Part shown: positions 1 to 64,000 of the stretch, piece by piece
Numbering within the stretch: the first letter of the stretch is position 1
Layout of the letters: each line of letters begins with the position of its first letter
NCBI GenBank assembly: GCA_903927615.1
Contig: CAIYNU010000022.1
Span: 124,001 to 188,000, forward strand
Direction: 5' to 3'
DNA: 64,000 nt
DNA from: an uncultured Rhodospirillales bacterium
Lineage (GTDB): Bacteria; Pseudomonadota; Alphaproteobacteria; Azospirillales; Azospirillaceae
The notes under the pieces: model-generated
Told to the model about the DNA's origin: nothing
Database searches by the model: none
Seen by the model: only the letters and a program-made list of their open reading frames with translations
Made by a program: the position numbers and the translations under genes

Positions 1-436
1 TCTGTGGCGGCGTGACAGCCTGGCGCAGGCAATTTCATTACAGTTGGCGACCCAGAGCGGGTTCTGGGACATGACGGCCGAACCGACCAGCCCGCCGGAA
101 CCAGACATGGACATCCTGGATCTGGACGCCCTGCGTAGGACCATCCGATGGCTGCTGATGGGGGAACTCTGGTGGCGGGCGGATTTGCGGTGCCGCACCC
201 GTTCATTGATCCATATCGACTACGAAACGCTGATCCGCGAGCCCCAGCAAACCTTGCGGCGCATCGTTGAGGCCCTGGTTCCCGATCGCGCCGCCGTCCT
301 CGGTCCGCCTGCGGCCGAGCCTCCGACGCCTGAGCGGCTGTGGGCGCTCCAGGTCCTTTCCGCGGACCAACGGCGGGGGCTTTACCAGGCTTATCAGGCG
401 CGATTCGGTCCCCTCACGCCCTTGCCCGACCCCTGA
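1..436 (+). CDS. Stf0-type sulfotransferase, C-terminal part
   Basis: The reading frame is open from the first bases of the window, so the gene starts upstream; about 144 codons are visible. The visible part contains RRDSLAQAISLQLATQSG, which resembles the RRD-x-x-AQA-S-L segment of Stf0 (trehalose 2-sulfotransferase-like) enzymes, and later IHIDYETLIREPQQTLRRI, the usual Y-E-x-L-x-x-x-P helix near the family C-terminus. Such enzymes move a sulfuryl group from PAPS to a hydroxyl on a glycolipid, sugar or peptide. The 5'-PSB loop lies outside the window. The stop at 434-436 overlaps the end of the convergent glycosyltransferase gene by 23 bp. The acceptor is unknown; a link with the RiPP-like genes beyond it is inference. 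Confidence 0.75.
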   Translation, partial: LWRRDSLAQAISLQLATQSGFWDMTAEPTSPPEPDMDILDLDALRRTIRWLLMGELWWRADLRCRTRSLIHIDYETLIREPQQTLRRIVEALVPDRAAVLGPPAAEPPTPERLWALQVLSADQRRGLYQAYQARFGPLTPLPDP

Positions 437-1943
437 CCGGATGCGGAACGACGCCGAAGCCGCGCGGCCCGCCGCCGTCGCAGTGAATGGCCCACATCAC
501 TTCGTAGGCCGTTTCCAGGTGGGTTGTGAAACGCCCGCAATCAAACAACGGCGCCGACAGCCGGTTGGCCGACAGCCGCCGTCGGAGCGCCGCCAGTTCG
601 TCCCGATGGTTGGCAAGATGGAGCGCCAGGGTTTCATAAGCATCAGGATCGGACGCGATCAGTTCGGGTAGCCCCAGCACCGTCAACAGGCTGGCGGCGA
701 CGCGGCCGGCAAAGCTCCGGCCCAGGCACGTCACCACCGGCACCCCGGCCCACAGGGCATCGCTGGCGGTGGTGTGGGCACCGTAGGGCTGGGTGTCGAG
801 ACACAGATCGGCCAGGCCAAGGCGGGCCAGATGGTCGGGCAAGGGCAGAAAGGGGGCAAAGACCAGCCGCTCCGGGGCCACGCCTTGCACGGCAGCGTCC
901 CGGCGCAGATTGGCCGCCATCATCTCGTTGCTTTCCAGCAGCCACAACACGGCGTCCTTGACCCGTTGCAGCAGTCGCATCCACCGTTCGAACATGGCCG
1001 GAGTCAGCTTATGGGGCGGGTTGAAGCAGCAGAAGACGAAGCCGGACGGGGGCAAACCCACCTCCCGGCGCAACGGACGCGCAGCGGCAATAACCTTGGT
1101 CGAATCGTTGCACTGGTAGCTGTCCGGCAACACCACCGGCTGTTCCGAAAAATGGGCGGCCACGGCATCCGGCAGGACCACCGGGTCTCCGATCACATAA
1201 TCGATGCAGTCGGCGGCCATGGTGCCCGGAAACCCCAGATAGTTCACCTGGATCGGAGCCGGACGGCGCCAAACAATGCCGGTCCGGGCCCCCGCCGTGT
1301 ATCCATTGAGGTCGACCAGAATGTCGATGCCGTCCTGGTGGATGCGGCAGGCCGCGTCGTCGTCCGAGCACTCGCCAAGCTCGACGAAGGAATCGAAGCC
1401 GTGAACAATCCGGCGGCGGATTGCGGTTCCATCATCCCGGCCCAGGGAATAGCCAAACAGGGTCACCCGCCGGCGATCGTGACGCTCGAACAGTTCCGCC
1501 GCAAGGTGGGAGGTCGCGTGTTCCCGGAAGTCAGCCGAAAGATAGCCAATCCGGAGAACCGGTTTCAGGGCTGGCGGTTCATGCGGAAAGCATCCCGGCA
1601 TCGAAGCCCCGGCTCGGAGAAATCGCGTCAAGGCATACTGACGGGCCGCCGCGTGGTGATGAACGGGATCGTCGGTAAAATCCAGTGCGTCAAAAGGGGA
1701 AAAACGCTTTTGCCCGATCAATTCGGCGACACCCAAACCGCCGTCGCGCCAATCAGCCACCTCGCGGCTGCGAACGGCCAGACGGGCCCGCACCGCCGGA
1801 TGATCGGGAAAGCGGGTCAGGGTATGGCGCAGGAACGCCAGCAATCCCGACCGCCCTCGGGGCCAGAGCCCCATTTCCAGGTCCAACGCCATCTGTACCG
1901 CCGGAGCGTCCACAGAAGACTGACTCTGCTCTGGCTGTTTCAT
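414..1943 (-). CDS. SPINDLY/OGT-type O-GlcNAc transferase (GT41-like)
   Basis: This 509-residue protein matches the catalytic half of the O-linked N-acetylglucosamine transferase family: RIGYLSADFREHATSHLAAE, then D-x-L-V-D-L-N-G-Y-T, R-P-A-P-I-Q-V-N-Y-L-G-F-P-G-T, and near the end FAPFLPLPDHLARLGLADLC and DALWAGVPVVT. The family moves a sugar from a UDP-sugar to Ser/Thr or to another glycan. The long TPR array usual in the family is absent; only about 110 residues precede the catalytic core. I start at ATG 1943, preceded by AAGGGAG; the frame stays open upstream to 2333 but that stretch has no family similarity. It is convergent with the sulfotransferase. Confidence 0.82.
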   Translation of the reverse strand: MKQPEQSQSSVDAPAVQMALDLEMGLWPRGRSGLLAFLRHTLTRFPDHPAVRARLAVRSREVADWRDGGLGVAELIGQKRFSPFDALDFTDDPVHHHAAARQYALTRFLRAGASMPGCFPHEPPALKPVLRIGYLSADFREHATSHLAAELFERHDRRRVTLFGYSLGRDDGTAIRRRIVHGFDSFVELGECSDDDAACRIHQDGIDILVDLNGYTAGARTGIVWRRPAPIQVNYLGFPGTMAADCIDYVIGDPVVLPDAVAAHFSEQPVVLPDSYQCNDSTKVIAAARPLRREVGLPPSGFVFCCFNPPHKLTPAMFERWMRLLQRVKDAVLWLLESNEMMAANLRRDAAVQGVAPERLVFAPFLPLPDHLARLGLADLCLDTQPYGAHTTASDALWAGVPVVTCLGRSFAGRVAASLLTVLGLPELIASDPDAYETLALHLANHRDELAALRRRLSANRLSAPLFDCGRFTTHLETAYEVMWAIHCDGGGPRGFGVVPHPVRGRARA

Positions 1944-1989
1944 TGGTCGTGCTGCTCCCTTGCCCCACAGATGGCCCGGCGACCGCATC

Positions 1990-2018
1990 TTGACGTTTCG
2001 CCAAAAAGACCATAAGGT
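1990..2018 (+). promoter_or_regulatory. Possible sigma70-type promoter before the precursor-like ORF
   Basis: TTGACG (1990-1995) and TAAGGT (2013-2018) are 17 bp apart. The expected start, near 2025, lies about 28 bases before the ATG at 2053. The -10 element is weak, so this is inference from spacing. Confidence 0.35.
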
Positions 2019-2052
2019 TACCCACCTGGATGATAATTCGAGACTGACACTC

Positions 2053-2226
2053 ATGGCAGACCTGACAGTCGGGCATCTCGCCGTTGCCACCCGTCCCGAA
2101 GCACAGGACAAGCGTCCGTGGCTACGGCCGGAATGGGAAGAAATGAACATCGAAACGATTACCAATAAACGTGGGACGAGAACGGACAGCCGTGGCTGTA
2201 GAGCGATAAACGAATCAGCATCGTGA
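2053..2226 (+). CDS. Candidate RiPP (lasso-like) precursor peptide
   Basis: This 57-codon ORF lies between the cyclase-like gene and the glycosyltransferase, on the opposite strand. Its middle reads KRPWLRPEWEEMNIETITNK, followed by RGTRTDSRGC. A Trp/Tyr-x-x-Pro element followed about ten residues later by a conserved Thr near the cleavage site is the general layout of lasso leader peptides, and Asp45 could serve as a ring-closing acid. Against it, the expected core would begin with Lys or another unusual residue rather than Gly, Ala, Ser or Cys, and the ribosome site (GAG about 10 bases upstream) is weak. A promoter-like pair lies at 1990-2018. No homology can be checked here. Confidence 0.35.
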   Translation: MADLTVGHLAVATRPEAQDKRPWLRPEWEEMNIETITNKRGTRTDSRGCRAINESAS

Positions 2227-2261
2227 CGGGGTGTGCGTGGTCGGTCCCGGTGGTGCCCGCA

Positions 2262-2286
2262 GGGCGTCAGTTTCGACCTGACGCCC
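2262..2286. terminator. Hairpin between convergent transcripts
   Basis: GGGCGTCAG (2262-2270) and CTGACGCCC (2278-2286) form a perfect 9-bp stem with a 7-base loop. The hairpin overlaps the stop codon of the cyclase-like gene and lies 36 bases after the precursor-like ORF, so it could end both transcripts. There is no T-run. Confidence 0.45.
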
Positions 2287-4216
2287 GCCGGAGGAAATGC
2301 AGGCCCGAGACAGCCCGAGACAGTTTGCTGCAAAACCGCCGGGAGGTTTCATCGGCCCCGTCGTCGGTGCTCGGAAAAGCGTCCAGCGTTTCCCGTATGC
2401 CCCGCAGGTCAAACAGGCCGAGGGCTTCAGGCACCTCGGCCATTCTGGTCAATTCACCCTCGAGGGCCGGCAAGGCTTCTTTCATCACAAGATGCCAGTC
2501 GGCATTCTGATAGCCGGTCCGGTCGGATTGAATCACTTCAGACGGTAGCCAGTCGCTGAACGCCGAGCGGAACAAACCCCGGAAACGGCCATCCCGGAAC
2601 TGTTCCCGCAACGGCACACCAAGGCAAAACCTCGCGACCCGAAGGTCAATGGCCGGGTGGCGGCAATCGATGCCAAAGGCGGCCAGATCGCCCTTGTCAA
2701 AGTTGGCGAGATCGGGTCCGAACATTCTGTCGCATTGCCACTGGCGTGTTTCCGGGCGCAAGGCCAGGGGCACATCCAGCCCCAACGCGCGCAACCGTGC
2801 CTGGGTATCGGCGGCCATAAAACGGTCGCGATTGATGAAGGTTCCGGGCTGCGGTCCGGCCGTCCCGTCACTGTCCTTGCCACGCATCAGGCGGCGCAAC
2901 TGGCCCCAACGGGCCTCGCCGACGCCCCACCGTAACGTCAGCTTGAGGGCCTTCATGCGGCCAAGGCTCCAATCCCCCCGATGGGCGGCCAGCGACTTGG
3001 CGAGTTCCAACCATTGCCGTCCCTGAACCAGTTCGAGAAAATAGCCGTTACCCCGAAAGCTGATGGTACAATTTCCCATTTCACCGGTTAGCAGGACACC
3101 AATCCCCTCGTTCCGGGCCTGTTGCAGGATTTCATCCATCCAAGGTCCGCCAACGGGATTGAGCAAGGGCCGATCACTATAAAAAAAGTGGCGATCCAGC
3201 ACGTCGATCAACCGCCCCTGGGGAGCGGTGACCAGGCGATGGTGGATGTTGGAATAGCGCGCGGCAACCAGCGCCGCAATGGGCCCCTCGTCGGTCAGCA
3301 ACTTTTGGTTCTGACGCGGGCAAGAGCCTTGGCGGGGGACGGCCGTGAACGCTGTGAGTTTCGCGTTGCGTTCGGCTAGGACACGGGCAGCGCCAGCGGT
3401 GATCGCTGAACTGTCGTAACCGGCCGACAGGTAACTGCCGACGGCTTTATCCGTGCGCAGCATCGCGCGCACCGCCACCGTCAAAGTCTCGCGCAATCCC
3501 TCAGCATACTCGTGGCTATGGCGAAAGCGGAGGAGCGGGGCCGCCAGGGGATCCCAGTATTGTCTTGATGTCATACCGCCGTCGGCGCGTATGATCAGCA
3601 CGTGGCCCTTGTCCACGCCTTCGATGTCCGCGAAATAGCTGTGAGTCCCGCGCGAGATCAGCAGCGAGAAGTCGCGCATCCGGGAGTCATCCGGCCGCAT
3701 GGGAATTTCGGGCAAGGCCAGCAATCCCTTGGGCATGGTCGAGAACGCGAACCAGTCCGCCGCGGCATGAAAGAACAGCGGCCTTACGCCGAAATGATCG
3801 CGCACCAGAGTCAGCGTGCGGTCGACACCGTCCCACACCGCGAAGCAGAACGGCCCGACCAGACGCTCGACCACCGCCACGCCCCAGTGCTCATACCCGG
3901 CCAGCAGAAGCGCCGAGTCCGCCATGCCCGCGACTCTGTCGTGAGACAAATTCAGGCTCGCCGCCAACGCCTCCCGATTGTCGATCCGCACATCGGCCAC
4001 CAGGGTGATGCGCCCCCCGCAACCGGACAATGGCTGGCGATCGAAGCGATCCTCGGGCACGGTATGGGTCAGGCCGCTGGCCAGAGCCACCGCCCCATCG
4101 TCCCAGAAACCGGTACGGTCCCGAGCATAAAGGGACAACCTGGCCTGCATCCGGCTAACGCGATCCAAGGCACCCGGGCGTCCATCAAAATGCCATATGC
4201 CGGAGATTGCCGTCAC
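2267..4216 (-). CDS. Asparagine synthetase-like protein, lasso cyclase type
   Basis: This 649-residue protein has an N-terminal glutaminase-like (GATase II) domain (about 1-200, with VADVRIDNREAL and GPFCFAVWD) and an ATP-pyrophosphatase domain with SAGYDS at 264-269, the AMP-forming P-loop of asparagine synthetases. It begins MTAISGIW, not M-C-G-I, so the catalytic Cys2 is missing and it probably cannot hydrolyse glutamine. That state is typical of lasso-peptide macrolactam synthetases (McjC type), which activate an Asp or Glu side chain and close the ring on the core N-terminus. It lies 57 bases downstream of a B2-like gene, supporting this. A stand-alone amidotransferase acting on a surface glycan is the alternative. 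Confidence 0.75.
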   Translation of the reverse strand: MTAISGIWHFDGRPGALDRVSRMQARLSLYARDRTGFWDDGAVALASGLTHTVPEDRFDRQPLSGCGGRITLVADVRIDNREALAASLNLSHDRVAGMADSALLLAGYEHWGVAVVERLVGPFCFAVWDGVDRTLTLVRDHFGVRPLFFHAAADWFAFSTMPKGLLALPEIPMRPDDSRMRDFSLLISRGTHSYFADIEGVDKGHVLIIRADGGMTSRQYWDPLAAPLLRFRHSHEYAEGLRETLTVAVRAMLRTDKAVGSYLSAGYDSSAITAGAARVLAERNAKLTAFTAVPRQGSCPRQNQKLLTDEGPIAALVAARYSNIHHRLVTAPQGRLIDVLDRHFFYSDRPLLNPVGGPWMDEILQQARNEGIGVLLTGEMGNCTISFRGNGYFLELVQGRQWLELAKSLAAHRGDWSLGRMKALKLTLRWGVGEARWGQLRRLMRGKDSDGTAGPQPGTFINRDRFMAADTQARLRALGLDVPLALRPETRQWQCDRMFGPDLANFDKGDLAAFGIDCRHPAIDLRVARFCLGVPLREQFRDGRFRGLFRSAFSDWLPSEVIQSDRTGYQNADWHLVMKEALPALEGELTRMAEVPEALGLFDLRGIRETLDAFPSTDDGADETSRRFCSKLSRAVSGLHFLRRASGRN

Positions 4217-4273
4217 AAGATCACGCCTTTATTTTCAGAAATTTTAAAGAACGGCCATCAAGAAAAAAATCCA

Positions 4274-4741
4274 TTACCGGGCAAATACCCCGATTGGCAC
4301 AAAACCGGCCCGGGCCTTTTCGCCTGTTACGACGGTTTCCCGAGAAACACACCAGGCATGGGCGCTCAGCACACCGAGGTCATCTTTCGCAACTCCGAAA
4401 TGAACGTCCGCCGGCAAGCCACGCCGGCCCAGCATCAGACTGGCTGCTACCGCCTGTTGCAAACAAACCGCGCGAAAGGGCGCGACTTTGCAGCCCCGCG
4501 TCACCGCGTGCTGCACCGCCCTGACCACCGGGACAACCGTCGCCTGATCCGACCGGGCCCCCGCTTGTGCCCCGGCCTTCTCGAAGCGCGGGTGCAATCC
4601 CAGGCGTGCCATGGCTTGAGCAAAGGGAAACACCATCAGTACAAATCTGGCCACTGCCAAGGCAACCAAAGCCTCGACAACCATCCGACGTTCCACCGGC
4701 GACAAACGCCACGCCTTTTGAACCACGCCCTTCAGAACCAT
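4274..4741 (-). CDS. Lasso peptide B2-type protease (transglutaminase-like fold)
   Basis: From ATG 4741 (GGGAG ten bases upstream) the protein has 155 residues. Residues 90-131 contain RAVCLQQAVAASLMLGRRG, GVAKDD and LSAHAWCV, matching the Cys93 and His128 positions of the McjB C-terminal (Transglut_core3) fold, which removes the leader peptide during lasso maturation. The RRE (PqqD-like, B1) part that binds the leader in full-length McjB is absent, and no separate B1 gene is seen in the 280 bases upstream. It forms an operon with the cyclase-like gene. The frame remains open upstream to 5023, but that extension does not resemble an RRE. Confidence 0.72.
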   Translation of the reverse strand: MVLKGVVQKAWRLSPVERRMVVEALVALAVARFVLMVFPFAQAMARLGLHPRFEKAGAQAGARSDQATVVPVVRAVQHAVTRGCKVAPFRAVCLQQAVAASLMLGRRGLPADVHFGVAKDDLGVLSAHAWCVSRETVVTGEKARAGFVPIGVFAR

Positions 4742-4841
4742 CGTGGTGCGGCTCCCGGCGCCGGCAATTGCATCATCATCCGAGCCAAACCTCACCGTTC
4801 TTCCAGACCTTCGGGTAGACCATGGGGTTTTACGTGAACCC

Positions 4842-4870
4842 AGCGTATGAAGAGGTTTGCAACGTGTCAA
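4842..4870 (-). promoter_or_regulatory. Promoter of the B2-cyclase operon
   Basis: On the minus strand a perfect TTGACA (4865-4870) and TACGCT (4842-4847) are 17 bp apart, which places the transcript start near 4835 and leaves a leader of about 95 bases before the ATG at 4741. The leader holds only a 15-codon ORF (4776-4823). The rest of the 280-base gap up to the nickel transporter shows no further structure that I recognise. Confidence 0.5.
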
Positions 4871-5023
4871 GCCAGAGCGTCCGGCGGGAGCGAATCGGGC
4901 GATCAGGACTTGACCCGGAGCCGTCGTATGAGATACCCAGAAAAAGTATGACGCACCGCTCAGGCCTCCCCGCCGGAGCAAGATGCAGCCAGTGCACGGC
5001 GTCCAGGAACCAGGGAGGGGCAC

Positions 5024-6073
5024 ATGCGACTGTCATTTCTCGAACTCTTCAGTGATCAGCCGGGGCAAATCCGGGGCAAGGCGATCGGGCTGTCGCTGGT
5101 GCTGGTCGGCGCCAATGCAGCGGCTTGGATTTGGGCGCTGGTGGCGTTCCGGGACTACCCGTTGCTGTTGGGCACGGCGCTGCTGGCTTACAGCTTTGGA
5201 CTGCGGCATGCGGTTGACGCCGACCATATCGCCGCCATCGACAACGTGACGCGCAAGCTGATGCAGGCCGGGAGCCGCCCGGTGGCGGTTGGGTTCTTCT
5301 TTTCCCTCGGTCACTCGGCGGTGGTGGTCCTGTTGTCGGTAGGAATCGTCCTGGCCACGAACCTGCTCCAGGACAACCTCGACACCCTGAAGGCGGTGGG
5401 CGGCGTCTTCGGCACGGCGGTTTCCGCCAGTTTCCTGTTGGCTATCGCCGCTGTGAACTTGGTGATCCTGATCGGCCTGACGCAAAGCTTCCGGAGGGTG
5501 AAGACCGGCGGCAAGCTCCAGGAAGAGGACTTGTCCGGCATGTTCACGGGCGGCGGACTCATGGCGCGGCTATTCCGCCCGCTGTTCGCCCTGGTCAACC
5601 GCAGTTGGTGGATGTTTCCCCTGGGCTTCCTGTTCGGCCTCGGCTTCGACACCGCCAGCGAAGTCGGATTGCTGGGCATTTCAGCCAGCCAAGCCTCCCA
5701 AGGCCTGCCGGTCTGGAACATCATGGTGTTCCCGGTCCTCTTCGCGGTCGGCATGGCTTTGGTCGATACCGCGGACGGCATCCTGATGCTGGGTGCCTAT
5801 GGCTGGGCCTTCATCAAGCCCATCCGCAAGCTCTACTACAACATGACCATCACCCTGGTTTCGGTGGTCATCGCGGCATTGGTGGGCGGCATTGAAACAC
5901 TGGGTCTGCTCGAGGACCAATTCGGCTTCACCGGCAGCTTCTGGAACGCGGTTGGCAACCTGAACAATAATTTCGGCACCATCGGTTATGCCATCGTCGC
6001 CCTGTTCGTCTTCAGTTGGCTGGCATCCCTGTTGCTCTGGCGGATCAAGGGCTATCACCGGTTGGAGGCTTGA
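5024..6073 (+). CDS. hoxN: NicO/HoxN-type nickel/cobalt permease
   Basis: The 349-residue protein carries the NiCoT signature RHAVDADHIAAIDN (61-74) in the second membrane helix and FGLGFDTASEVGLLG in a later helix, with about eight hydrophobic segments in all. The His and Asp residues of the signature select Ni2+ or Co2+ for uptake across the inner membrane. AGGGAGG lies 7 bases before the ATG. No hydrogenase or urease gene is in the window, so which metalloenzyme it serves is unknown. No cobalamin or NiCo riboswitch motif is visible upstream. Assignment to the family is firm; the choice between nickel and cobalt is not. Confidence 0.9.
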   Translation: MRLSFLELFSDQPGQIRGKAIGLSLVLVGANAAAWIWALVAFRDYPLLLGTALLAYSFGLRHAVDADHIAAIDNVTRKLMQAGSRPVAVGFFFSLGHSAVVVLLSVGIVLATNLLQDNLDTLKAVGGVFGTAVSASFLLAIAAVNLVILIGLTQSFRRVKTGGKLQEEDLSGMFTGGGLMARLFRPLFALVNRSWWMFPLGFLFGLGFDTASEVGLLGISASQASQGLPVWNIMVFPVLFAVGMALVDTADGILMLGAYGWAFIKPIRKLYYNMTITLVSVVIAALVGGIETLGLLEDQFGFTGSFWNAVGNLNNNFGTIGYAIVALFVFSWLASLLLWRIKGYHRLEA

Positions 6074-6158
6074 TCGGGGTGGGCAACGGACAGGAGCGGA
6101 CACCCATGGACGCTTTGGCCTTGCCCTGAATACCCCGGTCGCCTTCATGCTGAACCGA

Positions 6159-6182
6159 CCAGCCGGCGAGAGAGCCGGCTGG
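6159..6182. terminator. Hairpin between hoxN and the convergent small gene
   Basis: CCAGCCGGC (6159-6167) and GCCGGCTGG (6174-6182) form a perfect 9-bp stem with a 6-base loop. It lies 86 bases after hoxN and directly after the stop of the convergent small gene. There is no T-run on either side. Confidence 0.45.
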
Positions 6183-6183
6183 A

Positions 6184-6357
6184 TCACCAATTATGATGGT
6201 GATGACCCTCACAGAACCACCACGGACCGCAACAGCCAGAAAGGATAATGACCGCAAACGCGCCCAGAAGCAGGCCGTAGACTGCCGATGCCGTGCCCCG
6301 TTTGCAGTTCAAAGCCAGGCAAATATAAGTGACCAGATGTTTGATAGCGGTACTCAT
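6184..6357 (-). CDS. Small Cys/His-rich membrane protein or lipoprotein, 57 aa
   Basis: An ATG at 6355-6357 follows an excellent ribosome site (GAGGAGGG, 6 bases away) and opens a 57-codon frame. After K19-R20 comes a hydrophobic segment (about 22-39) ending LSGC, a plausible lipobox with Cys42, then CCGPWWFCEGHHHHNW to the end. Three Cys and four consecutive His in the last 16 residues suggest metal binding at the outer face of a membrane. It is convergent with the nickel permease gene, not in an operon with it. The protein may be either a transmembrane peptide or a very short lipoprotein. I recognise no family. Confidence 0.65.
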   Translation of the reverse strand: MSTAIKHLVTYICLALNCKRGTASAVYGLLLGAFAVIILSGCCGPWWFCEGHHHHNW

Positions 6358-6564
6358 GAACGATCCCTCCTCTTTGACCGGACGACCAGTTTCGCGCGCC
6401 CTTCATAGCACCGGGCTCCGGTGGTCGCTGTGATGGTCCTCACGGAGCCCTGTCGATGCTAAGCAGCTTCGATGTCCCTTGTCGAGCCGCAGGCCACAGA
6501 CGGATTACCAGTCCCACAGGCAACAATCACACCAAGCGCCGCGCCAGATCGATCACCAGCGCCC

Positions 6565-9306
6565 TCACGACGCAGTCGCCAGCACCCCCCGTAGCCGATA
6601 GAGCGCGTCCAATGCCTCGCGCGGGGTCAGTTCGTCGGGGTTAAGCTGACGCAGCGCCAGCTCCACCGCCGAAGGTGCCGCCGGCGGACTGGCCGGCGCG
6701 GCCAGCGCGGCCGGACGTCGGACGGCCGCGGAAAACAGGGGCAGATCGTCCACCAGGCGCGTCATGGCCGTGGCATGATCGCCGGACTCCAGAATCCGCA
6801 AAACCTCTTCGGCCCGGGCGATGACCGCCACCGGCAGCCCGGCCAGGCGGGCAACATGAATGCCGTAACTGCGATCGGCGGTGCCGGCCACCACCTCGTG
6901 CAAAAAAACCACGTCGCCGTGCCACTCCTTGATCCGCATGGTCTGGCAGGTCAGGCGGGGCAGTTTGCCGGCAAGCTGGGTCAACTCGTGGTAATGGGTG
7001 GCAAACAGCGCCCGGCAACGGGTCACGTTGTGAAGGTGCTCGACGCAGGCCCACGCGATCGACAGGCCGTCAAAGGTCGCGGTGCCACGACCGATTTCGT
7101 CCAAAATGACCAGCGCCCGGGGGCCGGCCTGGTTCAGGATGGCCGCGGTTTCAACCATTTCCACCATAAACGTCGACCGGCCGCGCGCCAGATCGTCGGC
7201 GGCGCCGACCCGACTGAACAGGCGATCCACGACCCCGAACCGGGCGGACGCCGCCGGCACATAGCTGCCCATCTGGCCCAGAATCGCAATCACCGCGTTC
7301 TGGCGCAGGAATGTGCTTTTGCCCGCCATATTGGGGCCGGTAAGGAGCCATAACCGACGTTCGGGGGCGAGGCTGCAATCGTTGGCAACGAACGCCGGGC
7401 CACCGGCCGCGTCCAGCGCCGCCTCAACCACCGGGTGGCGGCCGGCCTGGATCTCGAAGTCAAGGCCGTCATCAATCACCGGCCGGCACCAACGCCGCTC
7501 GGCCGCCAAGGCCGCCAAGCCACACGCGACATCAAGGGCGGCCAGCGCCCGCGCCAGCGCCCCCAACGGCCCGGCCCGTCCGACCACTTCAGCCACCAGA
7601 TCGGCGAATAACTCCAGTTCCAGTGCCAGTGCCCGGTCGCCAGCCTCGGAAAGCTTGCGTTCCAACTCAGCCAGTTCGAGCGTCCCGAATCGGATCGCAT
7701 TGGCCATGGTCTGACGGTGGATGAAAAGTTCCCGGTTGGCGCCCGTCAACAACTTGTCGCCATGCGCCGCCGTCACTTCGACATGATAGCCCAGCACATT
7801 GTTGTGTTTGACCTTGAGCCCGCCGACCCCGGTTCTTTCAATATAGCGCGCCTGTAAGCCGGCAATCATCCGCCGGCCCTCGTCGCGAAGGGTAAACAAC
7901 TCGTCCAGCACTTCGGAATAGCCTCGGGCGATGAACCCGCCGTCGCGGGTCAGCAGTGGCAGATCCGTACCCAGCGCCCGCATCAGGCGCGCCGCAAAGA
8001 TCGCTTCACTGTCACCAGGCTGACCGAGATCAGCCATCAGCCGCGTGAGGTCCGCCGGCCAGGCCGTCGTGGCGGCGGTCGGGGCAAGCAGATCACGTAA
8101 CGCGGCGGTCCCCCCCAAGGCATCGCGCACCGCGGCCAGGTCGCGCGGCCCGCCCCGATCGAGACCGATCCGCGAGCAGGCGCGCTCCAGGTCCGGGATC
8201 TGCTTCAGCAGGTCCCGCACCGCGTCGCGCAGGGTTTCATCGCCCAAGAAGTACCCGATCACATCAAGCCTGCGGTCGATAGCAGAGCCGTCGGTGAGCG
8301 GCGTCGCCAGACGCGCCGCCAGCAGTCGCGCGCCCGGACCGGTCACGGTACGATCAATAACCGAGAGCAGGCTGCCGCGATGCTCCCCAGCCAGCGTCCT
8401 GGTCAGTTCCAGGTTGCGGCGGGTGGCGGCGTCGATTTCCAGTGTGGTGCCCGGCAGCACCCTATAAGGCGGGGCCAGGGTCGGCGCCTTGCCCTTCTGG
8501 GTCAGTTCCACGTAGCCCACCAGCGCGCCGGCCGCCGCGATCTCGGCGCGGCTGAACGACCCAAAGGCATCCAGGGTGCCGACCCGGTACAGGGCCAGCA
8601 GACGCCGCCGTCCGTTCTCGCTGTCAAACCGGGCGTCGGGTTGGACCGTCAGCCGTGGCTTCCACTCGGCCAGCAGCTCGAAGATTTCCGGGCGTTGGAC
8701 CAACCGTTCGGGGACCAGGAGTTCCCGGGCGTCCAGTCGGGCCAGCGCCGCGTTCAGTCCGGTTTGGAGCACCGGTTGCACCGCCACTTCGCCAGTGGAC
8801 AGGTCCAGCCAGGCCAGCCCTACTTCGCCGGCGGCCTCGGCCACCGCCGCCAACAGATTGTGGCGGCGGGCGTCCAGCAAACTGTCCTCGGTGATGGTGC
8901 CCTGCGTCACGATGCGGGTGACGTCGCGCCGGACCACCGCTTTCGAGCCCCGTTTGCGCGCCTCGGCCGGGTCCTCCAATTGCTCGCAAATGGCTACCCG
9001 GAAACCCTGGCGAATCAGGCGCAGCAGGTAGCCTTCATGGCTATGCACCGGCACCCCGCACATGGGGATATCTTCACCCTCGTGTCGGCCCCGACGAGTC
9101 AACGTGATGTCAAGGGCGCGGGCCGCCAGCACCGCGTCATCGAAGAACATCTCGTAAAAATCGCCCATTCGGTAGAACAGCAACGTATCGGGATACGCCT
9201 GTTTGATCTCCAGAAACTGGGCCATCACCGGCGTCGCCCCACCACCGGGCAGCGGCGCGGCGGCGGAAAGAACAGCGGGGGACGGAAGCGCAAAATCGTC
9301 GGCCAT
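6565..9306 (-). CDS. mutS: DNA mismatch repair protein MutS
   Basis: This 913-residue protein recognises mismatched bases and starts methyl-directed repair. The mismatch-contacting Phe-x-Glu lies in GDFYEMF (residues 49-54), and the ATPase part has [13 protein letters not shown] (Walker A, near 655), [15 protein letters not shown] (Walker B) and ATHYHEL. The length is slightly above the usual 850-880 because of about 25 extra N-terminal residues and some insertions. The ATG at 9306 directly precedes ADDFALPSP; residue 28 is a possible later start. No mutL is nearby. Confidence 0.97.
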
Positions 9307-9419
9307 AACGTATCCTACACCACGATCTCAGCCCACAGCCAGCCGATGTGGCCCCCGCCCATTGCCGGATCGGTCGGGATCGATCACATTATGGTCATCA
9401 GACCTGGAGCAACCCTGCC

Positions 9420-10124
9420 ATGATCGAAATCATCCCCTTCCGTTCGCTTGGCCGATTCGACGGCGAGTGGTTGAGTGCCCGCTATCATTTCAGCTTTGCC
9501 GACTATATCGATGTGGATCGTATGGGTTTTGGGCCATTGCGGGTGTGGAATGATGACACCATCCTGCCCAACACCGGGTTTGCGCCTCACGGACACCGGG
9601 ACATGGAGATCATCACCTATGTTCGCCGCGGCGCGATCACCCACCACGATCATCTGGGCAACCATGGCCGCACCGAAGCCGGCCAAGTCCAGGTCATGTC
9701 GGCTGGGACCGGCATTACGCACTCTGAATACAACCGGGAGAGTGAGCCGGCGGAAATTTTCCAGATCTGGCTGCTGCCCAACGCCCGCGGCCACGCGCCC
9801 CGTTGGGAGAACCGGCCATTCCCCCGCGCCGAAGCCAACGGCCACCTCACGGTACTGGCTTCGGGCCGGGCCGGGGACACTGAACACGGGGCCTTATGGA
9901 TCAACCAGGATGCCGCACTCTTGGGAGCGGAACTCCGGGCCGGGCAAATTCTCGACTACCCGTTACAGCCCGATCGCCGCGCCTATCTGGTTGCGGGAAG
10001 CGGTCATTTCCTGATCAACGGCTGCGAGGTCGTCGCACGGGACGGTGTGGCGATCAGCGATGAGACCAAGGTTTCCATCGAGGCCTTGGCGGCCGGTGAG
10101 ATCCTGCTCACCGACCTGCCCTGA
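9420..10124 (+). CDS. Pirin family protein (cupin, YhhW-like)
   Basis: The 234-residue protein is a bicupin. The N-terminal half has the metal-binding set HGHRDMEIITY, then ITHHDHLGN, and VQVMSAGTGITHSEYN, the conserved pirin segment. Relatives bind Fe or Ni; some have quercetin dioxygenase activity, others act as redox-sensing regulators. Start ATG 9420 is chosen because the sequence MIEIIPFRSLGRF matches the usual beginning of the family and GGAG lies 12 bases upstream; the frame extends further only through non-conserved sequence. It is a single-gene unit divergent from mutS. Confidence 0.85.
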   Translation: MIEIIPFRSLGRFDGEWLSARYHFSFADYIDVDRMGFGPLRVWNDDTILPNTGFAPHGHRDMEIITYVRRGAITHHDHLGNHGRTEAGQVQVMSAGTGITHSEYNRESEPAEIFQIWLLPNARGHAPRWENRPFPRAEANGHLTVLASGRAGDTEHGALWINQDAALLGAELRAGQILDYPLQPDRRAYLVAGSGHFLINGCEVVARDGVAISDETKVSIEALAAGEILLTDLP

Positions 10125-10155
10125 CCGGGTCCCGGCTCCGGCTTGGATGTTGGCG

Positions 10156-10449
10156 CTACCCGTCGTGAGCATCCACCCCGACGCCCTGGCGGAATTCCAG
10201 CTCCGCTTCGTAAATGTCCACCGCCGACTGAAGATTGACCCACAGACTCGGGCTGGTTTCGAGTGCCCGGGCCAAACGCACCGCAATGGGTGGGGTAATC
10301 CGCACCCGGCCATTGACGATATTGCTGAGATGCTTGCGGGAAACACCGACCTGTCGCGCCAACCCATTGATCGAAAGTTGTCGCGGCTCCAGATAGTCGG
10401 AAACCAGCAGACGTCCTGGTAATGGCGGCTTGATTTCAGTGATCATCAT
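10156..10449 (-). CDS. higA: HigA-type XRE antitoxin/regulator without adjacent toxin
   Basis: From ATG 10449 the protein has 97 residues and the arrangement of HigA antitoxins: PPLPGRLLVSDYLEPRQLSI, then an HTH (NGLARQVGVSRKHLSNIVNG), followed by ITPPIAVRLARALETSPSLW. HigA normally neutralises the HigB mRNA interferase and represses the higBA promoter, with higB just upstream. Here the upstream space is 62 bases and then a DUF4337 gene, so there is no HigB. It is either an orphan antitoxin with regulatory duties or a remnant. A later in-frame ATG at 10446 is equally possible. Confidence 0.8.
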   Translation of the reverse strand: MMITEIKPPLPGRLLVSDYLEPRQLSINGLARQVGVSRKHLSNIVNGRVRITPPIAVRLARALETSPSLWVNLQSAVDIYEAELEFRQGVGVDAHDG

Positions 10450-10457
10450 GACGTGAG

Positions 10458-10473
10458 ACACCCCATTTGGTGT
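10458..10473. promoter_or_regulatory. Possible HigA operator
   Basis: ACACC (10458-10462) and GGTGT (10469-10473) form an inverted repeat just upstream of the higA-like start, with another GGTGT at 10481-10485. Position and symmetry suit autorepression; this is inference. Confidence 0.3.
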
Positions 10474-10511
10474 TAGGCTTGGTGTTGCGCGCTGACTGAC
10501 CTCAACTCGGT

Positions 10512-11132
10512 TCAGCCGAGTCCCAGATGATGCAGCAATTCCGGGGCAAACCACCCGAGACCGCCCAGCACCGCTCCTAACCCGCCAAGGCCGCAGGCAG
10601 CCAGCGCCAACGCCGGCATGCCGGTAATGACAGACGCCGATGCCAACACGATGCCGAGCTGAAGCGCAGCGCCGCCAAATTCAAAATTATGATAGGCGGC
10701 CAGCGCAAGATCCCGCTCTTCTTCGTAATCATGCGCCTTTGCCATCAATTCTTTCTTACCGTTGGTCTCTACGCTGGACTCCAGTCGGTCGGATGCCGTC
10801 TTCCAATCCGCCAGTTGCTTAGTAATCTTAGCCGCCTGCTCACCACTCACGGCTTCCGGCGTCAGGACTTGGAGCAGAGCGGACGAGGTGTTGACCACCG
10901 ACTGCCGAATATTCTTGGCCTGATAAAAAGCCCAAGTATCCGAGGCCTTGATATTGGCCGTGACTTGCTCGGTCTGGGCACCCTTACCACCGGAATCAAC
11001 CACCGCCAACAACGCCGCCAGCACCGCGATCAAAATCGCGATCCGCTTGTTATGACTGCCATGACCGTCATGCCCGCCATGAGCCGCCTGTTCCAGTTGC
11101 TCGTGCTGTTCGTGTGCCTCATGCGCTTCCAT
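10512..11132 (-). CDS. DUF4337 family membrane protein
   Basis: From ATG 11132 (AAGGGG six bases upstream) the protein has 206 residues. A His/Glu-rich head (EAHEAHEQHEQLEQAAHGGH and on to about residue 27) precedes a membrane helix (about 30-50). A helical middle with WAFYQAKNIRQ follows, typical of DUF4337 proteins, and two more hydrophobic segments close the protein. Function in the family is unknown. The His-rich cytoplasmic head could bind metal, but no evidence beyond composition supports that. It precedes higA on the same strand. Confidence 0.75.
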   Translation of the reverse strand: MEAHEAHEQHEQLEQAAHGGHDGHGSHNKRIAILIAVLAALLAVVDSGGKGAQTEQVTANIKASDTWAFYQAKNIRQSVVNTSSALLQVLTPEAVSGEQAAKITKQLADWKTASDRLESSVETNGKKELMAKAHDYEEERDLALAAYHNFEFGGAALQLGIVLASASVITGMPALALAACGLGGLGAVLGGLGWFAPELLHHLGLG

Positions 11133-11475
11133 GTCAGTCCCCTTGCAACTCAATCACACCGCATCGGACCCGGCCCGGACCCGACGCTGCGCGCGAACGA
11201 CTTTATGATCCCTTAAACGGTGACCGAAGCCCGTGAAATCACGGTTATTCAAATTCCCCAACACACTAACCGACTAACCCTTCGGACCGGCCGGGGGGCG
11301 CCACCATTTTCGTTACCAGCAGACCATCTCGGCCCCCCCGACAACAACTGTCGACGTTGACAGGACTCCGGGTGGACGACCGGTTGGTGGACGACCGGTT
11401 GGTGAACGACGGGCGCCCCGTTTTAAACGACCGAACCGGCAAAGGCCAACCGGGCGGGCGACTCGCCGGTCCTGA
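11133..11475. other. Intergenic stretch with a 15-bp tandem repeat
   Basis: This 343-base gap between the exonuclease end and the DUF4337 start holds two exact copies of GGACGACCGGTTGGT (11374-11403), followed by a partial third copy (GAACGAC). Otherwise it shows no supported gene, only low-quality overlapping frames. Confidence 0.6.
11374..11403. repeat. Tandem repeat, 15 bp x 2
   Basis: The unit GGACGACCGGTTGGT occurs at 11374-11388 and 11389-11403 with no mismatch; the next seven bases repeat the unit start with one change. Confidence 0.9.
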
Positions 11476-12090
11476 TCAGGATCGCAAGGACAGAGTCCGG
11501 GCGACGCGGGGTGACGAGCACGGACGCCAACCGGTTTCGAACAGCACACCGGGTGTGAGGCCGATCCGGTCAGGAATCTCGGCCACTTCGGCCACACCCA
11601 GCCGTTCAGCGGCCGCAATCGCCACCCGGGCGCAGGCCCAGGCATCGGCTCCTGCCTGATGGTGCTCAAAACCGATGCCGAGGTGAGCGGCCACGGCTGG
11701 AAGCGTCGCCTTGGTCAACTCCGGCCACACCAATCGGGCGATCTTGACAGTGCATAAATAGCTCAGCTCCGGATAACGCCGGCGACAGCCATCCAGGGCC
11801 GCCCGCAGGACGCTGATATCAAACGCGGCATTATGCGCGAGCACCACCGAGCCCACCAGTTCGGGCAAATAAGTCGACAGAACCTCCGAAACTTCGGGTT
11901 CATGCGCGACTCTCTCCGGTGTAATGCCGTGAATCTCGATGTTTATCGGCGAAAACCGGAAAGGTCTCGGGCGAATGAACCGTTCTTCGACCCGCACCAC
12001 CCGATGCCCTTCAATCCAGGCCAGCCCAAGAGCACAAGCACTGCCACGATCTTCGTTTGCGGTTTCAAAATCAATGGCAATGACCGGCAT
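11476..12090 (-). CDS. DEDDh 3'-5' exonuclease (DnaQ/RNase T superfamily)
   Basis: The 204-residue protein begins MPVIAIDFETAN, giving Exo I with Asp-x-Glu at residues 6-8. Exo II is LAHNAAFDISVLRAA and Exo III is HHQAGADAWACA, which supplies the DEDDh His and final Asp. It belongs with stand-alone proofreading-type exonucleases that degrade DNA or RNA from the 3' end using two metal ions. No polymerase or BRCT domain is attached. The start ATG 12090 fits the usual beginning of the fold, right at the first beta strand. Substrate and partner are unknown. Confidence 0.88.
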   Translation of the reverse strand: MPVIAIDFETANEDRGSACALGLAWIEGHRVVRVEERFIRPRPFRFSPINIEIHGITPERVAHEPEVSEVLSTYLPELVGSVVLAHNAAFDISVLRAALDGCRRRYPELSYLCTVKIARLVWPELTKATLPAVAAHLGIGFEHHQAGADAWACARVAIAAAERLGVAEVAEIPDRIGLTPGVLFETGWRPCSSPRVARTLSLRS

Positions 12091-12150
12091 TCGAAAGCTC
12101 CGTCAGATCCGGTTCAACGACAATCAGCGAGGCACCCCACCGTGCCCAAC

Positions 12151-12178
12151 GGGTCAGGATTCGACTCAATCCTGACCC
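12151..12178. terminator. Perfect 11-bp hairpin upstream of the exonuclease gene
   Basis: GGGTCAGGATT (12151-12161) and AATCCTGACCC (12168-12178) pair perfectly around a 6-base loop. Its right arm continues into the 11-bp tandem repeat. No T-run follows, so the role as a terminator is uncertain. Confidence 0.4.
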
Positions 12179-12214
12179 TGGCCTGACCCTGGCCTGACCC
12201 TGGCCTGACCCTGG
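12171..12214. repeat. Tandem repeat, 11 bp x 4
   Basis: CCTGACCCTGG occurs four times without mismatch at 12171, 12182, 12193 and 12204. The first copy shares bases with the right arm of the adjacent hairpin. Confidence 0.95.
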
Positions 12215-12737
12215 CCCAATTCCGGCCTTATTCCCGTGGTATATGGTGAGACTCGTGTCAACGACGCCCGAAAAAACATAACACAGCCCGGTAAACGTTC
12301 TATCGCCGATTCGGCACCAACCGGCAACCCTGACCTTCGCCACGGCTCACTGCTTGGGGTTCATAAATTCACGGTCTTCCTGCACCAACAAGAGCGGTAG
12401 GCACTGGGGCTCGGTAGCCAAGCCGGCGAGATTCTCTCCTAATCACTTGATTCGCCAGCGCCATAACGCAACCAGGAACGCGGCTGGCGGAAAATCCCAA
12501 GGTTCTGTTGCCGATTCCCGGATGGCGGTGACGATGATGACCGAATCGGGCCGATCAACGGCACAAAACCCGAAGAATCACCGGGAATAGACGACGATCA
12601 TGGTGCTGACCGGCCCCCGCACTGCCGGTGTCATCCGGAACCCGGATGATGCGACGGCTACAGTTATTCCTCTTGCGGCCCCCGCCAAGTTGTTTATATA
12701 TAGGGTATCGTTTTTCATCCTGAACAAGGACGTAAAT
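12215..12737. other. Intergenic stretch upstream of mucR
   Basis: No supported gene lies here. The last 60 bases are AT-rich (TTGTTTATATATAGGGTATC near 12689-12708), which suits the promoter and MucR autoregulation common for this family. No tRNA or small RNA was recognised. Confidence 0.4.
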
Positions 12738-13127
12738 ATGTCCCTCGACCTCACGGAACTGACGGTGAAGATCGTCTCCGCATATGTTTCCAACAACAAT
12801 CTTCCGGTCTCGGAAATTCCTACGGTCATCCGCAGCGTTCGTGACGCGCTGACCACTGCCAACCAGCCGCCGGCCGAGCCCACCGAAGAGTTGAAACCGG
12901 CGGTCCCGATCAAAAAGTCGGTCACCGCCGACTACATCGTTTGCCTCGAGGATGGCAAACGACTGAAAATGCTCAAGCGACACCTGATGTCGAGCTACAA
13001 TATGACCCCAGATCAGTATCGGGCAAAGTGGAGCCTGCCGGCGGACTACCCGATGGTCGCCCCGAATTACGCCAAGTCGCGCTCCGAATTGGCACTGAAG
13101 CTTGGTCTGGGCCGGAAGGCCGGCTAG
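12738..13127 (+). CDS. mucR: MucR/Ros family transcriptional regulator
   Basis: The 129-residue protein has the family signature VCLEDGKRLKMLKRHL followed by YRAKWSLPADYPMVAPNYAK and a GLGRKAG tail. MucR proteins are H-NS-like silencers that oligomerise through the N-terminal region and bind AT-rich sites through a Ros-type zinc-finger fold; they control exopolysaccharide, motility and cell-cycle genes in alphaproteobacteria. In the classic C-L-E-C pair the second Cys is Asp here, so zinc binding may be altered or absent, as in known zinc-independent Ros homologues. Start ATG 12738 gives the usual length. A paralogue lies at 32834-33277. Confidence 0.9.
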   Translation: MSLDLTELTVKIVSAYVSNNNLPVSEIPTVIRSVRDALTTANQPPAEPTEELKPAVPIKKSVTADYIVCLEDGKRLKMLKRHLMSSYNMTPDQYRAKWSLPADYPMVAPNYAKSRSELALKLGLGRKAG

Positions 13128-13207
13128 AGTCATCTCACAGGCAAAAGCCAACGAGCCCTGCACTCCGAGTTGCATGGCCTCTGGTGTGTTAATCTGCGCG
13201 GATTATT

Positions 13208-13253
13208 CCTCTCTCTCCCCTGCCCAGTCTTGTTTTATCAGGGGAGAGAGAGG
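13208..13253. terminator. Perfect 15-bp inverted repeat downstream of mucR
   Basis: CCTCTCTCTCCCCTG (13208-13222) and its exact complement (13239-13253) are separated by 16 bases. It lies 80 bases after mucR and about 130 bases before the end of the convergent small gene. A second, imperfect inverted repeat follows near 13276-13315. It may be a terminator; the loop is long and there is no T-run after the stem. Confidence 0.5.
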
Positions 13254-13386
13254 CGCGGTGTGTGACGTCAAACAGCCCCTCCCTTTCGCTTCCACCAAAG
13301 CGACAGAGAGGGGGTTATACTGAAAAGTCAGGCGATACACCGCCTCACAAGACGGCGTACTGCCGGTTCTACGATGAGTCGCGCGC

Positions 13387-13563
13387 TTATGCGGCAAGTG
13401 ACCGTCGGCAGGGAATCGGCATGGCGGCACCACGAGTGACCACCGGTTTGATGCTCCGCATCAAATTCACCACGTCGCCCGGATTGACCCCATCCCGTTC
13501 CATCAGGGTCCGGCAAATTGGATCATTGATAAGCTCAAGCAGCCGATGATCGCCCGTCTTCAT
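13387..13563 (-). CDS. Small hypothetical protein, 58 aa
   Basis: ATG 13563 follows GGGGAGA at a good distance and opens a 58-codon frame starting MKTGDHRLLELINDPICRTL, then MERDGVNPGDVVNLMRSI. The first 40 residues look like a compact helical protein with natural codon use; the last 15 are basic and less regular. I know no family with certainty. It is monocistronic and convergent with mucR. Confidence 0.5.
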   Translation of the reverse strand: MKTGDHRLLELINDPICRTLMERDGVNPGDVVNLMRSIKPVVTRGAAMPIPCRRSLAA

Positions 13564-13927
13564 TTCCGATTCTCCCCATTATGTTGTTTTTTTTGTATTT
13601 GCGATCTTTGATCGAGCGCACCTTATAGGGTTCCGGACCGCTTCCGCAACTGGGAACCTGGCTTAAAACCGAGCGGCTAAGCCGATAGGTCATGATCCTT
13701 ACGCATAGCAGACACCGTCAGCAAATATGGCCGGTTTCGACTCGAAAGCAAGGGTCCGACGCTTGACTGGCAGCGACGCTCAGCGTACCAACGTCAGCAA
13801 CAGCTTGGCTTCCGTCGGCGCGTTGGGACAAAGGTTCGGTGATGAGATCAGAAGATTTCCCCGGGGCTTCGGAAGCCTCCGCCGCCGTCAATGATCGTAC
13901 CATATTTTTTATTTGCGGAGTTTAACG
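13564..13927. other. Intergenic stretch before the sugar-nucleotide cassette
   Basis: No gene is supported in these 364 bases. A TTGACT (13763-13768) with TACCAA 17 bp downstream is a weak promoter candidate for the epimerase gene. The last 30 bases are AT-rich. Confidence 0.35.
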
Positions 13928-14932
13928 ATGCAAATTCTAATCATCGGCGGCTTTGGCTACATCGGATCCCAGCTTCTTGAAAGTCTGGCAGCGCATGAGA
14001 CCTATCGAAATTACGATATCGTGGTCGTCGATAACTGGTCTTATGGCCGGGGCATGGCGCCGCTTCAGGCGCTATTCGAAAGCCGACTGCCTCATTTCCG
14101 TTCCTTTTGTCTTGATTTCAGCGAGCCCGGGGATGACACCTTTCGCGATCTAGTCAGGACCAGCGATTTCATTATTAATGTAGCCTCTTTAACTCAAGTT
14201 CCCAGCACCAATCTTCACGAGAAATACATTATTGATGGGGTCCGGACGCTGACCGGGTTGCTGACGGCCGAAGGATCGGGCCGGTTGCGCAAGGTCATCG
14301 ACATCTCCAGCACCAGCATCTACGGCCCGGTGCGCACCCGCATGCCCGAAGTCGCTCCCCCTTATAGCGAACAGGTCTATCCCGACCCCGCGATTGCTCT
14401 GCACAACTACGCCGCCAGTAAGCTGATCGCAGAAAAAATCTGGCAGTCCGAGCACTGCCGGGGCCTGCCCTTCACGGTCTTCCGACTCAGCACTGTTTTT
14501 GGTTATGCCGTTGGCATGCGCTATAATCAGTTCGTCAACCAGTTCCTGGTGGACGCCGCGGCGGGCCGGCGCACCGTGCTGCCGGGCTCGCCCGACAACA
14601 TCCGGCCCTTCGTTCACATTCGTGATACTGCCGAATTGATGTTACACCTGTTGGATCATAAGCCCGAAACCAACGGCGAGATTCTGAATATCGGCGCGGC
14701 CCGGCTCAATCCGCGATTGGGCGATTTGTTCGAGCGTCTGGCTGCCCTGCTACGGAACGAATTTGGCTTGAAGCCCGATTATGGCTTTGCCGCCGAGCTT
14801 GGCCTGCCGACCCTCGAAGAATCCTATCAGGTCGACTTCACCAAATTTGAAACCTTGGTGAAATTTCCGCTCCGCCACGACTTCGAGTCCGGCGCGCGCG
14901 AACTGGTTACACGGGTTCTGGGGCGCGCCTGA
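13928..14932 (+). CDS. NAD-dependent sugar epimerase/dehydratase (extended SDR)
   Basis: The 334-residue protein starts MQILIIGGFGYIGSQL, the NAD(P)-binding G-x-x-G-x-x-G. The active site is supplied by S-S-T-S-I-Y-G-P and Y-A-A-S-K (Tyr-x-x-x-Lys), followed by F-R-L-S-T-V-F-G and R-P-F-V-H-I-R-D. These are features of nucleotide-sugar epimerases and 4,6-dehydratases. ATG 13928 has GGAG seven bases upstream, so I prefer it to the upstream TTG at 13913. It heads a tight cassette with a kinase, a cytidylyltransferase and a phosphatase-like gene; the product sugar is not deducible. Confidence 0.85.
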   Translation: MQILIIGGFGYIGSQLLESLAAHETYRNYDIVVVDNWSYGRGMAPLQALFESRLPHFRSFCLDFSEPGDDTFRDLVRTSDFIINVASLTQVPSTNLHEKYIIDGVRTLTGLLTAEGSGRLRKVIDISSTSIYGPVRTRMPEVAPPYSEQVYPDPAIALHNYAASKLIAEKIWQSEHCRGLPFTVFRLSTVFGYAVGMRYNQFVNQFLVDAAAGRRTVLPGSPDNIRPFVHIRDTAELMLHLLDHKPETNGEILNIGAARLNPRLGDLFERLAALLRNEFGLKPDYGFAAELGLPTLEESYQVDFTKFETLVKFPLRHDFESGARELVTRVLGRA

Positions 14933-14935
14933 GCC

Positions 14936-16009
14936 ATGGCCCTGGCCCAGGTCCCTGCCCTTTCGGTGGAGAGTGTTCCCGACGGTCCCCTGGTGCTCGA
15001 GCGGTTGGGAAGCATCCTCAGCCAACGCTTGGGGGGACAAGGCGACGCCGAACCGGTGGCATTCTTCTCGGGTAACATCAACGGGATACTCAAACTCCGC
15101 TACCAGGGCCGGTATCTTGGTGTGCGGATCGCCCTCAACACCTACCGGTTTCGCTATGAAAAAGATATTATAAAAGAAATATTTGCGCTTTTCCTGATAT
15201 ATTTCGCTCGCGATGCCGAAAATGACGATGTCGCCCGGGACATCGTCGATGGGGTGTTGGCGTCTCCGGTCGGTTCCCATGTCGGGCACGCCCTGGTCCA
15301 TCGGGTCATTCACTATGACTGGTCCATGGCGACTCTGCCGTGGCCTTTCTTTATCTATGAATGGGTGGATGGCGAGATTCTGTGGGCAGATCCCGATCCC
15401 GCGCGATACTGCACCGCCGGCCGGAATCTGGCACGCCTGCACCGGATCACTTTCCAATCCTATTATCGGGATATCTTCCGTATCGGCCGCGAGCCGTTGT
15501 CCTGGCATCAGCGATTTGCCGCGGCGCTTGTTGTTGAGCGGACTCAGGCGTTGCCGCGGCTGTCGCCAACCGTGGCGGCCCGGCTCGAAGCTCTCGACCC
15601 GGCGTCGCTGTCCCCCGCCCGCCCATGCCTGGTTCACAACGACTACTCGGGCGGCAACATCATTGTCGATTCCGGCGGCGGCCAGAAGGTTATTGATTGG
15701 GACAACTGGCTGGTCGACGCCCCCGAGTTGGACCTGATGAAGATGAAATACTGGACCGCCATCGGTGCCGACGGCCTGCTGGCCCCGGATCATCGATTGT
15801 ATTCCGCCTTCCTCCAGGGGTACAACGGCGTCGCCGGGGCGGTTTTGGACCGGCGGCGGTTCGAAGCTTATGAGCTGTTGTGGTTGACCCGGGCCCACAA
15901 TTTCGAAAGCGCCCACCGCAGCGACCGCGAGCAGACCGCCGGCGGCTCGACGCTGGCCCGTCACTATCCCCCGGCTTCGGCTTACGAAACCTACCTCAGC
16001 GACCTCTAA
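14936..16009 (+). CDS. Aminoglycoside/choline kinase-fold phosphotransferase
   Basis: The 357-residue protein has the APH catalytic core: CLVHNDYSGGNIIVDS (Brenner-type H-N-D-x-x-x-x-N) and KVIDWDNW, the metal-binding Asp segment, preceded by PFFIYEWVDGEILW as in choline/ethanolamine and homoserine kinases. It probably phosphorylates a small hydroxylated substrate. It starts three bases after the epimerase stop and is followed after 13 bases by the cytidylyltransferase gene, so a role as sugar or aminoalcohol kinase ahead of nucleotidyl transfer is the likely reading. Confidence 0.78.
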   Translation: MALAQVPALSVESVPDGPLVLERLGSILSQRLGGQGDAEPVAFFSGNINGILKLRYQGRYLGVRIALNTYRFRYEKDIIKEIFALFLIYFARDAENDDVARDIVDGVLASPVGSHVGHALVHRVIHYDWSMATLPWPFFIYEWVDGEILWADPDPARYCTAGRNLARLHRITFQSYYRDIFRIGREPLSWHQRFAAALVVERTQALPRLSPTVAARLEALDPASLSPARPCLVHNDYSGGNIIVDSGGGQKVIDWDNWLVDAPELDLMKMKYWTAIGADGLLAPDHRLYSAFLQGYNGVAGAVLDRRRFEAYELLWLTRAHNFESAHRSDREQTAGGSTLARHYPPASAYETYLSDL

Positions 16010-16022
16010 GGAGACCCCGCAC

Positions 16023-16805
16023 GTGGATATCGCCATCGTCATTCCAGCGCGTTACGGTTCCCGGCGCTTTCCTGGCAAGCCCATGGCCCCCATTCGCGGT
16101 CGCAGCCTGCTCAATCGGGTATGGTCCATTGCCAAGGCGGTCACCGGCGCCAGCGAGGTCTACATCGCCACCGATGACCAGCGGGTGGCCGCCCATGCCC
16201 AAAGTTTCGGCGCGCAGGTGATCATGACCTCGCCCGACTGCGAGAATGGGACCGAACGGGTTCGTCAGGCCATGCGCACCCTACCCCGCCCCCCCGAAGC
16301 GGTGATCAATCTCCAGGGCGACGCCGTGCTGACGCCGCCTTGGGTCGTGCAGTCCCTGGTTGACGCCTTCCTGGCCGATCCCGGACTTCAGCTCGTCACA
16401 CCGGCGGTGCATCTGAGCTGGCATCAGGTGGAGGAAATCCGCAAGTCGAAGGAGGTCAGCCCGACCAGCGGCACCCTCGTCACCTTCGACAAGAACCTGA
16501 ATGCCCTTTACTTTTCCAAGACGATCATTCCCTACCTGCGCATTCGGACCATGCCCGAACCGCCGGTCTACCGGCACATCGGCATCTACGGCTATCGCTT
16601 CGACGCGCTGGACCATTTGGCCTCCTTACCCCAGACGCCGTTAGAGATTGCCGAGCAGCTGGAACAACTCCGCGCCCTGGAGAACGGCATTCCGATCCGA
16701 ATCGTGCTAACCGACTATCGCGGCCGCACCCACTGGTCGGTCGATGCGCCCGAAGATGTCGTCAAGGTCGAAGAGATCATTGATCGCGAAGGCGATCTGA
16801 TCTGA
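16023..16805 (+). CDS. KdsB-like CMP-sugar synthetase (cytidylyltransferase)
   Basis: The 260-residue protein closely follows 3-deoxy-manno-octulosonate cytidylyltransferase: VIPARYGSRRFPGKPMAPI at the CTP site, YIATDDQRV, NGTERV and LYFSKTIIPYLR, with YRHIGIYGYR. KdsB activates Kdo with CMP for lipid A core. Placement in a cassette with a kinase and a phosphatase-like gene suggests a dedicated sugar other than core Kdo, for example of a capsule or O-antigen. The start is GTG 16023, preceded by AAGGAGA; no in-frame ATG would keep the first strand. Confidence 0.85.
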   Translation: MDIAIVIPARYGSRRFPGKPMAPIRGRSLLNRVWSIAKAVTGASEVYIATDDQRVAAHAQSFGAQVIMTSPDCENGTERVRQAMRTLPRPPEAVINLQGDAVLTPPWVVQSLVDAFLADPGLQLVTPAVHLSWHQVEEIRKSKEVSPTSGTLVTFDKNLNALYFSKTIIPYLRIRTMPEPPVYRHIGIYGYRFDALDHLASLPQTPLEIAEQLEQLRALENGIPIRIVLTDYRGRTHWSVDAPEDVVKVEEIIDREGDLI

Positions 16806-16817
16806 GGAGGTGCGTCC

Positions 16818-17453
16818 ATGGAGATTCTGTTCGCCCGTCACGGCAACACCTTTGCCCCTGGCGATAAGGTCGTCTGGGTCGGCCGGGAAACCGATCTGCC
16901 GTTGGTTGACAAGGGGTGGGCTCAGGCCCGGGCCTATGGCGAGGCGCTGATCCGCCTGAACCTGCGACCCGATCGGATCATCGCCGCCTCGCTTCAGCGC
17001 ACCCGAGGCTTCGCCGACGCCGTCGCCACGACGCTGGACCACAGCCGACCGCCCGAGATCGATTCCCGGCTGAACGAAATCCATTACGGCCACTGGGCCG
17101 GCCGGACGTCCGAGGAAATCGCCGCCGATGCCGCCGGTGCCGAGGCCATGGCAGCCTGGAGCGCCCGTGATACCTGGCCGGCCAACGCCGGTTGGGTCAC
17201 CACCGAGACCGAACTGCTGGACGCCATCCGCGGCTTCGCCGACGACGTGATTGGTCGGGCCGATGCCTCGGGACGCCTGCTGGTGGTGAGTAGCAACGGC
17301 GTCCTGCGCTTCCTGCCGCGGGTGCTGGGCGCAACCGACCACGCGCGATCAAGCTATGTCATGAAGACCGGCTACGCCGGCCTGATCGTTGGAACGCCCG
17401 GTCATTTCAAGGTACGCTTTTGGAACCTTGACCCGGAAAAGCTGAACCCATAG
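16818..17453 (+). CDS. Histidine phosphatase superfamily protein, altered active site
   Basis: The 211-residue protein begins MEILFARHGNTF, the R-H-G motif whose His is phosphorylated in catalysis, and has EIHYGHWAGRTSEE as in the cofactor-independent phosphatase branch (CobC, GpmB). The second catalytic His, normally in V-S-H-G-G, is missing: the segment reads VVSSNGVLRF. Activity may therefore be weak or of another kind. AGGAGG precedes the ATG by 8 bases. It is the last gene of the cassette and would remove a phosphate from a sugar intermediate, by analogy with GmhB-like steps. Confidence 0.75.
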   Translation: MEILFARHGNTFAPGDKVVWVGRETDLPLVDKGWAQARAYGEALIRLNLRPDRIIAASLQRTRGFADAVATTLDHSRPPEIDSRLNEIHYGHWAGRTSEEIAADAAGAEAMAAWSARDTWPANAGWVTTETELLDAIRGFADDVIGRADASGRLLVVSSNGVLRFLPRVLGATDHARSSYVMKTGYAGLIVGTPGHFKVRFWNLDPEKLNP

Positions 17454-17576
17454 AGTGTCGCCACGGTACGAAATGAAGATGTGTCGACTCCGTCGAATAC
17501 TTATTCCGTTGACGAAATACAGGAACCCTCGCCGGTAATCACTGAGTCATGGCAAGGTGCCGTCCGGGAGCGTCCG

Positions 17577-18380
17577 ATGCGCTTGATCAGGTCTCTTATT
17601 GGCACGATGATCCTGTTCGGGGTGTGTTCGGGTGTCGCCGTTGCCGGCCTGCCGAATTGCGGCGATCAGCCGATTCGGCTGGCGTTCCATGAGTATGGAA
17701 TACTGTACAGTAATGGGATCGGCATCAATAAAGACATAGCCGACGAAATTATTAGACGCAGTGGCTGTAAGTTCGAGACATCGGTCTTACCTTGGGCCCG
17801 CATCCTCAACAATCTCGCTGCCGGAACCCTGGAAATGGGCATGTCTGGCATCGATACGCCCGAACGAGGGCAGATTGCCTGGTTTGCACACTACTTTTCA
17901 GGGAAGACATACGTCGTCATTCGGGCGGATCTGGCACAAACCGTTCGGAGCACCGAAAATTTTATGGCGCAGCCGCAGTTACAGATCGGGATCGTCACTT
18001 CATACACCCACGGTCCACATCTCGAGAGCTTCCTGGAGCGTCTTCGGCAAGATAAGCGTGTGCAGGAAGTCCCTGATACAAAAATCAATTTCGTCAAACT
18101 CCAGCATCACCGGATTGACGCACTCCTCACGTCCTCACTGGTCTTCGGACAAATGATCCATGATCTGGGACTGGTCAGTGACGTGGTCGTCCAGGACTGG
18201 GCACCGGCGGAAAAGCGGCATCCGGTCGGGCTGATCATGAGCAAACATCGCTTTTCCGAAAGCGATGTTGAGCCGTGGCGCGATTTGTTGCGGCAAATGC
18301 GGACCGACGGGACCCTAAAGAAGATTTATACGCGCTACCTGCCGGAAGATGAAGCGAATAAGATGCTGACCGATTGGTGA
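17577..18380 (+). CDS. Periplasmic solute-binding protein, family 3-like
   Basis: From ATG 17577 (GGGAG upstream) the protein has 267 residues and a clear Sec signal peptide (about 1-23, hydrophobic LIGTMILFGVCSGVAVAG). The mature part has features of amino-acid-type binding proteins: IADEIIRRSGCKFETSVLPW, MGMSGIDTPERG and a C-terminal LLRQMRTDGTLKKIYTRYL. No permease or ATPase gene is adjacent, so it may be an orphan or a sensory ligand binder. The frame extends upstream to 17481, but that part would hide the signal peptide. Confidence 0.75.
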   Translation: MRLIRSLIGTMILFGVCSGVAVAGLPNCGDQPIRLAFHEYGILYSNGIGINKDIADEIIRRSGCKFETSVLPWARILNNLAAGTLEMGMSGIDTPERGQIAWFAHYFSGKTYVVIRADLAQTVRSTENFMAQPQLQIGIVTSYTHGPHLESFLERLRQDKRVQEVPDTKINFVKLQHHRIDALLTSSLVFGQMIHDLGLVSDVVVQDWAPAEKRHPVGLIMSKHRFSESDVEPWRDLLRQMRTDGTLKKIYTRYLPEDEANKMLTDW

Positions 18381-18512
18381 ATCGGATAACAACACGCTAA
18401 CACTTTAGAGGCCTTGTGGGCACAGCCCCCTTAGATTCTCGGTTTGTTTTGATGGTCCGGTCGCTCCGCCCCCTTGCCGGTGCCAGATTGCGCCCGGCAA
18501 AACCCCGAAATC

Positions 18513-18944
18513 TTACCGCCCCTCCTCTGACTCATCATCGCCCCGTCTCGACGGCGGCACCATACGGCCGCGGTTATTGAGGGCGGCAAGGATACCGCTT
18601 GGCGACCGCACCCCTACCCCTGGCCGACCCGTGGGCGAAGCCAATGCTGCGGAACGGATACCGGTGGGCAACGGCTCCTCTTTTTGCTGCCTGACATGCT
18701 CGCGTGCCCGATTGTCGGCGTCGGCGGCGACCCGCCGTTTGACCTCGGGATCGAGCGTGGAAAACGCCCGGGACGCGAAATCGAAGGCTGGACGCGACCG
18801 CGTAACCAGCACTTGCCGGAGCGCCTTCGACACCAATACGGTATCGATCACCCCGGTGCCGGAAACGCCGTCCAGCGCATCAGCCAGAATACCGATCGCT
18901 TGAAGAGTGCGCTGATCATCAAGCGACAACTGCAATAGTGCCAT
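18513..18944 (-). CDS. Hypothetical protein, 143 aa
   Basis: The sequence begins MALLQLSLDDQRTLQAIGIL and is helical and leucine-rich for about 100 residues, then disordered and Pro/Arg/Gly-rich to an acidic end (GDDESEEGR). There is no signal peptide or membrane segment. Codon use on this strand is natural for the region, but the ribosome site is weak. I recognise no family and cannot assign a role. Confidence 0.55.
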   Translation of the reverse strand: MALLQLSLDDQRTLQAIGILADALDGVSGTGVIDTVLVSKALRQVLVTRSRPAFDFASRAFSTLDPEVKRRVAADADNRAREHVRQQKEEPLPTGIRSAALASPTGRPGVGVRSPSGILAALNNRGRMVPPSRRGDDESEEGR

Positions 18945-19171
18945 GGCGGAGTTCCGTCGGCTTATGATATTTGAGAGCCGGTACCTGATCCGAAAAGGAA
19001 GGTTCAGTTCGCCTGAAGCAGGCGCGGTATCGCATCTTACTGAAGCTATATCATTTCCTTATACGCTTCACAATCACGCGCATTATCGAGTCCAAAGGGT
19101 GATGCCGGCAGGCCTGCGGGGCGCCGAGTGGGCCATGGCTCAGTGATGTTAACCTCAAGGCTGCGAGTCTG

Positions 19172-21718
19172 TCACCGGCCCGCGTTGACCACCTTAGCGG
19201 CCCCGGCCGTGGCTTTGAGGGTCTGGAGCGTGCGCTCGGTGGCCTGGCGTTCCGCGGCCACCCGAATGATATGATTCCGTAGGTCATCGTCGTGCTCGAT
19301 CACGCGCCGGAAGTCGGGTTCGGTCAGTTCAAGCAGATGGCAATAGCCGACCGAGCGGACATCCGCCGTGCGCGGCTGGCCCGTCAGAATGGCCATTTCC
19401 CCAAAAAAGTCGCCCGGTCCCAGGTGGATCGGCGCAGACCGCCCGGGCACCATCACCTCAACCGCCCCGGACGCAATAAAGTACATCGAGTCGCCACGCT
19501 CGCCGCGGTGAACCAGAATCTCGTCAGGCAACGCCAACCGGGCACTCAGCAACCGGGCAATCACCGCCAGGCGGTCCGCGGGCAGTCCGGCAAAAATCGG
19601 GACCCGGGCAATCAGCTCCGGCAGTTGCAAGCCCAAATTCAGCTTGGGCGGCGGCTCAACCCCCTGCCAGCGGCGATCCAGGTCTTGCTTGAGGTCGTTG
19701 AAAACCTCCTGGCTGATGATCGACTCCGCATACATCAGGGAATATTCGGCTTCTTCCATGCGCAGTGCCGCGCGCTTGAGGTACTGATACTCGACCACCG
19801 GCGCATGCTCCGGATATCGCGTCCGAAGCGCCGACAAGGCCTTCTCCACCATATCCCGGCGCCGTTCCAGCACGGTGTCCAACTGCCGGGCGGCGGCTTC
19901 ACCCAGGATTGGCGCCAGTTTGCGCCGGGTCAACGCCAGCAGCGAAATCAGCACCGCGCGATTGATCAACAGCGCCTCGAACCGAAGCGAGAGACGCCGG
20001 GCCAACGGGCCGCGCAGATTGAGCCAACGCTGAAGCCGTATCGCCCATAGCATATGACGACTGAAGCCCAGGGCGTCCCTGGCCGCCTGTTCGTATCCCG
20101 CCACGCCTCGGGTTTTGGCGCCGTCAAGCAACCAACCGGTGCGCTCGGTCAGAGCCTCGACCACCACGCGCGAGATAATGCCGCTCTTGAAGTTGTGAAG
20201 GTAAAGCTCCTCTTCCCGGTTGACCAGAATCACCATGCCGATATAAAGGCGATCATTAAGACACAGAGCCGATGTCGCCGCCAGTTCCTGCTCAATGGCG
20301 GTCAGGCGTTCGGCGTACTGTTCCACGGCGCGGCGGGTGACGCCGGGATCAACCCGATAATCCCGTGACACAGCCTGGACTTTTTCAACCACGGTCGAGA
20401 GCGCCAGCGCCAAGGCCCGGTTGCGCATGGCCAGCTCGGCTGCCGACAGTCGGTCAAGCCCCAGCAGTCGAATCAGCGGCCGGAGGGTGGTCCCGTGCAA
20501 GAACAGCGTCAGCAGCACATAACCCGGCGCCAACACCGCAATGAAATGCACGATTAACGGATCGACGTCCGAATTTTCGGTGACGGCCAGGGCCAAGGTC
20601 AGCGAAACCGCGCCGCGCAGCCCGCCCCACAGAATCACCGCGCTGTGGGCCGGAGCGACCCGTTGAGCCAAGCCCAGCATCGACAGGATCGGCAACAAAC
20701 CAAACAACACCGCCGCCCGCGCCGCCAGCGCCGCCACCATGACCAAGCCCAGCAACAAGACCTCGCTGAACGTGACGTTGGTCAAGTACTGGGGAACCAA
20801 CATCGCCGCCAGCAAAAAGATCATCGAACTGGCCCAAAAACCCAACTGGCGCCAGATGACCTCCAGATCACCCCAGGTCTCGGGCGACACCCGGGTGCGT
20901 CCAACCGAACCGACCACCAGCGCATTGACCACCACTGCCACCACCCCCGAAACCCCAAGGTAATGATCCGCAACGATATAGGTCAGATAGGCGAATGCTA
21001 CGGTCAGCGACACTTCTGACAATGGTACATTGCGTAATGGCGCAACCAGATAGCAAAGAAATCGCCCCATACCATAACCGATCGCGACACCGCCGCCGAA
21101 GTTGATCAGAAAGTCGATCACCGCGTCGCCCAAAACCGGCTGCCGGTCTTGGGTCAACATGGACAGCAGGAGCGTGAACAACACGATCGCGGCGGCGTCG
21201 TTCAGCAGGCTTTCGCCCGCAATCAACAGGGTCAACCGGCGCGGCGCGCCCAGATCCCGGAAGATGCCGATCACCGCCGTCGGGTCGGTGGTCGCCAGGA
21301 TCGCGCCAAGCAGCAGGCAGCCGACCAACGATACGCCCGAGGGTTTCCATACCGCGAAACCAACCACAAAGGTAGAAATCAGCACGGCCACCACCGCCAA
21401 CATCAGGATGGGCGCGATGTCATCCAGCAAGCGGCGAACGTCGATAAAAAATGCGGTTTCAAACAGTAATATCGGCAGAAAAATCACCAGAAACGCTTCG
21501 GCGCTCAGATTGGTGTCGCCTAAAGTGCGCAGAAAGTCGCTCAAAACCCCCAGGCCGTCGAGATCGCCGGCAAAGCGAATCAGGATGCCCAACGCCGTCC
21601 CCACCACCGCCAGCAAGACCGTGTAGGGCATATTGAGCTGATTGGCGAGGGGCGGCAGCAAGCTGACCAGCGCCAGCAACCCGGCAATTCCAAAGACAAC
21701 GACGCTGATATCCTGCAT
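19172..21718 (-). CDS. CPA1 Na+/H+ antiporter with C-terminal cyclic-nucleotide-binding domain
   Basis: From ATG 21718 the protein has 848 residues. Residues 1-400 form a NhaP/SLC9-type transporter with about 12 helices and the CPA1 motifs GESLLNDAAAIVLFTLLL and LWGGLRGAVSLTLAL. A long cytoplasmic helical part follows, and near 690-815 there is a cNMP-binding domain: VHRGERGDSMYFIASGAVEV, then FGEMAILTGQPRTADV, the phosphate-binding cassette with Arg-Thr-Ala. The plan resembles plant SOS1. It likely exports Na+ in exchange for protons under second-messenger control. The upstream extension to 21865 lacks a ribosome site. Confidence 0.88.
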   Translation of the reverse strand: MQDISVVVFGIAGLLALVSLLPPLANQLNMPYTVLLAVVGTALGILIRFAGDLDGLGVLSDFLRTLGDTNLSAEAFLVIFLPILLFETAFFIDVRRLLDDIAPILMLAVVAVLISTFVVGFAVWKPSGVSLVGCLLLGAILATTDPTAVIGIFRDLGAPRRLTLLIAGESLLNDAAAIVLFTLLLSMLTQDRQPVLGDAVIDFLINFGGGVAIGYGMGRFLCYLVAPLRNVPLSEVSLTVAFAYLTYIVADHYLGVSGVVAVVVNALVVGSVGRTRVSPETWGDLEVIWRQLGFWASSMIFLLAAMLVPQYLTNVTFSEVLLLGLVMVAALAARAAVLFGLLPILSMLGLAQRVAPAHSAVILWGGLRGAVSLTLALAVTENSDVDPLIVHFIAVLAPGYVLLTLFLHGTTLRPLIRLLGLDRLSAAELAMRNRALALALSTVVEKVQAVSRDYRVDPGVTRRAVEQYAERLTAIEQELAATSALCLNDRLYIGMVILVNREEELYLHNFKSGIISRVVVEALTERTGWLLDGAKTRGVAGYEQAARDALGFSRHMLWAIRLQRWLNLRGPLARRLSLRFEALLINRAVLISLLALTRRKLAPILGEAAARQLDTVLERRRDMVEKALSALRTRYPEHAPVVEYQYLKRAALRMEEAEYSLMYAESIISQEVFNDLKQDLDRRWQGVEPPPKLNLGLQLPELIARVPIFAGLPADRLAVIARLLSARLALPDEILVHRGERGDSMYFIASGAVEVMVPGRSAPIHLGPGDFFGEMAILTGQPRTADVRSVGYCHLLELTEPDFRRVIEHDDDLRNHIIRVAAERQATERTLQTLKATAGAAKVVNAGR

Positions 21719-21905
21719 GATCCGGACAATCCTTGAATTGCCCATACCGTACCGGCTTGGCGACAGCCCGGCAAGGCCGCTGACTTCCAGGCCGGTCTTC
21801 TGAATGGCAACGGGGTCTGACGGCCAAGGCTGTTCATGCAGATGGCCGGGTGCCCTTCTTTCCAAAGTCTGTTATGTTTCGGCAGGCGATCGAAAGGAAG
21901 TCCGA

Positions 21906-22220
21906 ATGCCGGGTCCAGAAGCGCAAATGCCGTCGCGCCGGCCTCAGCGCCCGGTTGCCGTGGCGCTCACCTTCGAACCGGGTCAGGAAGGGCTACCGCG
22001 GGTGGTCGCATCCGGTCGTGGTTTTGTCGCCGAACAGATTCTGGAATTGGCCTTCGCCAACGGCGTCAAAGTCCGGGAAGATGCCGACTTGGCCCAGATT
22101 TTGGCGGCGGTTGAGGTGGATTCGGAAATACCCATTGAAGCCATCGTTGCCGTTGCCGAGATTCTGGCCCATGTCTACCAGGCCAACGGCCAGTGCCCTG
22201 AACCGGAAGGCCCGGCATGA
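21906..22220 (+). CDS. FlhB C-terminal-like protein (EscU/YscU fold)
   Basis: The 104-residue protein contains PVAVALTFEPGQEGLPRVVA, GFVAEQILELA, VREDADLAQILAAVEVDSEIP and AVAEILAHVYQ, which match the cytoplasmic domain of FlhB (export gate substrate switch). The autocleavage Asn-Pro-Thr-His is absent: the equivalent place reads RRPQRPVAVAL. Similar short FlhB-like proteins can partly replace the FlhB cytoplasmic domain. AAAGGAAG lies seven bases before ATG 21906. It leads a run of four overlapping or abutting genes ending with fliP. Confidence 0.82.
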   Translation: MPGPEAQMPSRRPQRPVAVALTFEPGQEGLPRVVASGRGFVAEQILELAFANGVKVREDADLAQILAAVEVDSEIPIEAIVAVAEILAHVYQANGQCPEPEGPA

Positions 22221-22597
22221 TGACACCGCCCCCCGTCACCATCCTGAACCCGAACCTGCCGGCGGACCCGGATAGTGTGGCCCGGGCGATCGCAGCCCTT
22301 GTCACGATCGTTGACGGCGCCCGCATTCGGACCGAAGCGGGCGAGTCTATCGACTTGGCCGGATTTAACGCGGGAGTCCGCGCCCTTTGTACCGCCGTTG
22401 GCCACCTTGACCCAGCCGCGGGGCAACGGCTGGTGCCGTCGCTGGTCGGCTTGAGCCAAGCCCTGGATACACTGGCAGCGCAGTTGAAGCGCCGGAAACA
22501 CGACGCCGACGAGCAGGCCCGACGCCGCGCCGAGGGGACCCCAGCACCCGCGCGGGTTGCCGAGACTTACCGTTCGACCAACCAGCGCGGCACATGA
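22217..22597 (+). CDS. Hypothetical protein in the flagellar run
   Basis: The gene overlaps the FlhB-like stop by four bases (ATGA), so the two are translationally coupled. The 126-residue product is largely helical (DPDSVARAIAALVTIVDGAR, then LVGLSQALDTLAAQLKRRKH) with a charged, Arg/Gln-rich tail. No membrane segment is present. The position suggests an export-gate or chaperone accessory for flagella, but I cannot place it in a family. Confidence 0.65.
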   Translation: MMTPPPVTILNPNLPADPDSVARAIAALVTIVDGARIRTEAGESIDLAGFNAGVRALCTAVGHLDPAAGQRLVPSLVGLSQALDTLAAQLKRRKHDADEQARRRAEGTPAPARVAETYRSTNQRGT

Positions 22598-22610
22598 CCC
22601 GGACGGCGCC

Positions 22611-22976
22611 GTGACTTCCCCATCACCCGACCTGGACCTGGAAACCCTTCTGCGCTTTGCGCTGGCGCTGGCGGCCGTTCTGGCCCTGATCGGCTTTTCC
22701 GGTTGGGTTTTACGACGTCTGGTCGCTAGCGGCGTGATTACCGGGGCCCTGCTGCCGGCCGGTCCCGGCCGACCCCAACGCCTGAGCATCGTCGAAGTCC
22801 GGCAAGTGGACGTCCGACGCCGGTTGGTGTTGATCCGCCGGGACAACGTCGAACATTTACTGCTGCTGGGGGCGACCGGCGAAATCGTGATCGAGACCGG
22901 AATCGTCGCCGGGGCCAATCCACCGTCACCCCTTCCGTCCGCCACCGGCAACGTCCCCAAGGACACCCCTCCATGA
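22611..22976 (+). CDS. fliO: Flagellar biosynthesis protein FliO
   Basis: The 121-residue protein has one membrane helix (about 13-35, LRFALALAAVLALIGFSGWV), then the FliO fold RLSIVEVRQVDVRRRLVLIR and VEHLLLLGATGEIVIETGI. FliO assists assembly of the FliP ring of the flagellar export gate. I use GTG 22611, which lies between the upstream stop and the membrane helix; an earlier in-frame ATG at 22557 would overlap the previous gene by 41 bases. The stop overlaps fliP by four bases. Confidence 0.8.
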   Translation: MTSPSPDLDLETLLRFALALAAVLALIGFSGWVLRRLVASGVITGALLPAGPGRPQRLSIVEVRQVDVRRRLVLIRRDNVEHLLLLGATGEIVIETGIVAGANPPSPLPSATGNVPKDTPP

Positions 22977-23746
22977 CTGCGCGCCCGCTTACCCCCTCCG
23001 CACGGGTCGGGGCCGTGCTGGCCGCATCCGTCGGCCTATGGCTCCTGGCACCGACCGGGGCCATTGCCCAGAGTGTCAGCCTTGATTTGGGCGCCGGCGG
23101 CGGCGGCACCATGACCGGCCGCATCCTGGAGTTGCTGGCGCTGATGACGGTGCTGTCGCTGGCGCCGTCGATTCTGGTCATGATGACCTGTTTTACCCGG
23201 ATTATCATCGTGCTGTCGTTCTTGCGCACCGCCATGGGTATTCAGCAGGTGCCACCGAACACCGTGATGATCAGCCTCGCCCTGTTCATGACATTCTTCA
23301 TCATGGCTCCGGTGTTCGAAAAGTCATACCATGACGGCATCAAGCCGTTGATCAACGAAGAAATCGACGAGGTCGAGGCGTTCAAGCGCGCGGTCAAACC
23401 GCTTCACGCTTTCATGCTGCGCCAGACCGGGGAACATGATCTGCAACTGTTCCTGGACATGTCCCGCAGCCCGCCGGTGACCGACCCGACCTTAATTCCG
23501 CTTCAGGTTCTGGTTCCGGCGTTCATGATTTCGGAAATCAAGCGGGCTTTCGAAATCGGCTTTCTGTTGTTCCTGCCCTTTTTGATCATCGACGTGGTGG
23601 TGGGCTCGATCCTGATGGCCATGGGCATGATGATGCTGCCCCCGACCATGGTCTCGATGCCGTTCAAGATTATCTTTTTCGTGGTGGTGGACGGCTGGTA
23701 TCTCGTTGCCGGCAGTCTCGCTAAAAGCTTCGGGACTTATGATTGA
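22973..23746 (+). CDS. fliP: Flagellar export gate protein FliP
   Basis: The 257-residue protein has a signal peptide (about 1-32) and the FliP signatures: APSILVMMTCFTRIIIVLSF, RTAMGIQQVPPN, VLVPAFMISEIKRAFEIGF and LMAMGMMMLPPTMVSMPFK. Five or six FliP copies form the core ring of the type III export gate with FliQ and FliR, neither of which follows here. The start overlaps the fliO stop. The gene after it encodes a DNA methyltransferase, so the flagellar run ends abruptly. Confidence 0.96.
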   Translation: MTARPLTPSARVGAVLAASVGLWLLAPTGAIAQSVSLDLGAGGGGTMTGRILELLALMTVLSLAPSILVMMTCFTRIIIVLSFLRTAMGIQQVPPNTVMISLALFMTFFIMAPVFEKSYHDGIKPLINEEIDEVEAFKRAVKPLHAFMLRQTGEHDLQLFLDMSRSPPVTDPTLIPLQVLVPAFMISEIKRAFEIGFLLFLPFLIIDVVVGSILMAMGMMMLPPTMVSMPFKIIFFVVVDGWYLVAGSLAKSFGTYD

Positions 23747-23751
23747 TCGCT

Positions 23752-25302
23752 ATGGAAGAGCGGCGGCTGGCACTGCAAGCGGAATGTGACGCAGGCAAGA
23801 CGTCCAAAGAGCGGAACCGGCTTGGCCAGTTCGCCACACCGACCCGTCTGGCCACCGCGGTCCTGGAACAGGCTCGCAGCCTGCTGCCGCCCGATGCCCC
23901 GGTTCATTTTCTGGATCCGGCGCTGGGCACCGGTGCCTTTTACTCGGCCCTGCTGCGTGTCTTTTCCCGCGAGCGGATCGCCCGGGCCAAGGGTTTTGAG
24001 ATTGACCCCCACTATGAGGCGTCAACCCGAACGCTGTGGCAAAACCATCCGCTGTCCCTGACGCTGGGCGACTTCACGACGGCACCGCCGCCCAGCGCGG
24101 CCGAACGGTACAATCTGATCATCTGTAATCCACCCTACGTGCGCCATCATCATCTGGGCGCCCTGGCAAAAGCGCGATTGCGCGCGGCATCGGCCCAGGC
24201 CTGCGGCGTGGAAATCAGCGGCCTGTCCGGCCTGTACTGCTATTTCATGGCGCTGGCTCATGCCTGGCTGGCCGAGGATGGACTTGCCGGCTGGCTGGTT
24301 CCCAGCGAGTTTATGGACGTCAACTACGGCGCGCCGATCAAGCAGTACCTGCTCAATCACGTTGAGCTCTTACAAATTCAGCGATTCGATCCCAGCCACG
24401 GACAGTTCGACGATGCGCTGGTGTCGTCTGCGGTGGTGTGGTTCCGCAAGCGGCCCCCCGCCGCCGGTCATCAGGTGACGTTTACCTTTGGCGGCACGCT
24501 CGGCAATCCGGCACGGCGACATTCGGTCCCGGCCAGCGCCTTGCAAGCCGAGGGGAAATGGACGCGCTTCCCCGCAGCCCGGGTAAGGGAGGTCGCCAGC
24601 GGCCCGATCCTGGCCGATTTCTTCAGGATTCAGCGGGGTCTGGCCACCGGCGACAATCGCTTTTTTATCATGAGCCGGGAGCAGATGGCGGAACGCCAGT
24701 TGCCGCCCGAGCTGTTTACGCCGATCCTGCCGGGGCCGCGTTATCTGCCGGAGAGCGAAATCGAGGCACACCCCGATGGAACCCCCAAGCTCGCACGCTC
24801 GTTATTTGTGCTGAACTGCCGCCTGCCCGAAGAAGAGATCGCACAGCGGTATCCGTCGCTATGGGCGTATCTGCAAACCGGCAAACCCACGACATCCCAG
24901 CGTTACCTCTGTCGCATGCGCTCGCCGTGGTATGCGCAGGAAAACCGCCCGCCGGCGCCGTTCGTCTGCACCTATATGGGCCGGGGCGGGAAGGAAAGCA
25001 GACGTCCCTTCCGCTTCATCCTGAACCCGTCAGGCGCAACAGCCGCCAATGTCTATCTGATGCTTTACCCCAAACCATTGCTAACCCGGGTGCTGCAAGA
25101 CCATCCCGAATTGACCCGGACGGTCTGGCAGTGCCTGAACGCGATCAATCCTGAGCTTCTCAGCGAAGAAGGCCGCATTTATGGCGGCGGCCTGTATAAG
25201 CTGGAGCCAAAGGAACTGGCAAACGTCCCGGCCGACGCCTTCGCCGCGCTTCTCGCAGAACATCAGCACCATTTAAAGTTATCATTTGACGTTATCACTT
25301 GA
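23752..25302 (+). CDS. Solitary N6-adenine DNA methyltransferase (Eco57I/TaqI-like)
   Basis: The 516-residue protein has motif X (RLGQFATPTRLATAVLEQA), motif I (LDPALGTGAFY) and motif IV (NLIICNPPYVRHHH), the N-P-P-Y of adenine-N6 methylases. GLYCYFMALAHAWLAEDG and LVPSEFMDVNYG are as in the Eco57I family, and the C-terminal 250 residues resemble a target-recognition domain. No endonuclease domain or partner gene is present, so a regulatory or protective role is likely. ATG 23752 starts six bases after the fliP stop; an in-frame TTG at 23743 would overlap it. Confidence 0.82.
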   Translation: MEERRLALQAECDAGKTSKERNRLGQFATPTRLATAVLEQARSLLPPDAPVHFLDPALGTGAFYSALLRVFSRERIARAKGFEIDPHYEASTRTLWQNHPLSLTLGDFTTAPPPSAAERYNLIICNPPYVRHHHLGALAKARLRAASAQACGVEISGLSGLYCYFMALAHAWLAEDGLAGWLVPSEFMDVNYGAPIKQYLLNHVELLQIQRFDPSHGQFDDALVSSAVVWFRKRPPAAGHQVTFTFGGTLGNPARRHSVPASALQAEGKWTRFPAARVREVASGPILADFFRIQRGLATGDNRFFIMSREQMAERQLPPELFTPILPGPRYLPESEIEAHPDGTPKLARSLFVLNCRLPEEEIAQRYPSLWAYLQTGKPTTSQRYLCRMRSPWYAQENRPPAPFVCTYMGRGGKESRRPFRFILNPSGATAANVYLMLYPKPLLTRVLQDHPELTRTVWQCLNAINPELLSEEGRIYGGGLYKLEPKELANVPADAFAALLAEHQHHLKLSFDVIT

Positions 25303-25323
25303 CGTTGGTCCGATACGCAAACC

Positions 25324-25878
25324 TTAGCGTCCTTCCAGCCGTCGCTTCAGCTCCATATCGTTTTGAAGCAAAATCGCCTGCCCTTCAAGCAACTTGACCA
25401 TCAAGCCCTCCAGCCGCGCGATGGCCTCGCCGTGCTGCCCAAGGATCACCCCCTGGTTCGCGATGGCCTCTCCCTGGTTCGCGATGGCCTCTCCCTGGTT
25501 CGCGATGGCCTCTCCCTGGTTCGCGATGGCCTCGCCCTGTTTCGCGATGGCCTCTCCCTGTTTCGCGATGGCCTCTCCCTGGTTCGCGATGGCCTCTCCC
25601 TGTTTCGCGATGGCCTCGCCCTGGTTCGCGATGGCCCCTCCATGCTGCCCAAGGATTACCCCCTGCTGCGCAATGTCGGCACGAATCAGGGCGGTATCAG
25701 CCTGCCGCCGTTGATCGAGTCCAACCACCGCCTCCTGCACCGCTTCATACACGGCATCTCGGGTCGGCCGGTCGTCAAGCAGTTCCGCCAGAACGTCCGC
25801 CGCTGCCAGGGCTTGTGTTTTGGAAAAACCACCGGTCTGTAACTTATGGGCAACCTTTTGAGTGTCAATGGCGCTCAT
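25324..25878 (-). CDS. Coiled-coil protein with exact heptad repeats (DUF1640-like head)
   Basis: From ATG 25878 the protein has 184 residues. The head (AIDTQKVAHKLQTGGFSKTQ, then ALAAADVLAELL) resembles the DUF1640/CCDC90 start. The middle has nine near-identical heptads G-E-A-I-A-[N/K]-Q flanked by two G-V-I-L-G-Q-H units, forming a parallel coiled coil with Ile/Ala core positions. The tail MVKLLEGQAILLQNDMELKR is also helical, and the usual C-terminal membrane helix of DUF1640 is missing. The upstream frame to 25956 lacks similarity. Function is unknown. Confidence 0.75.
   Translation of the reverse strand: MSAIDTQKVAHKLQTGGFSKTQALAAADVLAELLDDRPTRDAVYEAVQEAVVGLDQRRQADTALIRADIAQQGVILGQHGGAIANQGEAIAKQGEAIANQGEAIAKQGEAIAKQGEAIANQGEAIANQGEAIANQGEAIANQGVILGQHGEAIARLEGLMVKLLEGQAILLQNDMELKRRLEGR
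25453..25641. repeat. In-frame 21-bp tandem repeat, 9 copies
   Basis: The unit encodes G-E-A-I-A-N-Q or G-E-A-I-A-K-Q on the minus strand; units differ by one to three bases. Since 21 is a multiple of three, copy changes would alter coil length without breaking the frame. Confidence 0.92.
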
Positions 25879-25962
25879 GGGCTGAAGCCTCGAGTCAAAA
25901 TCGAACGTCCCTAGTCTATCACGGCAATCATCGACGGGCCAACCCGGCACCGGCAACCATCC

Positions 25963-26742
25963 TTAGTTTCCGGTGAAGACCGCCGGACGCTTTTCCAGGA
26001 ACGCGTCAATCCCCTCGATATAATCGTTGCTGTCCCAGACGACCCGGCGGACGCCCTGAAGCCGTTCGAAACCTGCGGGCGAGATGGCGTGGGCCGCGGC
26101 CAGCACCCGGAGCGATTCCTTCATGGCAATGACGCTGAGCGGGGCATTGGCCGCAATCTTCCTGGCAAGCCCCATGGTGAAGGCTTCGATGCGATCGGCC
26201 GGCACCAGATGATTCAGGACATTGGCCCGCGATAACCGTTCCGCCGAAACCGGCTCCGCACCGAACGCCATTTCCTTCAGTAAGGGGAGCGGCACCACCG
26301 TCATAAAGTTGAGCAGGCCGGTGATGTTGTAGGGGATCCCGAGCTTGGCCGGCGTCAGGGCGAACGTCACATCCGGAACCGCAACGGTGATGTCGCAGGC
26401 CAAAGCCAATTCGCAACCGCCGCCCCAAACGCCCCCTTCGAGCAGCGCGATCACCGGGGCCGGGAATTCGGCGATCTGCCGGATAATCCGGCGTAGCGGG
26501 TCGTCATAGCCCAAGGGATCACGGCGGGTGTGGGGCAACTCGTTCACGTCGTGGCCTGCCGACCAGATGCTCGCCCCCGGTTGAGCGCGCAGAATCACCA
26601 CACGAACGCTCTCGGCCCGAAACGCCTCAAGGGCGTGGAACATGGCGTCGATCAGCCGCTCACTCAAGGCATTGCGCCGTTCGTGGTGGTCCATGATCAA
26701 GATGCCGATATGCTCCTCGACCCGGCTGTGTATGAGGTCCAT
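25963..26742 (-). CDS. scpB: Methylmalonyl-CoA decarboxylase (crotonase fold)
   Basis: The 259-residue protein follows E. coli ScpB/YgfG closely: SAGHDVNELPHTRRDPLGYD, DPLRRIIRQIAEFPAP, EGGVWGGGCELALACD, FALTPAKLGIPYNITGL and a final EGIDAFLEKRPAVFTGN. The enzyme turns methylmalonyl-CoA into propionyl-CoA. Start ATG 26742 has AAGGGGG six bases upstream; the longer frame is not conserved. It is 88 bases downstream of recQ on the same strand. Members of the crotonase fold vary, but the GHDxxELP and RDPLxYDDPLR elements are specific to this group. Confidence 0.85.
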   Translation of the reverse strand: MDLIHSRVEEHIGILIMDHHERRNALSERLIDAMFHALEAFRAESVRVVILRAQPGASIWSAGHDVNELPHTRRDPLGYDDPLRRIIRQIAEFPAPVIALLEGGVWGGGCELALACDITVAVPDVTFALTPAKLGIPYNITGLLNFMTVVPLPLLKEMAFGAEPVSAERLSRANVLNHLVPADRIEAFTMGLARKIAANAPLSVIAMKESLRVLAAAHAISPAGFERLQGVRRVVWDSNDYIEGIDAFLEKRPAVFTGN

Positions 26743-26830
26743 CTGCGCCCCCTTCACCTGATCATCAAAACAGTGTGCGCCGGCGGCGCCACCGGGGGGC
26801 TCCTGGAAAACCGGTCCCCTGGAACCTGTA

Positions 26831-28711
26831 TTATGCCCCCTCGAGCCTGCGGATGGCCGTAAGAAAGATATCGGCGTAGCGTTCCAGTTTGCTACTGCCA
26901 ACGCCGGTCAGGCCGGCAAAGGCGGCGCGGTCGGCCGGTCGTTTGACCGCCATCTCTTTCAGGGTGGTGTCATGAAAGATCACGTAGGCCGGTACCCCCT
27001 GTTCTTTCGCCAGGTCGGCGCGCACGGCGCGCAGGCTCTCGAACAGTGTGGCGGCAGCCCCGGCCATGGGCGCGGCCGAAGCCGGGGCGGTCGTCGGATC
27101 GGTGCTCCGGGAACGTCGCGCGCCACCAAGCGCGCGGCTGGTGTCAGCCTGGGGATCCCGGCGCAACAAGAGCGGCTGCTGGCCCTTCATCACCGGGATG
27201 GCGGCGTCGGTCAACCGGAAGCCATGGGTTTCGGAATCGACGCTGACCAACCCCAGGGCGATTAATTGCCGGTAGATGCCCTGCCACTCGCGCTTGGATC
27301 GCTCGGCGCCGACACCGAAGGTCTTGATCCGGTCATGGCCACAGCGCAGCACCTTTTCACCGGCCTCGCCGCGCAGCACATCGATCAAATGACCGGCCCC
27401 GAACCGCTCGCCGGTGCGATAGACAGCGGCCAGCGCCATCTGGGCCGCCACCGAGGCGTCCCACATGTCCACCCGCTCGAGACACGTGTCGCAATTGCCG
27501 CAGGGCTCGGCCAGCGTCTCACCGAAATAGCCGAGCAGGGTCTGGCGCCGGCAGCGCGGCGTCTCACAGTAGCCAAGCAACGCCTCAAGTTTGGCGCGCT
27601 CGGCATGCTTGTGGGCGTCGGGTGCCGCCGAGGCGTCCAGCAACTGGCGCACCAGCACGACATCGGCCATGCCGTAGGCCATCCAGGCGTCGGCCGGCGC
27701 CCCATCCCGGCCCGCCCGGCCGGTCTCCTGATAATACGCTTCCAGAGATTTCGGCAAATCGAGGTGGGCGACGAAGCGAACGTCCGGCTTGTCGATGCCC
27801 ATACCGAACGCGATGGTCGCCACCATCACCAGACCGTCGGCCCGCAGGAAGCGGTCCTGATGAGACTGGCGGATCGCGGCCGGCAGACCGGCATGGTAGG
27901 GCAGCGCCTCCCGGCCCTGACCGGTCAGCCACGCCGCGGTGTCGTCGACCTTATTGCGCGACATGCAATAAATGATACCGGCCGCGCGCGGATGGCGGTC
28001 ACGCAGGAAGGTCAGGAGTTGCTGGCGGGGATTATCTTTGACCGTGACGCGGTAGGTGATATTGGGCCGGTCAAAGCTGGTGATGAACACCCGCGCCCGC
28101 TCCAACCGCAACTGCCGAATAATGTCGGCCCGGGTCCGGTGATCGGCGGTGGCGGTCAGCGCCAGCCGCGGCACGTGCGGATAGCGTTCGTGGAGAAATG
28201 ATAATTGCAAGTACTCGGGGCGAAAATCATGCCCCCATTGCGAGACGCAGTGAGCCTCATCAAGGGCAAAAAGCGCCAACCGTGACCGGTCGAAGAGATC
28301 CAGACAGCGTGGGGTCACCAACCGCTCGGGCGCGACATAGAGCAGATCGAGCGAGCCCGCTTCGACGGCCCGTTCGATCTGATCGGCCTCGCGCCAGTCC
28401 ACCGTCGAGTTGAGATAGGCCGCTCGCACACCAAGCTGACGCAATGATTCGACTTGATCGCGCATCAGCGCGATCAGTGGCGACACCACCACCGCGACAC
28501 CCGCCCGAACCAAAGCCGGAATCTGGTAACAGAGTGACTTGCCACCGCCGGTCGGCATCAGCACCAGGGCGTCGCCGCCATCCAGCACATGGGAAATGAT
28601 GTCGGCCTGGGGACCACGGAACGCGTGGAAGCCGAAGACCGAGCGCAACACAGCCCGCGCCTGTTCGTCCCCTGCCCGCCCTGCCACCGCCCTGCCCGCC
28701 ACCAACGCCAT
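26831..28711 (-). CDS. recQ: ATP-dependent DNA helicase RecQ
   Basis: The 626-residue protein has [20 protein letters not shown] (Walker A), [20 protein letters not shown] (DEAH and aromatic-rich loop), [20 protein letters not shown] (motif VI), a zinc module ([19 protein letters not shown]), an RQC winged helix and a C-terminal HRDC domain (about 545-620). It unwinds 3'-5' in recombination and replication repair. The start at ATG 28711 gives a normal length; the frame runs on to 28942, but its extra residues are Arg-rich and not family-like. Confidence 0.94.
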
Positions 28712-28877
28712 CGCCCGCACTGCCCCGGCCCAACTGCATGCCGTTGCATAGCACAGTTTCCGGTCAGCCCAAGCTCCCCGGAGTCCCCGCACTTTTCCGA
28801 GGCTTCGGCGCTGTCCCTTTGGAAAATACGCGAAAAGGTGCTTTGCCGGACCGCTTCGGCGGCGTAAAGTTCGGCGC

Positions 28878-29648
28878 ATGGTCGCGATCGAACCCAAAAC
28901 CGCCCTGGTTACTGGTGCTGCCCGGCGCATCGGCCGGGCCATCGCCCTGGATCTTGCCGCCCATGGCTGGACGGTCGCCGTTCATTGCCACCGCTCGCTG
29001 AGCGAGGGCGAACATGTGGTGGCCGAGATCAGCCGAAACGGCGGACGGGCGCTGCTGGTGCCAGCCAATCTGGCCCGGGAGGACGAGGTTGCCACGCTGG
29101 TGCCACGGACCGTCGCGGAACTGGGGCCGCTCACCTGCCTGATCAACAATGCCAGCGTGTTCGAGGACGACCGGATCGACACGGTGACGCGCGCCAGTTG
29201 GGACAGCCACCTTGAGGCCAATCTGCGGGCGCCCCTGGTGCTGACCCAGGCCTTTGCCGCTCACCTGCCGGACGGAACCGGCGGTGCCGTCGTCAACATC
29301 CTGGACCAGCGGGTCTGGAATCTGACGCCCTACTTTCTGTCCTATACAGTCAGCAAGTCGGCGCTGTGGACGCTGACCCGGACGCTGGCCATGGCGCTGG
29401 CCCCGCGTGTTCGGGTCAACGCCATCGGCCCCGGCCCGACCCTCAAGAGCGAGCGCCAGACCGACGAGCATTTTCTGGCCCAATGCCGGCGATTGCCGCT
29501 TCAACGCGGCACCACCCCCGCCGAAATCTGCGACTGCCTGCGCTTCATCCTGAGCGCCCGGGCGCTCACCGGGCAGATGATCGCCCTGGATGGCGGCGAG
29601 CATCTGGGCTGGGCACAGCCCGCGACCGGCTTTGTGCCGGTGGAATGA
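28878..29648 (+). CDS. FolM/pteridine reductase-like SDR
   Basis: The 256-residue protein starts with [20 protein letters not shown]. The T-G-A-x-R-R-I-G-R variant of the NADPH motif is typical of FolM and PTR1 pteridine reductases. It also has [25 protein letters not shown] (Tyr-x-x-x-Lys) and [11 protein letters not shown]. Such enzymes reduce dihydromonapterin or dihydrofolate. It is divergent from recQ. Substrate is inferred from the family motif only; no folate genes are adjacent. Confidence 0.78.
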
Positions 29649-30064
29649 GGCGCCGGCCGGGACTCGGCATGCTCTCGGTCGTTCCGTACTCTTGGAGTTG
29701 TTCACAGGCCGGCATCACCGCCGCGATTCGGACACAAATCGCGCCCGCGTGGGCCCGGAACCGGGGATGGCCATTGATGACATATCCTTGACAAAATTAT
29801 CCTGACGTTATTTCAAAGGGTTATTTTTTCTGCCTTGTTTTTAGGCAAAGACGTGAGAGCCAAGCGAACCCACGAGTCGCGACCCTTGGCGGCGAGTTAT
29901 CCAGAGACTTATCCACAGGGATTGGGGATAGTTTTAAGAGTTCTGGCACCGGAACAGGTCATCGGAAAAAGGTGGCGATTCTCGGCCTTCGCAAGACCGA
30001 AACGCGTTGACGACGCACTGACGGCGGTTGACCGCCCCCCGTGTCCGGAGCAAGACTCCCGTTC
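29649..30064. other. Intergenic stretch with DnaA-box-like sites and an AT-rich tract
   Basis: This 416-base gap holds an AT-rich tract (about 29785-29850), a perfect DnaA box TTATCCACA (29909-29917) and two close matches, TTATCCAGA (29897-29905) and TTATCCTGA (29797-29805). TTGACA at 29789-29794 may belong to the uvrC promoter. A GTG at 30041 could extend uvrC by eight codons. Confidence 0.4.
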
Positions 30065-32032
30065 ATGCCAAGGTCCGACTCCGAATCCCCCCGTCTGCCC
30101 ACCGACGCCACCGATGGCGACGTCCTCCCCGATCCCGGCCCGGCCGTGACCCAGCCGTCCCCCGTCCAATCCACCGTCATCCGCAGCCTGGAGCGGGGCG
30201 TGGCGGTGATTCGCGACCATCTGAAGACGCTCCCTCAGGTCCCCGGAGTTTACCGGATGCTGGGCGCCGACGGCACGGTGCTGTATGTCGGCAAGGCCAA
30301 AAGCCTGAAAAAGCGGGTGGCCAACTACACCCTGCCGGCCCGGCAGCCGATGCGCATCCAGCGGATGATCGCCGAAACCGCGGCCATGGAGTTCGTCACC
30401 ACCCATACCGAGGTGGAGGCGCTGCTGCTGGAAGCGAACCTGATCAAGCGCCTGCTGCCGCGCTACAATGTGCTGCTGCGCGACGATAAGGGATTTCCGC
30501 ACATCCTGATTTCCTCGGATCACCCGTTCCCGCAACTGACCAAGCACCGGGGCCTCCGCTCCGAAAGTCAAGGCGATTACTTCGGCCCGTTCGCGTCGGC
30601 CAGCGCGGTCAACCGGACCATCGCGGCGCTCCAGCGCGCCTTCCTGCTGCGCAATTGCGCCGACACGGTGTTCGCCAGCCGCTCGCGCCCCTGTCTCCAG
30701 TACCAGATCAAACGCTGCACCGCGCCGTGTGTCGGCCGGGTCTCGGCCGCGGCGTACGGCGAACAGGTGGACCAGGCCCGGGCTTTTCTCCGGGGCCGGT
30801 CCCGGGATATTCAGGCCCAGTACGCGGCGGCCATGCTGGCGGCCAGCGACGCCCTCGATTACGAAACCGCGGCGCGCTACCGCGACCGGGTGCGCGCGCT
30901 GACCGCCATCCAGGCGCACCAGGACATTAATTTTGAGAATCTCGACGATGCCGACGTGATCGCCGCCTGTCAGGAGGGCGGGCAGACCTGTGTCCAGGTG
31001 TTCTTCTTCCGGGGCGGCTGTCACTACGGTAACCACGCCTATTTTCCCAGCCACGATCGCCAGCAGGAGGTGGAGGAGGTCCTGGGCTCGTTCCTGGTCC
31101 AGTTTTACGAGAACAAGTCCCCGCCGCCGCTGGTGCTGTTGAGCCACGACGTCCCCGAACGGCCGCTGATCGCCGAGGCCCTCAGCCTGCATGCGGGCCA
31201 CCGGGTCGAGCTGGCGGTGCCGGCCCGCGGCGACAAGCGCCGGGCCGTGGACCACGCGACCACCAACGCCCGGGAGGCGCTGGCCCGGCGTCAGGCCGAA
31301 ACCGCGTCCCAGGCCCGGTTGCTGACCGGGATCGCCACGCTTTTTGAGCTTGACGAGGCCCCCCGGCGGATCGAGGTGTACGACAACAGCCACATTCAGG
31401 GCACCAACTGCATCGGCGCCATGATCGTCGCCGGACCTGAGGGCTTCATCAAAAACGCCTACCGCAAATTCACCATCGTCACCCCCGAAGCCATGGGCGA
31501 CGATACCGGCATGATGCGCGAAGTGCTGGGCCGGCGCTTTGCCCGCGCCATCAAGGAGGACCCCGAGCGCCGCACCGGCGGCTGGCCCGATCTGGTCCTG
31601 ATCGACGGCGGCCAGGGCCAATTGTCGGTGGCGCTCGAGGTTCTGGCGGGCTTGGGGCTGGACGATGTCCCGGTGGCGGCCATCGCCAAGGGACCCGACC
31701 GTAACGCCGGCCGGGAACGCTTCTTCGTGCCCGACCGCCCCCCCTTCGCCCTGGAGCCCCGGGACCCGGTGCTCTACTACCTCCAGCGGCTGCGCGACGA
31801 AGCCCACCGCTTCGCCATCGGCACCCACCGGGACCGCCGGATCAAGGCCATCGGCCGCTCCGAGATCGACCAGATTCCCGGCATCGGTCCGGCCCGCAAG
31901 AAGGCCCTGCTGCTCCATTTCGGCAGCGCCCGGGCGGTGGCCGCCGCCGGGCTTGCCGATTTGGAGGCCGTCACTGGCATCAGCAAAACCGTCGCCCGAA
32001 AGATTTATGATTTCTTCCATGGCGAGGGGTAA
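30065..32032 (+). CDS. uvrC: Excinuclease ABC subunit C
   Basis: The 655-residue protein has an N-terminal GIY-YIG nuclease domain ([20 protein letters not shown]), a Cys-rich segment ([12 protein letters not shown]), a UVR motif ([19 protein letters not shown]), an RNase H-like nuclease ([24 protein letters not shown]) and a C-terminal double helix-hairpin-helix ([17 protein letters not shown]). It makes both incisions in nucleotide excision repair with UvrAB. The start is ATG 30065, with CGGAG upstream; GTG 30041 is an alternative. The uvrC-pgsA order is common in proteobacteria. Confidence 0.96.
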
Positions 32033-32185
32033 AATTTCCGGACGGTTGGCCCCGTGGAGGTTTGACCAGCACACTTTATGGGCGCTGGCCTGAGCCATTG
32101 AAACCCTGTACACTGACCAGCCGCTCGGAAGGCTCGACTCCCCGAGTCCGGTTCTGTCTTCCCGTTTACGCCGGTCTCCTCCCCC

Positions 32186-32740
32186 ATGCTTCTGACCTTG
32201 CCCAATCTGCTGACCCTGGCCCGCATGGCCGCGATCCCGCCGGCGGTTGCGTTGTTTTTTGTGCCGGCGGACTGGGCCGACTGGGCGTTGCTGGCGCTTT
32301 TCGGGGCGGCCGCCATCACCGACTGGCTTGACGGCTATCTGGCCCGGTTGCGGGCCGAGGAATCTGCCTTCGGCCGCTTCCTTGATCCCATCGCCGACAA
32401 ACTGCTGGTCTCGGCCTTGCTGTTCATGCTCGCGGCAACGGCGCGGCTGCCCGATCTGGCCGTGGTGCCGGCGGTGGTGATCCTGTTGCGCGAACTGTTG
32501 ATTTCCGGCCTGCGCGAGTTTCTCGCCGGCCTTTCGGTGCCGCTGCCGGTGAGCCGCCTGGCCAAATACAAAACCGCCGTCCAAATGGCGGCGATCGCGC
32601 TGTTGATCATTGGCCCCCACGCCACCGCGGCCCTTCCGTTCGACCGAATGGGTGCCGCCGCCTTGTGGCTGGCCGGGTTGCTCACGGTCCTCAGCGGCTG
32701 GGATTACCTGGCCACCGGCCTTCGCCATCTGGTGAAATAG
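32186..32740 (+). CDS. pgsA: CDP-diacylglycerol-glycerol-3-phosphate 3-phosphatidyltransferase
   Basis: The 184-residue inner-membrane protein has four hydrophobic helices and the CDP-alcohol phosphotransferase motif as DWLDGYLARLRAEESAFGRF followed by LDPIADK, giving D-G-x-x-A-R-x(8)-G-x-x-x-D-x-x-x-D. It catalyses the committed step to phosphatidylglycerol and cardiolipin. It begins PNLLTLARMAAIP as in other PgsA proteins. It follows uvrC by 153 bases. Confidence 0.95.
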   Translation: MLLTLPNLLTLARMAAIPPAVALFFVPADWADWALLALFGAAAITDWLDGYLARLRAEESAFGRFLDPIADKLLVSALLFMLAATARLPDLAVVPAVVILLRELLISGLREFLAGLSVPLPVSRLAKYKTAVQMAAIALLIIGPHATAALPFDRMGAAALWLAGLLTVLSGWDYLATGLRHLVK

Positions 32741-32790
32741 GCGACCGCCACCGCCCCTTGATCTCGGCCCTTGTTCTCGGCCCCGACCGT

Positions 32791-32821
32791 GGACTCCAGG
32801 GGCGAAACGCCCCCGGAGTCC
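32791..32821. terminator. Bidirectional hairpin between pgsA and mucR2
   Basis: A 14-bp stem with one mismatch (32791-32804 against 32808-32821, core GGACTCC and GGAGTCC) and a 3-base loop lies 50 bases after pgsA and 12 bases after the end of the convergent mucR paralogue. Confidence 0.6.
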
Positions 32822-32833
32822 GGTCTGATGCGA

Positions 32834-33277
32834 TCAGGACGCCTGGCGGCGCTCTAAACGGGCCGAACTGCGGCCAAGCCCGATGGCTTTGGCAAATTCG
32901 GATCGCTGGGCCGCGTAATTCGGGGCCACCATCGGGTAATCCGCCGGCAAGCCCCAGCGCGCGCGGTAGTCGTCCGGCGACATATTGTAGGTCGACCGGA
33001 GATGCCGCTTCAGCATCTTCAGTTTCTTCCCGTCTTCCAGGCAAATGATGTACTCGGGCGTTACGGACTTACGCACGGCCACCGCGGGCTTCAACGGCTC
33101 CGCTTCGGCGTCCGGCGGTGCGCTGTTGAGTTCGCTCAAAGACAAAAACACCGTGTTGATCACGTCCGGAATCTGGTGGGCGGGCAGCACGTTCTTGCTC
33201 ACATAAGCGGATACTATTTCGGCGGTCATCTGGAGCGCGGTGCTCTCGGGCAGATCGTTGTGTAGCGGATCACTCAT
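32834..33277 (-). CDS. MucR/Ros family regulator, second copy
   Basis: The 147-residue protein shares with the first copy the core IICLEDGKKLKMLKRHL and YRARWGLPADYPMVAPNYAA, and ends GLGRSSARLERRQAS. The N-terminal part (LQMTAEIVSAYVSKNVLPAH) is the oligomerisation region. As in the first copy, the C-L-E-D sequence lacks the second zinc Cys. Two MucR-type proteins in one 64-kb window suggest a divided silencing role. It lies convergent to pgsA. The promoter region holds two CAATAAATTT copies, which fit autoregulation. Confidence 0.9.
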   Translation of the reverse strand: MSDPLHNDLPESTALQMTAEIVSAYVSKNVLPAHQIPDVINTVFLSLSELNSAPPDAEAEPLKPAVAVRKSVTPEYIICLEDGKKLKMLKRHLRSTYNMSPDDYRARWGLPADYPMVAPNYAAQRSEFAKAIGLGRSSARLERRQAS

Positions 33278-33340
33278 GGGGCGATGTCCGGTCTTTGATT
33301 ATCGAGATGCTTGTGGAGTGGCACAAGAGATTTTGGCTGT

Positions 33341-33370
33341 CAATAAATTTCGGATCGCATCAATAAATTT
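33341..33370. promoter_or_regulatory. Direct repeat, possible MucR operator
   Basis: CAATAAATTT occurs at 33341-33350 and 33361-33370, 20 bases apart (two helical turns), 64-93 bases upstream of the mucR2 start. MucR/Ros proteins bind AT-rich sites with T-A steps, so an autoregulatory operator is plausible. Confidence 0.45.
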
Positions 33371-33856
33371 ATTGTGCTTTCGGAGATGTCGGCCGAACCG
33401 CCCAAGACCGGCCACGGTCATTGCGGCCCCCCGGTTGGCGATCGACGGTCAATACCGGCGGTGTTGTGGGGTGGAACCGAACTCTTACCACTGGGTTGGT
33501 GGCCGGCAACTCGTCGGGGATTCTCCCCGGAGTCCCTGCATCCTGCTTGACCAGTGACTCCGACTTGGCCATTGGTCTGCTCCCGATGTCGCCGAGGCTT
33601 CGATCAAGGACGACTCCGTGCGCCCGGGTCACTTTTCCCTGTCCATATTTCTGAACTTTGTGCCAAACTGGCGCTGCCCGCCGATATGTGGTATGGTCGC
33701 GTTGCTTTTTCACTGTTCCATCCCCATACGCCGTTCGTCGCCATTGTCCTGTTCGTCCCTGTGCCTGGCCGACACGTTCCGCCGGCTCCTGCTGACAGTC
33801 GGGACCTTACGTCCGGGTGACAGGACGTCGAGGTCCACAATCGAGGGTCTTGATCC
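33371..33856. other. Intergenic stretch before rpiB
   Basis: No convincing gene is visible in these 486 bases. A short hairpin GGGGA-ttc-TCCCC lies near 33516-33528. The overlapping frames here have poor composition. No tRNA or known riboswitch was recognised. Confidence 0.4.
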
Positions 33857-34294
33857 ATGTCGTTACCGATCGTCGCCATCGCCGCGGATCACGCCGGCTT
33901 TGTTCTTAAAGGCGAACTCGTCGCAGTGCTAGCCGCGAATGGTTATCAGGCCCTCGATCTCGGCACCGATGGCCCGGAGTCCGTGGATTATCCGGACATT
34001 GCCGAACGACTGGTGCTGGCCATCCGCGACGGCCGGGCTGCCCGAGGCGTGCTGATTTGCGGGACCGGTATCGGAATCGGCATGGCGGCGAACCGGTTTC
34101 CTGGAATTCGAGCTGCAACCTGCGCTAATGCCACCATGGCGCGGTTGGCCCGCGCCCACAACGACGCCAATGTGCTGTCGCTGGGCAGTCGCGTGATGGG
34201 AGTCGAAGCGGCTCGGGACTGTCTGCTGACCTTCCTGACCACCCCCTTTGATGGCGGCGACCGTCACCAGCGGCGCATCGACAAGCTGGCATAA
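33857..34294 (+). CDS. rpiB: Ribose-5-phosphate isomerase B
   Basis: The 145-residue protein starts VAIAADHAGFVLKGEL and has GVLICGTGIGIGMAANRFPG and LARAHNDANVLSLGSRV, the RpiB phosphate- and substrate-binding parts with the catalytic Cys. It interconverts ribose-5-phosphate and ribulose-5-phosphate. It lies upstream of glyA on the same strand, an order common in alphaproteobacteria. Confidence 0.95.
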   Translation: MSLPIVAIAADHAGFVLKGELVAVLAANGYQALDLGTDGPESVDYPDIAERLVLAIRDGRAARGVLICGTGIGIGMAANRFPGIRAATCANATMARLARAHNDANVLSLGSRVMGVEAARDCLLTFLTTPFDGGDRHQRRIDKLA

Positions 34295-34372
34295 CCCGTC
34301 GTCCGATTTCGTTTCGCCTGACACACTTGATCACACCGTCATCACCGGCCCGGCCCTCAACAGGATTTCCAC

Positions 34373-35665
34373 ATGACCCTTTCGGCTTCCAACCCGTTCT
34401 TCCGCGCGTCGCTGGCCCAAAGCGACCCCGATCTGGCGGCGGCGATCGGCCGTGAACTCGCCCGGCAGCAGGGCCAGATCGAGTTGATCGCCTCGGAAAA
34501 TATCGTCTCGCGGGCGGTGCTGGAGGCCCAAGGTTCGGTTCTGACCAATAAATATGCCGAAGGCTATCCCGGCAAGCGATACTATGGTGGCTGCGAGCAT
34601 GTGGATGTCGCCGAACAACTGGCCATCGATCGGGCGCGCCAGCTTTTCGGATGCAGCTACGCCAATGTGCAGCCCAATTCAGGTTCCCAGGCCAATCAGG
34701 CGGTCTTGCTGGCGCTGCTGCAACCCGGAGACTGCTTGCTGGGCATGTCGCTGGCGGCCGGCGGTCACTTGACTCACGGCGCCCCACCCAACCTGTCGGG
34801 TAAATGGTTCAAGTCGGTCCAGTACGGCGTGCGCCGGGACGACGCGCTGATCGACTACGACGAGGTGGAGCGCCTGGCGGAGGAACACCGCCCTAAGCTG
34901 ATCATCTCCGGCGGCTCCGCCTATCCCCGGACCATTGATTTCGCACGCCTGCGCCGAATCGCCGATGGCGTGGGCGCGGTCCTGATGGCCGACATCGCCC
35001 ATTATGCCGGGCTGGTGGCGGCAGGCCTGTATCCCAATCCCTTCCCCCATGCCCAGATCGTCACGACCACCACCCACAAGACCTTGCGCGGGCCGCGCGG
35101 TGGCCTGATTCTCGCCAACGATCCCGAATTGGGCAAGAAAATCAATTCGGCGATCTTCCCGGGACTGCAAGGCGGGCCGCTGATGCATGTGATTGCCGCC
35201 AAGGCGGTCGCCTTTGGCGAGGCGTTGCAACCGGCCTTCAAGGATTATGCCCAGGCGGTGCTGGACAACGCCCGGGCCTTGGCCGGGGTCTTGAAAGCCG
35301 GCGGTCTCGACATCGTCTCGGGCGGAACCGACTGCCATATGGTGCTGGTCGACCTGCGGCCCAAGACCCTGACCGGGAAGGCCGCCGAGGCCAGCCTGGA
35401 GCACGCCGGCATGACCTGCAATAAGAACGGCGTCCCCTTCGATCCGGAAAAGCCGACCATCACCTCGGGCGTCCGGCTGGGCAGTCCGGCAGCAACCACC
35501 CGCGGCTTCGGCATCGCCGAGTTCCAGGAAACCGGTCGGATGATCGTGGAGGTTCTGGATGGCCTGGCCGCCAGCAATTCCGGAAACAATAGCGCGGTGG
35601 AAAGCGCGGTGCGCGACCGGGTTCAGGCGCTGTGCCATCGCTTCCCGATCTATCCCACCCTCTAG
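34373..35665 (+). CDS. glyA: Serine hydroxymethyltransferase
   Basis: The 430-residue PLP enzyme has [46 protein letters not shown] and [14 protein letters not shown], where Lys forms the Schiff base. It turns serine and tetrahydrofolate into glycine and methylene-tetrahydrofolate, supplying one-carbon units. It starts 78 bases after rpiB and precedes nrdR and ribD. Confidence 0.97.
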
Positions 35666-35704
35666 CCCTCCTTAACGGCCCCTCCTTAACGGCGAGGTTT
35701 TCAG

Positions 35705-36187
35705 ATGCGCTGTCCGTTCTGTGGCAACGACGACACCCAGGTTAAGGACTCGCGGCCAACCGAGGATAATTCGGCAATCCGTCGGCGGCGCTTCTGTTCC
35801 GGCTGCAATGCTCGTTTTACAACATTTGAACGGGTCCAACTGCGAGAACTGACGGTCATCAAGAACAGTGGCGTGCGCGAGCCCTTCGACCGCGATAAAT
35901 TATTGCGTTCGATGCGGGTCGCGCTCCGTAAGAGACCCATTGATGCCGACCGTATCGATCGGGTGGTCAATAATCTGGTCCGTCAGTTAGAATCCTCGGG
36001 CGAGAATGAGATTCCCTCGAAGCACATTGGGGAGATGGTGATGCATCATCTCCTCACCCTCGATCAGGTCGCCTATGTCCGCTATGCCTCGGTCTATCGC
36101 AACTTCCGGGAGGCAGCCGACTTCAACCATCTGGTCGAATCGCTGCAACCGGAGCAGGGCGCCCTCGCCATGGGCGGCGCCCGATGA
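35705..36187 (+). CDS. nrdR: Transcriptional repressor NrdR
   Basis: The 160-residue protein has the zinc ribbon [34 protein letters not shown], and an ATP-cone ([20 protein letters not shown]). It senses (d)ATP and represses ribonucleotide reductase genes. The short gap to glyA holds a 13-base direct repeat, CCTCCTTAACGGC, at 35667 and 35681. The stop overlaps ribD by four bases. Confidence 0.97.
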
Positions 36188-37293
36188 CCGTCAGCGACGA
36201 TCATCGGTTTATGAATACCGCACTGGCGCTGGCGCGCCGGGGACTGGGTTCGGTGTGGCCCAATCCAGCGGTTGGCTGCGTCCTGGTCAGGGATGGCGCC
36301 GTGGTCGGACGGGGCTGGACCCAACCGGGCGGACGGCCGCATGCCGAAACCGAAGCGTTGGCACGGGCCGGCCACCACGCCCGAGGCGCCACCGCTTATG
36401 TCTCGTTGGAGCCGTGCAACCATCACGGACAGACCCCGCCCTGTACCGACGCCCTGATCGCCGCGGGTGTCGCCCGGTGCGTGGTCGCCTGTGAGGACCC
36501 GGACCCCCGGGTCTCGGGAACCGGGTTGGCCCGGCTGCGTGCCGCCGGCTTGGCCGTCAGCATCGGCGTTGATGCCGCCGAGGCCCGCGCCATCAATCAC
36601 GGCTTCTTCCTGCGCCTGGCCCATAATCGCCCGTTGGTTACGCTCAAACTGGCCACCTCCCTTGATGGCAAGGTGGCAACCCACCGCCGTCTGAGTCAGT
36701 GGATCACCGGCGAAACCGCCCGGGCCTGGGGGCACGGCCTGCGCGCCCGTCACGACGCCATCATGGTTGGCTATGGCACGGCCCAGGCCGACGATCCGGA
36801 ACTGACCTGTCGGCTCCCCGGCCTCGCCGCGCGCTCGCCGGTTCGGGTGGTCGCGGACAGCCATCTGCAACTGTCACTCCTGTCACGACTGGTGCGAAGC
36901 GCCCGCCAGGTGCCGCTGTGGGTCTGCTGTCGCCCCGATGTCGATCGCGCCCGGGCCCAGGTCTTCACCCAATGTGGGGTGTCGTTGTTGATGGTACCGC
37001 CCGATCCGTCCGGGACGGTTGAGGCGAGCCTGGTGCTGGCCGCACTGGCAAAGCAAGGCATCACCCGCGTCCTGGTGGAAGGCGGCAGCACCCTGGCCGG
37101 TTCACTGCTGCGGGCCCGGTTGGTGGACCGCTTGGAATGGTTTCGGGCCCCCTGTCTGATCGGCGGCGACGGCGTTGCCGCGGTTGCGGCCTTCGGAGTC
37201 GACACCCTCGATCTCACGGCGCATTTTGATTGTCTAGGCATTCGGCGCGCCGGCGAGGACCTTTGGGAAAGCTTTTCCCGCAAAGATAGGTAA
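36184..37293 (+). CDS. ribD: Bifunctional riboflavin deaminase/reductase RibD
   Basis: The 369-residue protein has an N-terminal deaminase with [10 protein letters not shown] and [17 protein letters not shown], the zinc site, and a C-terminal reductase with [35 protein letters not shown] and [12 protein letters not shown]. It performs steps two and three of riboflavin synthesis. No ribE, ribB or ribH follows, so the pathway is split. No FMN riboswitch is visible around it. Confidence 0.96.
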
Positions 37294-37527
37294 TCTTCCT
37301 TACGGAAGGTCCGAATGGGCTGGCGTCCCTACGAAAAAGGGGTGAGGCGGGCAGATTTCTATCGAATACGCACACTTTCGTTTACGAATTGTCGCGTTGA
37401 ATAACCCGGATTCCGCATCTTTTGAGCATGCGCTTGACCATCTCCTTTATTTGAGGCTTTAGATTGGCGCCGCCGTTGGTCCAATGATGGGCGTATTGTT
37501 TACGTCGGTCTGGGAGTTGAGAAAATC

Positions 37528-39597
37528 ATGAGCATTAGAACGGTGCTGGGGCTTTGTCTGGGTGGACTTGGTCTGTTACTGGTAATGAGCGTCGGCGCCA
37601 AAGTGGTCAGCGAGTGGACTCGCCTGCAAACCATCAGCCAAGCCGAATTGGCCGTCAATGCCCTGGCCCCGACAGCCCGGTTTCTGGAACGATCCGGTCA
37701 GGAACGCGGCGCTAATTCGATTCACTTTGCCAGCGATGCCGCAATCGATGCCGCGCAAAAAGACGATTTGGCCGCCTTCCGCGCCAGAACCGACGAACCG
37801 GCCGCCCTGATGGTCCTGGCTTTCGACGCGATCGGCGACCGTGATTTAAATCGCTCGGTCCGGGAAATCCTGGATCACTTGAAAGGCATCAGGGCCGACG
37901 TCGACCGGCAGCTTGCCCTGGACAAGGCAAACCGTCCGGCCAAGGCTCAGGCCGACTTCGTGGCCGGCATGTTCCAAGTTGCAACCCTGACCAGCGATTT
38001 GGCGCGAGCGACTCGCAGCCGTCTCACGGGCCTGAACTCCGAAATTGCCCCGCTGACCACCGTCGGTGCCATCGCTTCGGAATTGCGCGACGCCGCCGGT
38101 TTGCAATCCACTCTCTTTCTTCAATCTGTGGTTTCCGGACAACCCCTGCCTTCCGGCGTCGAGCGTCAAATACAGTGGTATGAAGGACGACTTTCCCAAT
38201 TGTTCCAGGAGCTGAAGGACGCCAGTGAGGTGGTCATGGTGCCGGCGCTGAGCGAAGATGTGCGCGCGGCCAAGCAGGGCCTGGACAGCGCCGGCAGCTA
38301 CAAGGCACGGTTGCTAGAAGCTTCGGGGAAAGGACAACCTTACGGCGTTGATGGCCCAGGCTATCGAAAAATTATGACACCGCTGTTACTCGCGCTCACC
38401 CTGCCCCGGGACGATGCCTTCAAACTGGCGACGGAAGCCGCGCGGGACCTCCAGGATCAGGCCAAAATCGGATTGCTGTTCGCGGGCGCGACGCTGCTGG
38501 TCGCCCTGGCCCTGATCTGTTTTGTTGCATTGGTCATCACGCGCAAGGTCACGAGACCGCTGGCCGAACTGACCGCCGACATCACCGCCATTGCCGACGG
38601 CCGTCGGGACGTGACCGTGAACCATTGCGGCCGCACCGACGAAATCGGAACCATGGCCACTGCGGTGCTGGTGCTTCAAGACAAAACCCGGGACGCCGAC
38701 ACGCTTGCGGTTCAGCAACGTCGAGACCAGGAGGCCCGAGAGGCGCGTCGGACTCAGGTGGATGCCGTGACCCGTCGTTTTGTCGATCACATCGGCACCA
38801 TAACCGACGGATTCGGCTCATCCGTGGACGGTTTGCGGGCGGGCGCTCAGACCATGAACACCGCCGCCACCGAGACCACCGCCCGGTCTCATGCCGCTGT
38901 GGCGGCCTCTGAACAGGTCAACGCCAATATCCAGACGGTGGCCGCCGCGTCAGAGGAGTTGACCGCCTCGATCAACGAAATTGGCCGCCGCATCGGCGAG
39001 ACGTCGGCGACCTCTCGCACCGCGGCAGCGGAGACCGAAGCCACCACCGCGGTCATCGCCGGCCTCAGCGATGCCGCCCGTCAGATCGGGGACGTGGTCA
39101 ATCTGATCAACTCCATCGCCAGTCAGACCAATCTTCTGGCGCTTAACGCCACCATCGAAGCGGCCCGCGCCGGCGACGCCGGCAAAGGGTTCGCGGTGGT
39201 GGCCGGCGAAGTGAAGAACCTGGCGACCCAAACAGCCCAAGCGACCGGCGAGATTCAAACCAAGGTCGCTCACATCCAGGCTGAAACCGTCAAAGCGGTG
39301 AATGCCATCGCCACCATTCGAACCACGGTCGGCACCATCTGCGAAGCGGCCGCCAATATCGCAGCCGCCGTGGAACAGCAGGGGGCTGCCACCGCCGAAA
39401 TCGCCCGCAATATTCAGGAGGCCGCAGGCGGTATGAATACTGTACTGACCAATGCCGCCCGGGTTTCCCAGGCCGCCATCACCGCCACCAACTCAGCCGC
39501 CAGCCTGAATGTCGTTTCGGACGCCGTCGCCCAGGAATCGTCCAGCTTGACATCCACAGTACGCACCTTCGTTGATGATCTAAAGGTGGTGGCATAA
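37528..39597 (+). CDS. Methyl-accepting chemotaxis protein with nitrate-sensor-like domain
   Basis: The 689-residue protein has membrane helices at about 7-25 and 312-335 flanking a long helical periplasmic domain of about 285 residues; [20 protein letters not shown] and [11 protein letters not shown] resemble NIT-type sensor helices. A HAMP domain ([20 protein letters not shown]) and signalling domain follow, with the hairpin tip [20 protein letters not shown] and [16 protein letters not shown]. No CheR-tethering pentapeptide is present. It has its own promoter region; the ligand is unknown. Confidence 0.9.
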
Positions 39598-39883
39598 CGG
39601 TTCCGATCTGGCCGGAGGGGTTGCCCGCGCCCACGATCACCGCACTGTTGCCTGTGGTCCGCCAGCCTGCACCCCAACCGGTCCTGTCAGCGGCCGGCTG
39701 CGGGGTGTGCGGGCGGTGAAATGTGGCTATGCCGTGCATGGGGGTTCCGTCCGGTGGGCAACCGTGTCATGACTGTAAAGGCGGTGAGCTGGTGGAGACG
39801 CTGGGACAGCGGCCGATGCCGACGTTCCAGCGCCGGAACCAAAGCGGCTCGACACGTCCGAACCCGATAAGCAAGAGTGTGTC

Positions 39884-41632
39884 ATGGATCTGCGCGGTTT
39901 AGCCTGGTGGCGGAAATGGCTTTGGCTGGGCGCAATGCTGGCCGGGGCTGGCGGGACGCTCGCCCTGATGCCGACCCTCCCGGCGGCGCACGACACTGCG
40001 GTCACACCGCCGACACCCGAGGCCGGGGCCTATCTGGCCGGCCGATTCGCGCAACATGTGGACGATTGGAACGCAGCCGCCGATTTCATGGGCCACGCCC
40101 TGGACCGGGACCCAGGGGATACCAGCCTGCTGCGCCGGGCCTTTTTGCTTAATCTTGGCGATGGCCGGATTCCTGCGGCCTTGCCGCTGGCCCGGCGCCT
40201 GACCACCCAGGACGACCCCAACGCGCCGCTGGCGATCTTGCTGTTGATCGTCGACGATGTGGCCGCCGGCCGGTTGGACGATGCCGACGGCCGCTTGGGG
40301 ATGCTGACCACCGACGGCGTCACCAAATATGCCGGGCCGCTTTTGGCGGGCTGGTTGGCACTGGCCAAGGGCCATCCCAAGGATGCGGAGGCGGCGCTGG
40401 CGCCGCTGGAGGCGATTCAAGGTCTGCGCGTGCTGTACGCCCTGCATCGGGCCCTGATTGCCGATGTCGCGAACGATCGCGAGACCGCGGCCCATTGGTA
40501 CGACGAGGCGATCAAGGACAACCCACCGACCCTGCGGGTGGCCCAGGCGGTGGGCAGCTTCCTGCAACGGACCGGGCAGGTCGAACAGGCCCGGGCCCTT
40601 TATGCCACCTTCGCCAAAGACAACGCCGAAAGTGGGCTGCTGGACACGACAGCCCTGATCGAGGAGGCCGATCTGGGGGCCACACCGGCCGTGACGTCGG
40701 CGCAAGAAGGAATGGCCGAAAGCCTGTTTGATCTCGCTTCGGCCCTGCATCAGGAAGAATCCGACGAGATGGCCATGGTCTATGCCCGCCTCGCGCTGGT
40801 CTTGCGGCCAAAATTCCCACTGACACAACTTTTGGTCGGCGATATTCTGGTCAGTCGCGATCATGACGAAGGCGGTTTGGTTCAGTATCAGGACGTGGCC
40901 ACCGACAGTGCCCTTGGCTGGAGCGCCCGGTTGCGATCTGCCGAAAGCCTGACCCGTCTTGGCCGGTTTGATCCTGCGGCCACGCTGTTGGAGACGATGG
41001 CCGCCGAGCATACGGATCGCGCTGAACCGCTGGTTCGTCTGGCTGACCTTTACCGTGGCAATAAGAAGGACGGCGACGCGATCAAGGCTTACGACCGCGC
41101 GTTGGAGCGCATCCCCCATCTCGAAGAACGGGACTGGGCGATTCTTTACGGCCGAGCCGCCAGTTATGAACGAATTGGGCCATGGGAGAAGGCGGAACAG
41201 GATCTGCTGGCGGCCCTGGCGCTAAGCAAGGATCAGGCCATCGTCCTCAACTTTCTCGGCTATTCCTGGGTTGATAAGGGAGTCAATCTGGCCCAGGCGA
41301 AGATCATGATCGAGCGCGCGGTGGCGCTTCGGCCGAAGGACGGCTACATTATCGATAGCCTTGGTTGGGCGCTCTTCCGGATGGGCGACCAGAGCGGGGC
41401 CGTGACCCAGTTGGAGCGGGCCATTGAGCTGAAACCGTTGGACCCCACCATCAATGACCATTTGGGTGATGCCTATTGGGCGGTCGGCCGCCAGATCGAA
41501 GCGTTGTTCCAGTGGCGGCGATCGTTACAGGAATCCGACGACCCGGAGCTAAGCGCGGGGGTCCGCAAAAAACTTCTGGAGCGACGGTACGTCGATCCCG
41601 GCATCTCCGGCACGCCTAACGGAGCCTTATGA
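39884..41632 (+). CDS. Tetratricopeptide repeat protein upstream of ispE
   Basis: The 582-residue protein has an N-terminal hydrophobic helix (WLWLGAMLAGAGGTLALMP) and TPR arrays at about 60-300 and 330-560, including VLNFLGYSWVDKGVNLAQAK, MIERAVALRPKDGYIIDSLG, and WALFRMGDQSGAVTQLERAI. TPR proteins in this place occur in many alphaproteobacteria and are thought to work at the cell envelope. The ispE gene starts three bases after its stop. Confidence 0.85.
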   Translation: MDLRGLAWWRKWLWLGAMLAGAGGTLALMPTLPAAHDTAVTPPTPEAGAYLAGRFAQHVDDWNAAADFMGHALDRDPGDTSLLRRAFLLNLGDGRIPAALPLARRLTTQDDPNAPLAILLLIVDDVAAGRLDDADGRLGMLTTDGVTKYAGPLLAGWLALAKGHPKDAEAALAPLEAIQGLRVLYALHRALIADVANDRETAAHWYDEAIKDNPPTLRVAQAVGSFLQRTGQVEQARALYATFAKDNAESGLLDTTALIEEADLGATPAVTSAQEGMAESLFDLASALHQEESDEMAMVYARLALVLRPKFPLTQLLVGDILVSRDHDEGGLVQYQDVATDSALGWSARLRSAESLTRLGRFDPAATLLETMAAEHTDRAEPLVRLADLYRGNKKDGDAIKAYDRALERIPHLEERDWAILYGRAASYERIGPWEKAEQDLLAALALSKDQAIVLNFLGYSWVDKGVNLAQAKIMIERAVALRPKDGYIIDSLGWALFRMGDQSGAVTQLERAIELKPLDPTINDHLGDAYWAVGRQIEALFQWRRSLQESDDPELSAGVRKKLLERRYVDPGISGTPNGAL

Positions 41633-41635
41633 ATC

Positions 41636-42553
41636 ATGGCTACCGAGACCGGCGTCCCGGTGCGCCTGCTGGCACCAGCCAAGATCAACCTTTACCTGCA
41701 TGTACTCGGCCGGCGGGGTGACGGCTACCACGAGTTGGACAGTCTGGTGATGTTTGCCGACCTGGGGGACACGCTGACCGTCAGCCTCGCCCCCGGTCAG
41801 GACGGCCCCAGCCTGACCCTCGATGGCCCCTTCGCCGCGGCACTTGCCGGTGAACCGCCGGCCGGCAATCTGGTGGTCCGGGCTGCGCTGGCGCTCGCCG
41901 CTCTGGCACAGCGTCCGCCCGCGGTCGCCATGACCCTGACCAAACGGTTACCGGTGGCGTCGGGCATCGGCGGCGGCTCCGCCGATGCCGCCGCGTGTTT
42001 ACTGGCCTTGTCCCAGTTGTGGCAGTTATGGCCTGCGCCTGCCGAGGAACCCGCCCTGCTGGGTTTGGGCGCCCGGCTCGGGGCTGACGTTCCGGTCTGT
42101 CTGGCCGGCCGGGCCGCGTATTTTGGCGGCATCGGTGATCGGTTGGACCCAGCGCCATCGCTTCCCGACTGCCCGGCTGTGTTGGTCAACCCCGGCGTGC
42201 CGCTGCCAACGCCGACGGTGTTCCGCGCCCGTCGCGGTCCGTTCTCCGGCCCGGCCCGGCTGCCCGCCCCCCCCCCCACCGTTGGGGCCTTTGCCGCTGA
42301 ACTCGCCCAGCGCCACAACGACCTGACCGACGCGGCCATCTCGGCGGCGCCGGTGATCGCCGAAGTGCTGGCCGACCTTGCGGCCAGCCCCGGCGCCCTA
42401 TTGGCGCGGCTGTCCGGCAGCGGCGCCACCTGCTTTGCGCTCTATCCCAACCACGACACGGCCGAACGAGCCGCCGCCGGCCTTGCCGCGACCCACCCCG
42501 ATTGGTGGGTGCAGCCGTGTCGGCTGGTCTCGGACCGATGCGATCTGCCGTGA
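41636..42553 (+). CDS. ispE: 4-diphosphocytidyl-2-C-methyl-D-erythritol kinase
   Basis: The 305-residue GHMP kinase begins VRLLAPAKINLYLHVLGRRG with DGYHELDSLV, and has the phosphate loop KRLPVASGIGGGSADAAACL and a C-terminal LARLSGSGATCFALYP. It phosphorylates CDP-methylerythritol in the MEP isoprenoid pathway. It is probably cotranscribed with the TPR gene. Confidence 0.95.
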   Translation: MATETGVPVRLLAPAKINLYLHVLGRRGDGYHELDSLVMFADLGDTLTVSLAPGQDGPSLTLDGPFAAALAGEPPAGNLVVRAALALAALAQRPPAVAMTLTKRLPVASGIGGGSADAAACLLALSQLWQLWPAPAEEPALLGLGARLGADVPVCLAGRAAYFGGIGDRLDPAPSLPDCPAVLVNPGVPLPTPTVFRARRGPFSGPARLPAPPPTVGAFAAELAQRHNDLTDAAISAAPVIAEVLADLAASPGALLARLSGSGATCFALYPNHDTAERAAAGLAATHPDWWVQPCRLVSDRCDLP

Positions 42554-42617
42554 CCCGGCCCCTTTGTTCACCTCTGAAAGATTGACTTTCCCTATCCTTG
42601 GGGCGGGACAGTCGCGT

Positions 42618-42656
42618 GATGGTGGCGTCCCGTCATAAGACGGGCGCGACACCATC
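42618..42656 (+). terminator. Long imperfect hairpin after ispE
   Basis: GATGGTG..CCCGTC pairs with GACGGGC..CACCATC around ATAA, with a bulge, 64 bases after the ispE stop. It probably ends the TPR-ispE transcript. Confidence 0.5.
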
Positions 42657-42773
42657 AGAGACGATCGCTTGATGACACGCGCGATCGGTGGCATTATACC
42701 TAAGGCTCTGTGGACAAGGGGGAACGGGCCTTTTGTTTGCCAGACCGGACGTCGCCATGAGGGGAATCGCGAG

Positions 42774-43979
42774 ATGGGGGGCTACGATTTTCTGATTGAT
42801 GACCAGAGCACTGACGCACCCGACTGTCATTCAAAGTCGCCCTGGCTGGTTCTGGTGGCGGACGACAACCCCGATATGATCGCCGTGACTCGAGCGGTCT
42901 TGAACGGTTGCACGTTCGAAAATCGCGAGATCGAAGTGCTGGATGCGCGTTCGGCCGGCGAGGCGCGTCGGGTGTTGGAACAGCATCCCGACATAGCGGT
43001 GATCTTGCTTGATGTGGTCATGGAAACCGATGATGCCGGCTTGCGGCTGGTTTCGGCCATTCGGAACGAGTTGCGAATGCGCGAGCTTCGCATCATCCTG
43101 CGCACCGGCCAGCCCGGTTTTGCGCCGGAACGCGATGTCATTCGCCAGTATGACATCAACGACTATCGATTAAAGTCAGAACTGACTGCTCATTCGCTCT
43201 ACACATCGGTGGTGGCAGCGCTCCGAAGCTATGGGGAAATCAACGCACGCCTGCATGCCGAGCAAGAGGCGTTGCTCGCCGCACGCAGCAAGTCCCAGTT
43301 TGTGGCCAATATGTCCCACGAACTGCGCACCCCCCTGAACGCCATCATCGGCTTTGCCGAAGTGATTGCGCACAATGGCTTGAAACGCCATGAGGTGGCG
43401 GACTATATTTCCGCCATTCGCGACAACGGTCTGCGATTGTTGTCGGTGCTCAATGCCCTGCTTGATATGGCCGCGATTGACGCCGGTCGTTATACCCTGC
43501 GTGAACAGGTGATCACCGTCGATGACCTGCTGGCCACCAGTTTGGCCGCCGCTTCGGAACGGGCCGCTGTCGCCGGCGTCACGCTCGCGGTCCACCCTTC
43601 GCCCCGGGTTACGACGTTAATGGCCGATAGCGCCGCGCTTGCCCAGGTTTTGGATAACCTGCTCTCGAATGCCATCAAGTTCTCGCCGCTCGGCGGTGTG
43701 GTCGACCTGTCCGTCACGCTTGGCACCGATGGCAAGCCGGCCCTTTCGGTGACCGACCACGGCATCGGCATCCCGGCCGACCGTCTGCGCGGCTTGTTCG
43801 AGCCCTTTTCGCAGGTTGACGCCGGCTTTTCCCGCCATTTTGAAGGAATCGGTCTTGGCCTGACCATCGTCAAAGGGCTGGTGGACCTTCATGGTGGAAC
43901 CATCGAGGTGGCGAGCACCGACGGACACGGCACCACGATGACGGTGCATCTACCCGCCAACCGACTCGTTGGGGCATGA
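42774..43979 (+). CDS. Receiver-histidine kinase hybrid (REC-HisKA-HATPase)
   Basis: From ATG 42774 (GAGGGGAA upstream) the protein has 401 residues, no membrane helix and an N-terminal receiver domain with LLDVVMETD (phospho-Asp) and NDYRLKSEL, followed by HisKA (FVANMSHELRTPLNAIIGFA) and HATPase (LDNLLSNAIKFSPLGG, HGIGIPADRLRGLFEPFSQV). The receiver is of the type with RIILRTGQPGFAPERDVI. A soluble kinase controlled by phosphorylation of its own receiver is the likely reading. It is convergent with another kinase 18 bases away. Confidence 0.9.
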   Translation: MGGYDFLIDDQSTDAPDCHSKSPWLVLVADDNPDMIAVTRAVLNGCTFENREIEVLDARSAGEARRVLEQHPDIAVILLDVVMETDDAGLRLVSAIRNELRMRELRIILRTGQPGFAPERDVIRQYDINDYRLKSELTAHSLYTSVVAALRSYGEINARLHAEQEALLAARSKSQFVANMSHELRTPLNAIIGFAEVIAHNGLKRHEVADYISAIRDNGLRLLSVLNALLDMAAIDAGRYTLREQVITVDDLLATSLAAASERAAVAGVTLAVHPSPRVTTLMADSAALAQVLDNLLSNAIKFSPLGGVVDLSVTLGTDGKPALSVTDHGIGIPADRLRGLFEPFSQVDAGFSRHFEGIGLGLTIVKGLVDLHGGTIEVASTDGHGTTMTVHLPANRLVGA

Positions 43980-43997
43980 TCGACTCCGCACGATGCC

Positions 43998-45548
43998 TCA
44001 CGATGGCGCAATTTTGGGAAAGCGTAGAATAAAGCGGGCGCCACCACCGGGCGCCTCGGCAAATTGGACGTCGCCGCCGAGACCCGCTCGTGCCAGATTA
44101 TAGACGATATGCAAACCCAAACCGGTGCAGCCGTTGCCCCGGCGGGTGGTGAAGAAGGGGTCAAATATCTGGCCACGATGCTCCGGAGCCACCCCGCGGC
44201 CGTTGTCATCATAAATAAGCTGAATCGTCTTCTGGTCGAGTTCGGACACGAGAATGGTTAGATGACCGGATTCCTCTTCGTTAAATCCGTGTATGATCGA
44301 GTTCATCACAAAATTACTGAGTATCTGGGCGATGACTCCGGGATAACTATCGATCATGATGCCATTAGGGCACTCCATGGTGATTTCGTGTCGGACCTTG
44401 AGGTACGCCGGGCTCAGGCTGATCAGCACGCAGTCTAAATACTCCCGGAGTTCAAAGGTCCGGCGGACGTCACTGGTTCGATCCGCCGATACCATTTTGA
44501 AGGTTTGCACCAGATTGGCCGCCCTCACGATGTTGGTGAGCAGGAGCGAGGTGGTCTCGACGCAGGTTTTCAAAAACTCGGCTAGGTCGGACTTGCGCAA
44601 TGTGCCGCCGTTATAGGACGCATTGATGTCGTCGGTTCGGCTGGCCAGCATGGTGACGCCGGTCAGTGCCACCCCGATTGGCGTATTGATCTCGTGCGCG
44701 ACGCCTGCCACCAACCCGCCAAGCGAGGCCATTTTTTCCTGCATGACCAGGGAAGCTTGAGCATCCCGCAATCGGGCCAGCGAAACCTCGAGGTCCGCGG
44801 AACGCTGGGCCAACTCATGGGTCCGTTTCTGAACCAGTTTTTCCAGAATATCGGCGGTCATGCGCAATTTTTGTTGGTGCCGCCCGACCAGCCAGGCGCC
44901 GATGGAAAGGGCTAGCGCGACCCCCAGCGTCACCAGGATAAAGCTTAAGACTGTCGCATTGGCAGAGCCGGCGACATCATTGGCGCGCGCACGCGCGTCG
45001 GCGACGGCCGTGGCGGTAATGTCATCGAATCGCTGGGAGACCCGGTCGAACATGGCATTAAACGGGCGCAGAAAAGAGACCGCGCTGGCAAAGTCGATCT
45101 CCAGCATCGACCCCACCCATTTGACCGCACCCTCGTAGTTCTCCAGTGTGACTAGGGCCTCATTAATCCCTGGAATCTGCTGGGGGGTAGCAAATCGTTC
45201 ACGATAGTCAGCCAAATCGTCGCGCAGCCGTGCAACTTCGAGGCTTAAAGCTTCCAGTTCTTTAGGAATACTTCCTTCTTCCTTACCCACGGCTTGTAGC
45301 GTCATCAAACCATAAAGAGTTGCATTGATTTTTTGCAATCGACTGGAGATTTCCGAGATACGGACCGCGCTATCCAGGTTGCGCCCGACGATTTCGTGGG
45401 TGTCGGCCACCACGGTGTCAAAGCCGGTTCGCCCAAGCCAGATCAGCACCGCGAACCCAATCACCACGGCAACAATGGTCGCGGGAACCCACACGGTTTG
45501 CCAGACGGAACGAGGCAAACCTGAAGTGGCCTGAATGCTATCAGCCAT
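43998..45548 (-). CDS. Membrane sensor histidine kinase
   Basis: The 516-residue protein has two membrane helices (about 18-38 and 205-225) flanking a periplasmic helical sensor. A coiled stalk leads to [20 protein letters not shown], with the phospho-His, and an ATPase domain ([41 protein letters not shown]). It resembles the ZraS/NtrB-like group. Its sensor region contains [20 protein letters not shown]. No response regulator follows; the partner may be the receiver in the convergent hybrid. A secreted protein gene lies divergent. Confidence 0.9.
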
Positions 45549-45836
45549 GCCCTACCCCATCATCCGTTATCGCCTGCGCTCGGGGCCTTATCCTTACCAT
45601 TGTCCGGCGACCGAAAACAGCCTTGCCGGCCGGTGACGGTGATCCGAGCGCCAGACCCGATGGCAACCGGCGCGCCTGCACCCTCTCCAACCGATGCGAA
45701 ACCCGAAGCGCGCCCGGGACCGATGATCCCGCTCCCTTGGAGCGATACCCGCCCGATTCTTGACACCGACGCCTTGTTCGGTCAAATGTCCCAACCGGTG
45801 GGGCCAATGTCCTTGCCGATGCCCTTGTGGAGTGAC

Positions 45837-46418
45837 ATGACCGGGATGGCGCTCAATCCTTGGAACGATCTGGACGGGCGCCGACGCGGGTTCCGGAGGG
45901 CGATTCTGGCGGTGGCGGTGGCACTGCTATCGGCGATGGCCGGGCCGAGCCACGCCGAAACCACCGCTAAAGACATCCTGGTGGCAGTGCGGACGCTTGG
46001 CTTCGTGGTTCATCCACCGACCGGCACGGTTGCCCTGGCCATCGTGGTGGACCCGGCCCTAGCCCAGTCGACAACCGATTTGCAGACGGTCAACACGGTC
46101 CTTGACGGGGGCATCCCGATTGGCGCGATGGTCGTCCGTCCCGTCGCCATCGCCGTTACAGAACTGGACCGATTGGCCGATTTTCGGTTTGTGCTGGTGA
46201 TGGGCGGGGTTCAAAGCTACCGCCAGGCCATCTTTGATCGGACCCGCGGACGGGGCATCGTGACCATTTCCACCGATTTTGACTGTGTCCGGGCTGGTCT
46301 CTGCGTCCTGGGCGTCGCTGCCGAACCACGGGTTCAGGTCCTGGTCAGCCGAGCGGCGTGCATGGCGGCGGCGGTTGAGTTTCTCGTCGCCTTCCGGATG
46401 ATGATCAGCGAGATGTAG
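45837..46418 (+). CDS. Secreted YfiR-like (DUF4154-like) protein
   Basis: From ATG 45837 (GGAG four bases upstream) the protein has 193 residues and a signal peptide (AILAVAVALLSAMAGPSHAE). The mature part has alternating strands and helices and ends with IVTISTDFDCVRAGLCVLGV, then a hydrophobic helix-like end, as in YfiR-type periplasmic regulators. The similarity is loose. The frame stays open upstream to 45600, but that part is Pro-rich. It lies divergent to the sensor kinase, so a role as its periplasmic ligand binder is possible. Confidence 0.6.
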   Translation: MTGMALNPWNDLDGRRRGFRRAILAVAVALLSAMAGPSHAETTAKDILVAVRTLGFVVHPPTGTVALAIVVDPALAQSTTDLQTVNTVLDGGIPIGAMVVRPVAIAVTELDRLADFRFVLVMGGVQSYRQAIFDRTRGRGIVTISTDFDCVRAGLCVLGVAAEPRVQVLVSRAACMAAAVEFLVAFRMMISEM

Positions 46419-46428
46419 GTGTGGCGCA

Positions 46429-46452
46429 CCGGGGACGGTCGCGTCCCCCCGG
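46429..46452. terminator. Hairpin between convergent genes
   Basis: CCGGGGAC (46429-46436) pairs with GTCCCCCCGG (46443-46452) with two bulged bases and a GGTCGC loop; CTTTT follows on the plus strand. Confidence 0.45.
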
Positions 46453-46493
46453 CTTTTGGGCCCATGCCTTAACCGGCTCGGGGCCTTTGTTTT

Positions 46494-47078
46494 TTACCAG
46501 CTCCGAACCGGCCCCACATCGATATGGATAAAATCGCTATCCGGATAGTATCCGACCCCGCCCGCCCGCAGTGACAGGGCGGCACGGTGCAGGCGATTCA
46601 GGCTATAACCCGGCAAGCGCAAATCCACCGCCATGCCCTTAAGGTGATAGCTATGTCTTGCCACGCCATAATGATCGGTTTCGATCAGCATGTTGTTGGT
46701 GTGTGGCGATCGGTAGCCCGAAACCACGTGGAAAGGTCCATGGGCGCCGACCCGCTTTTGCAACGCATAAACCACGTCCAGCAAACGGGGGTCAATCCGA
46801 TGCACCGCGCCGGTGCGGTAATCGCGAAACAGCCGGTTCACGGCGTGAAGGACATCCGAGCGATAGTGCCCTTTTACCCAATAATCGGCAGTCAAATGTT
46901 CGCCGGTATGCAAGTTAAAAAAGGCCAGCCGCCGATGGAGGCCTCCGGCATGAGGCAGAGCAAAAGCGGCTGTCGGACTGATCATGGAAGCGGCAACGGC
47001 CACCGCAGTTCCAAGTCGGAGAAAGCCGCGGCGTCCGATCGGCGCACCGGAATCGGGCCGGTCATCCTCGGTCGACAT
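46494..47078 (-). CDS. DUF882/MepK-like murein endopeptidase, Tat-exported
   Basis: From ATG 47078 (GGGAGG upstream) the protein has 194 residues. IGRRGFLRLGTAV is a twin-arginine signal. The mature part has the M15-like zinc site: VSGYRSPHTNN, HSYHLKGMAVDLRLPG and DFIHIDVGPVRSW. MepK of E. coli, of this family, cuts 3-3 and 4-3 cross-links in peptidoglycan. Two paralogues here sit next to a YcbB-type transpeptidase that makes 3-3 links, a neighbourhood seen in E. coli too. This copy is near minimal size. Confidence 0.88.
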   Translation of the reverse strand: MSTEDDRPDSGAPIGRRGFLRLGTAVAVAASMISPTAAFALPHAGGLHRRLAFFNLHTGEHLTADYWVKGHYRSDVLHAVNRLFRDYRTGAVHRIDPRLLDVVYALQKRVGAHGPFHVVSGYRSPHTNNMLIETDHYGVARHSYHLKGMAVDLRLPGYSLNRLHRAALSLRAGGVGYYPDSDFIHIDVGPVRSW

Positions 47079-47203
47079 GAAACCTCCCTTCGAACGGGGT
47101 AGAGACAAACGGCGCTTTCACACCAGGCGAACGGTCAGCGGCCCCTTTTGAATCGATTTTACCTGCCGTTGTCAAGCCGGGAATCCGCCGAGAAACGCAA
47201 TTT

Positions 47204-47312
47204 GATTTTGTCAATGACTTACAGAACGTCAGCAATACTTTTAATTGTGACACGCCGATGGCCAAACCACCGACAATTCAACGGTTGCCTTGGGACGAAT
47301 ATTGACAAAATC
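47204..47312. promoter_or_regulatory. 12-bp inverted repeat upstream of the first DUF882 gene
   Basis: GATTTTGTCAAT (47204-47215) and its exact complement ATTGACAAAATC (47301-47312) are 85 bases apart in the 328-base gap between the two DUF882 genes. Each includes a TTGACA-like element. They may be promoters or regulator sites. The rest of the gap holds no gene. Confidence 0.4.
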
Positions 47313-47406
47313 GCTGCGCTTGGGCAACCGCCGCCCTGCCCGGGCCGCGCCTTTGCGGCGGTTCGTTGCTTGTTCGTCACGACCACGTCATCCCGAGGCC
47401 GCAGCG

Positions 47407-48291
47407 TTAGCCGCCGAACATCCGGGGCTTGTGACGCACCCAGAAGCCCTGGGACTGGACAGGTGCGGTGGGTACCGGATCGCGCATGGCCAACCGCACG
47501 GGCTTGTGACCCGGCACAATCATCTGCTGAGGCCTGGTCACCGCTTCGGCGAACCGGCGGCTCCGCGGTGCAACAGCGTCGGGGGCCGAAGCCGGTTCAC
47601 GAACGCCCGGCAGGGTTGTGCCATGGGGGTGCTCGGACAGTAGGGCATCCCGCCACGCCGGTGCTTCTTCGATCTCTTCCTCGCCGTCACGGGCGCCCCA
47701 GGTCCGCACCGGGCCGGTATCAACATGGATAAAGTTGCTTTGCGGATAATAACCGACGCCGCCCACCCGCAACACCAGCGCCGCTTCGTGCAGCGAAGAC
47801 AGGCCAAATCCCGGAACCCGGATATCCACCGCCTTGCCCTGCATATGCAGGCTGTGGCTGGCCACGCCGCCATGGGACGCATGCAGCCAGGCATTGGTCC
47901 TGGGTGAACGGTAGCCGCACACCACGTCAATGGCAGCGCCAGCACCGGTCAGACGGAACAGGGCATAGAGAACATCCACCAGTCGCGGGTCCATCGCATG
48001 GACCGAACCGTCGTGATGGTCGCGCAAGAAATGATTGATGGTCATCAGCGCGTCGTTAACGTAGCGACCCTGCTCCCAATAATTGATCCGAAGCCGCTCT
48101 TGGGTATTCACATTGAACAGGGAAAGCTGCCGAACCGGTGCGGTCGGGTCAAGATTTCCATAGCGGTAGGAAGCGAGCACGTCGATCGGATTCAACAGAG
48201 CAGCACCGGTTGCCGCAGCGGCGCCAGCACGAAGAAAATGGCGACGGCCGATCAGTAAATCCTTACCGGATGCAGACTTTCTTACCGTCAT
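47407..48291 (-). CDS. DUF882/MepK-like murein endopeptidase with extended C-terminus
   Basis: From ATG 48291 (GGGAGAGG upstream) the protein has 294 residues. LIGRRHFLRAGAAAATGAAL is a twin-arginine signal. The catalytic part has VVCGYRSPRTNAW, HSLHMQGKAVDIRVPG and NFIHVDTGPVRTWG. About 100 extra residues, Pro- and Arg-rich, follow the domain and differ from the shorter paralogue. It is about 45% identical to that copy by eye in the core. Role as for the other: cleavage of peptidoglycan cross-links. Confidence 0.88.
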   Translation of the reverse strand: MTVRKSASGKDLLIGRRHFLRAGAAAATGAALLNPIDVLASYRYGNLDPTAPVRQLSLFNVNTQERLRINYWEQGRYVNDALMTINHFLRDHHDGSVHAMDPRLVDVLYALFRLTGAGAAIDVVCGYRSPRTNAWLHASHGGVASHSLHMQGKAVDIRVPGFGLSSLHEAALVLRVGGVGYYPQSNFIHVDTGPVRTWGARDGEEEIEEAPAWRDALLSEHPHGTTLPGVREPASAPDAVAPRSRRFAEAVTRPQQMIVPGHKPVRLAMRDPVPTAPVQSQGFWVRHKPRMFGG

Positions 48292-48617
48292 AAAGCCTCT
48301 CCCATGGTCGGCTGCACTGCCGGCGCCGTCAACCAAACTCTGGCGCCCTGATGGCGGCGCCTCACTTATGGCGTAAGTCGTTCGTAACCCTTTAGGGCCT
48401 TATCCCATGAGCCACTGTCAAGGACAAAATTCTGGGAAAAATCACACCTTTGATTCCGGTGAGTTTTTTCGGCAACGAAGCCTGCCCGCAAACGACCGCA
48501 ATGCGGCACAACGCCGCGGTTGGCGGGGCAAATTCGACCCCGCCGCCGCTCCGATTCTCGGGGCGGCGCGGAAATTCACCGGTGATCATGAGGATGCGTC
48601 GATCTGTTACTTCGCCA
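48292..48617. other. Intergenic stretch between DUF882 and ycbB-like genes
   Basis: This 326-base gap holds a hairpin GGCGGGG (48520-48526) / CCCCGCC (48536-48542) that may end the transpeptidase transcript, and presumably the promoter of the downstream DUF882 gene. No gene is seen. Confidence 0.4.
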
Positions 48618-50411
48618 TCAACCGGCCGAGCCGACGCTTCGCGCCGCCGATTCAGCACTGCGCCGAATCGCCTGGATCACCTGGGCATCGCGACCATAGA
48701 TGTCCTCCCGGAACTGCATCACCCCCTGGGCATCGACCCAGGCGGTCCGATACAGCAGGTAGACCGGCACGGGTGTATGCAGCGCGACCAGATGGGTTTC
48801 GCCCTTCTCCAGCACTTGCTTGCGCCGCTCGGGCGGCCACTCCGGCATGTCCGCCAGCAGGAAATCGGCCAGGGCCAACGGCTTGCCGACGCGCACGCAG
48901 CCTGAGCTGAAGGTCCGCACCGCTTTGCCGAATTTCTCCCGGTGGGGCGTGTCGTGGAGGTAGACGTCGAAGTCATTCGGGATATTGAATTTGACCTGCC
49001 CCAAAGCGTTGTGCGCACCCGGCATTTGACGCAGGCGGAACCGGTTGATGTCCTCAAAAGTCAGCCAGTCGATGGCCGCGGGGTTGATCCGACCACCCGA
49101 GAACGAGCCGTCGTATAGCGCAATGTGCTGTTCCGCCAGATAGTTGGGGTTGTCGCGGAGTTTAGGCAGGATGTCTTCGCGGGCCAACTTGGTCGGTACC
49201 GACCAAGTTGGGTTCCAGATCAGCGATGTGATGGCGCTGGCGAAGATCGGCGTGCGGCGAACCTTGGTGCCGACGATGACCGGCATCACCATAACCACGG
49301 CATTGTTGTCCACGACTGTCAGGTCGAAACCGGGAATGTTGACCAGCACGTGGCGCGGCCCCAAATCATCGGGCATCCAGCGTTCGCGCTCCATGTTGGC
49401 GATGACGCTGGAGATTCGGTCCGCCACGCCGACATTCAAGGCCGCCAGCGTGGCCGGCCGCACCGTCCCGTCCGGGTCCAAGCCATGACGCGCCTGGAAC
49501 CGCTGCACCGCCGCCTTCAACGGCTGGTCGTAGACTGGCGAAACCGGCAACCGGGCATCCAGTTCGCCCGTGACCGCCAGACGCCGACGCAAGGCCCGCA
49601 CAGTGGGGTCGCTGACGCCCAACGACAGCTTGGGGCCATCGGGAACGCGAGGCCAACCGCCGGCCCGCTCAATCGCGCGCAAAGTATGCAGCGCCGCCCG
49701 CAATTGGACATAACTTGCCCGGTTGGGGGCAAGTCCCGCCAGGAACGCGGTCAGGTCAGGCGCCTTGAGCGCCGCGGCCGCCGTCTCGACCCGATCGATC
49801 GCCGGCGGAACCAACGCAAACTCCTGAGCGATCACATGCGGCGGCAACCGGCCACGATGCACATCACCGACATAGTCCATCAGCGCGTCGGTCAGCAAAA
49901 CATCCAGCTCCGCCTGACGAACCGGCTCCACAGCCCCCATCCGAGCCTGTATGGCCGCCGAATGATAGTCGGACGGCAGCAACCCGTCGGCGTCGGCCCT
50001 CTCGAACACCGTAAGCAGACTCTGCGCCGCGGGCACCAGGGCGATACCCGCCGCGCCGTTGTCGAGATGCCAGGCGGCGGCAAAACTGCGCGCCTCGTAA
50101 AACCGACGGAGCCGGGCCGCATCCGGCGACCGATGGGAATCCAAGGTCGCCAGTCCCTGGGTCAATCGTACCGAGATCGGCTCGGCCAGCACCCCGACCG
50201 GTTGAACCGCGGGCTTGGCCGGCTCCGGCGCCGGCGCAACAACCGCGGTCACCGCCGGCTCCGGAACCGCCGTCCCGGCCGGCTCCGGAACCGCGGTCGC
50301 CATCGGTTCGGTAACCGGTGGCATGGCCTGCGCTCCGGCCGGCTCCCCGCTCCCCCCCAGCATCAACCAGCAGACAAACGTCGCAACCAACAGTCGCACA
50401 AAATCACTCAT
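48618..50411 (-). CDS. YcbB-type L,D-transpeptidase
   Basis: The 597-residue protein has a signal peptide (LLVATFVCWLMLGGSGEPAG), a Pro/Ala/Glu linker with three PEPA repeats, the scaffold domain, a peptidoglycan-binding domain (AAVQRFQARHGLDPDGTVRP) and a YkuD catalytic domain ending in YLHDTPHREKFGKAVRTFSS followed by GCVRVGKP, the H..SxGCVR motif with the catalytic Cys. It forms 3-3 cross-links between diaminopimelate residues and acts in outer envelope stress. Start ATG 50411 gives the signal peptide; longer frames do not. Confidence 0.93.
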   Translation of the reverse strand: MSDFVRLLVATFVCWLMLGGSGEPAGAQAMPPVTEPMATAVPEPAGTAVPEPAVTAVVAPAPEPAKPAVQPVGVLAEPISVRLTQGLATLDSHRSPDAARLRRFYEARSFAAAWHLDNGAAGIALVPAAQSLLTVFERADADGLLPSDYHSAAIQARMGAVEPVRQAELDVLLTDALMDYVGDVHRGRLPPHVIAQEFALVPPAIDRVETAAAALKAPDLTAFLAGLAPNRASYVQLRAALHTLRAIERAGGWPRVPDGPKLSLGVSDPTVRALRRRLAVTGELDARLPVSPVYDQPLKAAVQRFQARHGLDPDGTVRPATLAALNVGVADRISSVIANMERERWMPDDLGPRHVLVNIPGFDLTVVDNNAVVMVMPVIVGTKVRRTPIFASAITSLIWNPTWSVPTKLAREDILPKLRDNPNYLAEQHIALYDGSFSGGRINPAAIDWLTFEDINRFRLRQMPGAHNALGQVKFNIPNDFDVYLHDTPHREKFGKAVRTFSSGCVRVGKPLALADFLLADMPEWPPERRKQVLEKGETHLVALHTPVPVYLLYRTAWVDAQGVMQFREDIYGRDAQVIQAIRRSAESAARSVGSAG

Positions 50412-50597
50412 CGCCCTGCCACCACAAAACCGGTGCGTCACCATACAGAACCTGCCGTCCGATCGCGCCTGGGGCAATCCCGGTTGCCCAAGATTGCGCC
50501 CTGCCGTGGCCGGTCGGCAACGTTCAGTCCGTTGTGCCGACACCAATAATCTGGCGTCACGCCGTCAACGGCGACTCGTGTGCATACTGCGGTCAGG

Positions 50598-51923
50598 TCA
50601 GGAAGGGCACTTTTCGTCGCGCATGGCTGGCATCCGGTCCGACCGTGGCAGACCGGACTCACACGTTTCGGGCGACGACGGCACCCGCACCGTCAGCATC
50701 AGCAGGAGCCCGGCCAGAAAGAAGACGAGAATGGTTGCCATGCCGGCACGCTGGCTGGCGAAGACGGCGGTTGCGGTTCCCAATGCCAGCGGGCCGAGAA
50801 AAGCCGCGGCCTTGCCCGAAAGACTGTAAAGGCCGAACATTTCAGTGATCATATCAGGAGGTGACATCCGGGCCAGCAAGGACCGGGCAGCCGCCTGAGA
50901 CGGACCAATGAAGACTCCCAGCCCCAACGACAGGGCCCAGAACCACCCTTTGTCGTGAACCAGCAGAATGCCGACACCAAAACCGAGCAGTGCCGACAGC
51001 GCGAGGATGATGGTCGGTTTGGCGCCGATACGGTCGTCAATCCAGGCGAAGCCGGCCGCCCCCACCGCCGCCGCGGTGTTGAGCGCGAGGCCGAACATCA
51101 GGATTTCCTGAAAGCTCATGCCGAAACTCCCGGCCGCGTAAATGCCGCCGAAGGCAAAGAGCGTGGCCAGGCCGTCGCGAAACAGCGCGCTGGCCACCAG
51201 CAACACCGCAACGTCCCGATACCGCCGAACCTCCCGCACGGTCCGCACCAGGGTCCGCCCGCCCTCGATCACCGCCCGACGCCAGCCGATACCGGTCGCC
51301 GGCCGGTCGGGAACCAACAGAAACAGCGGCACCGCGAACACCGCAAACCAAAGCGCCGCCAACGGCGCCACCGCTCGGATGTTCTCCAGGTCCTGAGTCC
51401 CCACCAGACCGAACAGCGGCGGGTTGGCCTTGACCAGACCGAACAGCGCCAACACCAGGCAACCGATGCCGCCCAAATAGCCGGCGGCCCAGCCCCAGCC
51501 CGAAAGCCGGCCGAAATGGTCGGGCGGCACCAGCCCCGGCAGCATGGAATTGTAAAAGACCATTGCCAATTCCCGTGCCACCACCGCCACCGCCATGGCC
51601 ACCAGGGCGAGAGGAATGGAGGACGGCGTCGGCGTGACCCAGAACAGCGTGGCCATGGCCGTCGCCGCCACCGCCGTGAACACCCCAAGCCACGGTTTGC
51701 GCCGCCCGGTGCGGTCGGCGATGGCGCCCAACAGCGGCGCCAACACCGCAATGGCGAAACCGGCGGCGGCCAGGGCCTGGCTCCACAGCACGGTGCCCTG
51801 TTCCGGCGTCGGGGCCACCGAGCGGGTGAAGTAGACGCTGAAGATGAAGGTGTCGATGACCACCGGGCCGGCGGTAATGGCCCAGTCGTAACAGCACCAG
51901 GCGAGAACGGCGCGTCGGTTCAT
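50598..51923 (-). CDS. MFS transporter, UMF1 family
   Basis: From ATG 51923 (GAAGGA upstream) the 441-residue protein has about 12 membrane helices and begins RAVLAWCCYDWAITAGPVVI, the Y-D-W-A signature of the UMF1 (Atg22-like) group. Other marks are ADRTGRRKPWLG, YNSMLPGLVPPDHFGRLSG and FIGPSQAAARSLLARMSPPD. Transport substrate is unknown in this group. The tail (about 25 residues) is charged and ends KCPS. It lies 16 bases downstream of the RNA methyltransferase stop. Confidence 0.88.
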   Translation of the reverse strand: MNRRAVLAWCCYDWAITAGPVVIDTFIFSVYFTRSVAPTPEQGTVLWSQALAAAGFAIAVLAPLLGAIADRTGRRKPWLGVFTAVAATAMATLFWVTPTPSSIPLALVAMAVAVVARELAMVFYNSMLPGLVPPDHFGRLSGWGWAAGYLGGIGCLVLALFGLVKANPPLFGLVGTQDLENIRAVAPLAALWFAVFAVPLFLLVPDRPATGIGWRRAVIEGGRTLVRTVREVRRYRDVAVLLVASALFRDGLATLFAFGGIYAAGSFGMSFQEILMFGLALNTAAAVGAAGFAWIDDRIGAKPTIILALSALLGFGVGILLVHDKGWFWALSLGLGVFIGPSQAAARSLLARMSPPDMITEMFGLYSLSGKAAAFLGPLALGTATAVFASQRAGMATILVFFLAGLLLMLTVRVPSSPETCESGLPRSDRMPAMRDEKCPS

Positions 51924-51939
51924 GGGTGATCCTTCGGCG

Positions 51940-53337
51940 TTATCCGGGATGGCGAAAAAGCGCGACCAGTTCGATATGGGCCGACCACAGGAACTGATCG
52001 ACGGCCAAGGCCGAGACCAGCCGGTACCCCCCCGCGGCCAGCCGGCGGGCATCGCGGGTGAAGGTGGCCGGATTGCAGGAAACCGCCACCACCACGGGCA
52101 CGCCCGACGCCGCCAGAGCCGCCACCTGCGCCGCCGCGCCGGCCCGGGGCGGATCGAACACCACCGCCTGATAGCCGGCCAGTTCTTCGGGCGACAACGG
52201 GTTCCGGCCCAGGTCGCGCTGCTCGGTGGACAGCCCGGGCAAACCGCGGGCAGCCGACACCAACGCCGCCAGGGCCGCGCCGTTGCCGTCGACGCAGTGA
52301 ACCCGCCGTCCGGCCACCGCCGCCAACGGTAGCGAGAAGGTGCCGCAGCCGGAAAACAGGTCAGCCACGGCACCGCCCTGGACCCCGGCCAGGACCGCCG
52401 CGGTCAGTGCCGCCTCGCCCTCGGCACTGGCCTGAAGGAAACTTCCCGGCGGCACCGCCACCGGCCGGCCGCCGAACCGGGCCAGCACCGGCCGCCGGGC
52501 CGCCACCGGTTCCGGCGGCTGCTTGGGATCGGCTTGCCACGACAGCCGGGCGAGATCCGCCGCTTCGGCCAGGTCGGCCAGGGCCTGCCGGGCGGTCAGA
52601 TCGAGCCGCGAGGGTCCGATCAGCAACAGGTCCACACCGCCCTCGAGTCGACACGCCGCCACTTCAGCCGTGGCGCCTTCGGGAAGCACCGGAACCAGGC
52701 CGCGCCGAAGCAACGGCACAAGCGCCAGCAGCTCCGGTGCCAGCACCGGACACTGTTCCAGGTCGACCAGGCGGTGGCTCAGCCGTTCGTTAAATCCGAC
52801 GGCGACGGCGCCACCCCGGCATCGCACCGAAAAGGTGACGCGGCGACGGCTGCCCGGCGAGGTCCGCACCAGCGGCACCGGCCGGTCCAGGCCAAACCCG
52901 GCACGCGCCAAAGCCGCCGTGACCTGTTCGCTTTTCCAGGCGCCATAAGCCGGGTCGCCAAGATGCTGGAGCGTGCAACCGCCGCACCGGCCGAAATGGC
53001 GGCACGCCGGCTCGACGGCATCCGGACCCCTGGCCAACCACGTCACCACTTGCCCGCGCCGGCCCTCGGCATGGGCCGGACCCAACCGGACCCGGACCCG
53101 ATCGCCGCAAACGGTCAGCGGCACGAACACCCGTTGGCCGACATTCCCGGCCCCGGTGGGGTCTGCGATGCCGTCACCACGGGCGCCGACCGCGGTGATG
53201 ACGACCTCGATCTCCACCGGCGGGCCGGATTCGGGACGGTATCTGGCCGAGCCCACGACGCATTGTTCCTTATCCAGGGCCGTTCCGGGGTCTTGACCGG
53301 TTGCCGAAGCGGCGTTCGGGCGCAGATTATCCGGCAT
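51940..53337 (-). CDS. RumA/TrmA-type RNA 5-methyluridine methyltransferase
   Basis: The 465-residue protein has a TRAM-like start (VVITAVGARGDGIAD), a [4Fe-4S] site (CRHFGRCGGCTLQHL), and the methylase domain: LFSGCGTFSLPLAAV, VVFDPPRAGA and VVAVSCNPATFTRDARRLA with the catalytic Cys. It methylates C5 of a uridine in 23S rRNA or tRNA; RlmD and RlmC are candidates. The ATG at 53337 has a weak ribosome site, and a later GTG cannot be excluded. It is divergent from the small acidic gene and upstream of the MFS gene. Confidence 0.88.
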   Translation of the reverse strand: MPDNLRPNAASATGQDPGTALDKEQCVVGSARYRPESGPPVEIEVVITAVGARGDGIADPTGAGNVGQRVFVPLTVCGDRVRVRLGPAHAEGRRGQVVTWLARGPDAVEPACRHFGRCGGCTLQHLGDPAYGAWKSEQVTAALARAGFGLDRPVPLVRTSPGSRRRVTFSVRCRGGAVAVGFNERLSHRLVDLEQCPVLAPELLALVPLLRRGLVPVLPEGATAEVAACRLEGGVDLLLIGPSRLDLTARQALADLAEAADLARLSWQADPKQPPEPVAARRPVLARFGGRPVAVPPGSFLQASAEGEAALTAAVLAGVQGGAVADLFSGCGTFSLPLAAVAGRRVHCVDGNGAALAALVSAARGLPGLSTEQRDLGRNPLSPEELAGYQAVVFDPPRAGAAAQVAALAASGVPVVVAVSCNPATFTRDARRLAAGGYRLVSALAVDQFLWSAHIELVALFRHPG

Positions 53338-53451
53338 GGGGCGTGGGCGCCATTTTTCTTCGTGAGACGGCGTTGAAGGTGTTATAGCTGGCGCCTTCTG
53401 GGGTGCCATCCGGTGCCCATCCCCGGCTCCTCCCTCGTAGCGGACCTCGCC

Positions 53452-53694
53452 ATGACCGACCAAAGTTCCGATGTCTCGGCCGACGCCATGTTCGACAAGG
53501 CCCTTGATATCGCCGAAAAGCACCTGAAGCGGGCCGTCGAAGAAGGGGGCGTGCTTGGCCCCTATGTGGCGGTCGCCATGATCGAAGCCGCGGTCAACAC
53601 CGCGGTGGACGAAACCAGCCATGAGGACGTGGTCGACATGCTGCGCGACCTCGCCAACCAGATCGAAGAAGACGCCGAAAACGAAGAGGACTGA
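53452..53694 (+). CDS. Small acidic hypothetical protein, 80 aa
   Basis: From ATG 53452 the protein has 80 residues: MFDKALDIAEKHLKRAVEEG, VAMIEAAVNTAVDETS and an acidic tail EEDAENEED. It is likely an all-helical cytosolic protein. I recognise no family with confidence. A GTG at 53413 would add 13 residues without better similarity. Confidence 0.65.
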   Translation: MTDQSSDVSADAMFDKALDIAEKHLKRAVEEGGVLGPYVAVAMIEAAVNTAVDETSHEDVVDMLRDLANQIEEDAENEED

Positions 53695-53858
53695 CGCCAA
53701 AGTCCAAAAAATCCCGGGCACCCTGAGAAAGCCGGAATTAAGCCGGTATTTTCGGGTGTCTGGGTTTTCGTGTCCGGAAAGCCGCCAGTCCCGTGTTGAC
53801 GGAGAACCCGGCCACGGACTGCACCGTGGGCCGGCAGCGTTAAGCTTACCCGGCAGCC

Positions 53859-55160
53859 TCAGCGAAAGATATCATCCCAGTGTCGGGCGTCCACGAAGCG
53901 GTCGCTCCACATGTCGAGTTGGTCGCGGGGCGCGCGGCGAATACGGTCTTCGATATCATCGGGTAAGGCTTGATACCGCCGGCGTAGAAGGCGAAGCAAC
54001 ATTTCAGCCTCACCTTTCGTTTCCCCTTCCAAACGGGCCTTCTGCGCTTTTTGTTCAAATTCGTTTTTTACTTGTTCTGATTTCTGCTTTTCCTCCCTCA
54101 AAGCTAGTTCACTCTCCTTGAGGACCGTCTCCGTCTCCTTAAGGGCTGTCTCCCTTTCCTTAAGCGCCGTCTCCGTTTCCTTAAGGACCGTCTCCGTTCC
54201 CTTGAGGGCCGCCTCCGTTTCCTTGAGGACCGTCTCCGTTCCCTTGAGGGCCGCCTCCGTTTCCTTGAGGGCCGTCTCGGTTCCCTTGAGGGCCGTCTCC
54301 GTTTCCTTAAGGACCGTCTCCCTTTCCTTGAGGGCCGTCTCCGTTTCCTTAAGGACCGTCTCCGTTTCCTTGAGAACCATCTCCCTCTCCTTGAGGACCG
54401 TCTCCGCCTGTTCCTGGGCCAGCAGAGCCTTTTCGGCCCTTTCCGTGGTCTCCCGACGCTTTTGCTCAATGTAGCGCTGATCGGCAAGCCACGACTCGCG
54501 TTTTTCAATGACTTCCAGTTCGTCTTCGGTCCAGCCGGCTCGATTGGCGATATCAAAGGCGTGGACGATGGCCGCCTCAACCGACAAGGACATGGGAACG
54601 GCGGTCAGGGTCTTTGCAGTCTTAAGGAAGGTCAGCCAGCGATCCAGCGTGGTTTCCAATTCCGCCTCGGTCTTGGTGAATTTGGGCAATTCGGCGAACA
54701 CCAGTTCCAAGTCACGGTGATGGATCAGGGGATTCTCGTCGGCGCGCAGGCGAAATCGGCTGACCACGCGATCGAGATCGGGAAACATCACAAAGTCGGT
54801 GATGGTCACCGCCACCACTTCGGTCAAAATGTGATAGGGATCGCCTTTGCCAAGCTGGTTGACATACGCTTTGCAGGCATTATAGAGAACCCGCTTTTCG
54901 AAGCCTTCGACATTAAGCACCTGCATTTCGACAATATAGGACCGCCCCTGGTGGTCCCTGACCCGAACGTCAAGATACGTGTCCTTCATGCCATCGATCT
55001 TGGGAGCCAAACGCGGGTCCAGGATGGTGACGCCGACGATCCGGTCCTGGCCGGTCAGGTCCAGGATGGCGTTGAGAAAGCTGATGACGATGTCCTGACT
55101 CGCCTCCGAGCCGAAGATTTTCTTGAAGGCGTAATCGGTCTTGGGGTTCAGGAAGCGCAC
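53859..55160 (-). CDS. Rpn-type PD-(D/E)XK nuclease with heptad-repeat coiled coil
   Basis: The 433-residue protein begins MRFLNPKTDYAFKKIFGSEA, the signature of PDDEXK_2 recombination-promoting nuclease/putative transposase proteins. The active site is DTYLDVRVRDHQGRSYIVEM with the E-x-Q form. Residues about 1-240 are the nuclease. Residues about 255-352 hold 14 heptads such as A-L-K-E-T-E-T, an acidic/basic coiled coil. The C-terminus (LLRRRYQALPDDIEDRIRRA) is as in related proteins. Rpn-type proteins cut DNA and some act in phage defence. It is divergent from the TIR operon. Confidence 0.85.
   Translation of the reverse strand: MRFLNPKTDYAFKKIFGSEASQDIVISFLNAILDLTGQDRIVGVTILDPRLAPKIDGMKDTYLDVRVRDHQGRSYIVEMQVLNVEGFEKRVLYNACKAYVNQLGKGDPYHILTEVVAVTITDFVMFPDLDRVVSRFRLRADENPLIHHRDLELVFAELPKFTKTEAELETTLDRWLTFLKTAKTLTAVPMSLSVEAAIVHAFDIANRAGWTEDELEVIEKRESWLADQRYIEQKRRETTERAEKALLAQEQAETVLKEREMVLKETETVLKETETALKERETVLKETETALKGTETALKETEAALKGTETVLKETEAALKGTETVLKETETALKERETALKETETVLKESELALREEKQKSEQVKNEFEQKAQKARLEGETKGEAEMLLRLLRRRYQALPDDIEDRIRRAPRDQLDMWSDRFVDARHWDDIFR
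54105..54398. repeat. In-frame 21-bp tandem repeat, 14 copies
   Basis: Each 21-bp unit encodes [A/V]-L-K-x-x-E-x on the minus strand. Copies differ at a few bases; six of the 14 read L-K-E-T-E-T. A change in copy number keeps the frame. Confidence 0.9.
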
Positions 55161-55336
55161 GGGTCAACTCCACTGTGACCGGGAAAACATACACCAGTAC
55201 GCACCCAAAAAGCAAGGCTGGTTCCGCCGCTTGTCGCAGGCGTGGTTATCAAAAGCGCGTTGCGGTTGATAATTCTCCTGGCATACCGCATTGGCTGTGG
55301 TTAAGATGCTCACCTTTGCTGGATTGGTGATAAGCC

Positions 55337-56245
55337 GTGGCCAAGCTGTTCATAAGTTATGCTCATGCCGATCAGGACTGGGTGCTCAACCGTCTGGTGC
55401 CGGTGCTGGAGGCCGGCGGCGCCGAGATTGTGATCGATGTCCGGCAGTTCCGCGCCGGGCGAACCGTGGTGGGCGAGATGGATCAGTGGCAGGATACGGC
55501 CGACCGCCAGATTCTGGTCATCACCAAAGACTCTCTGGCGAGCGATCCGTGCCGTCATGAATGGGATCGGGCCATCGGACGCGATCCGTCCTTCACAAAC
55601 GGCGTTATTCTCCCGATTCGCCGCGACGATAGCCCACTGCCGGCGCCCATCACCCTTGCCAATCCGCTCCATATCGATCTCCGCAACGACCGTGACGCCG
55701 CCCCATGGGCGCTGCTTCTTCAGGGCTGCGGCGCCGATCTGGGCCTGCCCGCCACCCAGTGGCTGGCGGCACGGGACGAAATCGAGCGGTGTCTCCGGGT
55801 TCCTCGGTCGGTCAATCTGTTGGTCGGTAACGGCAGCCGGTGGCGCCCCTTGTTGAACCACATCGCGACCCGCCCAGACCTGACGATGCCGGTTCTCGAT
55901 CTTGAAAGTCCCGCGGTGGCGGATCGCCCGTCCCTGTTGAAGGAAATTCTGCACGGTCTGGGTTCCCGCACCGCCCTGCCCGATCAGCCCAAAGATTTGC
56001 TGGTCTTCCATGCGGAGATCAAGGCCCGCAACTTTTCCCGAGTGGCCCTGCTGCATTTCGACCAAGCCCCTTATAAATTCCCGAACGATGTCCCGCTGTT
56101 CGCCGGCTTGCGCCACCTGATCCAGACCGATCGCCGCTTGGCCCTGCTGATCCAATCCCGGACACCGTTCCAAACACTCATTCCCCGCGACCATCCGCTG
56201 TCGGAGATCGACATGACCACGGTCAAGCTGCCGGCCACGCCATGA
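55337..56245 (+). CDS. TIR-domain protein, first gene of a two-gene NLR-like operon
   Basis: The 302-residue protein starts AKLFISYAHADQDWVLNRLV, a bacterial TIR domain (about 1-130). The BB loop is DVRQFRAGRTVVGEMDQWQD, and DSLASDPCRHEWDRAIG puts Glu75 at the catalytic position of NAD+-cleaving TIR domains. Residues 130-302 form a second, unrecognised domain with no membrane segment. The start is GTG 55337; GGTGAT is a weak ribosome site. Its stop overlaps the next gene's start by four bases (ATGA), so the two are translated together. Likely an effector controlled by the adjacent NTPase; this is inference. Confidence 0.85.
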   Translation: MAKLFISYAHADQDWVLNRLVPVLEAGGAEIVIDVRQFRAGRTVVGEMDQWQDTADRQILVITKDSLASDPCRHEWDRAIGRDPSFTNGVILPIRRDDSPLPAPITLANPLHIDLRNDRDAAPWALLLQGCGADLGLPATQWLAARDEIERCLRVPRSVNLLVGNGSRWRPLLNHIATRPDLTMPVLDLESPAVADRPSLLKEILHGLGSRTALPDQPKDLLVFHAEIKARNFSRVALLHFDQAPYKFPNDVPLFAGLRHLIQTDRRLALLIQSRTPFQTLIPRDHPLSEIDMTTVKLPATP

Positions 56246-58731
56246 CGCCGCTGCCGCTCGATGGAATTATTGGCCTACACTGGCGCCACCATCGCTCGGC
56301 GCTGTGGTGGTTGGGGTTGCTGTACCGGCGCCCGCAGCGGTTTCGCGCGGCGTTGCAAGCCTTGCCCCGTCACCGCCAAATCGGAATCGTCTGCTGTTTG
56401 CTGGGACATGCTTGGCCCTGGGTGTTGCTGTTCGGCGTACCTTTACTCCTAATCGCCGCTTTCCTGGGCAATTGGATGGTAGATTTCGGTGACGACCTCT
56501 TGGTGAAGTGGACTATCGGCGAGATCGTCCCCGGGATACTTATGGGTTTCGTCGCAGGTACCTTACTGGGGATATTCGACCGGTCCTCTGGCATACCTTT
56601 CGAAATACCTTTCGGAATCGCTTTCGGGATATTCGTCGGAATATTCGTCGGAATATTCGCCGGGAGCCCCGCCGGGATCGCCGCCGGAGCCGTGGGTGCA
56701 AGCGTTTTTGGGATCGCTTTCGGAGGCGCCAGCGGGACACCTCTCGGGATTGCTTTCGGCATCGCTTTCGGAAGCTTCGCCGGGATACATTTCGGTATCC
56801 AGGATGGAATGGTCGCCGGAATCGTTGGTGGAATCGCTTTCGGAATCGCTTTCGGTATCCCTTTAGGGATCGCCAACGGGATCGCCAACGGGATCGCCAA
56901 CGGGATCGCTTTCGGGAGCGTTTTCGGGATGGCCGCCGCAATCGCCGCCGGGATCAACGACATCGCCAACGGGTACGTTTCTTTCGCGTCCAAGGAGACT
57001 GTAGCTTTCGGGGCCATCCACGGGTTCGTATTGGGAATCGCCGGCGGGATCACTGGCGGGATCACCACTCTCCGCCTCCACTATCTCTTGCTTCATTTTT
57101 TCTTCTTTTGGCCCAAGCCCACAGGCGATTATTCGTATCGACACCATCCGGTCGCCTGGGATGACTTGTGTTCCGTTCCGTTTCCCGGGCTCGACCGTTT
57201 GCTGCTGGCCTATGCCGACAGCGCACCGGCCGCGGCGGAACGGGAGATCGAGCGACTGATTGAGAGTTATCCCAGCCAGCGGTTTCAGGCGCTGAAGGCC
57301 AAGGCGGCGCTGATCGCCCGCCGGGCGGGCCGGGAGCCGGACCTCACACGGTTGGACCAGATCGCCGCCGCCTTACCCCGCGGAAAGCGGGGTTTCATGG
57401 GCGAAGTACCGGACCTGTGCGAGATGATCGGCGAACTGGCCGCGCTCCAGCGCCATCTCGACACCATCAACCGGCCGCTGTTCCGCGAGCCCCATGCCGC
57501 CTTGCTCAAAGAAATGATCACCAATTTCCATAGCCAGGTCGCCGGCTTTACCGAACCCTTGGGCACCGAATTCCGGGCCGCCGCCGTCCAATGGCAAAAG
57601 ATTGCCGACCAGCAGTGGCGAGCGGCGCGCGCGGTGGTGGACAAACAGCCGTCGCCCCAGGTGTTCCGGGCCGGCGATCCGGCCGACCGCAGCCAGGAAG
57701 GCTTTCTCTTGCGAGAACGGGTGGTTGGCGAACTCGAGGCCCAGTTGACGCTGGCCACCGGTTGTCCCGGGCTGGTGCTGTACGGCCGGCGGCGCACCGG
57801 CAAGTCGACATTGCTGCGGAACCTCGACGGCTTCCTGCCCCAAACCGTAACGGTGGCGACGCTGTCGATGCAAAACCCGCGGGCCTTCACCAGCTTGGAG
57901 AGCTTTGCCGGCCTGATTGCCGAAACCATCGCCGGTGCCCTGCCCGAGGCGCCCCAACCGTCCGAGCCGCCCGCGACGCTGGCGGCGCTGTTCGCCTTAT
58001 GGGGCTCGGTCAACCACTGGCTGTTGGACCGGAATCGCCGGCTGTTGCTGGCCATCGATGAGTACGAGTTCCTCGACACCAAAATCACCGACGGCGTACT
58101 GCCCGTCGACCTGCTGGCCATGGTCCGGGAATCAATCCAGACCCACCGCCGGCTGATCTGGCTGTTTGCCGGCAGCCACCACATGACCGAGTTGAAGCAT
58201 TCGGCCTGGACCTCGGCCTTCGTCAGCGTCCGCACCCTGGACATGCCGCTGTTCGAGCTGTCCGAGACCCGGTTGTTGCTGACCGAGCCGCTCAGGCACT
58301 CGCCGCTGTGGGCTAAAAACGATCCGCTCCGGCCGCGCTTCGCGCCCGAATTCTGGGGCGACCACGGCATCGAGCGCCTGCACACCGAGGCCGGCGGCTG
58401 GCCGCATCTGGTCCAGTTGCTCGCCGAAACCGCAGTCAATCTGGTCAACGACACCGACGCCCGCGGCCTGAACCCGGTCCTGTTCGAACGCACGCTCAAC
58501 AAAGCCACCGAGAGCGGCGACATCGTGCTGCGCCAACTCCTGGAACGGGAATGTGTCCTTGACGGCGAGTGGCACTACCTGTCCGGCTTCCGCGCCAGCG
58601 AAACCCAGCCACCGCCGGAAGACCCCGCGGTGTCCCGGGCGCTCCGCCGTCGCCTGATGGTGGTGGAGGACGGCGACCGCTGGCGCCTGCGGGTGCCGCT
58701 CATGCGCCGCTGGCTGTGCCAACGGGATTGA
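56242..58731 (+). CDS. Glycine-zipper membrane protein fused to a STAND/ATPase_2-like NTPase
   Basis: The 829-residue protein has an N-terminal helix (about 47-77, CCLLGHAWPWVLLFG), then about 175 residues (98-275) of Gly every third or fourth position, G-I-A-F-G-I-type units, forming tightly packed membrane helices. A hydrophobic segment ends at 290 (LLLHFFFFW). A helical cytosolic region (310-490) precedes the NTPase: Walker A GRRRTGKST at 515-523, Walker B LLLAIDEYEF at 601-610, then LIWLFAGSHHMTEL and a C-terminal winged helix (RRLMVVEDGDRWRLRVPLMR). This is the MNS/ATPase_2 plan. It overlaps the TIR gene by four bases. Confidence 0.85.
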   Translation: MTPLPLDGIIGLHWRHHRSALWWLGLLYRRPQRFRAALQALPRHRQIGIVCCLLGHAWPWVLLFGVPLLLIAAFLGNWMVDFGDDLLVKWTIGEIVPGILMGFVAGTLLGIFDRSSGIPFEIPFGIAFGIFVGIFVGIFAGSPAGIAAGAVGASVFGIAFGGASGTPLGIAFGIAFGSFAGIHFGIQDGMVAGIVGGIAFGIAFGIPLGIANGIANGIANGIAFGSVFGMAAAIAAGINDIANGYVSFASKETVAFGAIHGFVLGIAGGITGGITTLRLHYLLLHFFFFWPKPTGDYSYRHHPVAWDDLCSVPFPGLDRLLLAYADSAPAAAEREIERLIESYPSQRFQALKAKAALIARRAGREPDLTRLDQIAAALPRGKRGFMGEVPDLCEMIGELAALQRHLDTINRPLFREPHAALLKEMITNFHSQVAGFTEPLGTEFRAAAVQWQKIADQQWRAARAVVDKQPSPQVFRAGDPADRSQEGFLLRERVVGELEAQLTLATGCPGLVLYGRRRTGKSTLLRNLDGFLPQTVTVATLSMQNPRAFTSLESFAGLIAETIAGALPEAPQPSEPPATLAALFALWGSVNHWLLDRNRRLLLAIDEYEFLDTKITDGVLPVDLLAMVRESIQTHRRLIWLFAGSHHMTELKHSAWTSAFVSVRTLDMPLFELSETRLLLTEPLRHSPLWAKNDPLRPRFAPEFWGDHGIERLHTEAGGWPHLVQLLAETAVNLVNDTDARGLNPVLFERTLNKATESGDIVLRQLLERECVLDGEWHYLSGFRASETQPPPEDPAVSRALRRRLMVVEDGDRWRLRVPLMRRWLCQRD
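56533..57066 (+). repeat. Glycine-zipper coding repeat region
   Basis: Codons 98-275 of the NTPase gene repeat G-I-[A/F]-[F/V/N]-G units; stretches such as three consecutive GGGATCGCCAAC units (about 56868-56903) show recent 12-bp tandem duplication. Confidence 0.85.
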
Positions 58732-58779
58732 CCGCCGATTACGGTCGAGCCCGGCCCCGTGGCGTCCGGCGGGAACAAA

Positions 58780-58805
58780 GGCAAAGGCGGCGAACCGCCT
58801 TTGCC
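58780..58805. terminator. Perfect 11-bp bidirectional hairpin
   Basis: GGCAAAGGCGG (58780-58790), loop CGAA, and CCGCCTTTGCC (58795-58805) lie between the convergent ends of the NTPase gene and serA. Confidence 0.65.
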
Positions 58806-58819
58806 GCAGGCTCCGGTGG

Positions 58820-60058
58820 TTAGTACAAAAACCGAACCCGGATGGTTCCCTCGATCCGCCGGAGTTCTTCCCGGACCTGTTCGTCGTCGATGGCGCCGTC
58901 GACATCGACCACCACATAACCGACCTCGGGGTCGGTTTGCAGGTATTGGGCCGAGATGTTGAGGTTACGACCGGCAAACACGTCGTTGATCTGCCGCAAC
59001 ACGCCGGGCACGTTGCGGTGGAGATGCAGGAAGCGGGTGCCCGCTTTTTGTTCCCGGGCCGGCAAGGCCACCTGAGGAAAGTTGACCGCGCCCAGGGTCG
59101 AGCCGTTGTCGGAATATTCGATCAGCTTATCGGCCACTTCGGTGCCGATATTGGCTTGGGCCTCCAGGGTGCTGCCGCCGATGTGAGGGGTCAGGATCAC
59201 GTTGTCCATGCCGCGCAACGGGCTTTCGAAGGCTTCGTCGTTGCCGGCCGGTTCCTTCGGGAAGACGTCGATGGCGGCGCCCAGCAGATGACGCGAACGG
59301 AGGGCCTGGGCCAACGCCTCGATATCGACCACGGTCCCGCGCGAGGCGTTGATCAGATACGAGCGGGGTTTCATCTGCCGCAATTGCGGCGCGCCGAACA
59401 TGCCGCGGGTCGCCGGCGTGTCGGGAACATGGAGCGACACCACGTCCGACAACCCCAACAGCTCTTCCAGAGTGTGGCACGGCCGGGCATTGCCCATGGC
59501 CAGCTTGCGGACGATGTCGAAGAAGCGCACCTGCATGCCCATCGCCTCGGCCAGCACCGAAAGCTGGCTGCCGATGTGGCCGTAACCGACGATGCCCAGC
59601 ACCTTGCCGCGCATCTCGTAAGAGTCCTTGGCCGATTTCGGCCATTCGCCCCGATGGACGGCAGCCGACCGTTCATGAAGGCCACGCAGCAGCATCACGA
59701 TTTCGGCGATCACCAGTTCCGCCACCGAACGGGTGTTGGAATGAGGGGCGTTGAACACCGGAACGCCCAGCCGGCGGGCCGCCGACAGGTCGACCTGATT
59801 GGTGCCGATGCAAAAGCAACCGATGCTGAACAGCCGACTCGCCGCGTTCAGCACGGCCTCGGTCAACTGGGTGCGCGAGCGAATGCCGACCATATGCACC
59901 CGCGCGATCTTCTCGATCAGCGCGGCCTCGTCGAGCGCCTTGGTCAGCGATTCGATGTTGCTGTAGCCACGGGCGCGCAGCAACTCCACCGCGCTGTCAT
60001 GGATACCCTCCAGCAACAGAATGGAAATCTTGTCTTTTGACAGGGAAAGTTTGGACAC
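58820..60058 (-). CDS. serA: D-3-phosphoglycerate dehydrogenase
   Basis: The 412-residue protein has the size and order of E. coli SerA: substrate domain (GIRSRTQLTEAVLN), NAD site VLGIVGYGHIGSQLSVLAEA, NASRGTVVDIEALAQAL, the catalytic LTPHIGGSTLEAQ with His, and a C-terminal ACT domain (about 335-412, HRNVPGVLRQINDVFAGRNL) for feedback by serine. It makes the first step of serine synthesis. It lies downstream of queG with an 88-base gap on the same strand. Confidence 0.96.
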   Translation of the reverse strand: MSKLSLSKDKISILLLEGIHDSAVELLRARGYSNIESLTKALDEAALIEKIARVHMVGIRSRTQLTEAVLNAASRLFSIGCFCIGTNQVDLSAARRLGVPVFNAPHSNTRSVAELVIAEIVMLLRGLHERSAAVHRGEWPKSAKDSYEMRGKVLGIVGYGHIGSQLSVLAEAMGMQVRFFDIVRKLAMGNARPCHTLEELLGLSDVVSLHVPDTPATRGMFGAPQLRQMKPRSYLINASRGTVVDIEALAQALRSRHLLGAAIDVFPKEPAGNDEAFESPLRGMDNVILTPHIGGSTLEAQANIGTEVADKLIEYSDNGSTLGAVNFPQVALPAREQKAGTRFLHLHRNVPGVLRQINDVFAGRNLNISAQYLQTDPEVGYVVVDVDGAIDDEQVREELRRIEGTIRVRFLY

Positions 60059-60146
60059 GAGTCACCACTCCTCCAGGAATCGACCGGTATGGAAACACGG
60101 AACCCTATTGCCGTGCAATGTTTCGCCTTCGGCAAACCAAACCCCG

Positions 60147-61196
60147 TTACTTCAGCCGACTCACCGCCCAAGCCGCGGCCTCGGCCACCACCGGGTCGGC
60201 GTCGGCCATCAGGGGGGCCGCCGCCGCCGCCAGCCCCGGCAGCCCGGTGTTGCCCAGGGCGATCAGTACATTGCGGACGAAGCGGTTGCGGCCGATGCGT
60301 TTGATCGGAGAACCGGCGAACACCGTCCGGAAGTCGGCATCCGAGAGCTGCGCCAAATCCGCCAGCCGCGGCGCGGTCAGTTCGGCGCGGGGCAGGAACG
60401 CTGCCTCCCGGCTGGCTTGGGCAAAACGGTTCCACGGACAGATGGCCAGGCACTCGTCACAGCCATAGATGCGGTTGCCCAGCAACGGTCGCAACTCGGG
60501 GTCGATCGGCCCGTGATGCTCGATGGTCAGATACGACAGGCAGCGCCGGGCATCGAGCCGGTAGGGCGCCGGAAAGGCCCCGGTCGGACAGGCATCCAGA
60601 CAGCGACGGCAACGGCCGCAGCGATCAACCCCGGGCTGATCGGCCGGCAGATCGAGGGCGGTATAGATTTCCCCCAGAAACAGCCAGGAACCGAAGCGCC
60701 GCGACACCACGTTGGTGTGTTTGCCCTGCCAGCCCAACCCGGCCCGGGCCGCCAGCGGCTTTTCCATCACCGGTGCGGTATCGACGAAAACCTTGACCGC
60801 CGCCCCAGAGGCCTGGTGCAACCATCCGGCCAGCCGTTTCAGCCGGGCCTTGACCACGTCGTGATAGTCGCGGCCCTGGGCATAGACCGACACCACACCG
60901 CGCTCGCCCTGCCCCACCGCCGCCCGTTGCCCGGCGCCCGGCCTATAGGTAACACCAAGAGCGATCACCGTCCGCGCCTCGGGCCAGAGCACCCGCGGAC
61001 AGCCCCGGTGTTCGGCCTTGTCGGCCAGCCAGCCCATCTCGCCCTGGCAGCCGGCCGCCAGAAATGCCACCAGATCGGTCCGCACCGATTGGTCGAGCGC
61101 CGCCGGAGCAAACCCGACCGCGTCGAATCCCAACGCCAGCGCCCGGTCGCGAATCGACCGGGCCATCCCGGCCGGCGATGGATCAGCCCCGGCCAC
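60147..61196 (-). CDS. queG: Epoxyqueuosine reductase
   Basis: The protein has two [4Fe-4S] motifs, [18 protein letters not shown] and [13 protein letters not shown], and the cobalamin-binding family parts [18 protein letters not shown] and [20 protein letters not shown], with WQGKHTNVV. It reduces epoxyqueuosine to queuosine in tRNA. GTG 61196 has a strong AGGAGG 12 bases upstream and overlaps queF by 14 bases, giving 349 residues; ATG 61166 is the alternative start. A HEAT-like tail ([16 protein letters not shown]) ends it. Confidence 0.93.
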
Positions 61197-61638
61197 GGTA
61201 GGGTGCAACCTCCTGGGATGGCAACCACAAGTGGTCCGGCGGCGGTCCCGACTGCCAGAAGACATCGATGGGCATGCCGCCCCGGGGATACCAATAGCCG
61301 CCAATGCGCAGCCAAACCGGCGCCAGCTCGGCCCGAAGCCGGAGCGCAATGTCCAGGGTGCAGGCCTCGTGAAAAGCGCCGTGGTTGCGGAATGAACCGA
61401 GGTAGAGTTTCAGGGATTTGCTCTCCACCAGCCAGGCCGCCGGCACATAGTCCAGAACCAGATGCGCGAAATCGGGCTGGCCGGTAATCGGACAGAGCGA
61501 GGTGAATTCCGGGCACGTGAAACGCACCAGATACGCCTCGCCCGGGTGCGGATTGGGCACACGCTCCAGCACCGCCGCGGCCGGCGACCCGGGCAGCGGC
61601 GTCTGAACCCCCAATTGAGTCAACCGCGCCTCAGTCAT
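61183..61638 (-). CDS. queF: NADPH-dependent 7-cyano-7-deazaguanine reductase
   Basis: The 151-residue protein has [14 protein letters not shown] with the catalytic Cys and [20 protein letters not shown], the QueF motif binding NADPH and holding the substrate Glu. The length is that of the short (unimodular, YkvM) type. It turns preQ0 into preQ1 before tRNA exchange. It starts within the last eight bases of tgt and overlaps queG, so the operon is tightly packed. Confidence 0.95.
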
Positions 61639-62824
61639 GCTGGGTCTCCCGAGCGTTCGCCTGAGCGTCCACCGGGTCGTCATCCCCGGGGCTGGCGGGC
61701 ACCAGGGAAACGATGTCGCCCTCGGCCTGTTGGCGCTCGAAGTCCGCGGCGAAGGCATCCAACCGGTCGTCAACGATGGCCCCGCGCAGACCCGCCATCA
61801 GGTCTTGGAAATAGGTCAGGTTGTGCCAGGTCAACAGGATCGGCCCCAGCATCTCGTTGGCGCGGAACAGATGGTGAAGATAGGCCCGGCCATACCCACG
61901 GCAGGCCGGGCAGCGGCAGTCCAGGTCCAACGGTCGCGGATCGTCGGCGTGCCGGGCATTGCGGATATTGACGGTGCCGCGGCGGGTAAAGCCCTGCCCG
62001 GTGCGTCCCGAACGGGTCGGCATCACGCAATCGAACATATCGATGCCCCGCATCACCGCCGCCACGATGTCGGAAGGCCGCCCGACGCCCATCAGATAAC
62101 GGGGCCGGTCAGCGGGCAGCAACGGTACCGTGATATCCAGGGTCCGCAGCATCAACGCCTGCCCCTCGCCCACGGCCAACCCGCCCACGGCGTAACCGTC
62201 GAAGTCCAACGCGGTCAGCGCCGCCGCCGATTCTGCCCGCAAGTCCGGATAGACGCTGCCCTGGACGATACCGAACAGCCCGTAACCCGGCCGGTCCACG
62301 AAAGCGTCCCGGCAGCGCCGGGCCCAGCGCATGGACAACCGCATGGACGTGGCCGCCTCGGCTTCGGTGGCCGGCCACGGCGTGCATTCATCGAAGCACA
62401 TGGTAATGTCGGCATCCAGTTGATGCTGGATCGCGATGGAGCGTTCGGGCGTCAACCGGTGACTGCTGCCGTCCAGATGAGAGCGGAAGGTGACGCCGTT
62501 TTCGTCGAGCGTGCGCAACCCCGACAGCGACATCACCTGAAAGCCCCCGGAATCGGTCAGGATCGGCCCCGGCCAATTCATGAAGCGGTGCAAGCCGCCC
62601 AGTTGCGCCACCCGCTCGGCCCCCGGGCGCAGCATCAGGTGATAGGTGTTGCCGAGCAAGATGCCGGCACCGGTGCTCGCCACCGCCTCGGGCAGCATGC
62701 CCTTGACCGTGGCTTGGGTCCCCACCGGCATGAAGGCCGGCGTTTCCACCGGACCATGGGCCGTGGTCAATACTCCGCGGCGGGCGGCGCCGCAACGGGC
62801 CAGGCACGTGTAAGCCACGGTCAT
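61631..62824 (-). CDS. tgt: tRNA-guanine transglycosylase
   Basis: The 397-residue protein has [43 protein letters not shown] (nucleophile region), [20 protein letters not shown] and the zinc site [18 protein letters not shown]. It swaps guanine for preQ1 at the wobble position of tRNAs for Asn, Asp, His and Tyr. It overlaps queA by four bases and queF by eight bases. Confidence 0.97.
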
Positions 62825-63864
62825 ACCGCACGCTCCAGCAAACAGGCATCGCCAAAGGAATAAAAGCGGTAGCCGGTGGCGATGGCGTGGGCGTAGGCGG
62901 CACGCATGGGCTCGATCCCGGCGAAGGCCGAAACCAGCATGAACAGGGTCGAACGCGGCAGGTGAAAATTGGTCAGCAGCATGTCGGTGATCCGAAAGCG
63001 GGCGCCTGGGGTTATGAAGATGTCGGTGTCACCGGTAAACGGTCGCAGCCGGCCGTCGGCATCGGCCGCCGTTTCCAGCAGACGCAGAGTTGTGGTTCCC
63101 ACCGCCACCACCCGGCCGCCGGACTGTCGGGTCGCCGTCACCGCGCTCACCGCGGCGCTGCCGATCTCCCCGGCTTCGGCATGCATGCGGTGCGCGGCGA
63201 GGTCTTCGGTCTTGACCGGCAGGAAGGTGCCGGCCCCGACGTGCAGCGTCACCGTGGTGGTCGCGATCCCGGCCCCCGCCAGGGCCGCCAGCAATGCCGG
63301 GGTAAAGTGCAGCCCGGCGGTGGGCGCGGCCACCGCGCCGTCCGCGGCGGCGAACACGGTCTGGTAGTCCTCGGCATCGCCCGGTTCAGGTCCTTGGGGC
63401 CGGCGGATATAGGGCGGCAACGGCATATCCCCGTAACGACGCAAGGCCGCCGGAAACGCCTCGGGATCGCAACCGGCGGCGGTAAAATCCAACAGCACCT
63501 CTCCACCCTCGCCCTTGGCCGCCACCTCGGCCGCGAAGTCATCGGCAAACACGATCCGGTCGCCCGGCCGTAATCGCTTGGCGGGGCGGGCGAACGCCCA
63601 CCAACGCCCGGGCGCGTCGCGCTTGTGCAGTGTCACCTCGACCGCCGCCGATCCCCGCCGGCCGGTCAGGCGGGCCGGAATCACCCGGGTATCATTGAAT
63701 ACCAACAGATCGTTCGGTCGCAGCAACTGCGGCAGGTCGCGAACGACCCGATCGCTTCGGCCGGTCCGGTCCATCACCAGCAGCCGGGCGGCGTCGCGCG
63801 GCCGAACCGGGTGATCGGCGATGCATTCGGGGGGCAAGGAAAAATCGAAGTCGGAGGTTTTCAT
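62821..63864 (-). CDS. queA: S-adenosylmethionine:tRNA ribosyltransferase-isomerase
   Basis: The 347-residue protein begins [20 protein letters not shown] with [10 protein letters not shown] and has [34 protein letters not shown] and [20 protein letters not shown]. It adds the epoxycyclopentane of queuosine using the ribosyl part of SAM. It is the first gene of the queA-tgt-queF-queG operon seen in this window. The 136 bases upstream to the window end show no clear promoter and no preQ1 riboswitch motif that I recognise. Confidence 0.97.
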
Positions 63865-64000
63865 GAGCCACCCTACCCGCCCGGCCGCCGTCTGCCAACC
63901 CGCAGCGGCTGATCACAACCCGGATCCTCCGCCCTCGCTGCCGTCATGGCTCAGGAGCGACCGATTCGACCAACCCCAGTGGCAAAAACCTGAAAGCCTG

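Follow-up and report, generated by a model that had tools for sequence, protein, structure and literature searches.

We analysed a window of 64,000 nucleotides, the whole stretch of DNA considered here, from a 4.57-Mb draft genome in 104 contigs. The gene of interest is a 57-codon ORF on the minus strand (6184-6357), with an ATG start and a TGA stop. A Shine-Dalgarno sequence, AGGAGGG (6365-6371, minus strand), is placed 7 nt upstream of the ATG, which bears out the ribosome site noticed in an earlier sequence-only reading, one that reported this 57-aa frame and gave no strand. The ORF follows mutS, which is encoded on that strand too, and it is convergent, as that reading also had it, with hoxN (5024-6073, plus strand), whose product belongs to the NicO family of nickel permeases (PF03824, E 2.7e-102). 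Between the two convergent genes there is a 9-bp perfect inverted repeat (6159-6182) that may serve as a shared terminator; it has no T run and is absent from the output of the terminator scan. Upstream of the ORF, a promoter scan gave the hexamers TCGACA-18-TAGCAT (6456-6485, minus strand), with 9/12 matches, which is weak evidence for a promoter. At 6410-6453, between this promoter-like site and the ribosome site, there is an imperfect inverted repeat of 11 nt (91%). Rfam at gathering scores gave no match within 5900-6700.

The 57-aa protein can be divided into a leader, a hydrophobic segment and a tail, all encoded on the minus strand. Codons 1-21 (6295-6357) form a leader like that of Flp prepilins, ending in KRG. 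Codons 22-41 (6235-6294) form a hydrophobic segment homologous to the core of Flp pilins but without the Glu at +5; the sequence-only reading was right that a hydrophobic helix is present and missed its homology to the pilin N-terminal helix. The lipobox-like LSGC that it noted is there at codons 39-42 (6232-6243), where the tail starts, and codons 42-57 (6187-6234) encode the Cys/Trp/His tail, CCGPWWFCEGHHHHNW, exactly as it stated. We considered an internal TTG start at codon 16, which would give a shorter lipoprotein signal, and rejected it: among the five family members described below, only the window has TTG at this codon, one member has GTG, and three have neither of these nor ATG, but all five have the upstream ATG. 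The AlphaFold model has helices at residues 2-15 and 20-39 and a disordered tail, and with a mean pLDDT of 62.6 (low confidence) this prediction decides nothing between the readings discussed below.

The tail pattern CCGP[W/G]WFC..HH.H..W is common to five genes in three of the five species of the genus examined, with one copy in the window's own genome and two copies each in the congeners G002 and G004. The sequence-only reading had named absence of the ORF from closely related genomes as grounds for refutation; relatives are indeed present in two of the four congeners, but at other places. Using the single sequence, a tblastn search covering 59 genomes (32 of which are listed at E up to 10) found relatives in two other species at 47-61% identity (E 9.3e-15 to 6.7e-22), with full-length relatives in the same genus only and a best outside match at E 0.0387 that we took as noise. 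With an alignment of the five members, a search of 82 genomes of the bacterial family returned the members at E 4.6e-31 to 3.5e-33, values from a model built on these same five, while the other two congeners, G001 and G003, gave Flp pilins only (E 5.7e-7 to 7.6e-11), and no partial tails were seen. Two matches in another genus, at E 0.0069 and 0.0071 in a search at E 0.01, were dropped; one of them has two internal stops. The order-level search, which used the identical set of 82 genomes at E 0.001, found this genus only, and in a class sample of 385 genomes at E 0.001 the window's own genome was the sole match, with up to 17 candidates scored per genome among the matches listed. A DNA-level pattern, CCGP-[W/G/C]-WFC, recovered these five loci and had no match in G001 or G003.

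The single sequence had no match in the assembled genome contig collection, and the alignment matched four loci there in two assemblies, apparently the G002 and G004 contigs. Viral contigs and phages had no match to the family, and five plasmid records at E 0.9 to 8 were taken as noise. No Pfam or NCBIfam model matched the family above its cut-off; the best Pfam matches of the window protein were DUF2613 (E 0.022) and DUF1033 (E 0.094), both below the cut-off, and the best NCBIfam match, in one of the five members, had E 0.086. Looking for a common operator upstream of the five genes, we found no shared 8-mer when one mismatch was allowed (shuffled mean 0.25), and the two 10-mers shared with two mismatches compare with a shuffled mean of 0.7 and maximum of 3.

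The alignment of the five members, which come from three draft assemblies, has no invariant column in residues 22-38. From L39 onward, 13 of the 19 columns are invariant (L39, G41, C42, C43, G44, P45, W47, F48, C49, H52, H53, H55 and W57), so that conservation starts at the -3 position of the lipobox. The pN/pS ratios follow the same division: calculated as uncorrected Nei-Gojobori proportions with all 10 member pairs pooled and with synonymous sites near saturation, pN/pS is 0.37 overall, 0.48 for codons 1-21, 0.60 for codons 22-40 and 0.08 for codons 41-57, the last value being favoured by the fact that members were recognised by their tails, so that sequences with decayed tails would go uncounted. 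A tail pN/pS of 0.08 leads us to reject both an ORF present by chance and a pilin copy in decay; the gene and its ribosome site are real, and the gene is under selection. A type I toxin was also considered and set aside, as we read the constraint on the tail, and not on the helix, as speaking against it.

Flp pilins are subject to the opposite pattern of constraint. For the 28 pairs among eight Flp pilins of the genus, pN/pS is 0.55 in the leader, 0.14 in the hydrophobic segment and 0.67 in the tail, and for between-genome pairs only, the values are 0.59, 0.17 and 0.76. In a filament, the core helix of the subunits has to be preserved. The conserved filament-packing core expected of an Flp pilin is absent in the family (0.60 vs 0.14 for the hydrophobic segment). 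Thus, constraint has been transferred from the helix, where it lies in the pilins, to the tail, where it lies in the family.

That Flp pilins are the relevant comparison comes from several searches. In tblastn, Flp pilins of the same genus match the ORF at E 6.4e-7, and they appear among the weaker within-genus matches with sequences of the form MLT...ATYI.AALNCKRG directly followed by ATAIEYGLIAAGIAV..., while in the profile search an Flp pilin of the genus matches the family model at E 7.6e-11. Aligned by hhalign to the eight Flp pilins, residues 1-41 give a probability of 97.8% (E 8.4e-13, 49% identity). An all-frame profile scan of the window plus 22 loci, 23 sequences in all, in which the five members match by construction, found eight pilins at E 7e-4 or better, with the next match at E 0.7. 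By this profile homology of residues 1-41, the gene is a pilin descendant in which the C-terminal third has been replaced.

The family resembles Flp/Fap pilins (PF04964, type IVc/Tad) in being of similar length, 56-57 aa against 62-65 aa for the pilins of the genus, and in having a leader that ends in a basic residue and Gly with a hydrophobic helix straight after it. The Gly at the prepilin -1 position, G21, is invariant in the five members and is preceded by a basic residue in all of them. The differences are also clear. All three pilins scanned match PF04964 (E 5e-15 to 3.8e-17), but none of the five tail-bearing members does at E up to 10, and the tail is unrelated. The +5 residue is V or I in all five members compared with E in all eight Flp pilins of the genus. 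At +6 the members have Y (two), F (two) or V (one), and at +1 they have T, A or R. Glu or Asp at +5 with Tyr at +6 marks Flp pilins, as stated in an excerpt of PMC3244431, and in pilin filaments Glu+5 pairs with the N-terminus of a neighbouring subunit, according to an excerpt of PMC10191384.

We then compared the Tad genes of the five species. In G001 (contig C65) and G003 (C59), flp genes are found just ahead of cpaA, after a gene whose end is similar to the end of the OmpA-domain gene in the window's own genome. In the window's own genome (C58) and in G002 (C172), we saw no pilin frame on the coding strand of the slot ahead of cpaA, and profile matches there are no better than E 7; these slots are L089:5298-5714 in the own genome and L087 in G002. 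In the own genome two Flp genes are on C6, C58 has CpaA and CpaB, and the TadE-type genes are on C23, so that its true Flp genes also sit on a different contig from CpaA/CpaB, and this gene content may still allow it to make a Tad pilus. The two Flp genes on C6 are adjacent (L040:6519-7174) and near a gene for an Oxidored_q6-domain protein, the small-subunit type of hydrogenase or complex I. G002, listed as 91% complete, has TadE-type genes and CpaB and no Flp match above the cut-off. G004, listed as 99% complete, has no match to Flp at E 1, to TadE at E 0.1 or to CpaB at E 0.001. A24 peptidases are present in all five genomes, including the three carriers, and the single one found in G004 is long, with the N-terminal domain of PilD-type enzymes. 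Because G004 has two tail-bearing genes despite these three unfound Tad markers, calling the family a plain Tad pilin would not do. Among those neighbours of the five members that were annotated, none was recognised as a tad or pil gene.

The sequence-only reading had linked the ORF to nickel or cobalt from its convergence with hoxN, and under this explanation the product would be an accessory peptide of the neighbouring HoxN permease. In the window the two genes are adjacent and convergent, the tail is rich in potential His and Cys ligands, and hoxN relatives and the tail-bearing family occur in the same three of five species, the only finding that speaks for the link: there are two hoxN relatives in the own genome, one in G004 and one in G002, and none in G001 or G003. 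In an unrooted MutS tree, however, the three carriers are separated from G001 and G003 with a split support of 1.0 (MutS identities are 84-85% within the three carriers and 74-77% across the split), so the co-occurrence may reflect a single event. The MutS match in G001 (L078) carries one in-frame TAA. The hoxN relatives of the other carriers are on different contigs from the members, and the neighbouring hoxN is itself an extra copy that has diverged from the hoxN group of the three carriers, with 57-61% identity to the two full-length relatives and 54.5% to the longest piece from G002, whereas those three share 82-86% identity with one another. The G002 match is in three pieces and is perhaps broken or an assembly fault.

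That reading had also proposed a search for homologues beside nickel transporters. When ORFs of at least 90 aa were searched for 4.3 to 6.3 kb on each side (one contig begins 503 bases upstream), none of the other four members had a relative of the window hoxN in its flanks, and no tail-bearing gene was found downstream of mutS (4.1 to 7.5 kb) in the four congeners. The five settings are unrelated, consisting of hoxN/mutS, an ABC exporter (nearest MsbA, below the cut-off) with a chemoreceptor gene, ftsK, DUF2383 with a lasso-cyclase-like gene, and hemD. HoxN/NiCoT permeases of the NicO family are therefore neighbours in the window only, with no conserved adjacency found. With unrelated settings and a divergent extra hoxN, a nickel or cobalt role has no independent support, and we regard the accessory-peptide explanation as highly unlikely. 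The earlier interpretation as a whole is partly supported: its description of the gene stands, and its nickel/cobalt link does not.

Other genes near the ORF suggest that it might instead encode a lasso-type precursor peptide, with the B2 and cyclase-like (asparagine synthase) genes at 2267-4741 (minus strand) as the biosynthetic genes; a gene for a family-41 glycosyltransferase (414-2333) comes after this pair. Both are on the strand of the ORF and 1.4 to 3.9 kb downstream of it, with hoxN between; the B2 protein matches NF033537 at 72.7 bits (cut-off 33) and the cyclase-like protein matches NF033535 at 291.8 bits, below the cut-off of 525. With a crude pattern scan we found no convincing precursor of the pair's own, and the member in G004 called G004b lies 1 kb from a cyclase-like gene (171.1 bits, below the cut-off). 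This G004 cyclase gene (L034:6846-8744), however, is directly preceded by another ORF that by eye looks like a precursor (L034:6629-6799, 56 aa), and among the other four members B2 relatives are in none of the flanks and cyclase relatives in one. A radical SAM gene follows the G004 cyclase gene on the other strand, and after the G004b tail-bearing gene, on the same strand, there is a 54-aa hydrophobic ORF with AGGAGG (L034:5452-5616, minus). Lasso cores have an acid at position 7-9, where we find one in four of the five members if the core starts at C42, and in all five if it starts at C43 or G44; the one member without an acid would count against the explanation if the core starts at C42. 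The leader also differs in that it is a pilin-type membrane helix. Lasso leaders have Thr at the penultimate position, according to an excerpt of PMC10368454, whose title names an Ile case, but the residue at -2 of C42 is Thr in only one of the five members and Ser in four. The likeness to known lasso precursors is that the gene is short and has B2 and cyclase-like genes nearby in the window, and on these comparisons it is very improbable that the ORF encodes one.

The reading we prefer, tentatively and at a little below an even chance, is that a former pilin gene now encodes a very small membrane peptide that is probably a lipoprotein and has a Cys/Trp/His tail suited to metal or redox chemistry. 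We compared the sequences with the PROSITE lipobox (PS51257), in its core pattern and with a rule that the Cys is within 15-35 and K/R in the first 7 residues. C42 fits the core pattern in all five members and no Cys does so in any of the eight pilins, and L[S/T]GC is kept in every member. The loss of Glu+5 removes the only acid in residues 22-41, a stretch that is uncharged except for one Arg in one member, and the stretch then resembles a lipoprotein signal. Some features count against this reading. C42 is beyond the 15-35 range in all five members (K/R is in the first 7 in four of them), the n-region, with 21 residues, is longer than a lipoprotein would usually have, and a plain lipoprotein signal needs no Gly at the prepilin-peptidase position, where G21 is invariant. 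Against an exit from pilin function we must also count the A24 peptidases in all three carriers and the Flp, CpaA, CpaB and TadE-type genes of the own genome.

The same sequences could instead belong to an unlipidated single-pass inner-membrane mini-protein, N-in with a periplasmic tail, in which G21 and LSGC would be packing residues and not processing sites. The position of C42 outside the usual lipoprotein range would suit such a protein, as would the low-confidence model of a helix at 20-39 followed by an unstructured tail, and Trp and Phe soon after a helix would suit the membrane interface; the tail itself is equally compatible with it. However, L[S/T]GC is kept in all five members, as a lipobox would be, while no position in 22-38 is invariant, and we consider the unlipidated anchor somewhat unlikely. 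If G21 is a processing site, the product might be a minor or tip pilin of a non-canonical kind, which CpaA or PilD would cleave after G21 and which would carry the tail on a filament. The Flp homology, the invariant G21 with its preceding basic residue, the A24 peptidases of all five genomes and the pilus genes kept in the own genome are consistent with such a pilin, and tip subunits without Glu5 exist, as described in an excerpt of PMC10191384. But the helix that would form the filament core is the least conserved part, opposite to pilins, only about 16 residues would follow the helix, and +1 is T, A or R. The two copies in G004, which has no Flp, TadE or CpaB match, and the lack of recognised tad or pil genes among the annotated neighbours also speak against a minor pilin, and we rate it as distinctly improbable. 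From the L-[S/T]-G-C conserved in five of five members and none of eight pilins, the lack of an invariant residue in 22-38, and the loss of the acid, we favour lipidation over the unlipidated anchor, with the processed minor pilin third.

In its boldest form the lipoprotein reading is a switch of export class, from a type IVc prepilin leader and helix to a lipoprotein signal, that would deliver a metal- or redox-active lipopeptide of 15-16 residues to the envelope, the family being kept where Tad markers are unfound; we hold this fuller scheme to be possible and put it forward with caution. In the reading that we prefer, the gene, a descendant of an Flp (type IVc) pilin gene, would no longer encode a filament subunit. 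The old pilin leader and hydrophobic helix would serve for N-in export, C42 of L-[S/T]-G-C would be lipidated, and the precursor would be cut before C42, leaving the lipopeptide on the periplasmic face of the membrane. The sequence-only reading gave 16 residues for the mature form if it is a lipoprotein, and from C42 to W57 this is arithmetically right. At the membrane surface, C43, C49, the Trp/Phe cluster, H52, H53 and H55 could together make up a small site for metal binding or redox chemistry, in which the two Cys and the three invariant His would bind metal or do thiol chemistry while the Trp/Phe cluster faces the membrane. Lipidation, topology, location, export and the metal or redox role are all predictions from sequence. 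Entericidin-sized small lipoproteins exist, and the family would resemble small bacterial lipoproteins (signal peptidase II substrates) in having L[S/T]GC after a hydrophobic stretch and a tiny mature part, while differing from them in its long n-region, its pilin ancestry, the Cys at +2 and the Cys/Trp/His tail.

Flp pilins and small lipoproteins are already known, and the new element is the conversion of one into the other. In the literature searched we found no paper with the tail strings, none on pilin exaptation or a repurposed pilin, none on a small His-rich lipoprotein with nickel, and none on entericidin-type small lipoproteins in alphaproteobacteria; for an Flp pilin with a lipoprotein signal peptide, the literature searched gave only a phrase in the reference list of PMC3244431, as excerpted. 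If the conversion is true, then one genus shows a filament subunit becoming a different envelope peptide, and its five species may hold possible intermediate states: a true pilin in the tad slot, an emptied slot, converted copies, and genomes in which Tad markers are unfound. Small genes that are missed by family models can be traced in this way through the comparison of congeners. The tail itself is a compact, conserved Cys/Trp/His sequence that could be made as a peptide for direct metal or redox chemistry.
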